DNA of 64,000 nt, from assembly GCF_900111645.1 (NCBI RefSeq), contig NZ_FOHQ01000001.1, forward strand, positions 381,468 to 445,467, given 5' to 3'. Of the stretch, positions 1-64,000 are shown in pieces. The position numbers and the translations under genes are program-made. Within the stretch, counting starts at the first letter, position 1; the number at the start of each line of letters is the position of its first letter. The notes beneath the pieces are model-generated. The model searched no databases, was not told where the DNA came from, and was given only the letters and a program-made list of their open reading frames with translations. The DNA is from Methanococcoides vulcani (lineage in GTDB: Archaea; Halobacteriota; Methanosarcinia; Methanosarcinales; Methanosarcinaceae).

Positions 1-2
1 AA

Positions 3-197
3 AAAATGGCTATTGTTATAGTATCACATGATATCAGTGCCGTTTCTGTCCATGTTGATAAGATTGCCTGTTTAAACCGTAAGTTGTATTACCACAACTC
101 AAAAGAATTACTCCCAGAGGATCTGGAAGCTGCTTATCAATACCCGATAGATTTGATTGCTCACGGTATTCCACACAGGGTTTTGAAAAAACATTGA
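3..197 (+). CDS. Metal-ion ABC transporter ATP-binding protein, C-terminal end (partial)
   Basis: The gene enters from the left edge and its N-terminal part, with Walker A, signature and Walker B, lies outside the window. What remains begins with a hydrophobic strand followed by VSHD, the switch-histidine loop of ABC ATPases, and ends [14 protein letters not shown]. That tail resembles ATPases of zinc/manganese (ZnuC/MntB-like) uptake systems. The energy-coupling role is known for the family; the metal is inferred from the following permease remnant and ZIP gene. Because the partner permease directly downstream is broken, the system probably no longer works. The protein end itself looks intact and stops at TGA. 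Confidence 0.75.
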
Positions 198-208
198 AGG
201 GTTTTTGC

Positions 209-361
209 ATGATGGAGCTATTGAAATATGAATTTGTAAGAAATGCCACCATTGCTGGAATACTTGCCAATATCACCTGCTGCATCATCGGAGTTTATGC
301 AATGGTTCAAAAGATAATTTTTATCGGTGGCAGGACATGGCTCTCGTATTGTTTAATGTAG
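209..361 (+). pseudogene. Decayed ABC metal permease (ZnuB-like N-terminus)
   Basis: A 50-codon reading frame starts 11 bases after the ATPase gene with MMELLKYEFVRNATIAGILA and runs through a first membrane segment to KIIFIGG. This is the usual start of ZnuB/MntC-type ABC-3 permeases (about 270 residues). After GG the expected SHA-type motif is lost, the frame changes character and meets TAG at 359-361. Nothing after the TAG, to about 460, resembles the rest of a permease in any frame. I read it as a permease reduced to its first transmembrane helix by deletion, not as a TAG-read-through gene. Confidence 0.7.
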
Positions 362-468
362 TCTCAGGCCATGATTTTTGTTATGTCTGCAGTGCCTACA
401 CAATTTTCGTTGGTAAACGGTATTGGCAGCCGAGCACACAACATAATTGCATTATAAGGTGAAACAAC

Positions 469-1248
469 ATGGAAACTGTAACTGCTGCTTTTATCCTTAC
501 AACATTCGCAGGACTTTCAACGGGTATAGGAAGTCTGATAGCCTTCTTTATTCCAAAACCAAAAATGACGTACTTATCTATCCTACTTGGATTTGCAGCA
601 GGTGCAATGTTATATATCTCATTTGTAGAACTTTTATCAACTTCCATAGAAAATGTGGGGTTTCTCGTGGCAAATGCCGCCTTTTTCCTTGGAATGGTTG
701 TGATCTATTTCTTGGATCGTGCAATTCAGCATGTTCATTTAGATACTTTGCCGGACAGCCATGTTCATTTAGATACTTTACCTGACAGCCGCCAGAAGAG
801 ACTCCAAAAAGCAGGTATATTTACAGCAATCGGGATTGCTATGCACAATTTTCCAGAAGGTATGGCAGTAATGGCAACATCCTTGAGTTCTCCATACCTT
901 GGCATGTCAGTAGCTGTTGCCATAGCAATCCATAATATCCCAGAAGGGATCACAGTTTCAGTGCCTATCTATTACGCCACCCAAGATCGGAAAAAAGCTT
1001 TTGCTTACTCTTTCATATCTGGACTATTTGAGCCTGTTGGGGCAGCTTTTGGCTATTTATTGATCTTTCAATTCTTAACTGCAACCCTACTGGGCATAAT
1101 TCTTGCCTTTGTTGGTGGAATTATGGTTTTCATATGTTTTGATGAACTATTACCCATTGCCATAAAATATGGGGATGAGCATTTGATGCTTTCGGGTTTA
1201 CTTTCAGGGATGGCAGTAATGGCTCTAAGCCTCCATCTATTAGGTTGA
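469..1248 (+). CDS. ZIP family divalent metal transporter (ZupT-like)
   Basis: A 259-residue integral membrane protein with about eight hydrophobic segments, expected to bring zinc or related divalent metals into the cytoplasm. The two ZIP metal-site motifs are present: HNFPEG at residues 126-131 (TM4) and HNIPEG at 155-160 (TM5). Between TM3 and TM4 lies the cytoplasmic variable loop, which holds a perfect ten-residue duplication, HVHLDTLPDS, at residues 88-97 and 98-107. It lies about 107 bases after the broken ABC permease and may have replaced that uptake system. The start ATG follows AAGGTGAAAC, a plausible ribosome binding site. Confidence 0.9.
   Translation: METVTAAFILTTFAGLSTGIGSLIAFFIPKPKMTYLSILLGFAAGAMLYISFVELLSTSIENVGFLVANAAFFLGMVVIYFLDRAIQHVHLDTLPDSHVHLDTLPDSRQKRLQKAGIFTAIGIAMHNFPEGMAVMATSLSSPYLGMSVAVAIAIHNIPEGITVSVPIYYATQDRKKAFAYSFISGLFEPVGAAFGYLLIFQFLTATLLGIILAFVGGIMVFICFDELLPIAIKYGDEHLMLSGLLSGMAVMALSLHLLG
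730..789 (+). repeat. Tandem duplication (2 x 30 bp) inside the ZIP gene
   Basis: Two adjacent 30-bp units, 730-759 and 760-789, differ at only two third-codon positions (TTGCCG versus TTACCT). Both encode HVHLDTLPDS, so the duplication keeps the frame and doubles the histidines of the metal-binding loop. The silent differences show that it is not a fresh slippage product. Confidence 0.95.
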
Positions 1249-1511
1249 TGTTATTAACAAACTTATTTATTTAAGAAAATAAGATTGAGATTAAAGGGGG
1301 AATTGGGAATTGATTAGCCCAATATATAATAGCTTCTAGATTAGCATATGAGAAAACTCTTAAGGATAATCCAAAAAGAGTTGAAGAAATATGAGATATC
1401 TATGTTAACAAAGATGCTGAGGTCTAGAATGATATCACAACAGGACGCAACTCATGAAGTGCTAATGCTTTGCAGGAGCTGCACTTGATACAATTTAAAG
1501 GGAGAATTGGA
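1249..1511. other. Intergenic region between ZIP and Mrp genes
   Basis: AT-rich, with TATA-like stretches (AATATATAATAG near 1320). A 46-codon frame beginning at ATG 1348 and ending at 1488 is open, but it has no clear ribosome binding site or recognisable family. I do not call it a gene. Confidence 0.4.
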
Positions 1512-2330
1512 ATGGCAGAGGGAATTCCAGAGAATAAGAAAAGGCATAATACATCATCAAAAGAAGAAGTTAAGATACATATAAAATCATCTGCTAAGTT
1601 TATCGCTGTCGCCAGTGGGAAAGGAGGAGTTGGAAAATCCACGGTAGCGGTAAATATAGCTGCAGCCATTGCCAGAAAGGGTTTTAAGGTGGGTATTTTC
1701 GATGCTGATGTCTATGGGTTCACCATCCCAAAAATGCTGGGCATCACCGGACAGCCTAAAGCAATTGCTGAGGATCAGATCCTGCCCCTTGAAAAACATG
1801 GAATAAAAGTAATGTCAATGGGGTTTATCGTCAAGGAAAATCAGCCGGTTATCTGGCGGGGTCCGATGATCCATAAAGCAATCAAACAGATTTTGACCCA
1901 AACTTTGTGGGGAGACCTTGACTATCTGATAATCGACCTACCTCCAGGCACGGGAGATGTTGCGATCACTTCGGGAATGCTCCTTCCCAATATGAGTATA
2001 ATTATCGTCACAACACCTCAGGACGTTTCCTCAAAAGTTGCATGCAGAGCCCTGAGGATGGCAAAGAAGACAAACCTCAAAATACTGGGTGTTATTGAAA
2101 ACATGTCCTATTTTATTTGCCGAAAATGTGGCGAAAAAGCGTATATCTTTGGTCAGGGAGGGGGCGAAGATTTAGCTAGGGAGGAAGGGGTTCCGTTTCT
2201 GGGAGAGATTCCGCTGGAGCAGAGCATTCGAGAAGGGAGCGATAGCGGTAGACCGCTGGCTTTTGAGGAGAGCGATTCACCTGCAAAGAAGACTTTTGAA
2301 AGAATAGTTAGTAAAATTTTAAAGATGTAA
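1512..2330 (+). CDS. Mrp/NBP35-family iron-sulfur cluster carrier ATPase
   Basis: A 272-residue deviant-Walker P-loop ATPase that is expected to bind and hand over Fe-S clusters in the cytoplasm. The P-loop GKGGVGKST is at residues 36-44, and the switch strand YLIIDLPPGTGD near 138-149. The CxxC pair that holds the bridging cluster is at 203-206 (CRKC). The frame is open from 1470, but I place the start at ATG 1512 because GGAGAA lies ten bases before it and the family usually begins shortly before the P-loop. It stands alone between a metal transporter and a radical SAM gene. The latter is itself an Fe-S enzyme, so a functional link is possible but not shown. Confidence 0.9.
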   Translation: MAEGIPENKKRHNTSSKEEVKIHIKSSAKFIAVASGKGGVGKSTVAVNIAAAIARKGFKVGIFDADVYGFTIPKMLGITGQPKAIAEDQILPLEKHGIKVMSMGFIVKENQPVIWRGPMIHKAIKQILTQTLWGDLDYLIIDLPPGTGDVAITSGMLLPNMSIIIVTTPQDVSSKVACRALRMAKKTNLKILGVIENMSYFICRKCGEKAYIFGQGGGEDLAREEGVPFLGEIPLEQSIREGSDSGRPLAFEESDSPAKKTFERIVSKILKM

Positions 2331-2380
2331 ACAAGGAAAAAAGAAAATTAATAATCATCTAACACCAAGGAATCAACATC

Positions 2381-3348
2381 ATGAAGCCGAAAATTATCTA
2401 TGGCCCAGTCCTTTCAAGAAGGCTTGGGCGCTCACTTGGAATCGACATCATTGGTCCTGAAAAGACCTGCAATTTTGATTGTGTGTATTGTCAGCTGGGG
2501 CGTACAAAGAATAAAGTACAAAGGCCTGAGGATATTTGCGGAGTCTCGACAGAAGATGTTGTGCAAGGATTGAAAAGTTATCTAAAAAAGTAAGCCAGAT
2601 TGACTACATCACTTTTTCAGGCACCGGAGAACCTACATTGAACCTTAGACTAGGTGAGATGATACGCGAGGTAAAAAAGCTCAGTGATATTCCGGTTTGT
2701 GTTATCACCAATTCATCTCTTGTAAATAGAACAGATGTGAGAGATAACTTAACAGAAGCTGATCTGGTAATCGCGACTTTAGAAGCGGGGGATGAAAAGA
2801 TATTCAGGTCTATCAACCGTCCAGCATCAGGAATAGAACTTGAGGATATTATTCAGGGACTGACAGCACTGAATAATTTAGATCCAAGACTTGCAATCGA
2901 AATCCTTTTTGTGGATTCCAAAAGGGAATACCCGACCAATATCAGCGACCAGGCTATAAGTGGATTGATCAAAGCATTGAAAGTCATCGATCCTGATGAA
3001 ATTCAGGTTCATACTTTGAGCAGGCCTCCAGCAGAGGATTTTATCATTCCGGTTTCAGAACAAAAGCTTACAGAGATGGCACAAAAATTCGATGATGCGT
3101 TAGGTAGAGAGAAGATTAGACTTGTTTTAAAAGGACTTCGAAGAAAAAGCATTGATGTCAAACATGGGGATTTGAAAGAGGATGTTTACGATCTAATACT
3201 TAGAAGACCTTCCACTACAAGCCAAATCAGTTCAACACTTGGAATCGATGCAAAAGATCTTGCAGTTATTATCAAAGAGTTGCTTAGGGATAAAAATATT
3301 GTGGAGATAACCGCGGAGAATGAAAAATATTACCGTGCAGTTAGTTAA
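2381..3348 (+). CDS. Radical SAM protein (COG0731 family), coding frame shifts by -1
   Basis: The first 70 codons (2381-2593) hold the radical SAM cluster motif CNFDCVYC (C30, C34, C37) and stop at TAA 2591. The rest of the protein continues without loss in the -1 frame. It begins VSQIDYITFSGTGEPTLN, which includes the SAM-binding GTGEP motif, and ends in a winged-helix-like segment. Joined at 2590 the product is 322 residues, about normal for this archaeal family related to wyosine-type radical SAM enzymes; its substrate is unknown to me. The junction is A AAA AAG in zero-frame phase, so this is either a programmed frameshift, a recent one-base indel or a sequencing error. The sequence alone cannot separate these. 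Confidence 0.8.
2584..2590 (+). other. Slippery heptamer A-AAA-AAG at the frame junction
   Basis: Zero-frame codons are CTA AAA AAG TAA. The heptamer AAAAAAG is the same as the bacterial dnaX -1 frameshift signal, in the same phase, and the zero-frame stop follows it immediately. A -1 slip re-reads G2590 and continues GTA AGC CAG into the conserved remainder of the protein. I see no strong downstream hairpin. Confidence 0.6.
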
Positions 3349-4040
3349 CTCAATTCAAATCAAGTTCTTGTGCTCTTCTACCCACACTTGAAAAGATTGG
3401 AATATTGGCCTTTGTAGAAAGGCTATAAAATAGCAAATAATAATTCTAATGAACATGTTTATACTGCATGTTATAACATAATCTTGATTCTCATGTGGTT
3501 GATTTAAGTAGGATTTCTACAGAGCCAATGACTCCAAATCTACATCCACATTACAAACATTTTCATATCGGCAGAGGTGTATGTGGCTTACATTTGACAG
3601 AAAATGCACTTATTACGTAATTGTGGATTAATATTTCCCACAGTCCCACCTCATGTAAAAATTAGTATCGAATCAAGCCTTGCAATACCTTGTTTTGTCC
3701 AGTATTTGCAAACAGTACAAAACTGTATGCATTCACTGTTCACTTTCAATTCCGAATTACATTTAAAACATCTTTTCAATGTTCAATATCTAGACCCACT
3801 ATTATTTTAAACTCTCAATATTGTTAGCCATATCGCCTGATAGCTAAAAATTTTCATAGAACTTTTCTAAAAAGTATGCTACCCTGTAATACCTACCATT
3901 TTCAGATTTGATCTCGATTATCCTCCCTCACCAACCAATTTCTTGATTATTGGAGGTTAATCTCTCTTATCAATATCAAGAGAGAAAATTATCTGTTCAA
4001 ATGCACAGGGCCTTCTAAGTCAGGCCATTTCAAAAAGTAG
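3349..4040. other. Gene-poor region
   Basis: About 690 AT-rich bases between the radical SAM gene and the convergent methyltransferase. The plus-strand frame at 3604-3810 has no recognisable product. The only item I can point to is a short Cys-rich frame on the minus strand (3651-3779), listed separately. The region reads like degraded sequence. Confidence 0.5.
3651..3779 (-). CDS. Possible small Cys-rich (zinc-ribbon-like) protein or remnant
   Basis: A 42-codon minus-strand frame starting at TTG (3779-3777) encodes MKRCFKCNSELKVNSECIQF, followed by CTVCKYW. The two CxxC pairs (CFKC and CTVC), with a further Cys between them, look like a small zinc ribbon. There is no ribosome binding site before the TTG, and an in-frame TGA sits two codons upstream. 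It could be the remnant of a larger gene. The Cys spacing is the only evidence for a real protein. Confidence 0.3.
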   Translation of the reverse strand: MKRCFKCNSELKVNSECIQFCTVCKYWTKQGIARLDSILIFT

Positions 4041-4673
4041 TTATTGTTTTACAGCTCTGACAACCACAAAGGACCCTTTCCCATGGCCTGACACTACAGG
4101 TTCTAAATACTGTACATCCTTCAGATCCCTGAAGAGGGTCTGGGTGAAAAAAAGGTCATCAAAACCCGAACTTTTAAGCAGCTTCACGACCTCCTCCACA
4201 GAATAGAAAGTGGCAATTTCATAGAATACACTTTTCTTCTTTTTCTCCTGATATGATCTGCCAACAGAGCTGTTCTTATCTATAAACCCTATAATAAAAG
4301 AACCACCAGGATCCAGGATCCTCTTCACTTCCCTGAATGCAGATTTAATATCATCCAGAAAACAGATAGTTGTGATTATCAGTGCAAGGTCGAAACTGGA
4401 ATCTGCAAAAGGTAGTTGTTCAGCCACACCATAGACCGCTTGGATGCCCCTGTTGCGGGCGATATTTGCCATTCTGGGAGATGGGTCCACACCAAAAAGA
4501 ATGCCCAATGGAACTGCAAACCTGCCTGATCCAACACCGATCTCGAGTCCTCTTGCATATGGTGGCATATTAGCCCTCAGTGCCCCAAGCTCTGATTCAT
4601 AGACAGGTCTGTTCTCCTCGAACCAGTTTTCATATCTAGATGTGTACCTTTCAAAGGTTTCGATCCTTGGCAT
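4041..4673 (-). CDS. Class I SAM-dependent methyltransferase
   Basis: A 210-residue protein of the UbiE/methyltransferase-11 type. Motif I is LEIGVGSGRF, about 45 residues in, followed by GVDPSPRM (motif II) and a DLALIITTICFL strand (motif IV). The substrate cannot be told from sequence. I start it at ATG 4673 because GAGGTTGA (4690-4683 on the minus strand) is nine bases before that codon and directly abuts the ATG at 4682. It stands alone, facing the radical SAM gene across a long gap, and there is no operon partner. The C-terminal half has the usual helical cap with KSSGF. Confidence 0.85.
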   Translation of the reverse strand: MPRIETFERYTSRYENWFEENRPVYESELGALRANMPPYARGLEIGVGSGRFAVPLGILFGVDPSPRMANIARNRGIQAVYGVAEQLPFADSSFDLALIITTICFLDDIKSAFREVKRILDPGGSFIIGFIDKNSSVGRSYQEKKKKSVFYEIATFYSVEEVVKLLKSSGFDDLFFTQTLFRDLKDVQYLEPVVSGHGKGSFVVVRAVKQ

Positions 4674-4831
4674 GGAAGACATTCAACCTCGTAATGATGT
4701 TCTTGTTAAGAATAGAATAGAGTGGTGATAAATTTTATTGTAAGCCCATTTCAAAATTCGGCTTTGTAGTAACCCCCATAACTAATTCCAGCAGTTCACT
4801 AATATTTGACCCCTTCCATATTAATCCTCAT

Positions 4832-5065
4832 TTATCTACAACATTCAACTGTTAACATCGGTTTTAGCTTCCGTCTCACCCATTCCGCAACAAAATGGAT
4901 GAATATATCAAATCTGAACAAGTCACTTTCGATAGTATAAGACCCTCTTTTATCAATTATAAAATGTTTTCTTTGCAATGCTAACCAGACGTTTTTAAGA
5001 AGAAATGAAACCAAAGCATAGAAATATCGAATTGTAGAGGCTTTCTTTTGCGATTGGAAATGCAT
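4832..5065 (-). pseudogene. Transposase C-terminal remnant (IS4-like DDE type)
   Basis: A 77-codon minus-strand frame reads QSQKKASTIRYFYALVSFLL and continues KNVWLALQRKHF, then an RGSYTIESDLFRFDIF-like tail. This pattern of a hydrophobic YFYxLxSFLLxNxW segment followed by a charged tail is typical of the C-terminal end of IS4-type transposases in Methanosarcina relatives. An in-frame TAA lies five codons upstream of the first ATG, so the catalytic part is missing. It lies next to the left palindromic element. The family assignment is from memory of the pattern, not a search. Confidence 0.55.
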
Positions 5066-5231
5066 GCGGAGGGAATTTTACCGCATATAAATGTATCGTA
5101 TGATGTCGTTTATATGAGTTTAAACTGAAATTAGCGAACTACTGATAGTGTCTTTCCAGAAATATTGCGAAACCTTCTGATTAATTGAAACCTCTGGTTC
5201 ATTAGCACTCCCCCTGCCAAAATGAAATATG

Positions 5232-5352
5232 TATTGAGAATTCCGATAAACCTCCACAAGAAAAGCAAATTTTATAACCCATTGTAATTATTTGATATTA
5301 TGTCTTTAACAAACTTTGCTTATGTTGGAGAGGTTTATCGGAATTCTCAATA
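5232..5352. repeat. Palindromic element, left copy (MITE-like)
   Basis: A 22-bp perfect inverted repeat at 5232-5253 and 5331-5352, with core GAGAATTCCGATAAACCT, encloses about 77 bases. A second, weaker complementary stretch (AAGCAAA / TTTGCTT) continues the symmetry inward. There is no coding capacity. The same ends occur again at 15044-15122. This is either a miniature inverted-repeat element or the fused ends of an insertion sequence. Confidence 0.8.
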
Positions 5353-5525
5353 AAGATTATTATTGTAAGAACGCCGTATTTTGTAACTTTTTTATGAAAT
5401 GAATTGAACAAGTACGTTTCAGATGATATGATGATCATGAATGAGCAACGTTTAAGAAATGCTGTGAGTGTTGTAATTAAAGAGCCTGGAAATGTTGTAA
5501 AAATTAGTATAATTAAATTCTGATT
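5353..5525. other. Gap between palindromic element and hypE
   Basis: A 31-codon plus-strand frame (5428-5523), starting MMIMNEQRLRNAVSVVIKEP, ends just before hypE. It may be the truncated start of a gene cut by the neighbouring element. I do not recognise it and do not call it a gene. Confidence 0.3.
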
Positions 5526-6587
5526 TTAGCAGATCCTTGGTATCAGATCACCTGTAGGTATATCCACGTACCTCATACTTCCAATTATTGTTTTCATCAA
5601 GACTTTACCTGAATGACCGTCTGTTGCTTCACCTATGATAGCAGCATCTCTACCATACTTATGGTTACGAATTATTGATAGCGCTTCCTCTGCATGTTCA
5701 GCCTTGACACAAATGATCGCTTTACCCTCATTTGCTACTTCAAGAGGGTCGATACCAAGCATTTCACAGGCAGATGAGACTGATTCTTTTATAGGTAAAT
5801 CCCTTTGATGAATGATAATTCCTGTTCCGCTTTTTTGTGCCATTTCGTTTAGTGCACCAGCAAGTCCACCTCGGGTAGGGTCTTTCATAGCTGATATGGC
5901 AGGTTTGCCTTCGACATTTCGTATTGGAATAACTGCTCTTATCATATTCCATAAAGGTGCTACATCAGATACCAGATCCGTACTAAAATCGAATCCTTCT
6001 CTATGAGCCAGAAGTGATATCCCATGGTCACCTATGGTACCTGTAAGGATTATCTTGTCACCTGGGCACAATCCAGAGTCGCGGATCACATCACCCGCAA
6101 TGCCGATACCTGTAGTATTGATTATAATTGAATCAAGTCCGTTTCTCTCGACCGTTTTTGTATCACCTGCTATGATGGGGACACCAACCTCTTCTGCAGC
6201 TGCATTCATGGACTTTATTATTTTCTCAAAAGACTCAAGCTCAAATCCCTCCGGCACCACTATTGCACATGTAAGAGCAAGAGGAGCAGCTCCCATTACT
6301 GCAAGGTCATTAACAGTACCTGAAACAGCAAGCCTGCCAATGTTGGAATCCGGAAAAAAAGGTGGTTTAATGACGTGACTGTCGGTGGTGATAACGATTT
6401 CATCACATTTTTTGCTGCCATCCATAGTATTTGCGATGTTTATTGTTGCACCATCATCGAGATCATCAAGTCCCACAGGTCCTGCAGATTTGTTAGTTAT
6501 ATTGTTGAGGATCAGATCACGTATCAATGCTTGCATCGGCTCTCCTCCAGCTCCGTGTTCCATCCTTATGACTTTATCTTTTGACAT
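5526..6587 (-). CDS. hypE: HypE, carbamoyl dehydratase for hydrogenase cyanide ligands
   Basis: A 353-residue PurM/AIR-synthase-like enzyme. With HypF it converts an S-carbamoyl on its C-terminal cysteine to thiocyanate, which supplies the CN ligands of the [NiFe] site. The N-terminal MEHGAGGEPM motif and the invariant C-terminal PRIC with the acceptor cysteine as the last residue are both present, as are the nucleotide-site stretches AGDTKTVE and DPTRGGLAGALNEMA. An ATG 24 bases upstream is also in frame, but MSKDKVIRMEHG at 6587 is the usual start and is preceded by GGTAGTGAG. It is the last gene of the hypCDABE operon, 29 bases after hypB. Confidence 0.95.
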   Translation of the reverse strand: MSKDKVIRMEHGAGGEPMQALIRDLILNNITNKSAGPVGLDDLDDGATINIANTMDGSKKCDEIVITTDSHVIKPPFFPDSNIGRLAVSGTVNDLAVMGAAPLALTCAIVVPEGFELESFEKIIKSMNAAAEEVGVPIIAGDTKTVERNGLDSIIINTTGIGIAGDVIRDSGLCPGDKIILTGTIGDHGISLLAHREGFDFSTDLVSDVAPLWNMIRAVIPIRNVEGKPAISAMKDPTRGGLAGALNEMAQKSGTGIIIHQRDLPIKESVSSACEMLGIDPLEVANEGKAIICVKAEHAEEALSIIRNHKYGRDAAIIGEATDGHSGKVLMKTIIGSMRYVDIPTGDLIPRIC

Positions 6588-6616
6588 GATTCTCACTACC
6601 AGAAATAACAATATAT

Positions 6617-7270
6617 TTATTCAAGATGCGATTCGATGTACTCTATCCATCTATCAATGCTTATCGCATCATTTTTAGAAGTTAGCAGTACGGGTATTGA
6701 TGGATTTAACTGATTTATGTCACCTCTCATTTTTGAAGGATCGGCAGACACAGCTTCACTGATGTCCACTTTATTCACGATGGCAAGGTCAGAGGTCCTG
6801 AATATCATTGGATGCTTCAAAACAGTATCTTCCCCCTCACTTACACTTACAATTACAACACGTACGTGTTCACCAAGTTTATAGTCCACAGGACAAATGA
6901 GATTCCCTACGTTTTCAATGAACAAGATATCAATATCTTTAAGATCTATATTTGCTAATGATCTTTCGATAAGTTTTGCATCCAGATGACATTCACGTCC
7001 GGTGTTTGCAGCTACAGTTTTCACACCAAGTTTTTCAAAACGGGATGCATCCATCTGTGCCACAACATCACCTGCAATAACCGCTATTCTGTACCGCTCT
7101 TTGAGTGCATTGATAGCCTCTTCAATAAGCGTTGTTTTCCCGGAACCTATGGCTCCCATGATATTCATAGTAAAAATTCCGTGTTTAACTAAAAGCTTCC
7201 TGTTGCTATATGCAAGTTCATTATTGGCTTTTAGAACATCTTTGTTGACGTTTATTACGTGCATAAGCAT
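6617..7270 (-). CDS. hypB: HypB, GTPase for nickel insertion into hydrogenase
   Basis: A 217-residue SIMIBI-class GTPase that works with HypA to deliver nickel to the hydrogenase large subunit. The P-loop GAIGSGKTT is at residues 39-47. Also present are ENVGNLICPVDYKLGE, which holds the metal-site cysteine at the dimer interface, and the base-recognition NKVD. The His-rich N-terminal extension of some bacterial HypB proteins is absent, as is usual in archaea. The start at 7270 has AAAGGGG eight bases upstream; ATG 7264 is the alternative. It lies 21 bases after hypA. Confidence 0.95.
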   Translation of the reverse strand: MLMHVINVNKDVLKANNELAYSNRKLLVKHGIFTMNIMGAIGSGKTTLIEEAINALKERYRIAVIAGDVVAQMDASRFEKLGVKTVAANTGRECHLDAKLIERSLANIDLKDIDILFIENVGNLICPVDYKLGEHVRVVIVSVSEGEDTVLKHPMIFRTSDLAIVNKVDISEAVSADPSKMRGDINQLNPSIPVLLTSKNDAISIDRWIEYIESHLE

Positions 7271-7291
7271 TGATTCTACCCCTTTCTAATT

Positions 7292-7675
7292 TCATATTTC
7301 TATATCTATCGTATGAATAATGAGATCATTACCACCGACCAGCTGAAGCAACTTGCCGCATACAGGACAGGCAAGTCTTGTATATTCATAAAGGGGTGGA
7401 TAATCTTTACAACGAGCGTTATCTGAAATTTCGGCATCTCCCCGGTATCCGCATTCACACTCCCCACATGGTGAAATGAAATTCACATTGATCTTTGCAC
7501 CTTCGGCAATACTATCTTGAGATAAAACATCAAAGCAGAATAATAGCTGGTCCGGATTCACATGTGTAAGCCTGCCTATTTCCAGTGTTATGGAATTTAC
7601 TGCCAATGCTTTATTTGTATGTGCTATGGAAATAACATTTTCAAATATCTCACAAGCAAGTGAATATTCATGCAT
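7292..7675 (-). CDS. hypA: HypA, nickel metallochaperone
   Basis: A 127-residue protein with the nickel-binding N-terminal MHE motif (His2) and a zinc domain: C70, C73 and C75 on one side, CPVC (C103, C106) on the other. It brings nickel to HypB and the hydrogenase large subunit. The start is one base after the hypD stop, and AAAGGA inside the end of hypD serves as its ribosome binding site, so the two genes are translationally coupled. Confidence 0.95.
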   Translation of the reverse strand: MHEYSLACEIFENVISIAHTNKALAVNSITLEIGRLTHVNPDQLLFCFDVLSQDSIAEGAKINVNFISPCGECECGYRGDAEISDNARCKDYPPLYEYTRLACPVCGKLLQLVGGNDLIIHTIDIEI

Positions 7676-7676
7676 A

Positions 7677-8765
7677 TTATATTCCTTTATTATGTGTATA
7701 TTTGTACCAGTTATAGCATGTGCCTTCCAGGCTTACCATGCAGGGTCCGACTGGATTTTTTGGCGAGCATCTTTTGCCAAAGAGTGGACATTGAGCAGGT
7801 TGGGCACGGGCTGTTAATATTTCAGCACATATACAGCCCTCCCACATCTCGTTTTGATTATTGTCAATATCTGATACTTTTTTCTCATGCTGAGCTTTTT
7901 CGTATATATCGGCATAAACATTCACAGCATCGAATTGCTCAAACTCTTTTTTTAAAGCAAGGCCGGATTTTTCGATCATGCCAATTCCTCGCCATTTGCT
8001 ATCGATCTTTTTAAAGACCAGATACATCATTTCCTGAGCCTTGAGATTGCCCTCAACATTCACACAGCGTGAATATGCGTTTTCCACACAAGACCTGCCG
8101 GATTCGATCTGGTTCTGAACCATGGCTATACCGAGTAGAACATCTAGAACTTCAAACCCTGTTACAACTATTGGAAACCCCCTTTCTGAAACGGAATTGT
8201 ATGGATATGTGCCAATAATTGTTGACACATGCCCTGGTGCCAGAAATCCGTCCACAATGGTATCTTCTGTGAGGATTTCCATTGCAGGAGGCATAAGTTT
8301 ATGGGATGTTAACATGCTGAAGTTTTCAGGAACTTCCCTCAATAATGCAGCAGCATTGGCAGGTGCAGTAGTTTCAAATCCAATTCCAAAAAATACAATA
8401 TCCAGGGTCGGATTATCTTTTGCGATCTTTACAGCATCATCGATACTGTAGACCATACGAATATCATATCCATCCGATCTAGCATCAAATAAACTTCCCC
8501 TAGTGCCCGGGACCCTCATCATATCTCCAAAGGATGCTATCACCTTTCCGGATTTTGCTAATGAAATTGCAAAATCGATGTCCTCTGCAGGCGTTACACA
8601 AACAGGACATCCAGGGCCGCTTAACAACTGAACATCTTTAGAAATTATATCGCGTATTGCATATTTTGATATTGTTCTTTCATGGGTGCCACATACATGC
8701 ATTATTCGAATAGGGGCTGCATGTTCATTAATTCTTGATATAAGCTTTTGTTCAATATTTTCCAT
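7677..8765 (-). CDS. hypD: HypD, Fe(CN)2CO assembly scaffold
   Basis: A 362-residue Fe-S scaffold protein on which the iron, two cyanides and CO of the [NiFe] site are assembled with HypC. The three signature regions are visible: CGTHE at residues 25-29, GPGCPVC with C53 and C56, and the C-terminal Cys-rich region that binds the [4Fe-4S] cluster (CPLFGKRC, then NPVGPCMVSLEGTC). The length is normal. It starts four bases after the hypC stop and touches hypA, in the middle of a tight operon. Confidence 0.97.
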   Translation of the reverse strand: MENIEQKLISRINEHAAPIRIMHVCGTHERTISKYAIRDIISKDVQLLSGPGCPVCVTPAEDIDFAISLAKSGKVIASFGDMMRVPGTRGSLFDARSDGYDIRMVYSIDDAVKIAKDNPTLDIVFFGIGFETTAPANAAALLREVPENFSMLTSHKLMPPAMEILTEDTIVDGFLAPGHVSTIIGTYPYNSVSERGFPIVVTGFEVLDVLLGIAMVQNQIESGRSCVENAYSRCVNVEGNLKAQEMMYLVFKKIDSKWRGIGMIEKSGLALKKEFEQFDAVNVYADIYEKAQHEKKVSDIDNNQNEMWEGCICAEILTARAQPAQCPLFGKRCSPKNPVGPCMVSLEGTCYNWYKYTHNKGI

Positions 8766-8769
8766 TATA

Positions 8770-9000
8770 TCAACTGGGGTCCATCAAATCTCTTAGTAAC
8801 TTAAGTATTTCTTCGCTTTCTTCATCAGAGATCAATGAGATAGCGTACCCGACATGAACAAGTGCATACTTGCCTATAAGCGATCTATCAGCCCCTCCTA
8901 TAAGATCCAGGTTGACCTTTCTCTTTATACCCCCGATATCCACAGTAGCCGTATTTTCATTCAGGATTGAAATTATTTTCCCAGGAATGGCTATGCACAT
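8770..9000 (-). CDS. hypC: HypC, hydrogenase assembly chaperone
   Basis: A 76-residue chaperone that carries the Fe(CN)2CO unit with HypD and binds the immature large subunit. It must begin Met-Cys, and MCIAIPGK is found exactly at 9000. Cys2 and His49 (ALVHVG) are the conserved ligands. An upstream in-frame ATG at 9054 would add 18 residues and bury the essential Cys2, so it is rejected. There is no ribosome binding site, and a TATA-like TTAAATAC lies about 27 bases upstream, so the transcript may be leaderless. First gene of hypCDABE. Confidence 0.95.
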   Translation of the reverse strand: MCIAIPGKIISILNENTATVDIGGIKRKVNLDLIGGADRSLIGKYALVHVGYAISLISDEESEEILKLLRDLMDPS

Positions 9001-9174
9001 ACTATAAAAGAGGGATTTTTTTGTATTTAATGTATGTTGTCTGCTTCTAATCATGTGGGTCGATATTTATATCTGGAAGCAAAATAACTACAATTATGGG
9101 ATGGGTTTTATCGATTAATTTTATGGGAGACTATCAGGATCCATTTTCACAATCATTCAAACTGAGATGGTCAT
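9001..9174. promoter_or_regulatory. Divergent promoter region, hyp operon / hydrogenase operon
   Basis: For the minus-strand hyp operon, CATTAAATACAA (9032-9021) would put transcription start at about the hypC ATG. For the plus-strand hydrogenase operon the best TATA box is TATTTATAT at 9064-9072, giving a leader of roughly 80 bases to TTG 9175. That leader contains a 35-codon open frame (ATG 9096 to TAA 9203) that overlaps the hydrogenase start; I cannot say whether it is translated. The shared region suggests co-regulation of enzyme and maturation genes. Confidence 0.55.
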
Positions 9175-10236
9175 TTGATTTCAGGAAATACAAATTCAAG
9201 TAATAGTGTCAAAGATTTTGATTTTCTCAGGATGGACTGGCACAAGTTCCTTGAGGCTACAAGATCAACCGGGGTGTTCGATCTTCTGGAGTCCTACAAG
9301 AAAGATACACTGTAGGCTCATGACTTTCCGAAGACCCGGGTCTTCTGGATCCAGGGTGCCCAATGTACAGGATGTTCTGAATCTTTATTGAATGCTGCCA
9401 ATCCGGCGATCATTAAAGCATTTGAAATACTCAACATCGATCTGGAATGTCACGAAGCATTCCTTGCACAGCAAGGTCTATTTGTCGATGGGGAATCTGT
9501 CAACACATCAGAACTTAATTCAGAGATCTTGATCGATGAGATAAGTGAAAAGGGCGACTATATTCTGGTTGTTGAGGGGGCAATTGCAAACGGTCCTGAA
9601 GGTTCGGGAAGATATTGCATGGCTGGAGGCTGTACCTGCAAGGAAATGTTCAAAAAAGCAGCTCAAAATGCTAATTTGATAATAGCTGTAGGCACGTGCG
9701 CTGCATACGGCGGTATTAACTCAGCCAGTAGCGATATAGTTGATCTGCTGGACTTCAGGGGTGTTGCTTTTACGAAGAAAGATCCATCTAAAGGAATGCT
9801 AAAGGTTCTTGGGATAGATAAACCTGTGATCAATATTCCAGGCTGTCCGGCCCATCCTGACTGGATAATATTTACATTAAGTGCATTGATATCCGGTAAT
9901 ATCAAGGTACCAGAAGATCTGCCTGAAGTACTGGATGAATTTGGCAGGCCAAAGGTGTTCTATCCGCCAAATTATACAGTTCATAAAGACTGCCCTCGTT
10001 ATGTATTTTTCAAAAAAGGGGAATTTGACAGTCATTTGGGGGGAGATAAATGCCTGTTGAAACTAGGCTGCAGGGCTCCATCTGCACATGCTGATTGCAC
10101 ACTGCGTAAATGGAATGACGGACATAGTTATTGTGTTCAGGCGGGTTCTCCATGTATTGCATGTATAGAACCGGATTTTCCTGACAACGCAAGACCTCTG
10201 TATTCAATTAGTATAAAAAAGAAAGAGGAGGATTGA
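9175..10236 (+). CDS. [NiFe] hydrogenase small subunit (Vht/Vho-like) with in-frame TAG codon
   Basis: This subunit carries the Fe-S clusters that take electrons from the [NiFe] site. Reading through TAG at 9313-9315 (residue 47) gives 353 residues. The motifs after it are CTGCSE (proximal cluster), GTCAAYGG, PGCPAHPDW, VHKDCPR, and a run of Cys ending CVQAGSPCIACIEPDFPD. All cluster ligands appear present. No ATG, GTG or TTG lies between the TAG and TTG 9388, which is already past CTGC, so an active protein needs UAG decoded. The N-terminus aligns with Vht-type leaders (FLRMDWHKFLEA), but the twin-arginine pair is replaced by WH, the hydrophobic core is gone and the C-terminal anchor is missing. 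The TTG start is chosen by alignment. The large subunit follows. Confidence 0.85.
9313..9315 (+). other. In-frame TAG, candidate pyrrolysine codon 47 of the hydrogenase small subunit
   Basis: The codon context is ACA CTG TAG GCT CAT. The frame is open for 46 codons before it and 306 after it, and conserved hydrogenase sequence resumes 13 codons downstream. It sits in the former signal-peptide region, just before the mature domain. Confidence 0.7.
9328..9348 (+). other. Stem-loop 12 bases downstream of the hydrogenase TAG
   Basis: GAAGACCCGGGTCTTC at 9330-9345 is a perfect 16-base palindrome, and CC / GG flank it with one unpaired T. A second short palindrome, CTGGATCCAG (9345-9354), abuts it. 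The position after an in-frame UAG recalls the PYLIS-type structures proposed for methylamine methyltransferase mRNAs. A role here is inference only. Confidence 0.45.
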
Positions 10237-10238
10237 AA

Positions 10239-12026
10239 ATGGTTCGCGTAACAGTTGATCCCCTTACAAGAGTCGTAGGACCCTTAAGGTTGGATACTGA
10301 GGTGAATGAAGAAGGTATTATAACGCAAGCCAGAAGTTCCAATATGATCTTTAGGGGGTTTGAACGTATATTTCAAAATCAGGACCCAAGAGATTCCGTA
10401 CTACTCTCTCAGAGGATCTGTGGCGTATGCCCGGTAGCACACTCTATGGCTTCAGTTAATGCACTTGACGAGTTATTTGGTGTTGCGCAGTCTGTTCCAA
10501 AAGATGCACTTGTTTCAAGAAATATTAATCAGGGCTTGAATACGATTGCAAACCATATGCTTCATGTCAATATTCTATGGGGTCCAGACCTTGCAAATCC
10601 TGCATACGGTAATGTATTATCAACTTTTGGTGATATGGGAGGTGCGATATGGAAAGAATTGCTGGGAAGATTTGCACCAATCAGCTATAAAATCGATGGC
10701 GCAGCTATTCCGCCGGGGAGCTCATATGTTGATGTCATTCCGGTGAAGAAAAAAATACATGACGCCTGTGCTGTAATTGGTGGTAAAATGCCCCATCAGA
10801 CTGTAACCTATCCTGGGGGAGTTACAAACAAGCCAACAGCTTCAGACATTAATAGCCTGTCATCGATCATATCAGATGTCATCAATTTCTTTAATAGCCA
10901 TACCATAGGCGTACCTTTTGAGTTTTGGGTTGAGAATACTTACATGGCAACTTCGCCAAAGAAGGCAGTAAACTTCTTTATTGAACATCTTAATGAAATA
11001 ACTGAAAAGTCGCTTAAGACAAATGATCTTTCACGTTCAAGCGGATGGGGGGATGTAGAGCTCTATGCCGCGTTTGGTTCAGAACTGATTGGTGAAAGAT
11101 TGCTAGGACTTCCTATTAGTCTCAAACACGATAAAATGGGCGGCTACCGTGATCTTTCAAAAATAGGATTCCTTTCATATGGTGGATTCTATAATGTGGA
11201 GCATGAAGGTTATGATCCAACAAGCCCTTCTGGTGATCGCTTCCAGACCTCTGGTTTTATGAGCAGTTCATTTGAGTATCATAAATTCGATGCAAATAAG
11301 GTCACAGAAAGCGTTAAACATGCTTTCTATAAAGGTGATGATAGTAACAAGCACCCATACGATGGAGTTACCGAACCTTACAGTGATCCCAATTTGATCA
11401 ATTATCAGGATTCACCTGATGATAAATATACATGGTCTAAAGCTCCACGTTATGGTGGTATCCCATGTGAAGTGGGTCCACTATCTCGTTTACTTATAAT
11501 GAAAGAGCCACTGGTTATGGGTCTTGTAAACATGTTCCAGGACAATGGATATTCTCCTTTTAACAGTTTTACCAGAATGATAGCACGCATGCAGGAAATG
11601 TTTGTTATTACTAATGAACTGATCAAGTGGATCAAAATAGACCTTGATCCAAATGGAAAATTCCATGTGGATATTGATCTGTCAATGGCTAAGGATTCCA
11701 GAGGAATTGGTCTTTGGGAAGCTCCTCGCGGTGCATTGGGACATTGGGTTATAACCGATAGCAATTCTAAAGTTGCCAATTACCAGATAGTTACACCAAG
11801 TTCCTGGAATCTGAGTCCAAGGGATAGTGAAGGAGTGCCAGGTCCTCTTGAACAGGCACTTGTGGGGTCCAGAATATCCGCAGTTGAAAACTGGCTTGGG
11901 GTTGATTTCAGTAATCCGACTGGTATTTTACATGTGGGAAGGTCTTATGATCCCTGTGTTACATGTGCTGTTCACACCATAGATCTAACAGGGAAAAATT
12001 CCCCTGGTACAATAAGACTTGTGTAA
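10239..12026 (+). CDS. [NiFe] hydrogenase large subunit (Vht/Vho-like)
   Basis: A 595-residue catalytic subunit. The L1 motif RICGVCPVAH gives C61, C64 and H68, and the L2 motif DPCVTCAVH gives C573, C576 and H579, so all four nickel-ligand cysteines are intact. A 16-residue tail (TIDLTGKNSPGTIRLV) after H579 is the peptide normally removed by the maturation protease, which is encoded next door. The sequence resembles methanophenazine-reducing hydrogenases of Methanosarcina. It starts two bases after the small-subunit stop, with GAGGAGGATTGA as ribosome binding site. No cytochrome b gene follows, unlike vht/vho operons. Intact catalytic residues argue against a decaying gene. Confidence 0.93.
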   Translation: MVRVTVDPLTRVVGPLRLDTEVNEEGIITQARSSNMIFRGFERIFQNQDPRDSVLLSQRICGVCPVAHSMASVNALDELFGVAQSVPKDALVSRNINQGLNTIANHMLHVNILWGPDLANPAYGNVLSTFGDMGGAIWKELLGRFAPISYKIDGAAIPPGSSYVDVIPVKKKIHDACAVIGGKMPHQTVTYPGGVTNKPTASDINSLSSIISDVINFFNSHTIGVPFEFWVENTYMATSPKKAVNFFIEHLNEITEKSLKTNDLSRSSGWGDVELYAAFGSELIGERLLGLPISLKHDKMGGYRDLSKIGFLSYGGFYNVEHEGYDPTSPSGDRFQTSGFMSSSFEYHKFDANKVTESVKHAFYKGDDSNKHPYDGVTEPYSDPNLINYQDSPDDKYTWSKAPRYGGIPCEVGPLSRLLIMKEPLVMGLVNMFQDNGYSPFNSFTRMIARMQEMFVITNELIKWIKIDLDPNGKFHVDIDLSMAKDSRGIGLWEAPRGALGHWVITDSNSKVANYQIVTPSSWNLSPRDSEGVPGPLEQALVGSRISAVENWLGVDFSNPTGILHVGRSYDPCVTCAVHTIDLTGKNSPGTIRLV

Positions 12027-12073
12027 GAATATTAGAATTCATCAAATAATCCGAATATTTGCCGGGGACCTAA

Positions 12074-12568
12074 ATGCCTGAATTAAATCCATCTGTTCGC
12101 ATAATCGGATGTGGAAATACTTTAATGGGGGACGATGCTGTTGGCGTAAGGATTGTCGAGGCTCTCAAAAAAATGGAACTTGAACCTTTGGAGGGTATTG
12201 ATATTCTGGATGCTGGTGTATGTGGACTGGATATCCTGAACCTGCTGGAAGGTGTTGATAAGGTCATTATTGTTGATTCAATAATTGGTAATACGAAAAA
12301 AGGTTCAATTCTTCGTTTTGAGGGTGAGGATCTTTTGAATAAAGACTATGAACATGGTGGAATATTTTCCGCTCATGATATATGTATATCTGATGTCTTG
12401 GTCATTGGAAAACATGTACAGGACCTTCCTGAGATCCTCGTTTTTGGGATAGAGATTGGTGGCATAAAGGAAGAGCTATCAATGGATCTTAGTCTGGAGA
12501 CTCTTGCTGCAGTGGATAGGGTAATTCCGTATATTATTGAGGAAATAGTCGGAACATCTCAAGACTAA
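12074..12568 (+). CDS. Hydrogenase maturation endopeptidase (HyaD/HycI family, VhtD-like)
   Basis: A 164-residue protease that clips the C-terminal tail of the nickel-loaded large subunit. The family motif GCGNTLMGDDAVGVR is at residues 12-26 and carries a nickel-sensing acid (D21). The other expected metal ligands are D68 (VIIVDSI) and H101 (SAHDIC). It lies 47 bases after the large subunit and starts behind GGGGACC. Its target is very probably that subunit. Confidence 0.92.
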   Translation: MPELNPSVRIIGCGNTLMGDDAVGVRIVEALKKMELEPLEGIDILDAGVCGLDILNLLEGVDKVIIVDSIIGNTKKGSILRFEGEDLLNKDYEHGGIFSAHDICISDVLVIGKHVQDLPEILVFGIEIGGIKEELSMDLSLETLAAVDRVIPYIIEEIVGTSQD

Positions 12569-12596
12569 AACACTGAACGTGTTTCTACGAGGCCCA

Positions 12597-12605
12597 TTTA
12601 TATTA
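12597..12605 (+). promoter_or_regulatory. TATA box for hypF
   Basis: TTTATATTA is centred about 27 bases before the hypF ATG at 12628, the usual archaeal distance to a transcription start. This suggests a separate, nearly leaderless hypF transcript. CAGGTAC before the ATG is only a weak ribosome binding site. Confidence 0.5.
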
Positions 12606-12627
12606 TTTTGAACCAGGTACATTAAAT

Positions 12628-14904
12628 ATGCAAATTCAATGCAGAATGATCAATGTTAGCGGGGTAGTACAGGGTGTTGGCTTTCGCCCATTCATATATC
12701 ATATTGCGATAGAGAATGGACTCTGCGGTTACGTGAAAAATGCAGGGAATGACGTAGAAATAGTCACAGAAGGGGAAAAAGAAGATATCGACCGATTTCT
12801 CCACGACCTTTATTTTAAAAAGCCACCGCTATCACTTATCGATCAAATCAAAACAAACGTTTTTCGTGTATCAGGCTTTTCCGATTTCTCGATACTTACC
12901 AGTGAACAGGATGAAACTGCCAACTCCATTATCCCACCTGACAGTGCAATCTGTTCCGATTGCCTTCGGGACATGTACGATAGCAAAGACAGGCACTATC
13001 ATTACCCTTTTACATCCTGTACGAACTGTGGTCCGAGATATTCTCTGGTAAGCTCTCTTCCTTTTGATCGGGAAAATACTAGTATGCTTGAATTCCCGAT
13101 GTGCTCGGAATGCAGCCTTGACTACAAAATGTCTTCTGATAAAAGATTTCATGCACAGACCATGTGTTGTCCAAATTGTGGCCCTGTCCTTTCACTTACC
13201 AATGGAAACTGTGATGTTCTTGCATCCGGACATGATGCCATTATCAAATGTGCTGAACTCATAGATGGGGAATCAATTGTTGCAGTCAAAGGATATAGTG
13301 GATTCCATCTTGTATGTAATGCTACTTCAGACAGAGCGACCCTAAAACTCAGGAATGCCCTTAACCGTCCTGCACAGCCTTTTGCAGTGATGGCAAAAGA
13401 TGTTGAAACGGTATGTTCTTTTGCCAGTATCAATGCAGATGAAAGTTCCCTATTGCTCAGCAGGCAGCGTCCAATAGTTGTTCTGGACAAGAGTGATGAG
13501 TTTCCTCTATCTGAGCAGATAACTCCGGATCTTCATAATATAGGGGTAATGATACCATATTCAGGTACACACCACCTTCTTTTTGACAATAGTGATGCAG
13601 ATGTTTACGTAATGACATCTGCAAATCTTCCAGGTCTGCCAATGGTGATTGATAATGAGGAAGCATTGTCACATCTTGATAAGATAGCAGATTATTATCT
13701 ACTCCATAACTATGCGATCAAGAATAGGATCGATGACACGGTAATCAGAATCGTTAATGGAAGAATGGCTTTTATAAGGCGCTCACGCGGGTTTGTGCCT
13801 GAGAGGATAGAACTTCCATTTTCAATAGAGCCGGCGATTGGTGTGGGTCCTGAACTAAATACTACTGTAACGATTGCAAAAAAGAACAGTGCATATATTT
13901 CACAATATATTGGGAACACACGGCACTTTGAAACAGATCAGTATCACAAGCAGGTTGTTTTGAATTTAGAACAATTGACAAAAATTACGCCCAGGTTATG
14001 GGGTTGTGACTTGCATCCAGAATTTAATACCACCCGTTTCGCACAGGATATAGGTGGAGAGGGCACGGTTTTCGTGCAACATCATCATGCACACATCGTA
14101 TCGCTTATGGTGGACAACTTTTTGCCAGTTGATTCGAGGATAATCGGAATTGCTCTTGACGGATCAGGTTACGGGGAAAATGGAACCATATGGGGAGGGG
14201 AGGTCCTGGAAGCTACATATTCTGGTTATGAAAGAACTGCCCATCTTATGGAACAACCTATGCCTGGTGGGGATATGGCTGCAACTTATCCGTCACGTAT
14301 GCTTCTGGGAATGCTACATGATGCTCTTGAGCCGAAAGAATTGAGAGAACTACCTCTTTATTTTAAGTATGGTGAATCAGAACGTGACATTGTATTGGAT
14401 CAACTGGAAAAAGGTATAAACCTGGTTAAAACAAGTAGTGCCGCGCGTGTACTTGATAGTGCAGCAGCACTTCTTTGGATCTCACATTATCGCAGTTACC
14501 AGGGTGAGCCCGCAATGAAGTTGGAATCTGTTGCAAAAAAGAGTATTCATAATATAGATTTACCTGTTGTATGTAAACGAGGCGTGCTTGACACCACTAG
14601 TTTACTATATGAACTTTATGAAAGGATTGATACACATGCAGTTTGTGATCTGGCATACTCTATAGAAGATGCACTTGCACGTGGGGTTGCAGAACTTGCC
14701 ATTTCATCTGCCAAAAAACGGAATATTGATGTTATAGGACTTAGTGGGGGAGTTGCATACAATGAACATATAACAGGACGCATCAGTGAAGCTGTTAAAG
14801 ATGCAGGATTTGAATTTATTACACATAAGAAAATTCCCTGTGGCGATGGCGGGGTATCTTTGGGACAAGTGATGGTTGCAGGGGATTCTGAAGGAATTTC
14901 TTGA
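12628..14904 (+). CDS. hypF: HypF, carbamoyltransferase for hydrogenase cyanide ligands
   Basis: A 758-residue enzyme that makes carbamoyl-AMP from carbamoyl phosphate and transfers the carbamoyl group to HypE. Domains in order: acylphosphatase-like (VQGVGFRPF, residues 14-22), two zinc-finger units with four CxxC pairs (C109/C112, C131/C134, C159/C162, C181/C184), a YrdC-like domain (about 200-385), and a Kae1-like domain holding the metal motif HHHAH and ending in SGGVAYNEH. Length and order are standard. It lies outside the hypCDABE operon, downstream of the hydrogenase genes, and completes the maturation set except for general metal supply. Confidence 0.96.
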   Translation: MQIQCRMINVSGVVQGVGFRPFIYHIAIENGLCGYVKNAGNDVEIVTEGEKEDIDRFLHDLYFKKPPLSLIDQIKTNVFRVSGFSDFSILTSEQDETANSIIPPDSAICSDCLRDMYDSKDRHYHYPFTSCTNCGPRYSLVSSLPFDRENTSMLEFPMCSECSLDYKMSSDKRFHAQTMCCPNCGPVLSLTNGNCDVLASGHDAIIKCAELIDGESIVAVKGYSGFHLVCNATSDRATLKLRNALNRPAQPFAVMAKDVETVCSFASINADESSLLLSRQRPIVVLDKSDEFPLSEQITPDLHNIGVMIPYSGTHHLLFDNSDADVYVMTSANLPGLPMVIDNEEALSHLDKIADYYLLHNYAIKNRIDDTVIRIVNGRMAFIRRSRGFVPERIELPFSIEPAIGVGPELNTTVTIAKKNSAYISQYIGNTRHFETDQYHKQVVLNLEQLTKITPRLWGCDLHPEFNTTRFAQDIGGEGTVFVQHHHAHIVSLMVDNFLPVDSRIIGIALDGSGYGENGTIWGGEVLEATYSGYERTAHLMEQPMPGGDMAATYPSRMLLGMLHDALEPKELRELPLYFKYGESERDIVLDQLEKGINLVKTSSAARVLDSAAALLWISHYRSYQGEPAMKLESVAKKSIHNIDLPVVCKRGVLDTTSLLYELYERIDTHAVCDLAYSIEDALARGVAELAISSAKKRNIDVIGLSGGVAYNEHITGRISEAVKDAGFEFITHKKIPCGDGGVSLGQVMVAGDSEGIS

Positions 14905-15020
14905 AAACATCAATAGCATTAGATACTGAAAAACAGGTAATTCTTGCATTTAAAATCACTCAAAGTCCTGTGCATGACATCAAACATGCTGAAACATTAC
15001 TAAAACAATGTATTGGATAA
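14904..15020 (+). pseudogene. Transposase fragment (DDE, middle part)
   Basis: Directly after hypF, an open frame reads SIALDTEKQVILAFKITQSP and continues VHDIKHAETLLKQC before TAA at 15018. This resembles the strand around the first catalytic Asp of IS5/IS4-like transposases (SIxxDTxxQVIxxxKIxxSxxHDxKHA). No start-to-end gene remains. It lies between hypF and the right palindromic element. The assignment is by pattern, not by search. Confidence 0.6.
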
Positions 15021-15043
15021 AGAAGACTGATTATTATTTCATA

Positions 15044-15122
15044 GAGAATTCCGATAAACCTATTCAACCGAAGCAATATATTATAAATTTTGCTTCTGTT
15101 GTAGGGGTTTATCGGAATTCTC
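15044..15122. repeat. Palindromic element, right copy (MITE-like)
   Basis: A 17-bp perfect inverted repeat, GAGAATTCCGATAAACC at 15044-15060 with its complement at 15106-15122, encloses 45 bases. Inside it the AAGCAA / TTGCTT and ATTATAA / TTATAAAT stretches add further imperfect pairing. The ends match the element at 5232-5352, but this copy is about 40 bases shorter. Together the two copies bracket the hydrogenase module. Confidence 0.8.
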
Positions 15123-15280
15123 ATTAATAAAAAAATGATTGCCAGATTTGAGAATGAATCTGATTTTATATCCATTTGCAACAGTCAATTACCAAATATT
15201 GATTGATGGGGCATTTTTACCATCGAAGATAAAGTCCTATGGAATTATTTTTTAATTTTAATGCTTACGCGAAAGGAAAC

Positions 15281-15466
15281 AAATATAAACACATACATCA
15301 AGAGGATGGATGCAAAGATTATTGATATTATATAATTGTGAAAAACGTTTACTGTGTAAACAAAGTTTGGGTATTAGCCCAACCATATCACACAATAATC
15401 TAATGATCGCATGAAGTCTGCATAGCATGCAGGAGCCTGCTAAAAAAACATTTGGTGTTCATTTAC
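15281..15466 (+). promoter_or_regulatory. Promoter and structured leader of the heme operon
   Basis: A purine-rich BRE-like GCGAAAGGAAAC is followed by the TATA box AAATATAAA (15281-15289), which predicts a start near 15313 and a leader of about 150 bases. In it I see three short hairpins: GTTTAC-TGT-GTAAAC (15347-15361), TTGGG-CCCAA (15367-15382) and GCAGG-AG-CCTGC (15429-15440). GGTG before ATG 15467 is the ribosome binding site. The stretch 15123-15280 holds nothing else I can support. Confidence 0.5.
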
Positions 15467-15922
15467 ATGATACAACTTGATGATATTGATAAGAATATCC
15501 TTAATCTGATCCAGCTGGATTTTCCACTTGATGTTCATCCATTTGAAAAAATGAGCTTTCAACTGGGCATCTCTGAAGAGGAACTGCTGGAGCGCATGGA
15601 CCGTTTGAAAGAAGAAGGTGCAGTGCGCCGAATTGGTCCTGTTATCAACACAAAAAGGGTAGGTGGGATCAGTACTCTTGTCGCATTGAAAGCTCCTGGA
15701 TCAAAGATAGATGAGATTGCAGAGCTTATCAATCAACATCAGGAAGTTTCCCATAATTATTTGCGCCAGGCAGATTATAATATATGGTTCACAGTGTCTG
15801 CTGCTAACAAGGAACGTCTGGAGCAGATCATAAATGACCTTCAGGAAGAGACCGGCTGCCCGTTGATCGATCTGCCTACAAAACGACTTTTTAAGATCGG
15901 GGTGAAATTCGATGTCAAATGA
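15467..15922 (+). CDS. ahbA: Siroheme decarboxylase subunit (AhbA/AhbB-like)
   Basis: A 151-residue AsnC/Lrp-like protein of the NirDL/AhbAB family. It has an N-terminal helix-turn-helix-like fold (LDDIDKNILNLIQLDFPLDV) and a C-terminal ferredoxin-like domain with VSHNYLRQADYNIWFTV, which holds the conserved His. With its partner it removes two acetate carboxyls from siroheme to give didecarboxysiroheme in the alternative heme pathway. I assign A versus B by gene order; the labels could be swapped. It starts at ATG 15467, with GGTG upstream, rather than 15452. It overlaps the next gene by 11 bases. Confidence 0.88.
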   Translation: MIQLDDIDKNILNLIQLDFPLDVHPFEKMSFQLGISEEELLERMDRLKEEGAVRRIGPVINTKRVGGISTLVALKAPGSKIDEIAELINQHQEVSHNYLRQADYNIWFTVSAANKERLEQIINDLQEETGCPLIDLPTKRLFKIGVKFDVK

Positions 15923-16391
15923 TAATGTCGTCATGGATGAAGCTGATACCCGTCTTCTCAAGCTTACTCAGGATGGTATACCATTTGTCCATTCGCCATT
16001 TGCTATGATCTCAGAAGAACTTGGGATGACCGAGGAGGAGGTTGTTCATCGGATAGAACAACTTCAGAAAAATGGCTTTATTCGCAGATTTGGTGCATCC
16101 ATCGGTCATCGTGCAATTGGGATTACTGCAAATGCAATGTGTACCTGGAATGTTCCTGACGAGCGTGTTGAAGAAGTAGGTGCCGTTATGGCAGGCTTTA
16201 CAGAGGTGACCCATTGTTATGAAAGGCCACGTTATCCTGATTGGCCTTATAACCTTTTCACCATGGTACATTCCTATACAAGGAAGGATTGTGAATACGT
16301 TGCCCAGGAGATATCCAGGGCCACCGGAATTACTGATTATAAGTTGTTGTACAGTGTTCGCGAGTTCAAAAAGACAGGTGTGAGGTTGTGA
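15912..16391 (+). CDS. ahbB: Siroheme decarboxylase subunit (AhbB/AhbA-like)
   Basis: A 159-residue paralogue and expected heterodimer partner of the preceding protein. It has the same N-terminal helix-turn-helix-like segment (ADTRLLKLTQDGIPFVHSPF) and the conserved VTHCYERPRYPDWPYNLFTM region, with the His/Tyr/Arg residues of the active site. The 11-base overlap with ahbA and immediate contact with the next gene (stop TGA then ATG, no gap) point to a translationally coupled operon. Confidence 0.9.
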   Translation: MSNDNVVMDEADTRLLKLTQDGIPFVHSPFAMISEELGMTEEEVVHRIEQLQKNGFIRRFGASIGHRAIGITANAMCTWNVPDERVEEVGAVMAGFTEVTHCYERPRYPDWPYNLFTMVHSYTRKDCEYVAQEISRATGITDYKLLYSVREFKKTGVRL

Positions 16392-17072
16392 ATGGCAGAG
16401 CAGACCGATAGTCACAGGTATCTGCCACTTTTCATTGATCTGAGTGACAGGAAAGTGGTGATCTTTGGTGGAGGCTCGGTTGGTCTTCGCAAAGCATCGC
16501 TATTTTCGGACTATGCACATACAATTGTTGTAAGTGCGGACTTTGTTCCTGGGCTTAAGGACCTTTCGTCCTCAGCTTCTGTGGAGCTGGTTTCCATGGA
16601 CCTTTTGTCCGTATCAGATGAAAAGCTTGAAGAGCTTGTCATGGATGCGTTCCTTGTCATTCCCGCAACCAATATTGTTGAATTGAACGATCGAATAAAG
16701 GAATTTGCCCGAAGGTCAGGTGCATTGGTCAATCGTGTTGATATGGCGGATGGTGTGGTAATTCCTTCTGTAATAAAGAGGGGTGGTCTGACCATTGGAA
16801 TATCCACACTTGGCTCAAGTCCGGCAGTATCCAAATACACTCGCAAGAAAATAGAAACTTTTATCACTCCTCAGTATGGGGATATGATCAAACTGCAGGA
16901 TGAGATGCGAAATCTGCTAAAGGGCAAAGTTGCAGAGCAAAAGACAAGAAAGGCTATTCTCTGGGAGATCCTTGAAGATAGGTCCGTATGGGAAGCTCTT
17001 GAAGTTTCATATGAAAAAGGGTATAAAATAGCATATGATATATTTCAGGAGCACATAAGCAAGAAAGGTTGA
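16392..17072 (+). CDS. Precorrin-2 dehydrogenase / sirohydrochlorin ferrochelatase (Met8/SirC-like)
   Basis: A 226-residue Met8/CysG N-domain protein that oxidises precorrin-2 with NAD and may insert iron, feeding siroheme to AhbAB. The Rossmann motif VVIFGGGSVGLRKA is at residues 21-34, VNRVD follows about residue 115, and TIGISTLGSSPAVSKYTRK is the conserved catalytic-region motif. Whether it also chelates iron, as Met8p does, or only dehydrogenates, as SirC does, cannot be told. It starts directly after ahbB. Confidence 0.9.
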   Translation: MAEQTDSHRYLPLFIDLSDRKVVIFGGGSVGLRKASLFSDYAHTIVVSADFVPGLKDLSSSASVELVSMDLLSVSDEKLEELVMDAFLVIPATNIVELNDRIKEFARRSGALVNRVDMADGVVIPSVIKRGGLTIGISTLGSSPAVSKYTRKKIETFITPQYGDMIKLQDEMRNLLKGKVAEQKTRKAILWEILEDRSVWEALEVSYEKGYKIAYDIFQEHISKKG

Positions 17073-17078
17073 TGTTAT

Positions 17079-17168
17079 ATGGGACATTACATTAAATTTA
17101 AGTCCGATGTTCGTGTTCATGAAGGTATGCTACATCTAATGCACGTTCATTGTGGAGGTTCACTTTGA
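17079..17168 (+). CDS. Possible His-rich leader peptide upstream of hemA
   Basis: A 29-codon frame (ATG 17079 to TGA 17166-17168) fills most of the gap between the met8-like gene and hemA. It encodes MGHYIKFKSDVRVHEG, then [13 protein letters not shown], with five His and one Cys. Its TGA overlaps the hemA TTG start (TTGA), and the hemA ribosome binding site GGAGGT lies inside it, so translation of the two would be coupled. AAGGTTGATG precedes the ATG. Only the layout and composition support it. Confidence 0.4.
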   Translation: MGHYIKFKSDVRVHEGMLHLMHVHCGGSL

Positions 17169-18433
17169 CAGAGATATCCAGTATGGTCATTACGCATGCC
17201 AAGGCTACTGTTGAGGAAATGGAGGATTCCTGGCATGGGGACCTTGATCTTGTTCTGAATCAGCTATACTCAAATGAACTTGTTTATGAGTGCGCGGTCC
17301 TCAAGACATGCAACCGTGTGGAAATATATGTTGTTTCCTCAAAGGGTAGCAGTGTTCTGTTCCATTTTGCAAAGGAGATGGGCGTGTCGGCAAAGATCGT
17401 GGAGTTCTATGACCACGATGAATCTTTAAGACATCTGCTCAGACTTGCTTCTGGTCTTGAGTCCATGATAATTGGAGAAGCTCAGATCCTGGGTCAGATA
17501 AAGGACCTGTTCCTGGTAGCAAAAGAAGCCGGTACTGTAGGAAAGATCCTGGATACTGCTTTCAGCAAGGCTATCCAGGTTGGCAAGAGAGTACGCACTG
17601 AGACCTTCATCAACAGGGGGGCGGTTTCCATTGCTTCTGCAGCTGTTGATCTTGCTGATGATATCCTGCATGGTCTGAATGACAAGAATATCCTTGTCAT
17701 TGGTACCGGAGAAATGGGAACTCTGGTCACAAGGGCTCTTGCACACAGGGATATGAATGTGATCTATATTGCAAATCGTACCTACGAGAAAGCGAAAGAT
17801 CTTGCAGTAGAGCTTGGTGGCGAAGCTGTCATGTTCGACCAGCTTGAGAAATATGTTTCCGCAGCTGATGTGGTAATAAGTGCTACTTCTGCTCCTCATT
17901 ATGTTCTGAAGAAGGATATTGTGGAAAAGGTAATGGATGGTCGTACGAACGAACTTCTGCTTATTGATATTGCAAGTCCGAGGGATATTGATCCTTCAGT
18001 AGAAGAGATTCCGCATGTAATTCTTCGCAATATTGACGGTCTGCGTGTTATCAATGAGAAGAACCTTCAGATGAGGATGGTAGAGGCCAAGAAGGCAGAG
18101 GTCATAGTTGGACAGGAGCTCGAACTTCTTCAGGCCCAGTATAAGCGTCAGAAAGCAGATGTTATTATTTCAGAGCTTTATAGCAATTCCTATACTTTGA
18201 GAGGAACCGAGATGGAGCACGCCATTAACAGGTTGAGTGCCTATCATACGATGGGTGACTTTGAGCGCAAGGTGCTTGTGGACCTTACGCGTGCTATTAC
18301 TAACAAGATCCTGGCAGAGCCGACCAAAAAATTACGTAATGCCGCTGAATATGATGATGAGGATTTTTTAGATTCTGTATCCCGTTTATTTGATATTAGT
18401 CCGATCAAGAAGAGCAATGATGCTACAAAATAA
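17165..18433 (+). CDS. hemA: Glutamyl-tRNA reductase
   Basis: A 422-residue enzyme that reduces glutamyl-tRNA(Glu) with NADPH to glutamate-1-semialdehyde, the first committed step of tetrapyrrole synthesis. The catalytic cysteine is C49 in [25 protein letters not shown] and the NADPH site [11 protein letters not shown] follow, and the C-terminal dimerisation helix is present. I start it at TTG 17165 because a perfect GGAGGT (17154-17159) lies five bases upstream. The TTG at 17150 precedes that site and ATG 17183 is too far away. The use of UUG and the overlapping small frame suggest that initiation is a control point. Confidence 0.95.
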
Positions 18434-18444
18434 GAGTTGATACT

Positions 18445-19419
18445 ATGTTCCCACAGGTTAGAATGCGAAGGTTAAGAAGTGGTAAGATACGTGATCTGGT
18501 TCGGGAGACCGAACTTAGCGCGAACGACTTGATATATCCTATGTTCGTGGATGAGGCCACTGATTCTATTGTGGATATATCATCTATGCCCGGTGTCCAG
18601 CGCTTGCCTCTGGATAAGGTTGTTGATGATGCAAAGGATGCAGCAGATCTTGGAATTCCTGCAGTGGTCCTTTTCGGCATCCCGGAACACAAGGATGAGA
18701 CTGGTACCTCCTCTTATGGCGATGAGGACATCGTCCAGCAGGCTGTCCGTGCTATCAAGGAAGACCTTGGTGAGGATATGGTGGTCATCACTGATGTTTG
18801 CATGTGTGAATACACAAGTCATGGTCATTGCGGTATTGTGGATTTTGAGACCGAGGATGTTCTCAATGACCCGACCCTTGACATACTGGGCAAGATCGCT
18901 GTAAGTCATGCAAAGGCAGGTGCTGATATTGTGGCACCTTCAGGTATGATGGATGGTATGATCGGTGCTATCCGTACAGCACTGGATGAGGACAACTTCA
19001 AGAACACTCCTATAATGTCCTATGCAGCCAAATATTCTTCAGCATTCTATGGTCCTTTCAGGGATGCAGCAGATTCCGGATTCCAGTTCGGTGATCGCTC
19101 AACATACCAGATGGACCCTGCAAATTCCGATGAGGCGATCCGCGAAGTTGAACTTGACATACTGGAAGGTGCTGATATTGTGATGGTCAAGCCTGCACTG
19201 CCTTATCTTGATATTATCTATCGTATCAAGCACGAGTTCAAGATGCCCACTGCTGCATACAATGTCAGTGGTGAATACTCAATGCTCAAGGCCGCAGCAG
19301 AAAAAGGCTGGCTGGACGAGAAGAAAGTGATGTACGAATCATTAATGTCCATCAAGCGTGCAGGTGCTGACATGATACTGACGTATTTTGCAAAGGACCT
19401 TGCAAGGATGTTGAAGTAA
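18445..19419 (+). CDS. hemB: Porphobilinogen synthase (delta-aminolevulinate dehydratase)
   Basis: A 324-residue enzyme that condenses two 5-aminolevulinate molecules to porphobilinogen. The zinc-type metal site is present (C119, C121, C129 in [14 protein letters not shown]). Both Schiff-base lysines are visible, in [13 protein letters not shown] and in [10 protein letters not shown]. The start lies 11 bases after hemA, so the two genes are clearly in one transcript. Confidence 0.97.
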
Positions 19420-19497
19420 GGCAAGAGAACAGGATCACTATAATTCAGTTATTCAGCTTAATATTAATCTACAGATCAAATATCAAATGGTGTTACT

Positions 19498-20766
19498 ATG
19501 GTTACTTTAGACAAATCCAAGGATATATTCGACAAGGCAAAAACGCTTCTTCCAGGCGGCGTGAGCAGTCCGGTACGTGCTATCAAGCCTTACCCCTTCT
19601 ACACAGAGTCAGCTAATGGCTCCCATATCACTGATGTTGATGGTAATGAGTACATAGATTACTGTCTTGCATATGGTCCCAAGATTCTGGGACATGCAAA
19701 TCCGATAATCAGGCAGGCAATCATTGACCAGCTCGATAAAGGCTGGCTATATGGAACCCCAACTCAGCTTGAGGTGACCCTTGCAGAGAAGATCGCTTCT
19801 CTCTATCCAAGCATCGACATGCTGAGATTTATCTCGACCGGTACGGAAGCAACCATGAGTGCTCTAAGGGCTGCCCGTGGATTTACAGGCAAGGACAAGT
19901 TCATCAAGATCGAGGGCGGTTTCCATGGCGCACACGATGCTGTGCTTGTAAAAGCAGGCTCAGGAGCTACCACACATGGTGAGCCTGATTCCCTTGGGAT
20001 CCCTGAGGACTTTACAAAGAACACTCTCCAGGTCCCTTACAATGATATCGAGGCAATGACTGAGGTTATCGAGTCTAACCAGGATGATATGGCTGCGGTT
20101 ATTATGGAACCGGTACTGGGTAACATAGGCCCGATACTTCCTGAAGGTAATTACCTTAAGGAGGTCCGAAAGGTCACAGAAGAGAATGATGTTGTTCTTA
20201 TCTTTGACGAGGTTATCACCGGTTTCAGGCTTGCTATGGGTGGCGCACAGGAGTACTTTGGTGTCACACCTGATATGACGACCCTTGGAAAGATCGTGGG
20301 TGGCGGACTTCCGATCGGTGTTTTCGGTGGTAAGCGCGAGATAATTGACATGATCTCTCCATCAGGTTCAGTTTATCAGGCAGGTACTTTCAGTGGAAGT
20401 CCTGCATCAGTTGCAGCTGGTATTGCAGCCCTTGATGTACTGGAGAAGGAAAATGTCCATGAAAAGCTTGCAGCAACCGGTGATATGATGCGCTCCAACC
20501 TTTCTGACATCATTGCTGATAAGGGACTTGATTATAATGTTGGTGGTATTGCTTCAATGTTCAAGGTATTCTTCGGTGACATGCCTCTTAACTATCAGGA
20601 CGTTCTCAAATGTGATAAGGAAGGTTACTTGCAGTTCTTCCACAAAATGCTGGACAGCGGTGTGTTCTTGCCACCATCCCAGTTCGAGACGAACTTCCTT
20701 TCAATGGCACACACAGAAACGGATATTGAGAAGACCCTCGATGCATATGCAGCTAACCTGAAATGA
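19498..20766 (+). CDS. hemL: Glutamate-1-semialdehyde 2,1-aminomutase
   Basis: A 422-residue PLP-dependent class-III aminotransferase that makes 5-aminolevulinate from the HemA product. GGVSSPVRA near the start, [16 protein letters not shown] for cofactor binding, [10 protein letters not shown], and the PLP lysine in [14 protein letters not shown] are all present. A 78-base gap before it contains a possible weak internal promoter (TATTAATCTACAG), but the order hemA-hemB-hemL-hemC suggests one unit. Confidence 0.97.
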
Positions 20767-20786
20767 TACTAGAGGAGCAATACAAG

Positions 20787-21716
20787 ATGATACTAGGAAC
20801 CCGTGGAAGTGCTCTTGCCCTTGCCCAGGCAGACCTTGTGACCAAAATGCTTGAAGAACGCGGCTGTGATCTGACAAGAGAGATCATTAAGACATCAGGG
20901 GATGTTTTCACAGATCGCCCGCTCCATGAGGTTGCCGGTGTGGGTGCTTTTGTCCGTGAACTTGATGACAGGATGATCGAGGGTGAAGTGGACATCGCAG
21001 TCCACTCAATGAAAGACCTTCCAACAATAAGACCTCCTGAGCTTGCTATTGCAGCAGTTCTGAAGCGCGATTCTCCTTATGATGTGCTCCTTACCATGGA
21101 TGGTTCGACACTGGATGACCTTCCGGATGGTGCAGTGATCGGCACGAGCTCGATGCGCAGGCGTGCACAGCTTCTACGTTTTCGTCCGGACCTCAATATA
21201 CAGGACCTGCGAGGCAATATCAATACTCGTATAAAGAAACTTGAAGATGGATTGTATGACGGAATATTGCTTGCCGAGGCAGGCTTGCAGCGCATGGGAT
21301 GGGAAATGGATGTTTATCGCCTTCCTCCTGAGGCGTTCTGTCCTTCTGCAAATCAGGGAACTATCGTTGTTGTCACAAGGACCGGGGGAGAAGCTGAAAA
21401 AGCATGTTCTGTTCTGAACCACGAGATATCAAGGATCGAAACTGAAGTTGAACGTATAATGATAACGGATGTGGAAGGTGGTTGTGTTGTCCCGATCGGT
21501 TCGTTCGCACGTGTGAGCGAAGACGGGGATGAGATCCATGTGCTTGTTGAAGTGCTGTCCCTTGATGGTACAAATGAAGTACGTATCGACGAGATGATAC
21601 CTATGAAGAACTACCGTGAACATGCTGCAAGCATTGGAAGATTGCTGGTGGAAATGGGCGGTAAGGAACTCGTCAGTGATGCTGTGTGTCAGCTGTCTGG
21701 CTGTGGCGATGAGTGA
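20787..21716 (+). CDS. hemC: Hydroxymethylbilane synthase (porphobilinogen deaminase)
   Basis: A 309-residue enzyme that links four porphobilinogens into hydroxymethylbilane. The N-terminal GTRGSALALAQ, the catalytic region AVHSMKDLP, TSSMRRRAQL, and the dipyrromethane-binding cysteine in VEGGCVVPIG are present. An ATG at 20763 overlaps the hemL stop (ATGA), but I choose ATG 20787, which has GAGGAG 11 bases upstream and gives the usual M-x-x-GTRGS start. Uroporphyrinogen-III synthase and methyltransferase genes are not in this window. Confidence 0.95.
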   Translation: MILGTRGSALALAQADLVTKMLEERGCDLTREIIKTSGDVFTDRPLHEVAGVGAFVRELDDRMIEGEVDIAVHSMKDLPTIRPPELAIAAVLKRDSPYDVLLTMDGSTLDDLPDGAVIGTSSMRRRAQLLRFRPDLNIQDLRGNINTRIKKLEDGLYDGILLAEAGLQRMGWEMDVYRLPPEAFCPSANQGTIVVVTRTGGEAEKACSVLNHEISRIETEVERIMITDVEGGCVVPIGSFARVSEDGDEIHVLVEVLSLDGTNEVRIDEMIPMKNYREHAASIGRLLVEMGGKELVSDAVCQLSGCGDE

Positions 21717-21738
21717 TCCGGATCGGAAGTGAAATGTT

Positions 21739-22641
21739 ATGGTAAAGATCACAGGCATTGAATTCAGGAATCCCACAATACTTGCATCAGGTATCATGGG
21801 GACAACAGGTGCCTCTCTTGTACGTATGGCTAATTCCGGCGCAGGCGCGGTCGTGACCAAATCGATCGGACCGGAGCCGAAGACAGGACACCCAAATCCC
21901 AGTATGGTCAAGCTGGACTGTGGCTTTTTGAATGCCATGGGTCTGCCAAATCCTTCCTATGCAGATTTCGATAATGAGATTAAGATCGCAAAAGAAGGCG
22001 CTGACGTTCCTGTGATCGCAAGCATCTTCGGTGGCAATGCCGAGGAATTCGTCAGAGTTGCGGAAGGTCTGACAGAGGCCAAACCTGATGCATTTGAACT
22101 TAATGTCAGCTGTCCCCATGCGGAAGGTTACGGTGCTACTATCGGGACCGATTCCTGCATGGTGGAAGCGATCACTGCTGCTGTATGTGATGCAGTGGAT
22201 GCGCCGGTCTGGGTAAAGCTGACCCCCAATGTCACTGATATAAGGTCCATAGGCAAGGCCGCCGAGAATGGCGGTGCTGATGCAGTTGTCGCTATTAATA
22301 CCCTGCGTGGAATGGCAATTGACATCAATTCCGGTTATCCTATACTTGGCAACAGGTTCGGTGGACTTTCCGGCCCAGCGGTCAGGCCCGTTGCTATCAA
22401 ATGTGTCTATGACCTTTATGAAACACTGGAAATTCCTGTCATAGGTGTCGGTGGAGTATCTTCATGGGAAGATGCAGTGGAAATGATAATGGCAGGTGCA
22501 AGTGCTGTTCAGATCGGTTCTGCTGTCCATGAAGGTATAGAGGTCTTTGGAAACATTGCAACAGGTATAGAGCAATTCCTGCAGGACAACGGATATGCTG
22601 GTGTCGAAGATATTACAGGCCTTGCCCATGAGGTGATATGA
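21739..22641 (+). CDS. pyrD: Dihydroorotate dehydrogenase, class 1B catalytic subunit
   Basis: A 300-residue FMN TIM-barrel enzyme that oxidises dihydroorotate to orotate in pyrimidine synthesis. The catalytic cysteine lies in [13 protein letters not shown], and the FMN phosphate site in [12 protein letters not shown] followed by [11 protein letters not shown]. It belongs to the class that needs a PyrK partner, encoded directly downstream with overlapping start and stop. It follows hemC by 22 bases on the same strand. Confidence 0.96.
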
Positions 22642-23420
22642 TGCGTCCGATAAATGCAAAAATAATACAGATCATAGAAGAAACTCCTTCTATCAGGACA
22701 TTTAGGTTCGATACATCTCTTAATGATGCCCAGCCGGGCCAGTTCGTAATGGTATGGCTACGTGGAGTGGATGAAGTTCCTATGGGATGCTCTTTCAAGA
22801 ATGGTATTACTGTACAGAAAGTAGGTGATGCCACATCCCGCCTTTTTGAGCTTAAGGAAGGCGATTCCGTCGGACTTCGTGGTCCTTTTGGAAAAGGCTT
22901 CACATTACCTGCAAAGGATGAGAACATATTGATAATTGCTGGCGGTGTGGGTGTCGCCCCTCTGGGTCCGCTTGCTGACAGTGCTGCTTCTGTCGGTGCA
23001 AAGGTAACAACGATACTCGGTGCAAGGACTGCATCAGAGCTTGTTTTCGAACAAAGGTTCTCTGAGGCCGGAGATATACACCTGACAACAGATGACGGTT
23101 CTGCCGGTACATGCGGTTTTGTTACAACTGTGCTGGCAGATATGGATGTGTCTGCTTATGATCGCATATGTGTCTGCGGCCCTGAGATCATGATGTTCAA
23201 TGTCCTTAAGATGCTACAGAAAAAAGGTGCGCATGATCGTGCAGAGTTCAGTCTCCACAGGTATTTCAAATGCGCAATTGGTGTGTGTGGTGCCTGCTGT
23301 ATGGACCATGAAGGTCTAAGGGTATGCAAGGACGGTCCTGTGCTGAACGGTTCCCTTCTATTGGATTCCGAGTTTGGGAACTACAAAAGGAGTTCCAGCA
23401 GTCAGAGGGTTAAGGTCTGA
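22641..23420 (+). CDS. pyrK: Dihydroorotate dehydrogenase electron-transfer subunit
   Basis: A 259-residue FAD/[2Fe-2S] protein that passes electrons from PyrD to NAD+. The ferredoxin-reductase fold has the FAD motif in GFTLPAKD and the NAD site [11 protein letters not shown]. The [2Fe-2S] cysteines are in [17 protein letters not shown] and the following VCKDGPV. GAGGTGAT (22630-22637) is a full ribosome binding site; ATG 22638 touches it, so ATG 22641, sharing the last base of the pyrD stop, is more likely. Confidence 0.95.
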
Positions 23421-23441
23421 CCACAAACCCTTTGACCATTT

Positions 23442-23876
23442 TTAATGTGCTACGATCTTCTCTTCAAGATGTTCCATTGCTTTTGAAAGCAATTCGTTGA
23501 AAAGTACCAGAAGATTTCCTTCAAAGACCATCAGGTCGATGTTATACTGTTCTCCTCTGGAAGCGTAAAGTGTGGTCAGTTCCAGGTCCTTTTCAGCTTC
23601 TGACCTGATCGATTCAAAAGGATGATCCCAGTCTGCGGATCTCTTGTAGGCGATAATATTTTCCAGTGTATTCTCATCAAGATAGGTTCCCACCCACTGG
23701 AAAAGTTGTGTTCTGTACCTTTCAGTAATTTCGACATTCTGCAGGTAAGTTACTGCATGGGTCTTTGCACTGTCACTGATTTCGATATCCTCAATACTGG
23801 TCATGTTCCCCACCATTCCGAACATATCCGGATATACATATCTTGAAATTTGAAATTCTGGGTTGCAGTATTTCAA
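23442..23876 (-). CDS. Conserved hypothetical protein
   Basis: A 144-residue acidic soluble protein, convergent with pyrK (22-base gap). It is predicted to be mostly helical (DSAKTHAVTYLQNVEITERY, then long amphipathic stretches ending MEHLEEKIVAH). It has no signal peptide, membrane segment or metal motif. I do not recognise the family. Internal in-frame ATG codons at residues 18 and 25 are possible alternative starts, since no clear ribosome binding site precedes 23876. Confidence 0.6.
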   Translation of the reverse strand: MKYCNPEFQISRYVYPDMFGMVGNMTSIEDIEISDSAKTHAVTYLQNVEITERYRTQLFQWVGTYLDENTLENIIAYKRSADWDHPFESIRSEAEKDLELTTLYASRGEQYNIDLMVFEGNLLVLFNELLSKAMEHLEEKIVAH

Positions 23877-24012
23877 TATTTATATATTACTCTGATCGGA
23901 GATAAATCCTTTCTTTATGGAAATATATTGGACACCTCCTCCATATATTTATTCTGTTGCGATTTTGTCTTTTCGTACATTACTTATATAGAGATAGACA
24001 TTAGGGCAGAAC

Positions 24013-24351
24013 ATGAACGAGATCGTGAATAAAGATTTATTGAGGGAATTAGTGATCTTTGCCATTGCATTATTGCTTGCAGTAATGTTCTGGGAGAACA
24101 ACATTCTTCTTACATCATTGCTGGTTCTTCTTTATCTTACAAGGCAGTACCAGTGGTCTGCAAAAGGTGACAATATCATCTATATTTCAGGTATCCTTCT
24201 TGGCTGTACTGCCGAATTTATCGGAACCTATCTTGGTGTCTGGACCTACTCAGCACCTTTATTTTTGAACATTCCTCTCTGGCTTCCCTTTGCATGGGGT
24301 CTGGTATCTGTGATTATTATCAGGGTATCGCTTCCATTTATTGAATCCTGA
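24013..24351 (+). CDS. Small integral membrane protein of unknown function
   Basis: A 112-residue protein with about four hydrophobic helices: ELVIFAIALLLAVMFW, LLTSLLVLLYLT, IIYISGILLGCTAEFIG and LPFAWGLVSVIIIRV. The GTYLGVWTYSAPLFLNIPLW stretch, with its Trp/Tyr/Pro pattern before the last helix, resembles small polytopic proteins found near carotenoid and lipid genes, but I cannot name a family. It is read from its own promoter region; TTACTTATATAG at 23980-23991 is a good TATA box about 27 bases before the ATG, so it may be leaderless. Confidence 0.7.
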   Translation: MNEIVNKDLLRELVIFAIALLLAVMFWENNILLTSLLVLLYLTRQYQWSAKGDNIIYISGILLGCTAEFIGTYLGVWTYSAPLFLNIPLWLPFAWGLVSVIIIRVSLPFIES

Positions 24352-24427
24352 TCCCGTAAAAAGTTGAATCAATTCAATTTGGATGCCTATAAATAAGTTC
24401 AGCACAATTATTTTGTGGGGTATTAAA

Positions 24428-24898
24428 ATGTCTGACATAGGTATCGTTGAAGTAGAGCCACAGCTGGTTATTGGTATGAGGAAGACCGGAAAGTATGAAC
24501 AGATCGCAGTGATGCTTCCTGAACTTTTCCAGTATACATTTGATAAGGGAATTGAGATCACAGGTGGTCCGATATTCGTCTGCCATGAAGCAGGTGAAGA
24601 GGAGGCCATGAAAGCTGATCGTGAAGGGACTGCTGACATAGAGGTTGCGATTCCGATAGCGAACAGGGTGGAAGATACTGAAATTGTGAAGTGCTATGAA
24701 CTTCCCGGTGGGAAGATGGTAAAGACCATCCACAAAGGTCCTTATGAGGAGTGTGGTCCAACGTACCAGGAACTTTTCGCCTGGATAGCTGAAAAAGGAT
24801 TGAATATTACAGGACCCACAAGGGAAGTCTACCTGAACGATCCGGCAGAGGTTCCACCTGAGGAGATCCTTACCGAGATATATGCACCGGTGGACTGA
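24428..24898 (+). CDS. GyrI-like / effector-binding domain protein
   Basis: A 156-residue stand-alone SRPBCC-like GyrI/AraC effector-binding domain. The pattern EPQLVIGMRKTGKYEQIAVM, a central GGPIFVCHE strand, and LPGGKMVKTIHKGPYEECGP near the C-terminus are typical. The ligand is unknown; family members bind hydrophobic cations or inhibit DNA gyrase. No DNA-binding domain is attached. I start it at ATG 24428, behind GTGGGG, rather than at 24383. Confidence 0.8.
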   Translation: MSDIGIVEVEPQLVIGMRKTGKYEQIAVMLPELFQYTFDKGIEITGGPIFVCHEAGEEEAMKADREGTADIEVAIPIANRVEDTEIVKCYELPGGKMVKTIHKGPYEECGPTYQELFAWIAEKGLNITGPTREVYLNDPAEVPPEEILTEIYAPVD

Positions 24899-24976
24899 TC
24901 CACCTTCTTTTTTCGTTCTATGGGTTTAATTTTCTTTACGATAACTGATTTAAATCATCACTTACGATGCTAACCC

Positions 24977-26197
24977 ATGGACCAGCCTGATAAATCCGTC
25001 AAGATCCCTGAACTTATGATGGGTGTAAAGAACCGTGCAGCCCTTTCTGCATGTAAGGATCATGCAGATGGTGTTTATTTTTCTATTGACAGGTTCAGCC
25101 TGAGGGCAAGGGCCTGTGATATTACTCTTGATGACCTGAACTCATTTGTTACTGATGTTAAAGAGCAGGGCATGAATGCTTACCTTGCACTGAACACTGT
25201 GATCTATCCTGATGATCTTCCTGAACTTGAGGATGTGATCGAAGCAGTGGCATCATCTGATGTGGATGCTGTCATTGCCTGGGATCCTGCGGTGATCACA
25301 AAAGCTGTGGATGCGGGTTTGCGGGTTCATATTTCCACACAGGCGAACGTGTCCAACTGGCAGGCGGCCAATTTCTATGCATCTCTTGGGGCTTCCCGTG
25401 TGGTGCTTGCAAGGGAACTCAGTCTTGAGCAGATTAAGACCATCCGACAGAATACCGATACGGAACTGGAGGTTTTCATACATGGTGCCATGTGTCAGGC
25501 AATATCGGGCAGATGCTACCTTTCAGCCTACATACTTGGCAAGTCCGGCAATTGCGGAGAATGCTCCCAGCCATGTCGCTGGGGCTGGAAACTGGTAGGT
25601 GAGGATGGAAGTGAAGTTGATGTTGAAGGTAAGTACCTGCTGAGTGCAAGGGATCTCTGCATGATAGAACATATTCCTGAACTCATCGATGCAGGTGTGG
25701 ATGCTTTCAAGGTTGAAGGGCGTTTAAGGGATACGAGATATACTTCAACAGTTTCCCGATGTTATCGTGAAGCACTTGATGCATACAGGGATGGAACGTA
25801 TGGTCGCGAGAAAGCCGCTGGCTGGAAAGAAGAGATGGCATCGGTGTTTAACCGGGGCTTTTCTACGGGCTTCTATTTTGGTGTTCCAGGTCCCGATGGC
25901 ATGTATGTCGAGCAGGATATGAATGTCTCCGTTGTTAAAAGACAGGCTGTAGGTGTAGTGACCAACTACTACAGGAAACAGGGTGCTGCAGAAATAAGAC
26001 TTATGGAGTCTGGTCTTGAGGTGGGTGATGATATTATCATTGAAGGCAAGAATACCTATCTTGAACAGAAGGTCACAGAGTTAAGGAATGATGATGGTCC
26101 TGCCCGGAGAGCTGAACCTGGGGATGAGGTAGGTCTTGCTGTCGAGGACAAGGTACGCGAGAATGACAGGGTTTACAGGTTGGAAGTCCCGGATTAA
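24977..26197 (+). CDS. Peptidase U32 family protein
   Basis: A 406-residue protein of the U32 (YegQ/RlhA/UbiU-like) family. The signature is clear: EVFIHGAMCQAISGRCYLSA followed by GNCGECSQPCRWGW, which provides the conserved cysteines thought to hold an Fe-S cluster. KVEGRLRDTRYTSTV is the second conserved block. Characterised members hydroxylate RNA or quinone precursors or have been called collagenases, so the exact reaction here is open. It lies alone with 78 bases upstream. Confidence 0.85.
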   Translation: MDQPDKSVKIPELMMGVKNRAALSACKDHADGVYFSIDRFSLRARACDITLDDLNSFVTDVKEQGMNAYLALNTVIYPDDLPELEDVIEAVASSDVDAVIAWDPAVITKAVDAGLRVHISTQANVSNWQAANFYASLGASRVVLARELSLEQIKTIRQNTDTELEVFIHGAMCQAISGRCYLSAYILGKSGNCGECSQPCRWGWKLVGEDGSEVDVEGKYLLSARDLCMIEHIPELIDAGVDAFKVEGRLRDTRYTSTVSRCYREALDAYRDGTYGREKAAGWKEEMASVFNRGFSTGFYFGVPGPDGMYVEQDMNVSVVKRQAVGVVTNYYRKQGAAEIRLMESGLEVGDDIIIEGKNTYLEQKVTELRNDDGPARRAEPGDEVGLAVEDKVRENDRVYRLEVPD

Positions 26198-26261
26198 ATC
26201 CAATTGATACATTATTTCTAATATTAACGTATTTTTGTTTGAAGTATCTGGATGTGAAGCT

Positions 26262-26693
26262 ATGGATAAATTTATGCAAGTAGCAATAGATGAGGCAAGA
26301 TCAGGACTTAAGGATGGCGGAATTCCGATTGGTTCAGTTCTTGTCAGGGATGATAGTATCATTGGTCAGGGTCATAATTTACGTGTTCAGCAGGGTGATC
26401 CAATGGCACACGCTGAAATTTCATGCCTCAGGGATGCAGGAAGGATCGGACACTACCGGGATTCAATTCTTTATTCCACTTTGATGCCATGCTATCTTTG
26501 TGCTGGCGCTGTCGTTCAATTTGGAATAAAAAAGGTCATTGTTGGCGAATCCAGAACCTTCCCGGGTGCAAGGGCGTTCATGGAATCCCATGGGGTTGAA
26601 GTGGTCGACCTTGATGCCGATGAATGTGTATCCATGATGGAAGATTTCATTACTAAGAATCCGAAACTCTGGAACGAAGATATTGGTGTGTGA
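26262..26693 (+). CDS. Cytosine deaminase-like zinc deaminase (Fcy1 type)
   Basis: A 143-residue cytidine/deoxycytidylate deaminase-fold enzyme. The zinc ligands and catalytic acid are H50 and E52 (MAHAEISCL) plus C77 and C80 (TLMPCYLCAGA). The GGIPIGSVLV start, the RIGHYRDSILYSTLMPC block and the ending FITKNPKLWNEDIG match yeast Fcy1 cytosine deaminase closely, rather than tRNA adenosine deaminase TadA. The likely reaction is cytosine to uracil, for salvage. A frame open from 26235 exists, but MDKFMQVAIDEA at 26262 is the natural start. Confidence 0.85.
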   Translation: MDKFMQVAIDEARSGLKDGGIPIGSVLVRDDSIIGQGHNLRVQQGDPMAHAEISCLRDAGRIGHYRDSILYSTLMPCYLCAGAVVQFGIKKVIVGESRTFPGARAFMESHGVEVVDLDADECVSMMEDFITKNPKLWNEDIGV

Positions 26694-26974
26694 TCCTGGC
26701 ATGACATGGTCTGATATGATATGACATGATCTGATCTGATCTGACATTATGGTCTAATGTAGTGATCGGTACAGTCTTCATCGATCTAACCTTTTTGTGG
26801 AAATATTTTGAAGAAATCGTTTTGTAGTACTCACACCGAAAGTTGTGATGGCTGCAAACTAATAAATATCTTGTATTCCTTTTTTTACTGATTACAGCAG
26901 TAGGTCCTGAAATTTCTCAGGACATGTACAGTCGTTATTCCGATCAGTTTTTACCAGAGCAGGATGAATATTTT
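26694..26974 (+). promoter_or_regulatory. Top6 operon leader: repeats, TATA box and hairpin
   Basis: A low-complexity run of TGATC/TGACA-type pentamers fills 26696-26745. A TATA box, AATAAATAT, lies at about 26861-26869. A hairpin GTCCTGA-AATTTC-TCAGGAC occupies 26904-26923, directly before an in-frame ATG at 26924. If translation starts at 26975, the hairpin sits in the 5' leader of the topoisomerase VI mRNA. Confidence 0.45.
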
Positions 26975-28843
26975 ATGGCAGCCCCAATTGCAGAAGAACT
27001 TGCAAAAAAGCAACAAGCGATAAGTGTTGCGGAATTTTTTGAAAAGAACAGGCAGATCCTTGGTTTTGATTCAGCTCCTCGCAGTTTGATCACAACCGTA
27101 AAAGAAGCAGTGGATAACTCCCTTGATGCATGTGAAGAAGCGGAGATCCTCCCGGATATCCTGCTTCATATTGAACGTGTGGGAAAAGATAATGTTTCTG
27201 TGATAGTGGAGGACAATGGTCCGGGTATCGTTAAAGACCAGATCCCGAAGGTATTCGCAAAACTGCTTTATGGTTCACGATTCCATGCACTGAAGCAGAG
27301 CCGTGGACAGCAGGGTATCGGAATATCTGCTTCTGTTCTTTATGCCCAGCTGACAGCAGGTCATCCTACCAAGATCATCTCCAAGATAGGTAGTGGTTCC
27401 CCTGCTCACTATTATGAGCTCATGATCAATACCAGTACCAATGATCCTGAGATCCTTCGTGATGAGGTCATTGACTGGGACCGTCCTCATGGTACACGTG
27501 TGGAACTGGAAATGGAAGCATCCTATGTCAAAGGACGCAGGCAGTCCATCTATGAATACCTGAAGGCTACTGCCATTGTTAACCCTCATGCCAGGCTCAC
27601 ATTGATAGAGCCGGACGGTAATGAAGTGGTCTTTGAAAGGGCAACAGACAAACTTCCTGTGCCTGCAAAGGAGATCCTGCCACATCCCCATGGTATCGAA
27701 CTTGGTACACTTATGAAGATGCTTCGCTATACGGAGCGTCAGAAGCTTGCACCATTTTTGCGATATTCTTTTTCCAAGATCGGTTTGCTCACTGCTGAGG
27801 AGATCTGCAAAGCAGCCGGACTTGATCCCGAGCTTCCTCCTTCGGAAATATCAAGGGATATGTCTAAGAAACTGCTGGATGCATTCAAGAAAGTAAAGAT
27901 AATGTCTCCTCCTACCGATTGCCTGTCTCCTATCGGTGAAGGCCTGATTTACAAAGGTCTTGAGAAAGAATTCAGTGTTGACTTTATCGCAACCACCACC
28001 CGATCAGCTTCCGTGTTCTCAGGAAATCCTTTCGTTGTGGAAGTGGGTATTGCATATGGCGGTGATCTCCAGAAGGATGATCGTATCGATATAATGAGGT
28101 TTGCTAACCGTGTTCCCCTTCTCTACCAGCAGGGTGGTTGCGTAACAACCCATGCAGTGGAGGGTATCAAGTGGAAACAGTATGGACTGAACCAGCCCGG
28201 AGGCGGGATGCCTACCGGCCCTGTGGTACTTCTTATTCATGTTGCATCCACCAATGTTCCTTTCACTTCCGAGTCCAAGGATGCTATTGCGGAGATCCCT
28301 GAGATAAGGGATGAGGTGGAGCTTGCTATCAAGGAAGTGTCAAGGAAGTTGAACCGTTACCTGAACCGCCAGGGTACATTGGAGAAGAGGCGGGAGAAAG
28401 AGGTCATAATTACCAAAGTGCTTCCAAAGATGGCACAAAAACTTGCTGATACCCTTGAGCGCGAAGTTCCTGACATCAATCCTGTGGTTGCAAAGGTCAT
28501 GGGTAATCTCCTTGTGATGCGAAAGGTTGTGCAGAATGGTGATGGAGGGGCGAATGTTTCCGTAACGGTTAAGAACTATGGTAATAAGCTTGCTGAATTC
28601 AAGTTGCACGACATGCTTCCCTACGAGATCAAGGATGTTGTGCCCGAACCTAAGATCATCTCAATGGGAAGTGATTTTGATTATGTGTGGGCCATGAAAC
28701 TTTCTCCTGAAGCTTCCAAAGCAGTGACCTACGATCTTGAAACCATTACCGAAGCTGAGATCGCAAGGCTTCCACAATTGATCGTTGAGGGTCTTGAGGA
28801 AGAACTGGTTACAGGTGCAAAAGCTATCAAAGGGGTGATCTGA
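26975..28843 (+). CDS. top6B: DNA topoisomerase VI subunit B
   Basis: A 622-residue ATPase subunit of the type IIB topoisomerase that relaxes and decatenates DNA. The GHKL ATP site is evident: [15 protein letters not shown] (Bergerat N box), VEDNGPGI (G1) and [15 protein letters not shown] (G2). The transducer domain and the conserved C-terminal region follow. Seventeen in-frame codons precede it from ATG 26924. I choose ATG 26975, with AGGATGA eight bases upstream, because relatives begin M[12 protein letters not shown]. It is followed after one base by top6A. Confidence 0.95.
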
Positions 28844-28844
28844 A

Positions 28845-29966
28845 ATGGCAGATGATGTAGCTTCCAAATATTCACAACAGAAAAAACAGCATGATCTGCT
28901 GGCAAAGAACCGCTTGCTCGGGCTGACCGAGAATTTGTATGACCAGTTCGTGGACGAGATCGTCCCGAACGTCAGTATTTCAAGTCGTACCAAGAACAAC
29001 ATCGAGTATAGTGAGAAAAGTGATGTATGGGTCTATGGTGATCGTGAGACCCAGAGGACCGCCAAGACCGTCAAGGGTGCTTTCCAGCTTCTCAAGACCG
29101 TGCATTCGATCGATTTCCTGGTAAAGAACCATCTGGCACAGGACCGTGGTTCGACCTTGAGGGAGTTATATTACATCTCAGAGAACTGGGACATTGCCAA
29201 GTTCCGTGAACAGGCTGAGAGTAACAGGCTGATCGAAGACCTTGAGATCATAACAGCACTCCAGAGGGAATATTTCCACATGCGTCCTGAGGAGGATGGT
29301 GCTACCATGTTCGGTCCTATCAGGATACGGGAAGAAACAAAGCGTGGTGCACGTGTCATACATTGCCAGGAAGATATTGGCGAAAGTGGTTACCAGATAC
29401 CATTCAATGTTGAGAATATAGAATTCCTTGATCACGATGCCAAGTTCATTATTGCGATCGAGACTGGTGGTATGTACGCGAGGCTTATTGAGAATGGCTT
29501 TGATGAGAAGTACAATGCCATCCTTGTACACCTTAAAGGACAGCCTGCAAGGTCAACACGCCGTCTTATCAAGAGGATGAACGAAGAGCTGGGCATCCCT
29601 GTAGTGGTCTTTACTGATGGCGATCCGTGGTCCTACAGGATATTTGCATCGGTCGCTTACGGTGCTATCAAAAGTGCTCACCTTTCAGAATTCATGGCAA
29701 CACCTGCAGCCAAGTTCATTGGTGTACAGCCATCCGATATCGTGGAATATGAACTTTCCACGGACAAGCTTACCGATAAGGATATTGATGCATTGAGAAG
29801 TGAGCTGACAGATCCGAGGTTTGCAAACGACTACTGGAAAGAACAGATAAGCCTGCAACTTAGCATTAAGAAAAAGGCTGAACAACAAGCTTTTGCAGGA
29901 AAAGGACTTGATTTTGTGACGGATACTTATCTTCCGAACAGGTTGAGTGAGATGGATATAATTTGA
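28845..29966 (+). CDS. top6A: DNA topoisomerase VI subunit A (Spo11-like)
   Basis: A 373-residue cleavage subunit, related to the meiotic Spo11. The catalytic tyrosine lies in [13 protein letters not shown] (Y109 or Y110) in the CAP domain, and the Toprim acidic residues in [11 protein letters not shown] and [17 protein letters not shown], starting one base after the top6B stop, shows tight coupling. No frame problems are seen. Confidence 0.96.
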
Positions 29967-30062
29967 TCCATCCTTCACTTTTTATCCCTTTTTTAATTAG
30001 TTTTTTGATGAAATAATCATGATAGGTTTGCTTCAGATCGTCTCACTTCAGATTGTCTGAAT

Positions 30063-30326
30063 TTAGAGTGTTTTACCTTTCAGGATCTTTTCCACAACAG
30101 CTTTTTTGTGAAGGTTACCACTGATCCTTGCTTTGTCGATCCACATATCTGCTGGTGACTGTAATCCGGCTGTCTTATGCGGCATGAACTCAATTCCATC
30201 AAGGGCAGGAAGTTCATCACTTAGTGATGGTGGTATGTGTGTTCCAAGATGTGGCTGACCGATGTTTTTCAACAGTTCCTCGGTAGTGATCTCTGGTTTA
30301 CTGGTTGTTTTGCTCTTCTCTTCCAT
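30063..30326 (-). CDS. Small conserved hypothetical protein
   Basis: An 87-residue hydrophilic protein, rich in Lys, Glu and Pro, starting MEEKSKTTSKPEITTEELLK and ending KKAVVEKILKGKTL. It has no membrane segment or metal motif. It lies between convergent top6A and divergent kae1, with its own upstream region of about 110 bases shared with kae1. I do not know the family, but the frame is clean and codon use is ordinary. Confidence 0.55.
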   Translation of the reverse strand: MEEKSKTTSKPEITTEELLKNIGQPHLGTHIPPSLSDELPALDGIEFMPHKTAGLQSPADMWIDKARISGNLHKKAVVEKILKGKTL

Positions 30327-30440
30327 GATGGTGGATTGGTTTGCTAACTACTAAAACGTTTCTCAACTGGTAAGTTATATGTAAGGAAGCAAGGTTAATA
30401 CACACAAAAAACGACATTACTTTTCAAGGAGACTTATTTA

Positions 30441-31451
30441 TTGACCACAGTTCTTGGTATAGAAGGCACTGCATGGAACCTGAGTGCAGCTATTGTTAAC
30501 GAAGATGATGTTATCGCAGAGGTCACGGAAACATATCGTCCGGCGACCGGGGGAATTCATCCCAGGGAAGCTGCCCAGCATCATGCGATGTATGCATCTG
30601 CTGTTATCGAAAGGCTCCTGAAGGAATTCAGGGGAAAAGGTCATCATCCACAGGATATTGATGCAATTGCATTCTCACAGGGCCCGGGCCTTGGTGCATG
30701 TCTCAGAACGGTTGCCACATCTGCAAGGGCACTTGCAATGTCACTTGATGTTCCTCTGGTAGGGGTGAATCATTGCATTGCTCACATTGAGATCGGAAGG
30801 TGGAAAACACCTGCAAATGACCCGGTCGTACTATATGTAAGCGGGGGCAATTCCCAGGTCCTTGCACACAGGGCTGGAAAATACCGGATATTCGGTGAGA
30901 CCCTTGATATTGGCATCGGGAATGCACTGGATAAGTTTGCAAGGGGTGCGGGCTTAAGCCATCCCGGAGGACCAAAGATCGAGGAATATGCAAAGGAAGC
31001 TACAGGCTATGTCAGGCTACCTTATGTCGTCAAAGGTATGGATTTCTCCTTTTCCGGACTTTCAACAGCTGCTAAAGATGCGTTAAAGTCCTCGTCCCTT
31101 GAGGATGTCTGTTATTCTTTCCAGGAGAATGCCTTTGCAATGCTTGTGGAAGTCACAGAACGTGCACTTGCACATACCGGCAAGAACGAGGTGCTCCTTG
31201 CAGGTGGGGTGGGTGCGAATATGAGACTCAGGGAGATGCTGGATGTGATGTGTGATGACCGTGGTGCCCAATTTTATGTTCCGGAAAAGAGATTTATGGG
31301 TGACAACGGGGCAATGATCGCATATACTGGGCTCCTTATGTTCAAGTCCGGAACCACCACTCCAATCGAAAATTCACATGTTGATCCAAGCTTCAGACCG
31401 GATACTGTGGATGTAACCTGGATCGCGGATAAGCATCAGGAGGTGCTTTGA
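30441..31451 (+). CDS. kae1: KEOPS subunit Kae1, tRNA threonylcarbamoyladenosine synthase
   Basis: A 336-residue ASKHA-fold enzyme that transfers threonylcarbamoyl to A37 of ANN-decoding tRNAs as part of KEOPS. The metal motif is HCIAHIE, with VLYVSGGNSQVLA and GGVGANMRLREM for the nucleotide. It starts at TTG 30441, supported by AAGGAGA (30426-30432) nine bases before it and by MTTVLGIEGTAWN as the usual N-terminus. In several archaea Kae1 and Bud32 are one fused protein; here they are separate but overlap by one base (TGATG). Confidence 0.96.
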   Translation: MTTVLGIEGTAWNLSAAIVNEDDVIAEVTETYRPATGGIHPREAAQHHAMYASAVIERLLKEFRGKGHHPQDIDAIAFSQGPGLGACLRTVATSARALAMSLDVPLVGVNHCIAHIEIGRWKTPANDPVVLYVSGGNSQVLAHRAGKYRIFGETLDIGIGNALDKFARGAGLSHPGGPKIEEYAKEATGYVRLPYVVKGMDFSFSGLSTAAKDALKSSSLEDVCYSFQENAFAMLVEVTERALAHTGKNEVLLAGGVGANMRLREMLDVMCDDRGAQFYVPEKRFMGDNGAMIAYTGLLMFKSGTTTPIENSHVDPSFRPDTVDVTWIADKHQEVL

Positions 31452-32023
31452 TGTACCTGAGAAGTGGTGCTGAGGCAAATGTAAGCCTTAAAGGTGGCTT
31501 CGTGGTCAAGGAACGCATACCTAAACGGTACAGGGTTCAGGAACTGGATGAACGGATCCGTAAGGAAAGGACGCGAGCAGAAGCACGCCTGATGTCAGAA
31601 GCAAGGCGATGTGGTGTTGCGACCCCTATAATACATGATATCTATGATTTTACCATTGAGATGGAATTTATTGATGGCAAACCATTGAAGTATATGGTGG
31701 ATGCTGACCGGTGTGAACTTGTGGGTGAGGTTATCGGAAGACTTCACAGCGGGGGGATCATTCATGGCGACCTTACCACTTCCAATATGATCGTAAAGGA
31801 TGATCGTATCTACCTGATAGATTTTGGTCTGGCATTCGTTGACAGTTCAGTGGAATCCAGAGGCGTGGATGTCCATGTGCTGTTCCAGACATTTGAAAGT
31901 ACACATACAAATTATGAAGATCTGATAGAAGCATTCTGTCGCGGTTACAGAAGGAAACTTGACAAAGCAGATGATGTTCTGCTTCGGATAAAAGAGATCG
32001 AGAAGAGGGGTCGCTATGCGTAA
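31451..32023 (+). CDS. KEOPS-associated kinase/ATPase Bud32
   Basis: A 190-residue minimal RIO-type kinase that controls Kae1 within KEOPS. The P-loop-like GAEANVSLKGGFVVKERIPKR holds the catalytic lysine, HGDLTTSNMIVK is the catalytic loop, and LIDFGLAF carries the metal-binding Asp. The C-terminal REIEKRGRYA-type tail (here KEIEKRGRYA) is the conserved basic end. The ATG at 31451 is used rather than TTG 31448. It overlaps the ITPase gene by 8 bases. Confidence 0.95.
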   Translation: MYLRSGAEANVSLKGGFVVKERIPKRYRVQELDERIRKERTRAEARLMSEARRCGVATPIIHDIYDFTIEMEFIDGKPLKYMVDADRCELVGEVIGRLHSGGIIHGDLTTSNMIVKDDRIYLIDFGLAFVDSSVESRGVDVHVLFQTFESTHTNYEDLIEAFCRGYRRKLDKADDVLLRIKEIEKRGRYA

Positions 32024-32561
32024 AATGGTATTCGTTACTGGAAATAAGGGAAAGTTTGGAGAAGCAAAGGAAATACTGGCTGCAAAGGAGATTGAGCTGA
32101 TACAGAACACTGATGGCTATCCCGAACTTCAGGAGGATGACCTTGAACCTATTGCTGCATACGGTGCAAAATGGGCTGCTGAAAAGCTGAAACATCCTGT
32201 CATGGTGGATGATTCCGGTCTGTTCATCAATACACTGAATGGTTTTCCAGGTCCATATTCCGCATTTGTGGAGGACAATCTTGGAAACCAGAAGGTCCTT
32301 AAACTAATGGAAGGCGAGAAGGACAGAAGTGCCGTTTTCAAATCGGTGATCGGCTATTGTGAACCTGGGGGAGAATCTTCTGTATTCACGGGTACTGTGG
32401 AAGGCAAGATTGCTTTTGAGGAGCGCGGCACCGGTGGGTTTGGTTATGATCCGATATTTGAGTACGAGGGTAAGACATTCGGTGAACTTGGAACTGAGGT
32501 CAAGAACACTATCTCCCACAGGCGCAGGGCGCTTGATAAGTTCTTCGAGTGGCTGGATTGA
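32016..32561 (+). CDS. ITP/XTP diphosphatase (RdgB/HAM1 family)
   Basis: A 181-residue house-cleaning enzyme that hydrolyses dITP and XTP to monophosphates. VFVTGNKGKFGEAKEIL at the start, VDDSGLFINTLNGFPGPYSA in the middle and GTGGFGYDPIFEYEG near residue 140 are the family motifs. It overlaps the end of bud32 and completes a three-gene kae1-bud32-ITPase unit, an arrangement I recall from Methanosarcina relatives. ATG 32025 is an alternative start. Confidence 0.95.
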   Translation: MRKMVFVTGNKGKFGEAKEILAAKEIELIQNTDGYPELQEDDLEPIAAYGAKWAAEKLKHPVMVDDSGLFINTLNGFPGPYSAFVEDNLGNQKVLKLMEGEKDRSAVFKSVIGYCEPGGESSVFTGTVEGKIAFEERGTGGFGYDPIFEYEGKTFGELGTEVKNTISHRRRALDKFFEWLD

Positions 32562-32598
32562 TCCTTCTCGATGTGTTTGTTTTATTAGGTGAGTAATT

Positions 32599-33189
32599 GT
32601 GGACTACCTTCAACGTTTTCTCGCAGATACGCGTGGTGTGGATACCATCCCACTGAAAATGGTGGTCTATCTTACAATTACTGCTCTTGTGGTCGTGCTT
32701 GCAGCCGTTTCATGGAACAACATTTCTCCTGTAATGGATGATGCGGATGTTGACAGGCAGCTGGAAGATGCTGCCTTGAAGATCTCCTCCATTCAGCACG
32801 GTTATGCAAGAGATATTACTTCAAAGGGCACGGATGGTTCGATGTGCACTGTGGAATTTTCCCTGCCGGAACATGTGAATTATGTTGCTTTCGGAGTTGA
32901 TCCTGACCCTGATTCAGATGGGGATCTTACGAATTTAGAATGGTCTGTAGAAGAGAATACAATTATTTGCAGCTATTCCAGTGGAGTAAAAACACGCATT
33001 CTTATCGGTGGTGATCCGGTGGAGTTCAGGAAAGGTATTCAGGATGAAGATGGCAAATGGATATTCCATGAAGATTTCTATCCTGATGGCAGCCTGAGCG
33101 AGGGTGTAGTGATAGAAGGTCCGATAAACGGAGATTTCACCTTCGAACTCGTTTTTGATGAAGGGAAATATACTCTCAGCCATTTTTAA
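32599..33189 (+). CDS. Hypothetical membrane-anchored extracytoplasmic protein
   Basis: A 196-residue protein with a short basic/acidic leader (MDYLQRFLADTRGVDTIP), a single hydrophobic segment (LKMVVYLTITALVVVLAAVSW), then a strongly acidic beta-rich domain. This layout recalls archaeal type IV pilin-like or archaellin-like proteins that keep an N-terminal helix, but I see no clear class III cleavage motif. It starts at GTG 32599, behind AGGTGA. The acidic domain contains DPDPDSDGD, a possible calcium-binding stretch. Function unknown. Confidence 0.65.
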   Translation: MDYLQRFLADTRGVDTIPLKMVVYLTITALVVVLAAVSWNNISPVMDDADVDRQLEDAALKISSIQHGYARDITSKGTDGSMCTVEFSLPEHVNYVAFGVDPDPDSDGDLTNLEWSVEENTIICSYSSGVKTRILIGGDPVEFRKGIQDEDGKWIFHEDFYPDGSLSEGVVIEGPINGDFTFELVFDEGKYTLSHF

Positions 33190-33390
33190 TTTCAGCAGCT
33201 TTCCAAAAGAAATGGCAATTTCTGCTTTGTAAAAATGTACTATTCGCAGAATGCCAATTTTGATAAAGACCCGCTATTATCTTAAGCTGGTTCCACTTGA
33301 AAAAAGGTAGAATTAAATGAATTATTGTCGGAATATAAGCCGACACGAATGTATGTTGTTCTTACAGCCGGCAATTCGATCGTCCCGGCA

Positions 33391-34029
33391 TTATTCGATG
33401 AAGCGGACAGAGTTCTCAAGGACTTTCTTTGCCTGGTCTTCGGTCAGTCCGGCTCCCATGGCTACTTTCAAAGCTGTCTCTTTTGTGATGAGATTTTCGG
33501 GACTGTGGGCGTCGGTATTGACGACCATGGTGGCACCGACCTCAGTACCGATCCTGGCAACGTGTCCGTTAGTTCTGTTGTGTCCGTTCCTTGCGGTGAT
33601 CTCAATGCAGATATCGTTATCCACTGCCATCTGTGCTTCCTCGATGGTGAGGAATCCCGGGTGTGCAAGGATGTCGACATCTTCACAGACAACAGATGCG
33701 GCATTGGTTCCAGGTGCAACGGGTTCTACCGGTGATTCTCCGTGAACTACTACGATCTCTGCTCCCAGCTCCTTTGCCATCTTTGCAAGAGGTGCGATCT
33801 TTGCAGGGGGGACGTGTGTGAGCTCAACTCCCGGCAGTATCCTGATGTCCATGACCTCCTCCATGTATTCTGCTTTCTTTACGCATGAGAGTACATGTTC
33901 TATGTTAGTATAATCAACGTGGTCCGTTATTCCTATAGCCCGGTATCCGAAGGTGACCGCCCGACGGACGAGTTCGCTTGGGATGAGTTCTCCGTCACTG
34001 AAAACGGTGTGTGTGTGTAGGTCTATCAT
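33391..34029 (-). CDS. PHP-domain phosphoesterase (histidinol-phosphatase-like)
   Basis: A 212-residue PHP hydrolase. The metal ligands are recognisable: DLHTHTVFSDGE at the N-terminus, GITDHVDY, PGVELTH, VVVHGES, ILAHPGF and NTDAHSP. This set is typical of a trinuclear metal phosphoesterase. The substrate could be histidinol phosphate or another phosphate ester. It lacks the length of HisK-type enzymes, so I give no gene name. It lies alone on the minus strand. Confidence 0.85.
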   Translation of the reverse strand: MIDLHTHTVFSDGELIPSELVRRAVTFGYRAIGITDHVDYTNIEHVLSCVKKAEYMEEVMDIRILPGVELTHVPPAKIAPLAKMAKELGAEIVVVHGESPVEPVAPGTNAASVVCEDVDILAHPGFLTIEEAQMAVDNDICIEITARNGHNRTNGHVARIGTEVGATMVVNTDAHSPENLITKETALKVAMGAGLTEDQAKKVLENSVRFIE

Positions 34030-34117
34030 TTGCTCACCTGCAAAATTCTATATAATGAATGGTCTCTTAAATGTCATTCCAATATAAATCGTTTATGTAC
34101 GAACAGTATTATAATCA

Positions 34118-34129
34118 ATATTTATATAA
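34118..34129 (+). promoter_or_regulatory. TATA box upstream of DUF211 gene
   Basis: ATATTTATATAAAG is a strong archaeal TATA box (34118-34131) and predicts transcription start near 34150, about 75 bases before the DUF211 start. The rest of the 34030-34227 region is AT-rich, and the PHP gene reads the other way from it. Confidence 0.55.
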
Positions 34130-34227
34130 AGTTTGCTGACAAAATCTAAGATATGATCATCATATTATGTTGTCTGTATTTCTATAATTCTCCGTAAATA
34201 TCGGAAACTTTGGGAAGGATGAACAAA

Positions 34228-34518
34228 TTGACAGGAATAAGAAGATTGGTTCTGGATGTGTTGAAACCTCACCATCCCTCTACCATTGAACTGGCAGAAA
34301 ATTTGAGTGTTATTGATGGTGTTACTGGTGTGAACATCGGTTTGTATGAAGTTGACCAAAAAACAGAGAACATCAAGATCACTATTGAAGGTGATCAGAT
34401 CGACTATAATGTGATAAGGCAATCCATCGAAAATCTTGGTGCAGTTGTGCACAGCATAGATGAAGTGGCTGCAGGCAATCGGCTTGTAGAAGAAGTGGAA
34501 ACCCTTCAGGATCGCTGA
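34228..34518 (+). CDS. DUF211 family protein
   Basis: A 96-residue ferredoxin-like-fold protein of the archaeal DUF211 family, with the hallmark opening [20 protein letters not shown] and the central [14 protein letters not shown] strand. Function is unknown; structures of relatives show oligomeric rings. I start it at TTG 34228, with GGAAGGATGA just upstream, because the family begins M[13 protein letters not shown]. TTG 34210 and ATG 34219 are the alternatives. Confidence 0.85.
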
Positions 34519-34533
34519 AGGGATGATTTTTTT
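34502..34533 (+). terminator. Hairpin terminator at end of DUF211 gene
   Basis: CCCTTCAG (34502-34509) pairs with CTGAAGGG (34515-34522) across a five-base loop and is followed by a run of T. The stop codon TGA lies within the right arm, so the terminator overlaps the gene end. Confidence 0.6.
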
Positions 34534-34569
34534 GTTATTAATTCAACGAATTTAACCTTTTTATTGGAG

Positions 34570-35349
34570 TCATTGCTCTTCATAACGTTCAATGACCTTT
34601 GCAAAAGCAAAGTTCGGTTTGACATCTGTGATCTGGATCTTCACAGAGTCTCCTTTTTCTGCCTCTTTAACAAAAACCACGAAGTCCTCAATATAGGCAA
34701 TGCCATCTCCAGAGGCTCCCATTTCCTTGACCACTACATCGAACTCATCGTTCTTGTGCAAAGGTGCGGTGAGGAACTTCTTACCGATCACATATATCTC
34801 TGCGCTTTCAGACCTTGATGCCTGTGGTGAGTATGCCTTGGTAAATGTGAAACTGTCGCGAACCTTGTCAATGAAGTCTTTGAACATATCTCCCTGAAAT
34901 ACCTTCACAACAAAGTGTCCATTGGGTTTGAGTATCTTCTTTGCGCATTCCAGTGCAGATGTCGTAAGGTCTATGGACCGTGCATGGTCAAGGCTCCAGT
35001 TACCTGAAAGGTTTGGTGCGGCATCACAGATGACAACATCGGCTCCATCTTCACCGACCATGTCTATGATCTTCCTGATAGTCACATCGGATGTAATATC
35101 TCCTTTTATGGTGTCCACGCCTTCGATCTCTTTGATGCGTCGAAGGTCGACTCCGACGACCTTTCCTTCTGAGAGCTTCTTTGCAACCTCAAGCCATCCG
35201 CCAGGTGCAGCTCCAAGATCTACAATGGTGTCCCCTTCCTTTATGACTTTATATTTCTCGTTGATCTGGAAAAGCTTATAGGCTGCCCTCGAACGATATC
35301 CTTCTTCTTTTGCACGCCAGTAATAGGTATCTTTTCTATGCCTTGCCAT
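34570..35349 (-). CDS. rlmE: RlmE/FtsJ-type rRNA 2'-O-methyltransferase with TRAM domain
   Basis: A 259-residue enzyme that methylates the ribose of a 23S rRNA uridine by bacterial analogy. The FtsJ core has SRAAYKLFQINEKY, VDLGAAPGGWLEVA for SAM, DLRRI and CDAAPNLSGN, plus the late lysine in FVVKVFQGD. A C-terminal TRAM domain (about residues 200-259, GDGIAYIEDFVVFVKEAEKG) is added, as in archaeal homologues. The start is ATG 35349, because GAGGTGA eight bases upstream is the ribosome binding site; the GTG at 35361 lies within that site. Last gene of a three-gene minus-strand unit. Confidence 0.93.
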   Translation of the reverse strand: MARHRKDTYYWRAKEEGYRSRAAYKLFQINEKYKVIKEGDTIVDLGAAPGGWLEVAKKLSEGKVVGVDLRRIKEIEGVDTIKGDITSDVTIRKIIDMVGEDGADVVICDAAPNLSGNWSLDHARSIDLTTSALECAKKILKPNGHFVVKVFQGDMFKDFIDKVRDSFTFTKAYSPQASRSESAEIYVIGKKFLTAPLHKNDEFDVVVKEMGASGDGIAYIEDFVVFVKEAEKGDSVKIQITDVKPNFAFAKVIERYEEQ

Positions 35350-35380
35350 ATCTATCTTCACCTCTCATCGCATACAAACA

Positions 35381-35956
35381 TCAAATATCTTGTGCTGTTC
35401 CCAGGGCATCGATCTGTTTGCTAATATCCAGTATCTCAGTCTCCATCTCTGTGATCTCACCTTCAAGCCACGAATCATAGTCATAGTAGAGATTTAACAG
35501 GTCGCTGTATCTGTGTTCAAGCACAGGGACATCAATACTATCGTCTTCTCCTTTAGCAAATGTCTCTATGTTATGCCTGAGCTTTGTGATCCTTGCCTTC
35601 AATCTTCTGGAGAATCTCTGTGTCAGTTTGTGTGGATCTATCTCACGTCTGTCCAGTTTCAGGATGTCAATGACCTCGCTCAGATCGAATGGGAAGTCCG
35701 GGAATGCATGTGGCCCTACAATATAATAGTGAACATCTTCACTGTCCTTAGCATCAACTTCGCTAAGCTCTTCCGAGGATATCGTCTCAAGCAGGTGCTC
35801 GGAGACTGCTTTTTCCAGCAACTTCGTGATCTCCTCCTCATCAGGTATGTCCTCCTCCCTTGTGTAGGCAAGTTCCTGGACGAGTTTTACAAGTTCTTCA
35901 TGTGTGACAGCCCTAAGTGCGTCTACCATGCCTTCGATCTCTTCCGGTTCTACCAT
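35381..35956 (-). CDS. Conserved hypothetical acidic helical protein
   Basis: A 191-residue, strongly acidic and mostly helical protein (MVEPEEIEGMVDALRAVTHE, with later coiled-coil-like stretches ITKLRHNIETFAKGE and EITEMETEILDISKQIDAL). I do not recognise a family. It sits between a Vms1-like gene (11-base gap) and rlmE (31-base gap), so it is co-transcribed with two ribosome-related genes, and a role near the ribosome is a reasonable guess only. It has no membrane segment or metal motif. Confidence 0.65.
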   Translation of the reverse strand: MVEPEEIEGMVDALRAVTHEELVKLVQELAYTREEDIPDEEEITKLLEKAVSEHLLETISSEELSEVDAKDSEDVHYYIVGPHAFPDFPFDLSEVIDILKLDRREIDPHKLTQRFSRRLKARITKLRHNIETFAKGEDDSIDVPVLEHRYSDLLNLYYDYDSWLEGEITEMETEILDISKQIDALGTAQDI

Positions 35957-35967
35957 ATTTGCTCCTG

Positions 35968-36981
35968 TTATAGTTTATATCGGCGGCAGCTGAAGATACT
36001 TCTTATTATGCTGTCAATATCATGTTTTTCGATCTTTGCATCAATGTTCCTTTCCATGATGGGTATGTCAGTATCGATATTTTCAAGGATGTAATGTGCC
36101 AGCACAGTGTCCCCGCATATTATCATCATGTCAATATCAACTGTAGCATGCTCAAGCATGTTCTTCAGTGCGTTCCTGACCTTTTCCACATGATGGTCAA
36201 TATCTTCATCCCTGAGTCTTTCAAAGCGCCTCTGGCTGAAGCCACCCTTTGTATGTTTAGCTTTTACACTGCTCCGGATGATCATATCTTCCTCAAATTC
36301 GGTCTTATCGGAAGATATGCCGATAAGTGATTCTCCGGCGTGGGCCGCGAGGATACATACGTTTATGTCCTTCATGAGAGTGTTCTTTAGCGTCCCGGTT
36401 CCAAACGAACTGGACATCTCTACAGAACTTCTTTCAAATGGAAGTGCAGGAACTACTACCTCTTTGACCATCTGCATCCTGTCATAGAATAGTGCATATC
36501 CGGTGTCGCTTTTGATCTTCTGTATCAGGTACTGGCTATTCTGGTCTATCTCCCTCATACCATCTTTTAAGATTCCGACATTCAAATTCATCTCTTTTTC
36601 AGTAATGTATGCACTTATCAGTGAATCGCGGTCAGATCTTATGGATGCCAGCTGGTCAATATAGGATGTTATCTGTGACGGTGTGACCTCTTCAATAAGG
36701 GCAAATGAGATCTCTTCTGAGACTTCCGTTCTCTTCTCTTCAAGCTGGTGTGTGAGTGTTTCGATCTTTACGTTAGCAGCTTTGAGTTTTTCCTCGGCTT
36801 CCTGTTTTGCAGCAAGGGCACGTTTGGCAGTGGTCTCGTTCTTCTCAAATCTCTTCCTGTCGATCTCCAGCTCAAGGAGATGTGACTGGAGCTTGTCGAT
36901 CTCATCCTCCAGTTTTTCCTTTCCTGAATACTTGTTGAACAATGTGTTCAGGTTTCCTGTGACTTTCTTTTTTCCAGCCAT
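35968..36981 (-). CDS. Vms1/Ankzf1-like peptidyl-tRNA hydrolase family protein
   Basis: A 337-residue protein with an N-terminal coiled coil (about residues 20-95) and a C-terminal VLRF1/eRF1-domain-2-like fold. The catalytic-loop equivalent is KGGFSQRRFERLRDE, with Gln250 in the place of the essential glutamine of Vms1 and eRF1. Family members cleave peptidyl-tRNA on split 60S/50S subunits during ribosome quality control. ILAAHAGESLIGI and MMIICGDTVLAHYIL are strands of the same domain. It heads a minus-strand unit with an unknown gene and rlmE. Confidence 0.75.
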   Translation of the reverse strand: MAGKKKVTGNLNTLFNKYSGKEKLEDEIDKLQSHLLELEIDRKRFEKNETTAKRALAAKQEAEEKLKAANVKIETLTHQLEEKRTEVSEEISFALIEEVTPSQITSYIDQLASIRSDRDSLISAYITEKEMNLNVGILKDGMREIDQNSQYLIQKIKSDTGYALFYDRMQMVKEVVVPALPFERSSVEMSSSFGTGTLKNTLMKDINVCILAAHAGESLIGISSDKTEFEEDMIIRSSVKAKHTKGGFSQRRFERLRDEDIDHHVEKVRNALKNMLEHATVDIDMMIICGDTVLAHYILENIDTDIPIMERNIDAKIEKHDIDSIIRSIFSCRRYKL

Positions 36982-37081
36982 TCATCACAAGTTAAGTGTT
37001 TCAGGAATAAAAAGAATGCCATTTTTGAAAAAACTTTCAGTAAGCTACTTATCATTAGAACACAATGTGGATTTGATGAAA

Positions 37082-38320
37082 ATGTCACGTCATCCTACTA
37101 TGTGGATAAAAGGGTAGGGCAGTGCTTCCCTTTCCGGAAAAGTCATCGTTATTGCTGTTACTGGCAGTATAGCTGCAGTACGTGTTGTTGAACTTGCACG
37201 TGAACTTATACGCAACGGTGCAGAGGTTTATGCTGTAATGAGCAAAGAGGCACAACATATCCTTCATCCTTATGCATTGCATTACGCCACTGGTCACGAT
37301 GTTATCACTGAGATCACCGGTGAAGTTGAGCATGTGAAGTTCTTCGGTTCAGAAGGTTGTGCAGATCTTCTTCTGGTGGCACCTGCAACTGCTAATACTA
37401 TCGGCAAGATGGCATATGGTATAGATGATACTCCTGTTACGACGTTCGCGACCACAGCAATGGGCTCCGGCGCTCCTGTGATCGTTGTTCCTGCAATGCA
37501 CAATTCTATGTATGAGCACCCTGCTGTGATGGAGAATATTAACAAGCTCAAAGACTGGGATATCACTTTTGTGGGTCCACATCTTAATGAAGGAATTGCA
37601 AAGATAGCATCCAATGACCAGATCACACTTGCAGTAGAACGTTCCCTTGGCAGCAGTACACTTGCAGGGAAAAAAGTGCTCATAACAAGTGGTGCAACTG
37701 CAGAAGCCATTGATCCTATCAGGGTGATCACCAATCGTTCATCAGGTCGTACCGGCAGGGAGATAGCTCTGGAATTCTACCGCAGGGGTGCGGAAGTTAC
37801 TGTAGTCCACAATGGCAGGCTCGATTGTGAAGGTGTGAACGAGATCCTTGTCGAAAGTGCAGGGGAGATGATCGATGCAACTCTCAGGGAACTTGAACAT
37901 GGATATGACATGCTGATAAGTGCGGCAGCTATCTCCGACTATACTCTTGATGCCCAGGATAATAAGATCAAATCAGGTGGCGACCTGACCCTCAAATTCA
38001 GAAGCACCCGTAAACTGATAAGGGAAGTGCGTGATGCTTACCCTGATATTTCCATTGTTGGATTTAAGGCAGAGGCCGGTATCACAGAGGATGAACTGAT
38101 CTTACGTGCAAAGGAAGCTTTGAGAGCTACTGAACTTGATATGGTGGTTGCAAATGAGGTCAGCATCACTGGAATGGGTACTGTGGAAAATGACGTTCAT
38201 ATAATATCTGCAAGGAATGATGAGATCACCCATGTCAGTGGAAATAAGCGGCTGATCGCTGAAACACTGGCAGATAATGTAGAAGCTATTTTTGGGAACA
38301 GAGAATCCGATGTCAATTGA
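37082..38320 (+). CDS. coaBC: CoaBC: phosphopantothenoylcysteine synthetase/decarboxylase, with in-frame TAG
   Basis: This bifunctional enzyme couples cysteine to 4'-phosphopantothenate and decarboxylates the product. From ATG 37082 the frame reads MSRHPTMWIKG, then TAG (37115-37117, codon 12), then GSASLSGKVIVIAVTGSIAA, and continues to residue 412. The flavoprotein domain has TGSIAAVR, an active-site H (VEHVKFFG), APATANT and PAMHNSMYEHP. The synthetase domain has TSGATAEAIDPIRVITNRSSG and GFKAEAG. The first possible start after the TAG, ATG 37238, would delete 40 residues, including the FMN-binding TGSIAA. As I recall the M. jannaschii protein (HPTKLLKGTKSKLL...), it aligns here without a gap, with Thr at the TAG. 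Read-through is therefore very likely. ATG 37076 is an alternative start. Pantoate kinase follows, overlapping by 11 bases. Confidence 0.9.
37115..37117 (+). other. In-frame TAG, candidate pyrrolysine codon 12 of coaBC
   Basis: The context is AAA GGG TAG GGC AGT. The flanking protein sequence is conserved on both sides, and the frame is open for 401 codons after it. A short palindrome, TTTCCGGAAA (37131-37140), begins 13 bases after it. Confidence 0.75.
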
Positions 38321-39191
38321 AAGTTCTGCTGGCAGGGCCTTTGCTCCTGGCCACATTACAGGTTTTTTCGAGATGCATGATGATCCGGATCCACGTAGGA
38401 AAGGATCAACTGGGTGTGGTGTTGTCATTGATGGAGGCATAGATACTATTGTCACCAGGGGTGTGGGAAAAACGGAGGTATATCTTGATGGTGCCTCTGT
38501 TAAAGCAGATACTACCTGCTCATTGATAGAACAACTAGTGGATTTTCCTGTTCATGTAAATTGCACCTCATCAATTCCTATCGGTTGCGGGTTCGGTGCA
38601 TCAGCTGCCGGTTCTCTAAGTACTGCTTATGCGCTCAATGATGCCTTTTCACTGGGCCTGACTTCCAATCAGCTTGTGGAAGCTGTTCATATCGCAGAGG
38701 TGAGCAACGGCAGTGGCATGGGGGATGTCGAAGGTCAGTATTTCGGAGGTGTCCCTATTAGAAAAGTGCCGGGTTGTCCTCCTTACGGTGTTCTTGATCG
38801 TGTACCTTCGCCATCTTTTGAGGTTCATTGTATAGTACTTGGTGAACTTTCCACCGGTTCGGTGCTAAATGATGCTGGACTGATGAGGGATATCAATTCT
38901 GCAGGCAGGTCAGCATTGCGTTCTTTGCTGGCACGTCCCACAGTTACGAATTTCATGGAGATCTCAAAGCAGTTCACGTTAAAATGTGGTCTTGCGAGCG
39001 ATCGTGTAATGGATGCTATCGAGGCAGTAGGTGCAGCAGGTGGTATGGCTTCCCAGGCAATGTTGGGAGATACCGTTTTTGCCTGCTCGGTCGAAGAGAC
39101 AAAAAAGGATGTGTTCGATGCACTTTCAACTTTTGCTGAGGTTACTACTTATAATGTAACGTCGTGTTATGAACATCCTGTAAAATTTTAA
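38310..39191 (+). CDS. Pantoate kinase (archaeal CoA pathway)
   Basis: A 293-residue GHMP-family kinase that phosphorylates pantoate to 4-phosphopantoate, the archaeal replacement for pantothenate kinase. FAPGHITGFFEMHDDPDPRR at the start, the GHMP ATP loop in IPIGCGFGASAAGSLSTAYA, and AAGGMASQAMLG near the C-terminus are typical. It overlaps coaBC by 11 bases, starting at ATG 38310 (MSIESS); ATG 38292 would lengthen the overlap. Phosphopantothenate synthetase lies two genes on, so three CoA steps are clustered. Confidence 0.92.
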   Translation: MSIESSAGRAFAPGHITGFFEMHDDPDPRRKGSTGCGVVIDGGIDTIVTRGVGKTEVYLDGASVKADTTCSLIEQLVDFPVHVNCTSSIPIGCGFGASAAGSLSTAYALNDAFSLGLTSNQLVEAVHIAEVSNGSGMGDVEGQYFGGVPIRKVPGCPPYGVLDRVPSPSFEVHCIVLGELSTGSVLNDAGLMRDINSAGRSALRSLLARPTVTNFMEISKQFTLKCGLASDRVMDAIEAVGAAGGMASQAMLGDTVFACSVEETKKDVFDALSTFAEVTTYNVTSCYEHPVKF

Positions 39192-39294
39192 GTGTACTCG
39201 TACTACTGTTCGTAACGTCACGAAACATATATCAATAAAAAGGATGTAGTCTTCAATTCAGTTAGATCATATCTCAAATAAGGAGTAAAATACT

Positions 39295-40245
39295 ATGGTA
39301 ATGGAAGATGACTGGGATATTAAAGATCCCAAAGAGGGTAAGGAATCCCCTATGCCTGAAATTAAGATCCCTCCAATGGCAGGAGTGGTTCTTCGTGGTG
39401 CAGCTATTGTTCTAACGATACTGATCATCTTTTCTGTATTGTTCGGATCGATCTTCGTATCTATAGGTGCTGGTGAAGTTGGTGTGAAGTTCAGCCAGTT
39501 CGGCGGTGTTCAGGAAGATGAGCTTGGTGAAGGTCTGCATATTGTACCTCCGTGGGTAAGTGTCACCAAGTATTCTGTCAGAAGCGAGATGTATACAATG
39601 AGTGCCAAAGCTGCAGAAGGTGAAGTTTCCGGTGATGACCAGATAAACGCATTGACCAATGAGGGCTTGACGCTAGGGCTTGATATCTCTGTCAGGTACA
39701 GGCTTGTTTCGGAAGATGCAAGCGTTGTTCATACAAAACTTGGTACTGCTTATGCAGAGAAGATCATCAGACCTACGATAAAGTCCGTTATCAGAGAAGT
39801 TGTTTCCGGCCATACGGCCATGGCAATATATGGTGAGCAAAGAGAGCTTGTAGCTACTGAAATGCAGGTAGAGATGGAAAAGTCTCTCGTTGGCGATGGT
39901 ATAATCGTTGAAGAGGTTCTGCTCAGGAATGTCCAACTTCCAGCAAAGATCGCTGATGCTATTGAATCCAAGCTTCAGGCGGATCAGGATGCCCAGAGGA
40001 TGATCTTCGTGAAACAGAAAGAGCAGCTCGAAGCTGAAAGGAGGATCATCGAAGCTAATGGTATCGCCAACGCTACGATCGTTCAGGCAACGGGTGAGGC
40101 AGAGGCTCTGCGTCTAATTAATCAGGAGCTTGCAAAGAACCCGAAGCTTATCAACTACAAGTACATCCAGATGCTCGACGGACAGGAAGTGCAGACTATA
40201 ATAGTGCCTTCCGATCAGGGAATCATTCTTGATGCTACTACGTAA
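39295..40245 (+). CDS. SPFH/band 7 (prohibitin-like) membrane protein
   Basis: A 316-residue protein with a cytoplasmic N-terminus, one transmembrane helix at about residues 30-60 (VVLRGAAIVLTILIIFSVLF), a band 7 domain (GAGEVGVKFSQFGGVQEDEL to RPTIKSVIREVVSGHTA) and a charged coiled coil (KQKEQLEAERRIIEANGIAN) followed by GEAEALRL. Such proteins form membrane scaffolds or cages and often modulate proteases. It lies between pantoate kinase and phosphopantothenate synthetase. AAGGAG nine bases before ATG 39295, and CATATATC further up, suggest its own promoter. Confidence 0.9.
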   Translation: MVMEDDWDIKDPKEGKESPMPEIKIPPMAGVVLRGAAIVLTILIIFSVLFGSIFVSIGAGEVGVKFSQFGGVQEDELGEGLHIVPPWVSVTKYSVRSEMYTMSAKAAEGEVSGDDQINALTNEGLTLGLDISVRYRLVSEDASVVHTKLGTAYAEKIIRPTIKSVIREVVSGHTAMAIYGEQRELVATEMQVEMEKSLVGDGIIVEEVLLRNVQLPAKIADAIESKLQADQDAQRMIFVKQKEQLEAERRIIEANGIANATIVQATGEAEALRLINQELAKNPKLINYKYIQMLDGQEVQTIIVPSDQGIILDATT

Positions 40246-40259
40246 GATCAGTGGTATCT

Positions 40260-41012
40260 ATGAGTGATATTCCTAAGGATCACCCTCGATATGTTTCCCT
40301 TATGACAAGGGAGAAGATAGTCGAAGGTGTTGAACTGGGGATCACGAGTCAGCAGGGTCTGGTCGCACAGGGTCGGGGTGAATGTTTCGATTACCTGACC
40401 GGTGAACAGACAACTGACTCTGCTCTTATAGCAGAGAAGGTGGGTGTAGCCATGCTGCTCCTTGCGGAGCGACCGGTACTATCGGTGAATGGCAATGCTG
40501 CTGCACTCGTTCCTGATTCTCTTGTAAAGCTCTCTGAAGTTACAGGTGTCCCTCTTGAGGTGAACCTGTTCCACAGGAGTGAGGAGCGTGTCAACCGGAT
40601 AATCAACCATCTTAAAGATCACGGTGCATTGGAAGTCCTTGGAAGCAAAGCAGATGCCCGTCTTGCATTACAGCACAGCAGGGCGATCGTGGACAGTGAA
40701 GGCATCTACAATGCAGATGTGGTACTTGTCCCGCTTGAGGACGGTGACCGATGTCAGGCGCTTGTGGGTATGGGTAAAAGTGTGATAACGATCGACCTGA
40801 ATCCACTATCACGGACATCCCGTACTGCGAATGTGACCATTGTGGACAACGTGGTCCGTGCTATGGATAACATGATCGATCTGTCCTATGGGATGAAAGA
40901 GCTTGATGAGGCTGAACTACGCAAATTGGTCGAAGAGTATGACAACTCCCGTACACTTTCTGATGCAGTCCGGCAGATGATAAGAAAGCTTGAAGAACTT
41001 TCAGATACGTGA
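40260..41012 (+). CDS. 4-phosphopantoate--beta-alanine ligase (phosphopantothenate synthetase)
   Basis: A 250-residue archaeal enzyme (COG1701) that condenses 4-phosphopantoate with beta-alanine using ATP. Its motifs are DIPKDHPRYVSLMTREKIVE, SVNGNAAALVPDSLV, EVNLFHRSEERV and VITIDLNPLSRTSR. With the nearby pantoate kinase it makes 4'-phosphopantothenate, the substrate of CoaBC encoded in the same cluster. The start is ATG 40260 rather than the GTG at 40251. It ends one base into the next gene. Confidence 0.93.
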   Translation: MSDIPKDHPRYVSLMTREKIVEGVELGITSQQGLVAQGRGECFDYLTGEQTTDSALIAEKVGVAMLLLAERPVLSVNGNAAALVPDSLVKLSEVTGVPLEVNLFHRSEERVNRIINHLKDHGALEVLGSKADARLALQHSRAIVDSEGIYNADVVLVPLEDGDRCQALVGMGKSVITIDLNPLSRTSRTANVTIVDNVVRAMDNMIDLSYGMKELDEAELRKLVEEYDNSRTLSDAVRQMIRKLEELSDT

Positions 41013-41659
41013 TGTGTCTCATGGATCTGATCGACAGGACTCGGGAATTTGTTGCAGGCGTGCTCGCCGATGAGCCAAGTTCTCATGAGATGTCACACAT
41101 CGAACGTGTGGAGTCCACCTGCATGAATATACAGGCTGAGGAAGGTGGTGATCTTCGGGTCATCAGACTTGCAGCTTTGCTTCATGATGTGGGTGTTGTC
41201 AGGGAGCATCGGGAAGGTGGCGATCATGCTGACTACAGTGCAGAGATCGCACGAGATTTTCTTTTAAGCGAAGGTATGGATGCTCCTACAATCGATCACG
41301 TCGTTTCCTGCATAAGGACTCACAGGTTCAGCCGCGGGTATAAAGCGGAATCTCTTGAAGGCCGGATATTGCAGGATGCAGACCGTATCGATGCTCTTGG
41401 TGCTATCGGGATATTCAGGGCAGTGATGTCCATGGGTGCATTGCGATGTTTGAAGCATGCAAGTGGGGTGGAGAAAACCTCTTCAAAGAATGCATATGCA
41501 GAAGATCCTCTGGATGGGTTTGCCGAGTATATGGAAATGAAACCTTTTAAAATAATGAATAGATTAAATACTGCCGCTGCAAGAGAGATCGCAGAGGATA
41601 GGCTTAAGATAATGCATCAATATCTTGATGCATTGGAGGACGAGACGTCCTTCCGATAA
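41012..41659 (+). CDS. HD-domain metal-dependent phosphohydrolase
   Basis: A 215-residue HD hydrolase of the YedJ/COG1418 type. The metal residues are in MSHIERV, LAALLHDVGVVREH, SCIRTHRFSRG and ILQDADRIDALGAIGI. The substrate is probably a nucleotide or a phosphate ester. Its start overlaps the stop of the phosphopantothenate synthetase gene (TGATG), so it is translated from the same message. ATG 41021 is an alternative start. Confidence 0.85.
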   Translation: MCLMDLIDRTREFVAGVLADEPSSHEMSHIERVESTCMNIQAEEGGDLRVIRLAALLHDVGVVREHREGGDHADYSAEIARDFLLSEGMDAPTIDHVVSCIRTHRFSRGYKAESLEGRILQDADRIDALGAIGIFRAVMSMGALRCLKHASGVEKTSSKNAYAEDPLDGFAEYMEMKPFKIMNRLNTAAAREIAEDRLKIMHQYLDALEDETSFR

Positions 41660-41676
41660 CGTGTATAGGTGTCATA

Positions 41677-42981
41677 ATGGCTGATATCATAATAAAGAAC
41701 GGTTATATTTTGACGATGGACCCGTCGTTGGAGAACATCAAGAATGGTGTTGTTGTTATAGAGGATGGCAGGATCGCAGATGTATGTGAAAATACAGAAG
41801 AGACGGCTGATACTGTAATAGATGCACAGGGCAACGTTGTGATGCCTGGTTTTGTGAACACTCACACCCATGCAGGAATGACACTTTTCAGGGGATACGC
41901 TGACGACCTCGCTCTCTCTGACTGGCTCGAGAACCATATCTGGCCGGCAGAGGCTGAACTGACAGCTTCTGATGTTTATGCAGGTACTCGTCTTGCATGC
42001 CTTGAAATGGTCAAAAGCGGGACCATCGCGTTTGCAGATATGTACTTCTTCATGGAAGAGGTTGGAAAAGTAGTTGAAAGTTCAGGTCTTCGTGCAGCTC
42101 TGTCCTATGGCATGATCGAGCTATGGGATGAGGAGAAAGGCAAAACCGAACTGAAGAAAGGTAAAGCGTTCGTTAATGAGTGGAACGGGAAAGCAGGTGG
42201 CAGAATATCCGCCATGTATGGTCCACATGCTCCAAACACATGTTCAAAGGAGTTCCTTATGAAGGTAAGGGAGCAGGCGACTGTGGACAATGCGAAGATC
42301 CACATCCATGTCCTTGAGACTGAAGCGGAACTGAACCAGATGAAAGAGCAGTATGGTATGTGCTCTGTGAATATGCTGGATAGCATTGATTTCTTTGGTC
42401 CTGATGTCCTTGCTGCACATTGTGTGTGGCTCTCTGATGGTGACATGGATATTCTGCGCAACAATAATGTCAATATTTCACATAATCCTGTAAGTAATAT
42501 GAAGCTGGCATCTGGTATTGCTCCTGTTACAAAGTTGCTCGATCGTGGGGCTAATGTCTGTCTTGGTACGGATGGTTGTGCTTCCAACAATAATCTTGGT
42601 ATGTTCGAGGAAATGAAGGCTGCAGCGTTGCTCCAGAAAGTTGATACTATGGATCCGATGGCACTCCCTGCAAGGCAGGTGCTTGAGATGGCTACGGTCA
42701 ACGGCGCAAAGGCACTTGACATTAACAGCGGAATGATAAGGAATGGCTATAATGCAGATGTTATTATTGTTGACATGAACAAAGCACATTTGAGCCCCTT
42801 ATATGATGTTCCTTCTCACCTGGTGTACTCGGCTGGTAGCAGTGATGTGAGAACTACGATTGTAAATGGTAAAGTGCTTATGGATGATTACAGGGTCATT
42901 TGCATGGATGAGCAGAATGTCATCGATGAGGGCCGGGATGCAGCAGAGGAACTGATATCCCGCGTGGATGCGAAGAAATGA
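41677..42981 (+). CDS. 5-methylthioadenosine/S-adenosylhomocysteine deaminase (MtaD/DadD family)
   Basis: A 434-residue amidohydrolase. The metal centre is visible in GFVNTHTHAGMTLFRGYADD, HIHVLETEAE, AAHCVWLSDGD and CLGTDGCASNNNLGM. In methanogens, homologous DadD deaminates 5'-deoxyadenosine, SAH and MTA, recycling products of radical SAM and methyltransferase reactions. That fits its position just before ahcY. The length is standard and the gene lies 17 bases after the HD hydrolase gene. Confidence 0.93.
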   Translation: MADIIIKNGYILTMDPSLENIKNGVVVIEDGRIADVCENTEETADTVIDAQGNVVMPGFVNTHTHAGMTLFRGYADDLALSDWLENHIWPAEAELTASDVYAGTRLACLEMVKSGTIAFADMYFFMEEVGKVVESSGLRAALSYGMIELWDEEKGKTELKKGKAFVNEWNGKAGGRISAMYGPHAPNTCSKEFLMKVREQATVDNAKIHIHVLETEAELNQMKEQYGMCSVNMLDSIDFFGPDVLAAHCVWLSDGDMDILRNNNVNISHNPVSNMKLASGIAPVTKLLDRGANVCLGTDGCASNNNLGMFEEMKAAALLQKVDTMDPMALPARQVLEMATVNGAKALDINSGMIRNGYNADVIIVDMNKAHLSPLYDVPSHLVYSAGSSDVRTTIVNGKVLMDDYRVICMDEQNVIDEGRDAAEELISRVDAKK

Positions 42982-43050
42982 TGCGATAATTCGTTACATT
43001 ACATTGTTCCCATTACATTATATATTACGCTTTAAATTGGAGATTCGAAT

Positions 43051-44286
43051 ATGAGTGAAAAAGAACTGATAGAATCCGGCGATATGAAGATCGGCTGGGT
43101 GCGTAATCACATGCCTGTGCTATCTATCATCAGGGATAACTTTGAGCGCGAGCAGCCTCTTAAAGGGCATAAGATCGCAATGGCGCTTCATGTTGAAGCA
43201 AAGACCGCTGCTCTTGTAGAGACCCTTGCAATAGGCGGTGCAGAGGTAGCTATTACTGGTTGCAATCCACTGAGCACACAGGATGATGTCTCAGCTGCCC
43301 TCAATACAAGGGATAATATTGATTGTTATGCTAAGTATGATTGTTGCGGCGATGAATATTATGAAGCTATTGACAAAGTGCTTGATATGAAGCCTGATAT
43401 CACCATCGATGATGGTGCAGATCTTATTTTCAAGCTTCACACCGAGCGTCAGGACATGCTTCCTGAGATCCTTGGTGGCTGTGAGGAGACCACTACTGGT
43501 ATCCACAGGCTCAAGGCAATGGAAAAGGATGGTGCACTGAAGATGCCGGTAATTGCTGTCAATGATGCAATGACCAAGTTCCTTTTCGATAACCGCTATG
43601 GTACCGGTCAGTCTTCATGGGATGGTATCATGAGGACAACCAATCTGCTTGTTGCAGGAAAGACCGTTGTCATTGGTGGATATGGCTGGTGTGGGAAGGG
43701 TGCAGCAATGCGCGCATCCGGGCTCGGTGCAGATGTCGTTGTGACGGAGATCGATCCTATAAGGGCACTCGAGGCACGTATGGATGGACACCGTGTAATG
43801 TCAATGACAGAGGCTGCAAAGTATGGTGATATATTTGTGACAACTACTGGTAACGTGGACGTCCTTACAAGGAAGCACTTTGAAGTTATGAAGGATGGTG
43901 CAATTCTTGCAAACTCCGGTCACTTCAATGTGGAGATTAATCTTGAAGAGCTCACTGCAATGGCAGGTTCTATCAATATCGTCAGGAAGAACATCAAGGA
44001 GTACAATGTTGCCGGCAGGAGAATAAACGTACTTGCTGATGGAAGGCTTGTGAACCTTGCAGCAGGTGATGGTCATCCTGCAGAGGTCATGGATATGAGC
44101 TTTGCAAACCAGGCGCAGTGTGTTAAGTACATTGCTGAGAACAAGCTGGAGGCGGGTGTACATCCGGTTCCTCGTGATCTTGATATCCATGTTGCCGAGC
44201 TGAAATTAAAGTCACTTGGAATAGAGATCGATGAACTTGAATCCCATCAGACCGAATACCTGGAAGGCTGGGAATGTGGGACATAA
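43051..44286 (+). CDS. ahcY: Adenosylhomocysteinase / S-inosylhomocysteine hydrolase
   Basis: A 411-residue NAD-dependent enzyme that splits S-adenosylhomocysteine (or, in methanogens, S-inosylhomocysteine) to homocysteine and nucleoside. The catalytic region KMPVIAVNDAMTKFLFDN and the NAD loop VVIGGYGWCGKGAAMRASG are clear, as is the C-terminal HPAEVMDMSFANQAQ. Its pairing with the SAH deaminase upstream makes deamination followed by S-inosylhomocysteine cleavage plausible here; that part is inference. A 69-base gap separates the two genes. Confidence 0.95.
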   Translation: MSEKELIESGDMKIGWVRNHMPVLSIIRDNFEREQPLKGHKIAMALHVEAKTAALVETLAIGGAEVAITGCNPLSTQDDVSAALNTRDNIDCYAKYDCCGDEYYEAIDKVLDMKPDITIDDGADLIFKLHTERQDMLPEILGGCEETTTGIHRLKAMEKDGALKMPVIAVNDAMTKFLFDNRYGTGQSSWDGIMRTTNLLVAGKTVVIGGYGWCGKGAAMRASGLGADVVVTEIDPIRALEARMDGHRVMSMTEAAKYGDIFVTTTGNVDVLTRKHFEVMKDGAILANSGHFNVEINLEELTAMAGSINIVRKNIKEYNVAGRRINVLADGRLVNLAAGDGHPAEVMDMSFANQAQCVKYIAENKLEAGVHPVPRDLDIHVAELKLKSLGIEIDELESHQTEYLEGWECGT

Positions 44287-44681
44287 TTGTCCTGCATTAT
44301 TTTTTTATGATAGTGTTTCCCTTCTTTTTTGAATTGGCTCATATGTCTTTAAAATCTTTAAAATAATGATTAGAATAAAGAAACTTATGGATTCATTGGT
44401 GGGAGAAGCTGCTAAATTGCAAAAAAAGGTGTCGGAGAATTTTGCTTACTGAATTCAGGCCTGCAACTTTGTAAAAGTCATAAATTATATTATATATATG
44501 TATTGAATTGTTTCATGTCCGATCATTGATACAATCCTATATTTTTTATATGTCTTGCCTGTTTATGGGGCAATTACAAAATTCAAAGGCGCTTCCATAG
44601 GAATCTTTATATAGTATCATTCCCTTGTTGACCCGTCGTACGAGGCTTGCAATATGTGGCACTCGTACAATGTATCGTCAT
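44287..44681. promoter_or_regulatory. Intergenic region with tRNA-Lys promoter
   Basis: No gene is seen in the 395 bases. A T-rich stretch (TTTTTTATG, then CCCTTCTTTTTTG) right after ahcY may end transcription. The TATA box CTTTATATAG (44605-44614) drives the tRNA-Lys/rpo region. Between it and the tRNA lies a seven-base hairpin, GTACGAG ... CTCGTAC (44638-44644 and 44662-44668), in the likely leader. Confidence 0.45.
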
Positions 44682-44755
44682 GGGCTCGTAGCTTAGTCAG
44701 GCAGAGCGTCTGGCTTTTAACCAGACGGCCTAGGGTTCAAATCCCTACGAGCCCG
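44682..44755 (+). tRNA. tRNA-Lys (anticodon TTT)
   Basis: 74 bases fold as a full cloverleaf. The acceptor stem is GGGCTCG with CGAGCCC; the anticodon stem TCTGG/CCAGA carries loop CTTTTAA with anticodon TTT at 44716-44718; the T arm contains GGTTCAAATCC. The 3' CCA is encoded (44756-44758). It lies directly upstream of rpoH. Confidence 0.95.
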
Positions 44756-44803
44756 CCAGCAATCCTGGAATAATTGCTTGCATGTTTTTAAGGAGGAGTA
44801 AAT

Positions 44804-45040
44804 TTGAGTAAGTTCAGCCTGCTTGACCACGAATTGATCCCCAATCATGAGATTATGGATGATGATGAATTAAGGACTGTCCTGAAGCACTTTAATGTGG
44901 AGAGGGAGCAGTTGCCTAAAATAAAAGTAACGGATCCTATTGCACAGGAGATCGATGCGATGCCTGGTGATGTTGTTAAGATCACTCGCAAAAGTCAGAC
45001 TGCAGGTGAAGCACTGTATTACAGATATGTAATGGAGTGA
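44804..45040 (+). CDS. rpoH: RNA polymerase subunit H
   Basis: A 78-residue subunit (the archaeal counterpart of the eukaryotic Rpb5 C-terminal domain). HELIPNHEIMDDDEL at the start and ITRKSQTAGEALYYRYV at the end are diagnostic. It starts at TTG 44804 behind a very strong AAGGAGGAG. It heads the polymerase gene cluster, but about 190 bases separate it from rpoB''. Confidence 0.96.
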   Translation: MSKFSLLDHELIPNHEIMDDDELRTVLKHFNVEREQLPKIKVTDPIAQEIDAMPGDVVKITRKSQTAGEALYYRYVME

Positions 45041-45093
45041 ACACGAGGTTTTCAAATTTGAGGTGTTTCGCTTATTTTTTATGTACTTTTTTT

Positions 45094-45147
45094 GGCCGCA
45101 GTATAATGCATATTTTCCATATTACGGCCGGTCTAGTCAATACTGCG
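45094..45147 (+). other. Overlapping inverted repeats between rpoH and rpoB''
   Basis: GGCCG (45094-45098) can pair with CGGCC (45125-45129), and CGCAGTAT (45097-45104) can pair with ATACTGCG (45140-45147). The two stems share bases 45097-45098, so they exclude each other. It could be a terminator for rpoH or a switch ahead of rpoB''. CTTAAATAT near 45193 looks like a TATA box for rpoB''. Confidence 0.35.
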
Positions 45148-45228
45148 TTCATTCCATTGAACGCTACTACTAATCATAATCGCTTTATTACTCTTAAATA
45201 TCCAATTAACTAAAAAGAGGGTGCCATC

Positions 45229-46875
45229 ATCGCATTAGATACAAGCATACTATCAGAGGCCTATTTCACAAAGGACAAGATTGTGCAGCATCACATTGAC
45301 TCTTACAACAAGTTCACCAGATCTGGTCTCCAGAAGATCATTGATGAGCAGGGTATAATCGAGACAGATCTTGAAGATATCTATGTAAAGCTTGGTAAGA
45401 TAAGGGTGGAAAATCCAGTAGTTAAGGAAGCTGACGGTGCAATTGAGAAATTGTATCCAAATGAAGGAAGATTACGTAATCTTTCTTATTCAGCTCCCCT
45501 TTTCCTGGAGATGTCTGTTGTACAGAATGGTGAGGAACAGGAACCAAGGGAAGCCAAGGTCGGACAACTTCCTGTAATGATTAAATCGGATATCTGTAAC
45601 CTTGTTGGCATAAACGACGCTGAAATGATACAGCATGGTGAAGATCCGCTCGATCCGGGAGGATATTTCATAGTAAATGGTACCGAGCGTGTTGTAATGA
45701 CCCTCGAGGACCTTGCACCTAACAAGATACTTGCCGAGTTCGGTGAGCGTTACGGTGATACTATCGAGGTTGCAAAAGTATTCTCTCAGAGGAGAGGTTA
45801 CAGGGCTCTGGTAGTTGTGGAAAGGGGGCGTAAATCCCTGCTGGAAATTTCTTTCCCATCTATATCCGGTCGTATCAACTTCATCACATTGATACGTGCT
45901 CTTGGAATTGAGACCGATGAGGATGTTGTGAAGGTGGTTTCTACCGACCAGGAGATCATGAAGTTCATGTTCGAGAACCTTGAGGAAGCCGAAGTGGACA
46001 CAATCGAGGATGCCATCGAGAAGATCGGTGGTCGTGTTGCTTCAGGTCAGGCAAGGGAATACCAGATGAAGCGCGCAAATTATGTCATTGACCGTTATCT
46101 GCTCCCACACCTTGGTAACGATCCGGCAGACAGGATCGCAAAAGCCCACTTCCTTGGAAGGATGGCAGAATCATGCTTCGAGCTTGCCCTTGGAAGGCGA
46201 GCCGGCGATGACAAGGATCACTATTCTAACAAGAGGTTGAAACTTACGGGTGACCTGATGGAAGATCTGTTCAGGGTAGCATTCAACCGTCTTGCACGCG
46301 ATGTAAAATACCAGCTCGAGAGAGCTAACATGAGGAACAGGGAACTGAACGTAGCCACTCTTGTGCGTGCAGATGTGCTTACTGACCGTCTGCAGCATCC
46401 GCTTGCTACAGGTAACTGGGTAGGTGGAAGAAGTGGTGTTTCACAGTTGCTTGACCGTACAGACTACATTTCAACTCTGTCCCACTTAAGACGTGTGATA
46501 TCACCATTGTCAAGGGCACAGCCTCACTTCGAGGCCCGTGATCTGCACCCAACACAGTGGGGTCGTCTTTGTCCGTCAGAGACTCCTGAAGGTCCAAACT
46601 GTGGTCTTGTGAAGAACTTTGCCCAGATGGTCGAACTCTCCACAGGCGCTGAAGACATTGATGCTATCAAGAACATCATGTATGGGGTTGGAGTTAGTCC
46701 TGTTGAACTATATGTCCCTGAGAAGGTGCTTGATTACTCAGGTGATGCGATCTATGCAGAAGAGCTTGATGTAGCACCTGAAGAGACGAAGAAACCAGAG
46801 GTTGAATATCATGATATTATGGATGAGAACGCTGATCCTATCGGCGATGATAAACCAGAGGGGGTTACTGAATGA
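45229..46875 (+). CDS. RNA polymerase subunit B'' (N-terminal half of Rpb2 equivalent)
   Basis: The product is about 548 residues: protrusion, lobe and first part of the fork. Conserved blocks include [58 protein letters not shown] and [15 protein letters not shown]. The start is unusual. Between an in-frame TAA (45211) and GTG 45283 there is no ATG, GTG or TTG, yet this stretch encodes [14 protein letters not shown], which looks like conserved N-terminal sequence. A ribosome binding site, GAGGGTG (45217-45223), lies five bases before ATC 45229. I therefore propose an ATC start; GTG 45283, with AAGGA upstream, is the conventional alternative (530 residues). Confidence 0.9.
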
Positions 46876-48686
46876 CTGAAGCAAAGGTCTTCCTTGACGG
46901 GGAACTTATCGGAACACATAACAATCCGGTAGAGCTGGTCGCAGACATCAGGAAGCAGCGCCGCAATGGCATGCTATCCAGTCAGCTGAACGTAACTCTT
47001 TACGAGGACATTCATGAAGTTATCATCAGTTCGGACATGGGTCGTGCCAGAAGGCCGGCTATCGTCGTAGAAGACGGTGTTCCTCTGGTCACAGGTGAAC
47101 ATATAGAGAAACTGAATGCTGGTGAAATATCCTTCCTTGACCTTGTAGAGCAGGGCTGTGTCGAATATCTGGATGCTGAGGAAGAGGAGAATGTTTTCAT
47201 TGGTCTTTACGAAGAGGACCTTACTCCAAATCACACTCACCTTGAGATCGATCCTTCACTGATCCTTGGTATCTGTACCGGTATGGTTCCATATCCGGAA
47301 CACAACGCTTCTCCAAGGAACACAATGGGTGCAGCGATGATCAAGCAGTGTATTGGTGTCTCCACCTCTAACATCAAGCTTAGGCCGGACACACGCGCAC
47401 ACGTTCTTCACTATCCTCAAAAGGCACTTACACACACTCACACATGTGAGTCAATTCACTTTGATGACCGTCCTGCAGGGCAGAACTTCGTAGTTGCTGT
47501 TATGTCCTACGAAGGTCACAATATTGAGGATGCACTTGTCTTCAACAAAGGTTCTATTCAGAGAGGTCTCGGAAGAAGCCACTTCCTGAGAACATTCGAG
47601 GGAGAAGAACGCCGCTATCCTGGTGGTCAGGAAGACAAGTTCGAGATCCCTGACTCTGAGTTCAGAGGTGCCCGTAGTGCAGAAGCATATGCAAACCTTG
47701 ACATTGATGGTCTTGTAAACCCTGAGACCATCGTAGGTCCAAATGCTGTGCTTATCGGAAAGACAAGTCCTCCAAGGTTCCTTGAGGAACAGTCTGATTT
47801 CGGTATAACGGTTGAGCAGCGCAGAGAAAGTGCAATTACCATGCGTTCCAACGAGAAAGGTATCGTTGACACTGTCATCCTTACAGAATCTATTAACGGA
47901 ACCCGTCTTACAAAGGTTAAGATAAGGGATCAGAGGATCCCTGAGATCGGTGACAAATTCGCATCAAGGCACGGTCAGAAAGGAGTTATCGGTTTGATAG
48001 TTCCATATCAGGATATGCCATTCACTGAATCCGGTATGGTTCCTGATCTTGTTATTAATCCACACGCGATCCCTTCACGTATGACCGTTGCTCACGTTCT
48101 CGAAATGATCGGAGGAAAGGTTGGTTCTATCGAAGGTCGCCGCATCAACGCAACTGCTTTCTCAGGTGAGACCGAAGATGACATCCGTGATGGTCTGAAG
48201 AAGCATGGTTTCTCACATACCGGAAAGGAAGTATTCTCCGATGGTGTAACAGGAAAGAAGATCCAGGCCGATGTGTTCGTAGGTGTGATCCTTTACCAGA
48301 AGCTGCATCACATGGTCGCATCAAAGATACACGCCAGGTCCAGAGGTCCTGTACAGGTATTGACCCGCCAGCCAACAGAAGGACGTGCTCGTGAGGGTGG
48401 TCTGAGGTTTGGTGAAATGGAAAGAGATGTCCTGATCGGACACGGTGCTGCAATGACCCTGAAGGAGAGGTTGCTTGATGAATCTGACAAGGTGGTCGAG
48501 CTTGTATGTGGACACTGTGGAATGGTTGCTACCTTTGACAGGACACGTAATATAAGGTACTGTTCGAACTGTGGTGCAGAAACAGATATTCACCCGGTAG
48601 AAATGAGCTATGCTTTCAAGTTGCTCCTTGATGAGATCAAATCTCTGGGAGTTGCTCCAAGACTTAGACTTGATGATGCAGTGTGA
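46872..48686 (+). CDS. RNA polymerase subunit B' (C-terminal half of Rpb2 equivalent)
   Basis: A 604-residue subunit with wall, hybrid-binding, anchor and clamp parts. [48 protein letters not shown] and [14 protein letters not shown]-type blocks (here [21 protein letters not shown]) are present. The clamp zinc site is [23 protein letters not shown]. The split into B'' and B' is characteristic of methanogens and halophiles. Its ATG overlaps the B'' stop by four bases (ATGA). Confidence 0.97.
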
Positions 48687-48697
48687 TGGTGATACAG

Positions 48698-51343
48698 ATG
48701 GATAATATGATACCTTCAATACCAAAAAGGATCGGTGCGATCAAATTCGGTCTGATCTCTCCTCGTGAAGTTAGGAAGATGAGTGTCACATCGATCATAA
48801 CTGCGGACACTTATGATGATGACGGGTACCCTATTGATATGGGACTTATGGACCTGCGTCTTGGTGTTATTGACCCGGGTCTTAAATGTAAGAGCTGTGG
48901 AAGTCGTGCCGGAGAATGTCCCGGTCACTTCGGTCACATTGAACTTGTGGCCCCTGTGATACATGTAGGCTTTAACAAGACCATTCGTAAGATCTTACGT
49001 TCAGTTTGTTGCAAATGCAGTTCTCTGATGCTTGAGGATAGCAAGAAGAGGGATTATCTCGAACAGCTTTCCAAGTATAAGGACATGGGACATCTTCCTG
49101 ATGATGTCATCAATGATGTTTTCAAAGAGGCAAGAAAGCCAAAGGTCTGTCCGTATTGTGGCGAAGCACAACTCGATATCAAGTTCGAGAAACCAAGCGA
49201 GTATATTGAAGATGGTCACAAACTGACCCCTACTGAGATCCGTGACAGGTTCGAGAACATCTCAGATGACGATATTCGTGTCATGGGAATGAACCCTGAT
49301 ACTGCCCGGCCTGAATGGATGATACTGACCGTACTTCCGGTTCCTCCGGTCACGGTGAGACCTTCCATTACACTTGAGTCCGGTCAGCGAAGTGAGGATG
49401 ACCTGACGCATAAGCTCGTAGATATCATCCGTATCAACCAGCGTTTCCAGGAGAACAGGGATGCTGGTGCTCCACAGCTTATCATTGAGGATCTGTGGGA
49501 ACTGTTGCAATACCATGTTACAACATATTTCGATAATGAAGTTTCAGGTGTACCTCCTGCAAGACACAGGTCCGGAAGACCTCTGAAGACACTGACCCAG
49601 CGTCTTAAGGGTAAAGAAGGACGTTTCAGGGGAAGTCTGTCTGGTAAGCGTGTTAACTTCTCTGCACGTACGGTAGTTTCCCCGGACCCCAACCTTAGTA
49701 TAAATGAGGTGGGCGTACCTTTTGAAATTGCAAAGCATATGACGATCCCGGTGAGGGTTATCTCAAGGAACCTCGAGCTCATGAAGGAATATGTCCGTCG
49801 TGGGAAGAAGGTCCATCCGGGTGCGAACTATGTTATCCGTGAGGATGGTCGCCGTATCAAGGTAACAGATATCAACACTGAGGAACTTCTGGAGAAACTT
49901 GAACCAGGGTGGACCGTTGAAAGGCAACTGCAGGATGGAGATATTGTTCTGTTCAACAGGCAGCCTTCACTTCACAAGATGAGTATCATGGCACACCGTA
50001 TAAAGGTACTTCCTGGCAAGACCTTCAAGCTAAATCCGGCAGTATGTCCTCCATACAATGCTGATTTTGACGGTGATGAGATGAACATGCACGTGCTCCA
50101 GACAGAGGAGTCCCGTGCAGAGGCAAGCATCCTCATGCAGGTACAGGAGAACATTCTATCTCCACGTTTTGGTGGTCCGATCATAGGTGGTATTCACGAC
50201 CACATTTCAGGTCTGTTCCTTTTGACAAGGAATGAGAATTTCATCAGTAAGAATGATGCTCTGGAACTTCTCCGCAAGTCAGAGCTACGTGAGTTGCCAG
50301 AACCTGCAGGACATCTTGAAGATGGTGCCCCTTACTGGAACGGTAAACAGATCTTCAGTCAGATCCTTCCCAAGGGTCTTTATGTGGATTTCCCTGCACA
50401 GGTATGTTTCAAGTGTGACGTTTGTAAAAAGGCAGACTGTGAATATGATGCTTATGTTGTTATCGAAGATGGTGAACTGCTTCAGGGTACCATTGATGAA
50501 CAGTCCATTGGTGCTTTCAAAGGTCTTGTCCTTGACAAGGTGGTCAAGGAATTCGGTGCTGCAGCTGGTGCCAAGTTCGTAGATGATTTCACAAGGCTTG
50601 CGATCAGGGGTGTAATGTACACAGGACTGAGCTTCGGTATCAGTGATGAGGATATTCCCCGAAATGCTAAGGTGGAGATCGCAGCAAGGCTCAAGGATGC
50701 TGAGGAAGAGGTCTCTAAACTTATCAGTGCATATGAGGCCAAGGAACTTGAACCATTGCCAGGTAGGACCCTTGCAGAGACCATTGAGATGAGGATCATG
50801 CAGACGTTGGGTAAGGCCAGAGATGATACTGGTAGGATCGCCGATAACCAGCTTGGTCTGGAGAACTCTGCGGTTATTATGGCAAGGTCTGGTGCTCGTG
50901 GTTCTATATTGAACCTGACTCAGATGGCCGCTTGTGTCGGACAGCAGGCTGTTCGTGGTGAGCGTATAAGAAGAGGCTATGCCGGAAGGACATTACCTCA
51001 CTTCTATAAGGGTGACCTTGCTGCGGATGCACACGGTTTCGTCAAAGCAAGTTACAAGAGCGGACTGAATCCGACCGAGTACTTCTTCCACGCAATTGGA
51101 GGTCGTGAAGGTCTTGTGGATACTGCAGTACGTACTTCCCAGTCAGGTTACCTGCAGAGGCGTCTTGTGAATGCACTTCAGGATCTTGAGGTCCAGTATG
51201 ACAGATCTGTGCGCGAGACCAGAGGTGTCATTGTACAGTTCAAATATGGGGAAGATGGTATTGATTCCACTAAGAGTGATTACAGTAAGCCTGAGGCAAT
51301 ACACCGTGTTGTCAGGGCTGTTACGGGAAAGGAGGTGGCATAA
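48698..51343 (+). CDS. RNA polymerase subunit A' (N-terminal part of Rpb1 equivalent)
   Basis: An 881-residue catalytic subunit. The clamp zinc site is [17 protein letters not shown], and a second zinc site contains [10 protein letters not shown]. The active-site metal loop is [12 protein letters not shown]. The bridge-helix region and [20 protein letters not shown] follow. It starts at ATG 48698 behind GGTGAT; ATG 48683, which overlaps the B' stop, is less likely. It ends one base into the A'' gene. Confidence 0.97.
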
Positions 51344-52512
51344 TGTCCATCAGTGAAGCTACTATTGATTCTATGATAGGTGGTCTTTCACTTCCAATGA
51401 CCACACTTGCGACCCTCAAGGATGATGTAATGAAGGTCGGTGTGACCAAGAAAGAGCTGGAAGAGATCATCGAACGCGTCATGGCGGATTATGAGTATGC
51501 ATGTGTTGAACCTTGTGAAGCCGTGGGTGTGGTGTCTGCTCAGTCCATTGGTGAACCGGGTACTCAGATGACCATGCGTACTTTCCACTACGCTGGTGTT
51601 GCTGAGATCAACGTTACATTGGGTCTGCCACGTCTTATCGAGATCGTGGATGCAAGAAAGACGCCAAGTACTCCTATGATGACAGTTGCACTCGAAGAAG
51701 GTTATGCAACTGACAGGGATCTTGCAAGGAAGATTGCATGGGAGATCGAAGCAACTCACATCGCACATCTTGCAGATGTGACTACTGATCTTGCCAACAT
51801 GAACCTTGTTGTTGACCTGAACGAGAAGATGCTCATCCAGAGGGATGTCGCTGTGGATGATGTTGCAGAGAAGCTCGGGGAGGAGCTTGGAGTTTCTGTT
51901 AAGGTCTCAAGTGCTGTGAACAATCAGATAATTGTCCAGCCCAACGAGCCATCATACAGGGAACTGCTTCAGCTTGCCAAGAAGATCCATACTATTACTC
52001 TCAAAGGTATTGAAGGTATCAAGAGGGTAGTTATCAGGAAAGATGGTGAGGAATATACCCTTTACACAGAAGGCTCCGTGCTCAAGGAAGTCCTCCACAT
52101 TGAAGGTGTGGATATTACAAGGACTTCCACCAACAACATTGGTGAGATATATGAGGTATTTGGCATCGAAGCTGCTCGTAATTCCATCATAAAAGAAGCA
52201 AGTGATACTCTGCGTGAGCAGGGTCTTACTGTGGATATTCGTCACATAATGCTTGTATCAGATATCATGACCTGTGATGGTGAAGTAAAACAGATCGGTC
52301 GTCATGGTATTTCCGGAGAGAAGGCCAGTGTCTTCGCCCGTGCTGCATTCGAGGTTACTGTGAACCACTTGCTTGATGCAGGAATGCGCGGTGACATTGA
52401 TGAACTCAATGGTGTTACTGAAAATATTATTGTTGGTCAGCCTATAAAACTTGGTACAGGTGATGTTCATCTGGTGGCCAGAAATCCTCTTAAAGATTCT
52501 GGGGAGCAGTAA
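51343..52512 (+). CDS. RNA polymerase subunit A'' (C-terminal part of Rpb1 equivalent)
   Basis: A 389-residue subunit carrying the trigger-loop region [20 protein letters not shown] and [19 protein letters not shown], the jaw, and the end [19 protein letters not shown]. Its ATG shares a base with the A' stop (TAATG). No intein is present in A' or A''. Confidence 0.97.
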
Positions 52513-52592
52513 GTACAACCAGAAAGTAGATATAATGAATCAGTTATTAGAATACAAATCTCAAATTGACAATATATATGAGTTGATGTAAA

Positions 52593-52880
52593 ATGGATAT
52601 TAATGTTGATAAAGCACTGATCAAAGTTATCAGGACAGGCTCTGTTATCATGGGGGCAAATCGCACCATTGAGGCAGCTGTCAAGAACGAGGCAAAGATG
52701 GTAGTTCTTGCATCCAATTGTCCTGCAGAAGTAAGGAAACAGATCGAAGCAACAAACGTGCCGGTCCTGAACTATACTGGAACAAGTGTAGATCTTGGTC
52801 CTGCATGTGGTAAGCCATTCACGATCGCTGCAATGGCTATAATGGATGCAGGAGAATCTGATATACTTGTAGTAGCTTAA
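52593..52880 (+). CDS. rpl30e: Ribosomal protein L30e
   Basis: A 95-residue member of the L7Ae/L30e family. The RNA-binding turn is in [20 protein letters not shown] and the [13 protein letters not shown] block is conserved. It sits between rpoA'' and the NusA-like gene, the usual order in methanogens. The ATG follows AGTTGATGT, a modest ribosome binding site. Confidence 0.95.
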
Positions 52881-52898
52881 GATCAGGAGTTGTATTAT

Positions 52899-53324
52899 TT
52901 GAGCGAGATCAGACTTTCAACAGAATGTGTAAGGTATATTGCCTTGTTTGAAAGTATGACCGACGCTTCAATTAAGGATTGTATTATCGATGATGGCAGG
53001 GTCATCTATGTCGTGAATACTGGTGACATGGGTGCTGCTATTGGGAAACGTGGAGACAACATTAATCGGGTCAAAAGATCCGTTGATAAACACATAGAAC
53101 TCATCGAATTCTCGGATGAGCCGGTTACATTTATAAAGAATGCTTTCGGTACAGTGTCTATCAAGTCCGTCAAGATATCCAATAAAGATGACAAAAAGGT
53201 CGCCTATGTGGATGTATCTGCAAGTGAGAAAGGGCTTGCTATCGGACGTAATGGAAGCAACATTGAAAAAGTAAAAATGGTAGTTAGTCGCCATCACGAT
53301 ATCGATGATGTGATCTTAGAGTGA
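52899..53324 (+). CDS. NusA-like transcription factor, KH-domain protein
   Basis: A 141-residue archaeal NusA homologue made only of two KH domains (GAAIGKRGDNINRVK and GLAIGRNGSNIEKVK); it lacks the S1 and N-terminal domains of bacterial NusA. It probably binds nascent RNA during elongation or termination. I start it at TTG 52899, with AGGAG ten bases upstream, rather than TTG 52890, which abuts that site. It sits between L30e and S12 in the standard archaeal str-type cluster. Confidence 0.93.
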   Translation: MSEIRLSTECVRYIALFESMTDASIKDCIIDDGRVIYVVNTGDMGAAIGKRGDNINRVKRSVDKHIELIEFSDEPVTFIKNAFGTVSIKSVKISNKDDKKVAYVDVSASEKGLAIGRNGSNIEKVKMVVSRHHDIDDVILE

Positions 53325-53392
53325 ACTTTCGTTCACCAAATGATTAATAATTTCAACTCACTATGTACGGAACACTATTGGGAGGATAATAT

Positions 53393-53821
53393 ATGCCAAA
53401 TGGAAAATATGCAGCTCACAGACTTCAACAGGTCCGCAAGGATGCCAGGTGGAAAGACAGCCACTACAGTAGACGTGCCTTAGGTCTGGACGTTAAATCT
53501 GACCCGCTCGGTGGCGCGCCACAGGGTCGTGGAATTGTGCTTGAAAAGGTAGGTGTCGAGGCAAAACAGCCTAACTCTGCTATCAGGAAATGTGTAAGGG
53601 TCCAGTTGATCAAGAATGGTCGTCAGGCAACAGCATTCTGTCCAGGTGACGGTGCTATCAACTTCATTGATGAGCACGATGAAGTGACCGTGGAAAGGAT
53701 CGGTGGCCGTATGGGTGGTGCAATGGGTGATATTCCCGGAGTGCGCTTCAAGGTCACTGCAGTTAACAATGTCTGTCTGAGAGAAATGGTCATTGGAAGA
53801 AAGGAAAAGCCAAGGAGATAA
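53393..53821 (+). CDS. rps12: Ribosomal protein S12
   Basis: A 142-residue archaeal uS12. [40 protein letters not shown] and the decoding-centre region [17 protein letters not shown] are typical. GGGAGGA lies seven to ten bases before the ATG. First gene of the S12-S7-EF-2-EF-1A-S10 run. Confidence 0.97.
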
Positions 53822-53825
53822 TTCC

Positions 53826-54386
53826 ATGTATAAGTTATTCGGAAAATGGGACCTTTCAGAGGTAGAGGTTAATGATGCTGGTATCAAGAGATACGTGAAT
53901 CTTGATCCTGTGATCATACCACACACATCAGGTAAGCACGCAAGACAGCAGTTCAACAAGTCCGATCTATGCATTGTTGAACGTCTTGTCAACAATGTGA
54001 TGCGCAATGCGCAGAACACCGGTAAGAAGCAGATCGCGATGCGTATTGTGGACGATGCTTTTGATGTGATCAATAAGAGGACACAGAAGAACCCTGTTCA
54101 GGTACTTGTGGAAGCTATTGCTAACGCTGGTCCAAGGGAAGAGGTTGTAAGACTCAAATACGGTGGTATCTCTGTACCAAAAGCAGTAGATACTGCACCA
54201 CAGAGGCGTATTGACACTGCATTGAGGCATATCTCAATAGGTGCAAACCAGGCAGCATTCAAATCAAAGCGCTCTGCATCCGAATGCCTTGCATCCGAGC
54301 TGATCGCAGCTTCCAACCGTGATGCAAAGTGTTTCTCTATTAACAGAAAGGACGGAAAGGAAAGAGTCGCAAAGGCAGCACGTTAA
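53826..54386 (+). CDS. rps7: Ribosomal protein S7
   Basis: A 186-residue archaeal uS7. [38 protein letters not shown] and [16 protein letters not shown] are conserved. The frame is open from 53793, but the gene starts at ATG 53826 (MYKLFGKW), four bases after the S12 stop. Confidence 0.97.
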
Positions 54387-54433
54387 TCGTGTTGTTCTTT
54401 ATTTTTTCATAAGATTCAATTGTAGGTTTTATT

Positions 54434-56626
54434 ATGGGACGAAGGAAAAAAATGGTTGAGCGTGTAACAGCGCTGATGAGCAACCCAGAAATGATCAGGA
54501 ACATCGCAATCATCGCTCACATCGATCACGGGAAAACTACCCTTTCAGATAATCTTCTTGCAGGCGCTGGTATGATCTCCAAGGAGCTTGCAGGTCGCCA
54601 GTTGTTCATGGACTCTGATGAAGAGGAACAGGAAAGAGGTATTACGATCGACTCCGCAAACGTGTCAATGGTGCACGAGTACGAGGATGAAGAGTACCTT
54701 ATCAACCTTATCGACACACCAGGTCACGTTGACTTTGGTGGTGACGTCACACGTGCAATGCGTGCAGTAGATGGTGCTGTTGTAGTTATTGATGCTGTGG
54801 AAGGTACCATGCCTCAGACCGAGACCGTTCTGAGACAGGCACTGAAAGAGCATGTAAGGCCAGTACTTTTCATTAACAAAGTTGACCGTCTTATCAACGA
54901 GTTGCAGGTCGATGCACAGGAAATGCAGATCAGGCTCGGTAAGCTCATTGATCACGTCAACAAGCTTATCAAAGGTATGAACGAAGAGCGTTACAACGAA
55001 GGTTGGAGGGTTGACGCTGCAGAAGGTACAGTAGCATTCGGTTCAGCTCTTTACAACTGGGCTATCAGTGTTCCTATGATGCAGAAGACCGGTGTCAGCT
55101 TTGATGAGGTATTTAACTACTGCCGTGCTGAAGATATGAAATCACTGGGAGAGAAATGTCCGCTCCATGAAGCTGTCAACGACATGGTCATCCGGTTCCT
55201 TCCAAGTCCTATCGATGCCCAGGAAGACAGGGTCGGTGTCATCTGGCACGGCGACCTTGAGACTGGTATTGGAAAGCAGATGGCTGATGCTGATGCAAAG
55301 GGCGACCTTGCATTCATGGTAACTGATATTTCCATGGACCCACATGCAGGAGAAGTTTCAACAGGCAGGCTTTTCAGTGGTTCACTTTCACGTGGTATGG
55401 AAGTTTTCGTATCAGGTGCATCAAAGAAGAACAGGATCCAGCAGGTTGGTGTTTTCATGGGACCGGAGAGACTTGAAGTGGATGAGATCCCTGCAGGTAA
55501 CATTGCTGCAGTTACAGGTCTTAGGGACGCCATTGTAGGTTCTACTGTAACCTCCCTTGAAGGCATGTCTCCATTCGAAAGCATCAAACACGCAAGTGAG
55601 CCTGTAGTGACCGTAGCTGTGGAAGCAAAGCACATGAAAGACCTTCCAAAGCTCGTTGAGGTACTGCGTCAGGTCGCAAAGGAAGACCCAACACTTAAGA
55701 TCACACTTGATGAAGAGACCGGTGAACACCTCATGGCAGGCATGGGTGAACTTCACCTCGAGGTCATTGCTCACAGGATCGAGCGTGATAAGGGCGTAGA
55801 GATCACAACAACACCGCCTCTTGTGGTATACCGTGAGACCATCACCGGTGTAGCAGGTCCTGTTGAAGGTAAATCCCCTAACAGGCACAACAGATTCTAT
55901 GTTGTTGTCGAGCCACTTGAGCCTGAAGTACGTGAGCTTATCCGTGAGGGTGAGATCTCCATGAGGATGCCTGAGCTTGAGAGAAGGGAGAAGCTTATGG
56001 CAGCAGGTGTCGGCAAGGATGAAGCAAAGAAGATCGCGGACATCTTTGAGAGCAATGTTTACTATGATATGACCAAAGGTATCCAGCACCTGAACGAGAC
56101 GATGGAGCTGGTCCTTGAAGGTTTCGTCGAAGTTATGAAAGCCGGTCCACTTTCAAAAGAACCATGCATGGGTGTAAAGGTAAAGCTCATGGACGCAAAG
56201 CTCCACGAGGATGCTGTCCACAGAGGTCCTGCACAGGTCATTCCTGCATCCAGGCAGGCTATCCAGGCAGCAATGCTCATGGCAGATGATACGCTCTTCG
56301 AGCCATACCAGAAGGTATTCATCCAGACCCCACAGGAACAGATGGGCGGAGCCACAAAGGAGATCCAGGGTCGCCGCGGTGTCATTATTGATATGACATC
56401 AGAGGGTGACACAACGATCATCGAATCCAAGGCACCAGTATCCGAATTGTTCGGATTTGCCGGTGATATCAGATCCGCAACAGAGGGTCGTGCTATGTGG
56501 AGCACAGAGTTTGCAGGCTTTGAACCACTTCCAACCAACATGATCACTGAAGTCGTTACAGGTATCCGTGAGCGCAAAGGACTCAAGAAAGACCTTCCAC
56601 AGGCACAGGACTTCATGAGCATGTAA
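54434..56626 (+). CDS. fusA: Elongation factor 2
   Basis: A 730-residue translocation GTPase, also called aEF-2. G1 is [15 protein letters not shown], the switch region has [13 protein letters not shown]3 is [12 protein letters not shown] and G4 is [10 protein letters not shown]. The diphthamide-domain region is [17 protein letters not shown], and the C-terminus ends PQAQDFMSM. It is followed by its own terminator. Confidence 0.97.
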
Positions 56627-56650
56627 GATGGATATTTTATCCATCTTTTT
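56625..56650 (+). terminator. Hairpin terminator after EF-2
   Basis: AAGATGGATA (56625-56634) pairs perfectly with TATCCATCTT (56638-56647) across a TTT loop and is followed by TTT. The left arm overlaps the TAA stop codon of EF-2 by two bases. It should reduce read-through into the EF-1A gene, which has its own promoter. Confidence 0.7.
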
Positions 56651-56675
56651 GTTATGAAGTATCCCATCCGTTGGA

Positions 56676-56757
56676 AAGGTTTAAAAGTAGAAACAACAAT
56701 TTAGGTCAAAATTATAAATATTACTATCTAACAATCAATAATAAAGGAGAATGTATT
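56676..56757 (+). promoter_or_regulatory. Promoter and leader of the EF-1A gene
   Basis: Two TATA-like boxes are seen, GGTTTAAAAG (56678-56687) and AAATTATAAATATT (56708-56721). AAAGGAGA (about 56743-56750) is a full ribosome binding site before ATG 56758. Together with the terminator upstream this supports separate, strong expression of EF-1A. Confidence 0.5.
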
Positions 56758-58370
<1,613 letters not shown>

Positions 58371-58405
58371 GTACTTCGATATTGGTCAAAATGACCTGGG
58401 ACTAC

Positions 58406-58427
58406 GTTACAGATTTTAATCTGTAAC
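58406..58427 (+). terminator. Hairpin terminator after rps10
   Basis: GTTACAGATT (58406-58415) and AATCTGTAAC (58418-58427) form a ten-base inverted repeat with TT between, followed by a pyrimidine-rich and then T-rich stretch. Confidence 0.55.
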
Positions 58428-58569
58428 AGTTCTCCTCCCTATTTCTTTAATTATTTTTGAATTTTTTATCTAAGCTGACATTTAATACTGTTGCTTATTG
58501 GTCAGTACTCTATTTATCTATAGATAATGTTTATATCGTACACATTTCATATCAATATGAGGTTGTATC

Positions 58570-58770
58570 ATGAGTGAAGAAACATTAACTGAAAATGAAT
58601 CAACAGTACTAAATGCTCTGGAAGGCTCTGACAAATCCTTAAGACCTGGTGATATTGCAGAGTCTACTGGTCTGGACAGTAAACTGGTTAGTAAAACAAT
58701 TGCATCACTGAAGAAAAAGGGTCTTGTTTACTCTCCTAAAAGATGCTACTACGATGTTTCAAAGGAATGA
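58570..58770 (+). CDS. Small winged-helix regulator
   Basis: A 66-residue protein made of one winged helix-turn-helix (NESTVLNALEGSDKSLRPGD, then IAESTGLDSKLVSKTIASLKKKGLV and a short YYDV wing). It is probably a DNA-binding transcription regulator; targets are unknown. AATGTTTATATCG about 50 bases upstream is a TATA box and GAGGTTG is its ribosome binding site. It is convergent with the histidine kinase gene. Confidence 0.75.
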   Translation: MSEETLTENESTVLNALEGSDKSLRPGDIAESTGLDSKLVSKTIASLKKKGLVYSPKRCYYDVSKE

Positions 58771-58782
58771 TCCTTTCATTTT

Positions 58783-60402
58783 TTACATTTTATCTTTTTC
58801 AGATAGATCAGTTGTGTTTATCTCAGGTTTTAGGGGTATTGTAAAGGTAAAACTGCTACCTTTGTTGAGTTCACTGCGAACATTCAGGGATCCTCCATGC
58901 AATTCTGAGTATTTTTTTGCAAGACTAAGTCCAAGTCCCATTCCTCCATGAGCTCTTGTTGAAGAAGGATCGATCTGAGTGAAAGGGTTGAAGAGTTGAT
59001 CCATATTTTCTTCTGATATGCCGATTCCTTTGTCTGATACTTTGAAGACTATATCTTTGTCAGTATTCTGAATATCAACTTTGATGAGGCTGCCATTTTT
59101 TGAAAACTTACTGGCATTATCGATGAGATTAATGAGACTTTGTTCCACCTTTTCGATATCTGCTATAATATATTTGATATCTGTGTTGATGTTAAATGAT
59201 AGTGCTTGCTCTTTTTCCAGAACAATTGTAATAAAATATTTCCTGAGTGTATCGATCAACTCTCTTAGTTCTATCGTTTTATAATCAAGTTTAGCCACTT
59301 CGGACTCGATATTTGAAACTTCCAGCATTAAATTAAAAACACCAAGAAGGCGTCTTCCACTGGTATATATATTGTTAATGTATTTTTCCTGTTTTTCATT
59401 AATATCTCCAAACTTCTTTTCAAGAAGAATTTCAGAGAATCCTATCACTGAGTTAAGGGGTGTACGCAGTTCATGGCTCATGTTTGCAATAAAGATGGTC
59501 TTTGCCTGATTTGCAGTTTCAGCCTCAAGTTTTGCAGATAATAGCGCTCTTTCTGCAGCTTTCTTTTCAGTAACATCGATTCCGGAAGCAAGTAATCCAC
59601 TGATGTTTCCATTATTATCATAAAGTATCGAATTATTCCATGAAATTATCCTTTCTTCACCGGATCTTGTGATGATCGGATTGTCGTAATATTTAAATTG
59701 TTCGATATCACCTGACATAATTGTGTTGAACATACCCTCTACATTATCATAGATGTTCTCAGGTATGAACATGTTTAACCAGTTGCTGCCAAGTAGTTCC
59801 TTCTCAGAATAACCAAGGATCTCTACAGCTTTCCTGTTCACAAGAGATATCTTTTGGTTCCTGTCAAGAGCAACGAAAATCACATTGGAAACATTAAGAT
59901 AATGTTGTGCTTTTTCCTTTTCTTTCATCAGCTCTAACTCTACTTTTTTGAGCTGGTCAATATTTACCATGATCCCGTTAAGACCAATAACTTCTCCGTT
60001 CCTGACAATCCCTTTGGAAGACGTGTGTACATGTGTTATCTTGCCAGATTTTGCAATAACTCTGAACATATAGGGTTTGTGTTCTCCTTTAAGGGTCAGG
60101 TCCATATCGTCAAGAAGACCGGAAAGATCTTCAGGGTGTATGTATTTGATAAAAGCTGTACCTATCACTTCTTCTGGCATATAGCCGGTAAAATTTTCAA
60201 TAGCCGAGCTTATGTATGTAAAGTTACCTTCCTTGTCGACACTAAAGATAACATCATTAAGGTTATCAAGATGAAGTTTGTAGAACTCTTCTTTTTCCCT
60301 GGCTTCTTTGTTAACAAGTTCGAGTTCGTCTCTGAGTTCTTTGATAGTCTTTTCCAACACTTCTATCTTTTCAGAGGTCTTATCTTCGTTTTTCATTGTC
60401 AT
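58783..60402 (-). CDS. PAS-domain sensor histidine kinase (cytoplasmic)
   Basis: A 539-residue kinase. Layout: coiled coil (about 8-40), PAS 1 (45-155), PAS 2 with PAC (165-285), HisKA dimerisation domain with phospho-acceptor His310 in NMSHELRTPLNSVIGFSE, and a HATPase domain (about 410-525) with NLIDNASKFSKNGS (N box), KVSDKGIGI (G1) and GGMGLGLSLAKKY (G2). There is no membrane segment, so it senses a cytoplasmic signal; no heme or flavin ligand can be assigned. No response regulator is adjacent, as is common in methanogens. ATG 60396 is an alternative start. Confidence 0.9.
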   Translation of the reverse strand: MTMKNEDKTSEKIEVLEKTIKELRDELELVNKEAREKEEFYKLHLDNLNDVIFSVDKEGNFTYISSAIENFTGYMPEEVIGTAFIKYIHPEDLSGLLDDMDLTLKGEHKPYMFRVIAKSGKITHVHTSSKGIVRNGEVIGLNGIMVNIDQLKKVELELMKEKEKAQHYLNVSNVIFVALDRNQKISLVNRKAVEILGYSEKELLGSNWLNMFIPENIYDNVEGMFNTIMSGDIEQFKYYDNPIITRSGEERIISWNNSILYDNNGNISGLLASGIDVTEKKAAERALLSAKLEAETANQAKTIFIANMSHELRTPLNSVIGFSEILLEKKFGDINEKQEKYINNIYTSGRRLLGVFNLMLEVSNIESEVAKLDYKTIELRELIDTLRKYFITIVLEKEQALSFNINTDIKYIIADIEKVEQSLINLIDNASKFSKNGSLIKVDIQNTDKDIVFKVSDKGIGISEENMDQLFNPFTQIDPSSTRAHGGMGLGLSLAKKYSELHGGSLNVRSELNKGSSFTFTIPLKPEINTTDLSEKDKM

Positions 60403-60749
60403 TTTCTTGTGTTAATTGAGGTCATTTTTGTAAATATTGTTGAAGTTAATTCAAATTATACCTGTGCTTTAATGTATTTAAATGTGTATTAATATGTTTT
60501 GAAAAATAATGTTGTATTGATGAACTAACATTAGATGAATGCATTGCAAAGACTTCGGTTATATGTGGAAAACCTTCTACTACATTCTATAATGTTTATT
60601 ATGTGTTGTTTGAAGTGCCTTTAATATTATGCATTATGTGAGTGTGTCTATCTCTTAATTCTCTCTCCAAAACAATAATATAATAATCGGGTTATCGTAC
60701 AGTCAGTTATCGTTGTTACTAACCTGATATTGGCATATCTTTATACAAT
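60403..60749. other. Intergenic region before tRNA-Arg
   Basis: AT-rich with no gene that I can support. AATATAATAATCG (about 60678-60690) and CATATCTTTATAC (60735-60747) are TATA-like; the first is at a more usual distance for the tRNA promoter. I see no repeats here. Confidence 0.4.
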
Positions 60750-60821
60750 GGGCCTGTAGTGTAGTGGATATCACTTTAGCCTCCGGAGCTTAGAACCCGG
60801 GTTCGATTCCCGGCAGGCCCG
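60750..60821 (+). tRNA. tRNA-Arg (anticodon CCG)
   Basis: 72 bases: acceptor GGGCCTG with CAGGCCC; anticodon loop CTCCGGA with CCG at 60783-60785; T arm CCGGG-TTCGATT-CCCGG. CCA is not encoded. The anticodon stem (TTAGC/GCTTA) has one T-T mismatch at the second pair, which is unusual but leaves four pairs. Confidence 0.9.
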
Positions 60822-60860
60822 TTCTATTATAATTTATATCAAATTGTCCGGACTTATTTT

Positions 60861-61268
60861 TTACAATTTGTAGAGTTTTTCAAGATAGCTTTTTATCCTG
60901 CAATAAATGAAATTCCTGTAGCCGATTGTATCAGGAATGTCGAACGTAACTATTCCTTCCACGTTCCAGAATACATTTTTAACGATATCTCTTTCTTCCA
61001 TGTCATCTACGAAGAATCTGACCTTGCTGAAATCATCAACAGATTGTCTCCAGTCACCGGCTCTCATTTTAGATGGGTTCTTGCTACACAGCACTTCAAA
61101 TTGCTGCAGACCGAATGCATATGTTTCGAACCATTGCCTGTCATCTTTTGTCATTGCAATGATACCCTGTTTCGCATCTTCTGCCATCTGCTTTAAAAGC
61201 AGGTCTATATCCTTACTCGTAAACTCATTGTTGTCGAGTTTTTCAAGAAACACATGTAATTTTTCCAC
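60861..61268 (-). CDS. Conserved hypothetical protein
   Basis: A 135-residue soluble protein with an N-terminal helical part (MEKLHVFLEKLDNNEFTSKD, then LLLKQMAEDAKQGIIAM) and a mixed C-terminal part (VFWNVEGIVTFDIPDTIGYR). I do not recognise the family. It has no membrane segment or metal motif. It lies between tRNA-Arg and the divergent purB, and GGGGGAAG precedes its ATG on the minus strand, which supports it as a real gene. Confidence 0.6.
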   Translation of the reverse strand: MEKLHVFLEKLDNNEFTSKDIDLLLKQMAEDAKQGIIAMTKDDRQWFETYAFGLQQFEVLCSKNPSKMRAGDWRQSVDDFSKVRFFVDDMEERDIVKNVFWNVEGIVTFDIPDTIGYRNFIYCRIKSYLEKLYKL

Positions 61269-61465
61269 AATCGCTTCCCCCTATGTTCAATATAATTTAT
61301 GGTGTCCATCAATAGATAAACGTTGCCTTCTTAATGATCCTTAAGTATCTCATCCTCCGGCAGAATGGGATTCCATGCTCAAAGCTTATTTATGGTTATA
61401 TTGTTTATCTACCCCTGATATAAGATCATCAATTATGTTTTACAATAGCAAGGAGATTAACAAAT

Positions 61466-62806
61466 ATGGCAATCCATCCTATTGAATACCGCTACGGTAC
61501 CGAGGAAATGAAGTATGTCTGGAGTGAGGCAAACCGCCTTGACAAGCTCCTCAGGACAGAAGCTGCTCTTGCAAAGGCTGAAGCAAAGGTAGGCATCGTA
61601 CCTGCCGAAGCTGCAGAAGCAATAGAGAAAAGCATAGCTTCTGTCAAACTGGAAAGGGTCACAGAGATAGAAGATGAGATCCACCATGACATGATGGCCA
61701 TCGTTCTTGCGATCTCCGAGCAGTGCACAGAGGACGCTGCCAAATGGGTGCACTTTGGTGCAACATCTAACGACATCCTGGATACAGCTACTGCTCTTCA
61801 GATGATGGATGCGGTTGCTATCCTTGAGGATAAGGTACGTACACTTATGGACGTCTTGCTTACAAAAGCAGAAGAGCACAAGAACACTGTCTGTGCAGGA
61901 AGGACACATGGTCAGATCGGTGTACCAACAACATATGGTCTCAGGTTTGCTATCTGGGCAAGCGAGATGGCAAGGCACCTTGAGCGTCTGGGCCAGCTTA
62001 CACCACGTCTTCTGGTAGGTCAGATGACCGGGGCTGTAGGTACACAGGCAGCATTCGGAAAAGATGGTATTGAGATACAGAAGTATGCGATGGAATATCT
62101 TGGCCTTGGCAGCGTTGATGTTTCAAACCAGATCATCCAGCGTGACCGCCATGCAGAATTCGTTATGTGGATGGCGAACACAGTAACAACCCTGGACAAG
62201 ATCGCTGTGGAGATCCGCTCCCTCCAGAGAAGCGAGATCGCAGAGGTCGAGGAGAGCTTCAGGAAGAAACAGGTGGGTTCTTCCACAATGCCTCACAAGA
62301 GGAATCCTATCAAGTCAGAGCAGATCAGTGGTCTGGCACGTATCGTTCGCTCAATGGTCGAGCCTGAACTGCTGAACAATACTCTCTGGGACGAACGTGA
62401 TCTTACAAACTCCTCATGCGAAAGGGTCGTTTTCCCTGAAAGCTGTGTGCTGACAGATCACCTTCTCAAACTGGCTATTGGTGTTATCGAGAACCTCAGG
62501 TTCTATCCTGAGAACATCCGCAAGAACCTTGATCTCCTCCGTGGTCTTAACATGGGTGAGTCTGTCATGATCGAGCTTGCAAAGCGTGGTGTCGGCAGGC
62601 AGGAAGCTCATGAGATCGTCCGAAGCTCTGCAATGGAAGCACATGAATCAGGAATGCACCTTAAGGATGTTCTTCTTGGCAAGCCGGAAGTTACACAATA
62701 CCTTAGTGAATCCGATATCACAGATCTCGTGAACCCTGACAGGTATATCGGTACTGCTGTGGAACAGGTCGAGAACGTAGCTGCAAAGATCAGAAACCAG
62801 TTCTAA
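61466..62806 (+). CDS. purB: Adenylosuccinate lyase
   Basis: A 446-residue fumarase-superfamily lyase acting at two steps of purine synthesis (SAICAR to AICAR, adenylosuccinate to AMP). Motifs: IHHDMMAIVLAISEQ-type start of the catalytic region with HFGATSNDILDTA, GRTHGQIGVPTTYGLR, and the signature GSSTMPHKRNPIKSE with the mobile catalytic Ser. Length and order are standard. AAGGAGAT lies upstream of the ATG. Confidence 0.97.
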   Translation: MAIHPIEYRYGTEEMKYVWSEANRLDKLLRTEAALAKAEAKVGIVPAEAAEAIEKSIASVKLERVTEIEDEIHHDMMAIVLAISEQCTEDAAKWVHFGATSNDILDTATALQMMDAVAILEDKVRTLMDVLLTKAEEHKNTVCAGRTHGQIGVPTTYGLRFAIWASEMARHLERLGQLTPRLLVGQMTGAVGTQAAFGKDGIEIQKYAMEYLGLGSVDVSNQIIQRDRHAEFVMWMANTVTTLDKIAVEIRSLQRSEIAEVEESFRKKQVGSSTMPHKRNPIKSEQISGLARIVRSMVEPELLNNTLWDERDLTNSSCERVVFPESCVLTDHLLKLAIGVIENLRFYPENIRKNLDLLRGLNMGESVMIELAKRGVGRQEAHEIVRSSAMEAHESGMHLKDVLLGKPEVTQYLSESDITDLVNPDRYIGTAVEQVENVAAKIRNQF

Positions 62807-62815
62807 GGTGAGATC

Positions 62816-63400
62816 ATGGAACTGGAAGATGCAGTAAAGTTCCATGGGCACCTTTGCCCCGGACTTGTTATTGGTTACAGGGTTGCAACCTATGCAGCTG
62901 AGCAGTTCAAGGATCGCTCAGAGGACGAGGAACTTGTGGCTGTCGTTGAGAACAAGTCATGCAGCGTGGATGCCATTCAGGTAATTAATGGCTGCACCTT
63001 TGGAAAAGGAAACCTTGTCTTCAAAGATCTTGGAAAGCATGTTTATACTTTCTTCAAAAGGGGAGAGCGCGAAGCACTACGAATATCAATAAATCCTCGT
63101 CAGCGTCGGGAAGATCCACGTTACAATGAGCTCTTCCCCAAAGTAAGAAATGGCACTGCTACGGATGAAGAAATGGAAGAGTTCAAGAAAAGACATGCTG
63201 AAAGGGGTCTTGCAATTCTTGACATTCCGGCCGATGAACTGTTCACTGCAACAAAAGTTGACATAGAGCCGCCTGAAAAAGCGATGGTATATCGTTCCAT
63301 AGCATGTGCAGAATGTGATGAGGAGACAATGGAAACACGTCTTCGCGTAAAAGATGGAAAGATAGTCTGTCTTTCCTGTTTTGAAGGCCATGATATCTGA
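62816..63400 (+). CDS. FwdE/FmdE-family protein with zinc ribbon
   Basis: A 194-residue member of the FmdE family, named for a subunit that co-purifies with formylmethanofuran dehydrogenase. The N-terminal FmdE motif FHGHLCPGLVIGYRVA and the CSVDAIQVINGCTFGKGNL block give the conserved His and Cys ligands. The C-terminus has a treble-clef/zinc ribbon (CAECDEETMETRLRVKDG and CLSC). Many FmdE proteins are not tied to that enzyme, and none of its other subunits is nearby, so the role is open. It starts nine bases after purB, behind AAGGTGA. Confidence 0.85.
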   Translation: MELEDAVKFHGHLCPGLVIGYRVATYAAEQFKDRSEDEELVAVVENKSCSVDAIQVINGCTFGKGNLVFKDLGKHVYTFFKRGEREALRISINPRQRREDPRYNELFPKVRNGTATDEEMEEFKKRHAERGLAILDIPADELFTATKVDIEPPEKAMVYRSIACAECDEETMETRLRVKDGKIVCLSCFEGHDI

Positions 63401-63424
63401 CGTTCAGGTCAGATATCTTTTTTT
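63392..63424 (+). terminator. Hairpin terminator after FwdE-like gene
   Basis: GATATCTGAC (63392-63401) and GTCAGATATC (63408-63417) form a perfect ten-base stem with a GTTCAG loop, followed by a run of seven T. The stem includes the stop codon TGA. Confidence 0.75.
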
Positions 63425-63463
63425 AACCCTTTAATTTTTTTAACGATCTTTAAGTTTTTCAAC

Positions 63464-64000
63464 TTATTTTTTGAGCACTCTTTTCAGGAATTCGCCTGTA
63501 TAGGATGCTTTGCTCTTTGTTATTTTCTCGGGTGTACCTTCAGCAATGATCCTGCCACCACGTTCTCCACCTTCAGGACCCAGGTCGATCACCCAGTCTG
63601 CTGTCTTGATAACATCAAGGTTGTGTTCTATCACAATGACTGTATTGCCTGCATCCACAAGTCGCTGGAGCACATCAAGTAACTTGTTCACATCGTCAAA
63701 GTGCAGCCCGGTTGTGGGCTCGTCAAGAATGTAAACTGTCTTTCCGGTAGAACGCCTACTAAGTTCTGTTGCGAGCTTCACACGCTGGGCTTCTCCTCCT
63801 GACAGGGTTGTCGATGACTGTCCAAGCTTGATGTAGCCAAGACCAACATCGTAGAGCGTCTGCAGCTTGTTCTTTATCTTTGGAATGTTCTCAAAGAACT
63901 CCAGTGCTTCCTCTACGGTCATGTCAAGTACATCAGCGATGGTCCTGTCCTTGTAGGTGACCTCAAGTGTCTCACGGTTGTATCGCTTCCCGTGGCAGAC
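63464..64000 (-). CDS. uvrA: Excinuclease ABC subunit A, C-terminal part (partial)
   Basis: The gene enters from the right edge; 178 C-terminal residues are visible, starting [18 protein letters not shown]. UvrA is the damage-recognition ATPase of nucleotide excision repair. The second ABC cassette's signature [17 protein letters not shown], Walker [17 protein letters not shown] and switch [20 protein letters not shown] are present, and the C-terminal [20 protein letters not shown] is typical. UvrA in methanogens is usually explained by old transfer from bacteria. Confidence 0.97.

Follow-up and report, generated by a model that had tools for sequence, protein, structure and literature searches.

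The hydrogenase locus and its interrupted small-subunit gene

The window, i.e., the whole stretch of 64,000 nucleotides that was analysed (C5:381468-445467 of genome G000), comes from a member of the genus Methanococcoides, a species represented by one assembly of 2.3 Mb in 15 contigs with a completeness of 99.95%. It contains a gene cluster for a [NiFe] hydrogenase, the components of which were assigned by family-level matches. A VhoG/VhtG-like small subunit (9175..10236, plus strand) is followed on the same strand by the large subunit (10239..12026), whose ATG at 10239 lies two bases past the small-subunit stop at 10234-10236, the hydrogenase maturation protease (12074..12568), and hypF (12628..14904). 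To the left and on the minus strand are hypC (8770..9054), hypD (7677..8765), hypA (7292..7675), hypB (6617..7270), and hypE (5526..6611). The large subunit, the protease, and hypA-F are all whole, as a preliminary description of this DNA had stated, and the gene order around the hydrogenase is identical in M. alaskense.

Translation of 9175-10236 confirmed that the small-subunit frame, which runs from TTG 9175 to the TGA ending at 10236, has a single interruption, an in-frame TAG at codon 47 (9313..9315); with this codon read through, the product has 353 residues. The TTG start is kept in all seven Methanococcoides sequences, and a tentative Shine-Dalgarno-like element, GAGATGGTC, lies upstream of it at 9164..9172, with a similar region in the congeners. 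The alternative ATG at 9232 was ruled out as a general start, because the residues upstream of it are conserved and the homologue from another genus (G015) has Leu at this position. A downstream start that bypasses the TAG was ruled out as well. The CTGC motif, which provides ligands of the proximal Fe-S cluster (codons 64-67; 9364..9375), follows the TAG after 16 codons that include no ATG, GTG, or TTG, the first candidate being TTG 9388, past the motif. The earlier proposal that read-through is needed to keep these ligands is supported.

Codons 1-46 (9175..9312) encode a leader that, by alignment with Tat-bearing homologues, is a derivative of a Tat signal in which the RR motif has become WH. 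The TAG had been placed in the leader region; the alignment refines this to a variable linker close to the former Tat-cleavage junction between the leader and the mature domain, and the position is not conserved. In all but a few cases the best matches to solved structures start at residues 51-56, past the TAG residue. An AlphaFold2 model built from three sequences had a pLDDT of 34 and was left out of the analysis. Elsewhere in the subunit, positions 9610-9645 of the window read GRYCMAGGCTCKE in the host versus GKYFMSGNRSSKE in the congeners, with three Cys where the congeners are Cys-free.

The small subunit is homologous to VhoG/VhtG of Methanosarcinaceae over residues 2-344, including the whole mature domain, with about 50-62% identity and the same cluster cysteines. 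However, those group 1 proteins carry a Tat signal and end in a membrane anchor segment, whereas the host and its six congeners have neither: in all seven, WH stands in place of RR, and a C-terminal hydrophobic segment is absent. Because of these missing elements, we call the protein VhoG-like rather than a standard VhoG, and, judged from its sequence, the host hydrogenase is probably soluble. The same form without Tat motif and hydrophobic anchor, with a similar leader conserved around DWH, occurs in G015, whereas in congener G009 the sole form is the Tat-bearing one (L016). For M. methylutens, VhoA and VhoG were reported to be present and VhoC absent (PMC4239356).

Orthologues and selection on the small subunit

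The preliminary description had proposed a comparison of the codon among orthologues. The six congener orthologues, which share 76-80% identity with the host protein, have GGA, GGA, GGT, GAT, GGA, and GGA at the TAG site, encoding Gly or Asp. Across about 105 homologous places in 112 genomes of the family, TAG was found in the host only and TGA in one other. The hydrogenase gene therefore combines an in-frame TAG with conserved coding sequence downstream and TAG-free orthologues. In contrast to the methylamine methyltransferases, in which pyrrolysine occupies the same site across orthologues, its TAG occurs in one of about 105 homologues and at a variable position.

As there is a single assembly, a sequencing or assembly error at 9313-9315 has to be considered. 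However, three substitutions separate TAG from the congener codons GGA and GGT and two separate it from GAT, without any indel, so that a single base error on a congener-like codon cannot yield it, and other TAG codons in the host genome behave in a like manner. We regard such an error as very improbable.

The core of the small subunit, downstream of the TAG, is under purifying selection. Relative to the congeners, its dN is 0.107-0.124, dS 0.68-1.17, and dN/dS 0.11-0.16, the last being the same as that of the large subunit. The host branch is not accelerated: dN to the outgroup L013 is 0.283 for the host versus 0.297-0.307 for the congeners, and dN to L016 is 0.296 versus 0.320-0.351. Moreover, the host has changes at none of the 71 columns that are invariant in 21 other sequences. 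The earlier argument for selection on function is borne out by these data. Because of the low dN/dS, the lack of acceleration, and the unchanged invariant columns, an old pseudogene is excluded on sequence grounds; a very recent nonsense mutation is compatible with selection that is averaged over the branch.

A recent loss of function would make the TAG a nonsense mutation in an unneeded gene, too young for decay to be visible, and any residual reading of UAG incidental. The hydrogenase does appear to be dispensable in the genus, since the gene is absent from three of the 11 Methanococcoides genomes and a VhoG homologue of another genus (G076:C16:20882-21898) contains a single in-frame TGA; this TGA copy also indicates that broken small-subunit genes arise occasionally in the family. 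However, the rates and invariant columns described above, the lack of any further lesion, and the intact large-subunit and maturation genes all speak against this explanation. Furthermore, as UAG appears to be decoded in the host genome (see below), the TAG would not be a null allele. We therefore consider a recent loss of function unlikely.

UAG decoding in the host genome

The host encodes pylT (anticodon CTA), pylS, pylB, pylC, and pylD in one cluster, i.e., a complete pyl cassette, and one release factor, aRF1, scored above its cut-off. The complete pylTSBCD set makes pyrrolysine the natural decoding of the hydrogenase TAG, which is consistent with the earlier suggestion of pyrrolysine as the decoded residue.

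Stop usage, determined on 795 kb of the host genome, indicates that TAG is rarely a terminator. Open reading frames of at least 150 amino acids on contig C5 end in TGA (254), TAA (212), or TAG (10 of 476), and those within the window in TGA (24), TAA (27), or TAG (0 of 51), whereas TAG makes up 18% of the stop trinucleotides in intergenic DNA. Most of the 10 TAG-ended frames continue in frame, several of them into known or likely pyrrolysine genes; the median extension beyond the terminal stop on C5 is 156 codons for TAG, compared with 21 for TAA and 19 for TGA.

We also compared terminal codons with those of the congener G010, using 2.0 Mb of its genome; this test was made gene by gene, antisense shadow ORFs having swamped plain ORF scans. 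Among 440 orthologues, 185 end in TAA, 234 in TGA, and eight in TAG. The eight comprise MtbB, a CcmF-C-like gene with TAG in both species, pylB, one gene with a TGA six codons on, and four others whose neighbouring stops suggest shadow ORFs or a decayed gene. The pylB gene was ruled out as a case of read-through, as the PylB model ends at residue 368 and the TAG at 371 marks the natural C-terminal end.

TAG codons were found internal to the Pfam domains of MttB, MtbB, a class II ribonucleotide reductase, CobN, CcmF-C, a SepSecS-like enzyme, and an ABC permease. In the ribonucleotide reductase (C5:371722-373818, minus strand), the TAG is codon 258, inside the barrel domain, and three homologues from the genus have Gln there. 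An argument from the essentiality of this reductase was dropped because the host has two class III NrdD genes. Among the other genes, the CcmF-C-like gene (L062:10019-11014, plus strand) has its TAG at codon 181 and, with TAG also in G010, represents a conserved amber codon outside the methyltransferases. A CobN paralogue (L064:11273-15031, minus strand) has TAG at codon 348, three further CobN copies in the genome being TAG-free, and the SepSecS-like gene (L041:16085-17239, minus strand) has TAG at codon 102, where two homologues in G010 have Glu.

On the basis of the few TAG ends, the long TAG extensions, the TAG codons inside Pfam domains, and the Gln in the reductase homologues, UAG in this organism is mostly a sense codon and rarely a stop. 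It is not purely a sense codon, because pylB still ends in TAG. Archaea that read all TAG codons as pyrrolysine were reportedly described by Kivenson et al. in Science in 2025; they resemble the Methanococcoides host in that TAG serves as a sense codon throughout the genome.

Interpretation of the hydrogenase TAG

Taken with the evidence above, it is likely that the gene encodes a working VhoG-like small subunit in which the TAG is a tolerated pyrrolysine, inserted by ordinary UAG decoding and with no special role. From the sequence data we infer the insertion itself, its efficiency, the solubility of the enzyme, and the absence of a special role. In this process, tRNA-Pyl(CUA) and PylS would translate codon 47 as they would other UAG codons, in a genome that appears to have nearly abandoned TAG as a stop. 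The residue would come after the leader with its lost Tat signal and before the mature domain's first beta-strand, and it is presumably tolerated rather than catalytic because this position is a variable linker. Decoding would depend on competition between Pyl-tRNA and the release factor at UAG and, judging from the pyrrolysine literature, would not require a cis element (PMC2933860, PMC8211752, PMC9499178). No PYLIS-like or unusual RNA structure was found downstream of the hydrogenase TAG (z +0.46). Termination at the UAG may give a truncated product alongside the full-length subunit; such a product would lack the cluster ligands, and early termination could also reduce translation of the closely spaced large subunit.

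The latter effect is relevant to the possibility that the UAG is regulatory, i.e., that read-through is set by the supply of pyrrolysine and the hydrogenase, with its coupled large subunit, is made mainly during growth on methylamines. The TAG stands near the beginning of the operon's first gene, two bases separate the small-subunit stop from the large-subunit ATG, and an amber codon introduced into a reporter in M. acetivorans was read through at 20-30% (PMC2933860), all of which would suit such a device. However, the congeners have no TAG, there is no RNA structure downstream, and unrelated host genes show the same pattern. A functional or regulatory pyrrolysine in the hydrogenase is therefore improbable; if it were true, hydrogenase output would follow pyrrolysine supply, and H2 metabolism would consequently be coupled to methylamine growth in this species. 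The proposal in the preliminary description of a special link between the hydrogenase and pyrrolysine or methylamines is conceivable but not backed by the sequence data, as the TAG is unique to this species among those searched, replaces Gly or Asp of the congeners in a variable linker, lacks a downstream structure, and has apparent counterparts in unrelated genes. The codon might also tune translation, as suggested there. Most likely, the hydrogenase TAG reflects the role of UAG as a sense codon across the genome, not a special connection between hydrogen and pyrrolysine.

With its TAG decoded as a tolerated pyrrolysine, a [NiFe] hydrogenase subunit would join the few proteins other than the methylamine methyltransferases that are likely to contain this residue. 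The case also shows that TAG enters ordinary Methanococcoides genes. Standard annotation would label such a gene broken or begin it at TTG 9388, with loss of the cluster-ligand region. The hydrogenase TAG also offers a simple test of the efficiency of UAG decoding in a natural gene that does not encode a methyltransferase.

The closest precedent is Thg1 of Methanosarcina acetivorans, likewise a non-methyltransferase with an in-frame UAG gained in one species only. However, Thg1 is not a metalloenzyme subunit, and its pyrrolysine was proven by protein chemistry, whereas decoding in the hydrogenase is deduced from genomic comparison. Another similar case is the citrate synthase of Methanohalophilus mahii, an otherwise intact gene of central metabolism with one UAG, for which pyrrolysine was proposed in a passage of PMC3017947. 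The hydrogenase case is backed by a comparison of orthologues and of rates, neither of which was given in that passage.

Follow-up and report, generated by a model that had tools for sequence, protein, structure and literature searches.

A Vht-derived [NiFe] hydrogenase of Methanococcoides without Tat leader, membrane anchor or proton-gate glutamate, and with an in-frame amber codon

The methanophenazine-reducing hydrogenase Vht/Vho of Methanosarcina is encoded by VhtGACD. Regulatory (H2-sensing) [NiFe] hydrogenases are soluble pairs of small and large subunits with no Tat leader; they lack a maturation tail and do without a protease. Mvh (MvhAGD) is also soluble and passes its electrons to the Hdr complex HdrABC, according to the accessible part of PMC5296606. 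Vht operons without a cytochrome are already published: the accessible sections of two papers report vhtGADF of Methanosalsum zhilinae with no cytochrome b gene (PMC3017947, Table 3) and VhoGA without VhoC in M. methylutens (PMC4239356). The hydrogenase described here is almost certainly the same system. Those sections make no mention of a lost leader or anchor, of the absence of Tat or of a missing glutamate, and a literature search, with subscription papers mostly beyond reach, found no paper on a lost leader, a missing glutamate or a pyrrolysine hydrogenase.

The locus lies in a 64,000-nucleotide stretch (the window) of a Methanococcoides genome (G000, 99.95% complete), from a marine methane-making archaeon. 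The hydrogenase genes and their neighbors are:

5526–6611, minus strand: HypE (TIGR02124 above cut-off)
6617–7270, minus strand: HypB (TIGR00073 above cut-off)
7292–7675, minus strand: HypA (top NCBIfam matches are HypA, slightly below their cut-offs)
7677–8765, minus strand: HypD (Pfam PF01924)
8770–9054, minus strand: HypC (NCBIfam TIGR00074 above cut-off)
9175–10236, plus strand: small subunit, leaderless VhtG-type, 353 codons if the TAG is read through (Pfam PF01058 and PF14720)
9232–9312, plus strand: former Tat leader, with DWHKFL replacing DRRTFL and polar residues in place of the hydrophobic core, conserved in the clade
9313–9315, plus strand: amber codon TAG in the small-subunit frame, at the former boundary of signal peptide and mature protein
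10239–12026, plus strand: large subunit, VhtA-type, 595 aa, with Ni/Fe ligand motifs RICGVC and DPCVTC and the final His
10269–10283, plus strand: RVVGP replacing RIEGH (large-subunit alignment)
12074–12568, plus strand: hydrogenase maturation protease (VhtD-like), 164 aa (NCBIfam TIGR00072 above cut-off)
12628–14904, plus strand: HypF (Pfam)

The start of the small subunit is uncertain, either TTG 9175 or ATG 9232. Gene order in the hydrogenase operon is kept across the clade genomes compared, and family profile matches indicate that the hyp genes and protease are intact. HypD was found in 61 of 111 genomes and is missing from three Methanococcoides genomes that also have no hydrogenase.

The small subunit has lost its export signal and its membrane anchor. 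The original prediction aligned its N-terminus with the Tat-leader region of Vht, and the two match residue for residue. DWHKFL stands where all 16 canonical Vht small subunits in the alignment have DRRTF or GRRTF (the comparison excludes G002 and the partial second copy from G102), confirming the proposed replacement of RR by WH. The hydrophobic core is gone, as had been claimed: the best 13-residue hydropathy is 0.47 in our small subunit and at most 0.47 in all eight leaderless rows, against 1.33–2.08 in the 17 canonical rows. The C-terminus is charged and anchorless, likewise as described, with a tail of 10 mostly charged residues. Ligands for the proximal, medial and distal FeS clusters are present. 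Two congeners miss one FeS-ligand pattern solely through R for K between the cysteines, and the small subunit of G072 ends at a contig edge, its leader region falling outside the sequence. We dropped H60Q and E63Q of the small subunit as a sign of proton-path loss, the [NiFeSe] enzyme 1cc1 having Q and G there, and set aside an AlphaFold model of the small subunit (12 rows, mean pLDDT 48).

The partners of membrane attachment and export are missing as well. No cytochrome b gene lies between the large subunit and the protease, as first noted, and a genome-wide search for a vhtC gene elsewhere, which had been named as the check that could overturn a cytoplasmic assignment, gave no VhtC match in G000. 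None of the nine clade genomes has one, whereas 52 of the 111 genomes searched do. TatC has matches in 57 of 111 genomes searched and is absent from eight of nine clade genomes, G000 among them; in the one clade genome with TatC (G021), the tat genes lie on either side of an iron-transporter-like cluster that has an RR protein of its own. Because TatC is absent, Tat export looks impossible in G000. The proposal of a cytoplasmic Vht derivative is thus well supported by the lack of Tat signal, anchor, VhtC and TatC and by the clade-wide pattern. Judged from these genomes, a membrane-bound ancestor seems to have given rise to a soluble enzyme inside the cell across the clade.

Leaderless hydrogenases form one clade of Vht descent. 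Seven Methanococcoides genomes and two of another genus, probably Methanosalsum, group together with support of 100/100 in both subunit trees. The clade falls among Methanosarcinaceae Vht (exact sister not resolved), which bears out the descent; a large-subunit phylogeny had been suggested at the outset. An order-wide profile search of 185 genomes recovered no further leaderless member by score, which drops from 695 bits for the lowest-scoring full-length clade member to 550 for the next genome; a search of named relatives gave two loci, in M. alaskense DSM 17273 and a Methanococcoides MAG. We set aside the canonical Vht of G022 as within-genus evidence, since that assembly is in 160 contigs, with contamination of 5% and two ribonucleotide reductases. 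That Vht groups with g10/g11 in the subunit trees and may be contamination.

The large subunit keeps its metal ligands and has lost its proton gate. Of the features of a group 1-type [NiFe] hydrogenase, the enzyme thus has both CxxC Ni/Fe ligand motifs with the final His and the ligands of all three FeS clusters, but not RIEGH. RICGVC and DPCVTCAVH occur here and in six other Methanococcoides; in the other genus these read RICGAC and CAVQ, the latter with Gln for the final His, and EAPRG has become EAGRG. The original claim that catalytic and FeS ligands are intact therefore stands for the metal and FeS ligands, and overlooked that the glutamate of RIEGH, normally credited with gating protons at the active site, is a valine. 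Codon 10275–10277 encodes Val13 where this glutamate is expected, with Pro15 in place of His; in the alignment Val13 corresponds to residue 18 in the large chain of 1yq9. The site reads RVVGP in the seven Methanococcoides, RIGGG in the two genomes of the other genus and RIEGH in all 18 other rows, so all nine large subunits of the clade have another residue for the gate glutamate. The accessible part of PMC3325256 describes the gate glutamate as essential in one hydrogenase, and its engineered loss as abolishing the activity of one [NiFe] hydrogenase and only halving that of another. Turnover of our enzyme may therefore be poor or nil.

The small-subunit frame, earlier taken as open from 9175 to 10236, is interrupted by TAG at 9313–9315. 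The next in-frame ATG, GTG or TTG is TTG 9388, beyond the proximal CxxC, and the profile match runs full length through the TAG (profile positions 1–356 of 359). Six of six congeners have a Gly or Asp codon here, and among the order-wide profile matches (185 genomes) only G000 has TAG at this site. Relatives have a sense codon at the site, and either a recent nonsense mutation or an error in base calling could account for the TAG. All 11 genomes of the genus encode PylS; in G000 tRNA-Pyl adjoins it and an MtmB with TAG is encoded. Among 345 long ORFs in 464 kb sampled, TAG is the end of eight: four run on in frame (ribonucleotide reductase, MttB, MtbB and one unknown), and the remaining four overlap an opposite-strand ORF and look spurious. 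The ribonucleotide reductase TAG is common to G000 and one G022 copy and does not occur in G024. No RNA structure stands out downstream of the small-subunit TAG (z 0.50). Because PylS and tRNA-Pyl are present and the TAGs of real genes in the sample continue in frame, this codon is likely read as pyrrolysine. Some archaea, Methanococcoides included, have recently been reported to decode every TAG as pyrrolysine, in which case the small-subunit amber would be an instance of a known code.

The original prediction of a new electron partner, such as a ferredoxin, F420 enzyme or heterodisulfide reductase, stays at the level of inference. None of the genomes read has a partner gene linked to the hydrogenase module. 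Ten of 11 genus genomes, with or without hydrogenase, encode an HdrA2-MvhD-like fusion protein. It and the hydrogenase are about 17–18 kb apart in G018, G019 and G021 and about 43 kb apart in G020; in G016 and G000 they sit on different contigs. We rejected it as a partner by neighborhood: the intervening genes differ, it also occurs in hydrogenase-free genomes, and there is no co-occurrence signal.

We consider it somewhat better than an even bet that the locus encodes a Vht-derived [NiFe] hydrogenase that is cytoplasmic and probably works, with a changed proton path and a soluble partner, and that its amber codon is read as pyrrolysine. Such a two-subunit enzyme would remain in the cytoplasm. 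Ordinary Pyl machinery would decode the amber codon, adding a neutral linker residue. A normal NiFe site would split (or make) H2, protons would exit without the RIEGH glutamate, along some other path, and three FeS clusters would connect the site with a soluble electron acceptor or donor. A ferredoxin, or the MvhD-like domain of an HdrA2-type protein, is the most plausible guess for this partner. More tentatively, and with the odds against it, a natural clade of soluble [NiFe] hydrogenases may work without the gate glutamate, by another proton route or as a hydride-holding H2 sensor, with the small subunit in the species of G000 carrying pyrrolysine at a former signal-peptide cut site.

The signs of decay and of constraint have to be set against each other. 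A relic losing its function, first its membrane parts, then the gate and then, in the species of G000, the reading frame, would fit the TAG, the further losses at EAPRG and the final His in the other genus, and the three congeners without hydrogenase and HypD. It would also fit divergence: our subunits diverge more than the flanking genes and hold 38 (small) and 60 (large) residues of their own, compared with 0–4 and 2–13 in five congeners; their dS is higher too. However, there is no frameshift and no broken metal ligand in either subunit, and the small subunit breaks none of the columns invariant in 23 other small subunits and the large subunit one of those invariant in 25 others. Measured against G016, dN/dS is ~0.14 (mature small subunit) and ~0.13 (large subunit), the hyp genes and protease are intact, and TAG did not appear among the sampled ORFs as an ordinary stop signal of long genes. 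We regard decay as distinctly improbable. A base-call or assembly error at 9313–9315, leaving an ordinary open frame as in the congeners, draws on the confinement of TAG to one genome, but sporadic TAGs do occur in conserved genes of the genus, as in ribonucleotide reductase, and we give an error very little credence.

The loss of the gate itself admits another job for the protein, that of an H2-binding sensor or hydride trap whose gate-less NiFe site binds and splits H2, turns over slowly and signals to a regulator. Clade-wide replacement of the glutamate with most metal ligands kept agrees with this, as does a module without a dedicated acceptor gene, and the accessible part of PMC11228991 reports that E28Q of E. 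coli Hyd-1 accumulates the Ni-R and Ni-C states. Yet the module has no linked kinase or regulator, and the enzyme retains a maturation tail and protease, unlike regulatory hydrogenases, which makes a sensor unlikely. Natural gate loss under purifying selection offers a test of whether there is a second proton exit or the enzyme has a different job.

A cytoplasmic Vht-derived hydrogenase, our preferred reading, would show cleanly how an enzyme once exported by Tat can return to the cytoplasm with its old signal peptide retained in the protein, and bears on H2 handling in obligately methylotrophic methanogens. An amber-containing small subunit of this kind would be cut short or overlooked by standard gene calling. 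Vht/Vho subunits of Methanosarcina are direct homologues, with 64–65% identity to one Methanosarcina-type copy and with subunit order, protease and hyp genes in common; the present hydrogenase differs from it in having no Tat leader, anchor, cytochrome b or gate glutamate. Mvh with HdrABC is a candidate for working alike, but our large subunit matches Mvh large chains weakly, the module has no mvhD gene, and Mvh retains RIEGH. The maturation tail and protease set the enzyme apart from regulatory hydrogenases, and no sensor kinase was recognized among the neighbors read. Pyrrolysine in tRNA-His guanylyltransferase, reportedly described by Heinemann in 2009 as gained by neutral evolution, is likewise an amber in a gene other than a methylamine methyltransferase; here the gene is a hydrogenase small subunit and the pyrrolysine putative. 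Compared with vhtGADF of M. zhilinae and VhoGA of M. methylutens, the amber codon is an addition in the species of G000.

The leaderless hydrogenase pair of Methanococcoides vulcani is most likely, on sequence grounds, a Tat-exported enzyme turned soluble that has retained its old leader. Its parts lie in the window as follows.

9175-10236: vhtG, Vht-type small subunit
9313-9315: in-frame TAG within vhtG
10239-12026: vhtA, Vht-type large subunit

The small subunit can be aligned, position by position, to the Tat leaders found in Vht enzymes. Where all 16 canonical rows carry RR, all eight leaderless rows carry WH (genome G002 and a partial second G102 copy excluded). The best 13-residue leader hydropathy is at most 0.47 in 8/8 leaderless rows versus 1.33-2.08 in 17/17 canonical rows. 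Beyond the last conserved Pro-Tyr, leaderless tails run for 10-16 residues versus 39-76 in 15 of 17 canonical rows, the exceptions being G002, with a short tail, and G052, whose tail was misparsed by the pattern and is long in the alignment. Three leaderless congeners (G016, G023 and G020) have an RR pair about 7 residues further along, without a hydrophobic core. No cytochrome b gene lies between the large subunit and the protease (VhtD) in the window. The original prediction of a hydrogenase stripped of twin arginines, leader core, C-terminal anchor and adjoining cytochrome b is thus borne out. A distant Vht-type pair in G002 (L090:23-2696) has an RR leader and RIEGH, lacks the C-terminal anchor, and comes from a genome with no VhtC match; the membrane cytochrome may have been lost there a second time, independently.

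These changes define a clade. Small-subunit searches matched 61 of 111 family genomes, with leaderless forms in M. vulcani, six congeners (G016, M. alaskense; G018, G019, G020, G021 and G023) and G073, probably Methanosalsum; G072 is added on the strength of its large subunit. Phylogenies built from 26 small and 27 large subunits, the latter being the check originally proposed, place the leaderless forms in one clade (100/100) inside Vht, with an unsettled sister group. The prediction also turned on vhtC being missing elsewhere in the genome: a VhtC query from G074 matched 52/111 genomes, and neither M. vulcani nor the other eight clade members were among them. TatC matched 57/111 genomes and, within the clade, only G021, where two tatC-like genes and one tatA-like gene (L096:948-6982) surround an RR-bearing binding-protein-like gene and ABC transporter genes. 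This iron-transport-like cluster thus has an RR protein of its own, and the Tat system, though near the hydrogenase, apparently does not serve it. HypD occurs in 61/111 genomes. It is missing from G023 and G072, fragmentary genomes with the module on short contigs, and neither hydrogenase nor HypD was found in the congeners G017, G024 and G025. G016, G018, G019, G020, G021 and G073 share an arrangement in which hypE-B-A-D runs divergently from vhtG-A-D-hypF, except for some additional small frames, and vhtGADF is listed for Methanosalsum zhilinae (PMC3017947 Table 3). By PF00374 search, the window's large subunit is the only full [NiFe] large subunit of the M. vulcani genome (2.31 Mb, 15 contigs, 99.95% complete); a second match, a 375-codon frame at C5:300472 covering profile positions 1-68 only, is probably FpoD. 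Downstream of hypF, 15452-18433 encodes the haem-synthesis proteins AhbA, AhbB, a siroheme synthase N-terminal domain and HemA.

An amber codon, overlooked in the original prediction, interrupts the M. vulcani small subunit. Read from TTG 9175, the frame runs to ESYKKDTL, meets the TAG and continues as AHDFPKTRVFWIQGAQCTGC. Between the TAG and the cysteines of the proximal cluster there is no in-frame ATG, GTG or TTG; a protein initiated past the stop would therefore lack these cysteines. In six congeners the frame is open over 357-382 codons, with a Gly or Asp codon at this site. In an order-wide profile search the M. vulcani match was full length with one TAG; other rows had none, and one cut-off fragment had a TAA.

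Several observations together make read-through as pyrrolysine likely, though putative. PylS scores above cut-off in 11/11 genus genomes, tRNA-Pyl (anticodon CTA) adjoins PylS in M. vulcani, and MtmB with one internal TAG occurs at two places there. Across 464 kb of this genome, TAG accounts for 7,371 of the 41,244 stop triplets found when all frames are counted, yet ends 8 of 345 long non-overlapping ORFs. Four of the eight, encoding ribonucleotide reductase, MttB, MtbB and an unknown protein, stay in frame for a further 111-440 codons, and the Pfam matches of the three named proteins extend across their TAG; the remaining four overlap opposite-strand ORFs and look spurious. In reporter work cited by PMC2933860, full-length product with pyrrolysine formed at an apparent efficiency of 20-30%. 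TAG can still stop, since M. burtonii pylB ends in one (PMC2933860). Two of the TAG-containing genes are located as follows.

C5:371725-373818 (L076:11725-13818, minus strand): ribonucleotide reductase, in-frame TAG within a conserved stretch
C5:226747-228657 (L069:6747-8657, plus strand): 637-codon protein, TAG preceding a Gly-rich linker; no Pfam match when read through

The ribonucleotide reductase TAG is sporadic: M. vulcani and one G022 copy have it, another G022 copy and G024 lack it.

Constraint on the pair argues that the gene is alive. Compared with M. alaskense, the mature small subunit has a dN/dS of ~0.14, the large subunit ~0.13 and the short leader ~0.3. The M. vulcani small subunit breaks none of the columns invariant across 23 others, and the large subunit breaks one (Y111N) of those invariant across 25 others (G002 excluded from both sets, the partial G102 copy also from the small-subunit set). 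Counting against this, 38 small- and 60 large-subunit residues are unique among six congeners (0-4 and 2-13 in the others), and dS is raised to 0.61 and 0.52 versus 0.20-0.48 for VhtD and the hyp genes. The pair is thus oddly diverged, through older ancestry, exchange or faster change. In both dS and dN, 9316-12026 departs from congeners more than the surrounding vhtD and hyp genes.

The catalytic and FeS ligands are intact, as originally predicted, but the proton-gate glutamate of RIEGH, missed at that stage, is Val. Columns that canonical Vht rows keep constant, with one exception tolerated, and whose residue is absent throughout the leaderless clade number 17/346 in the small and 8/592 in the large subunit; the RIEGH Glu and His account for two of these eight. 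The motif reads RVVGP in seven Methanococcoides, RIGGG in G073 and G072, and RIEGH in 18/18 other rows, including G002. The Val of RVVGP aligns with residue 18 of 1yq9, a D. gigas-type chain. Replacing this Glu18 by Gln inactivates the D. fructosovorans enzyme, whereas the T. roseopersicina enzyme retains about half its activity and is proposed to use an Arg-Asp-His route (PMC3325256). The equivalent glutamate has been located in both Mbh and Hyd-1 of E. coli, and the Hyd-1 E28Q variant is reported to accumulate Ni-R and Ni-C (PMC11228991). No replacement acid or His is newly invariant in the clade's large subunit; its only new invariant polar residues are Ser57 and Ser202. The G073 and G072 large subunits (L041:7658-9499 and L043:1415-3253, both minus strand) also carry RICGAC and EAGRG, with Gln in place of the L2 motif's final His.

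The absent cytochrome b is already in print for M. zhilinae (PMC3017947) and M. methylutens (PMC4239356). In the open-access literature searched we found no mention of a Tat-exported enzyme reverted to soluble with its leader kept, of Tat loss in most of a clade, or of natural gate-glutamate loss or a hydrogenase amber codon, a silence that does not prove absence. The pair most likely stays cytoplasmic, matured by the adjoining hyp genes and protease; its NiFe and FeS centres would be normal, its proton exit altered and its electron partner putatively soluble. Of the 11 genus genomes, 10 encode an HdrA2-like protein that carries an MvhD-type domain (frames of 789-806 codons), and its distribution does not follow that of the hydrogenase. 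A fusion of this kind is described as belonging to a heterodisulfide reductase that depends on ferredoxin and F420H2 (PMC5296606), and the MvhD domain is a reasonable candidate docking site for the hydrogenase.
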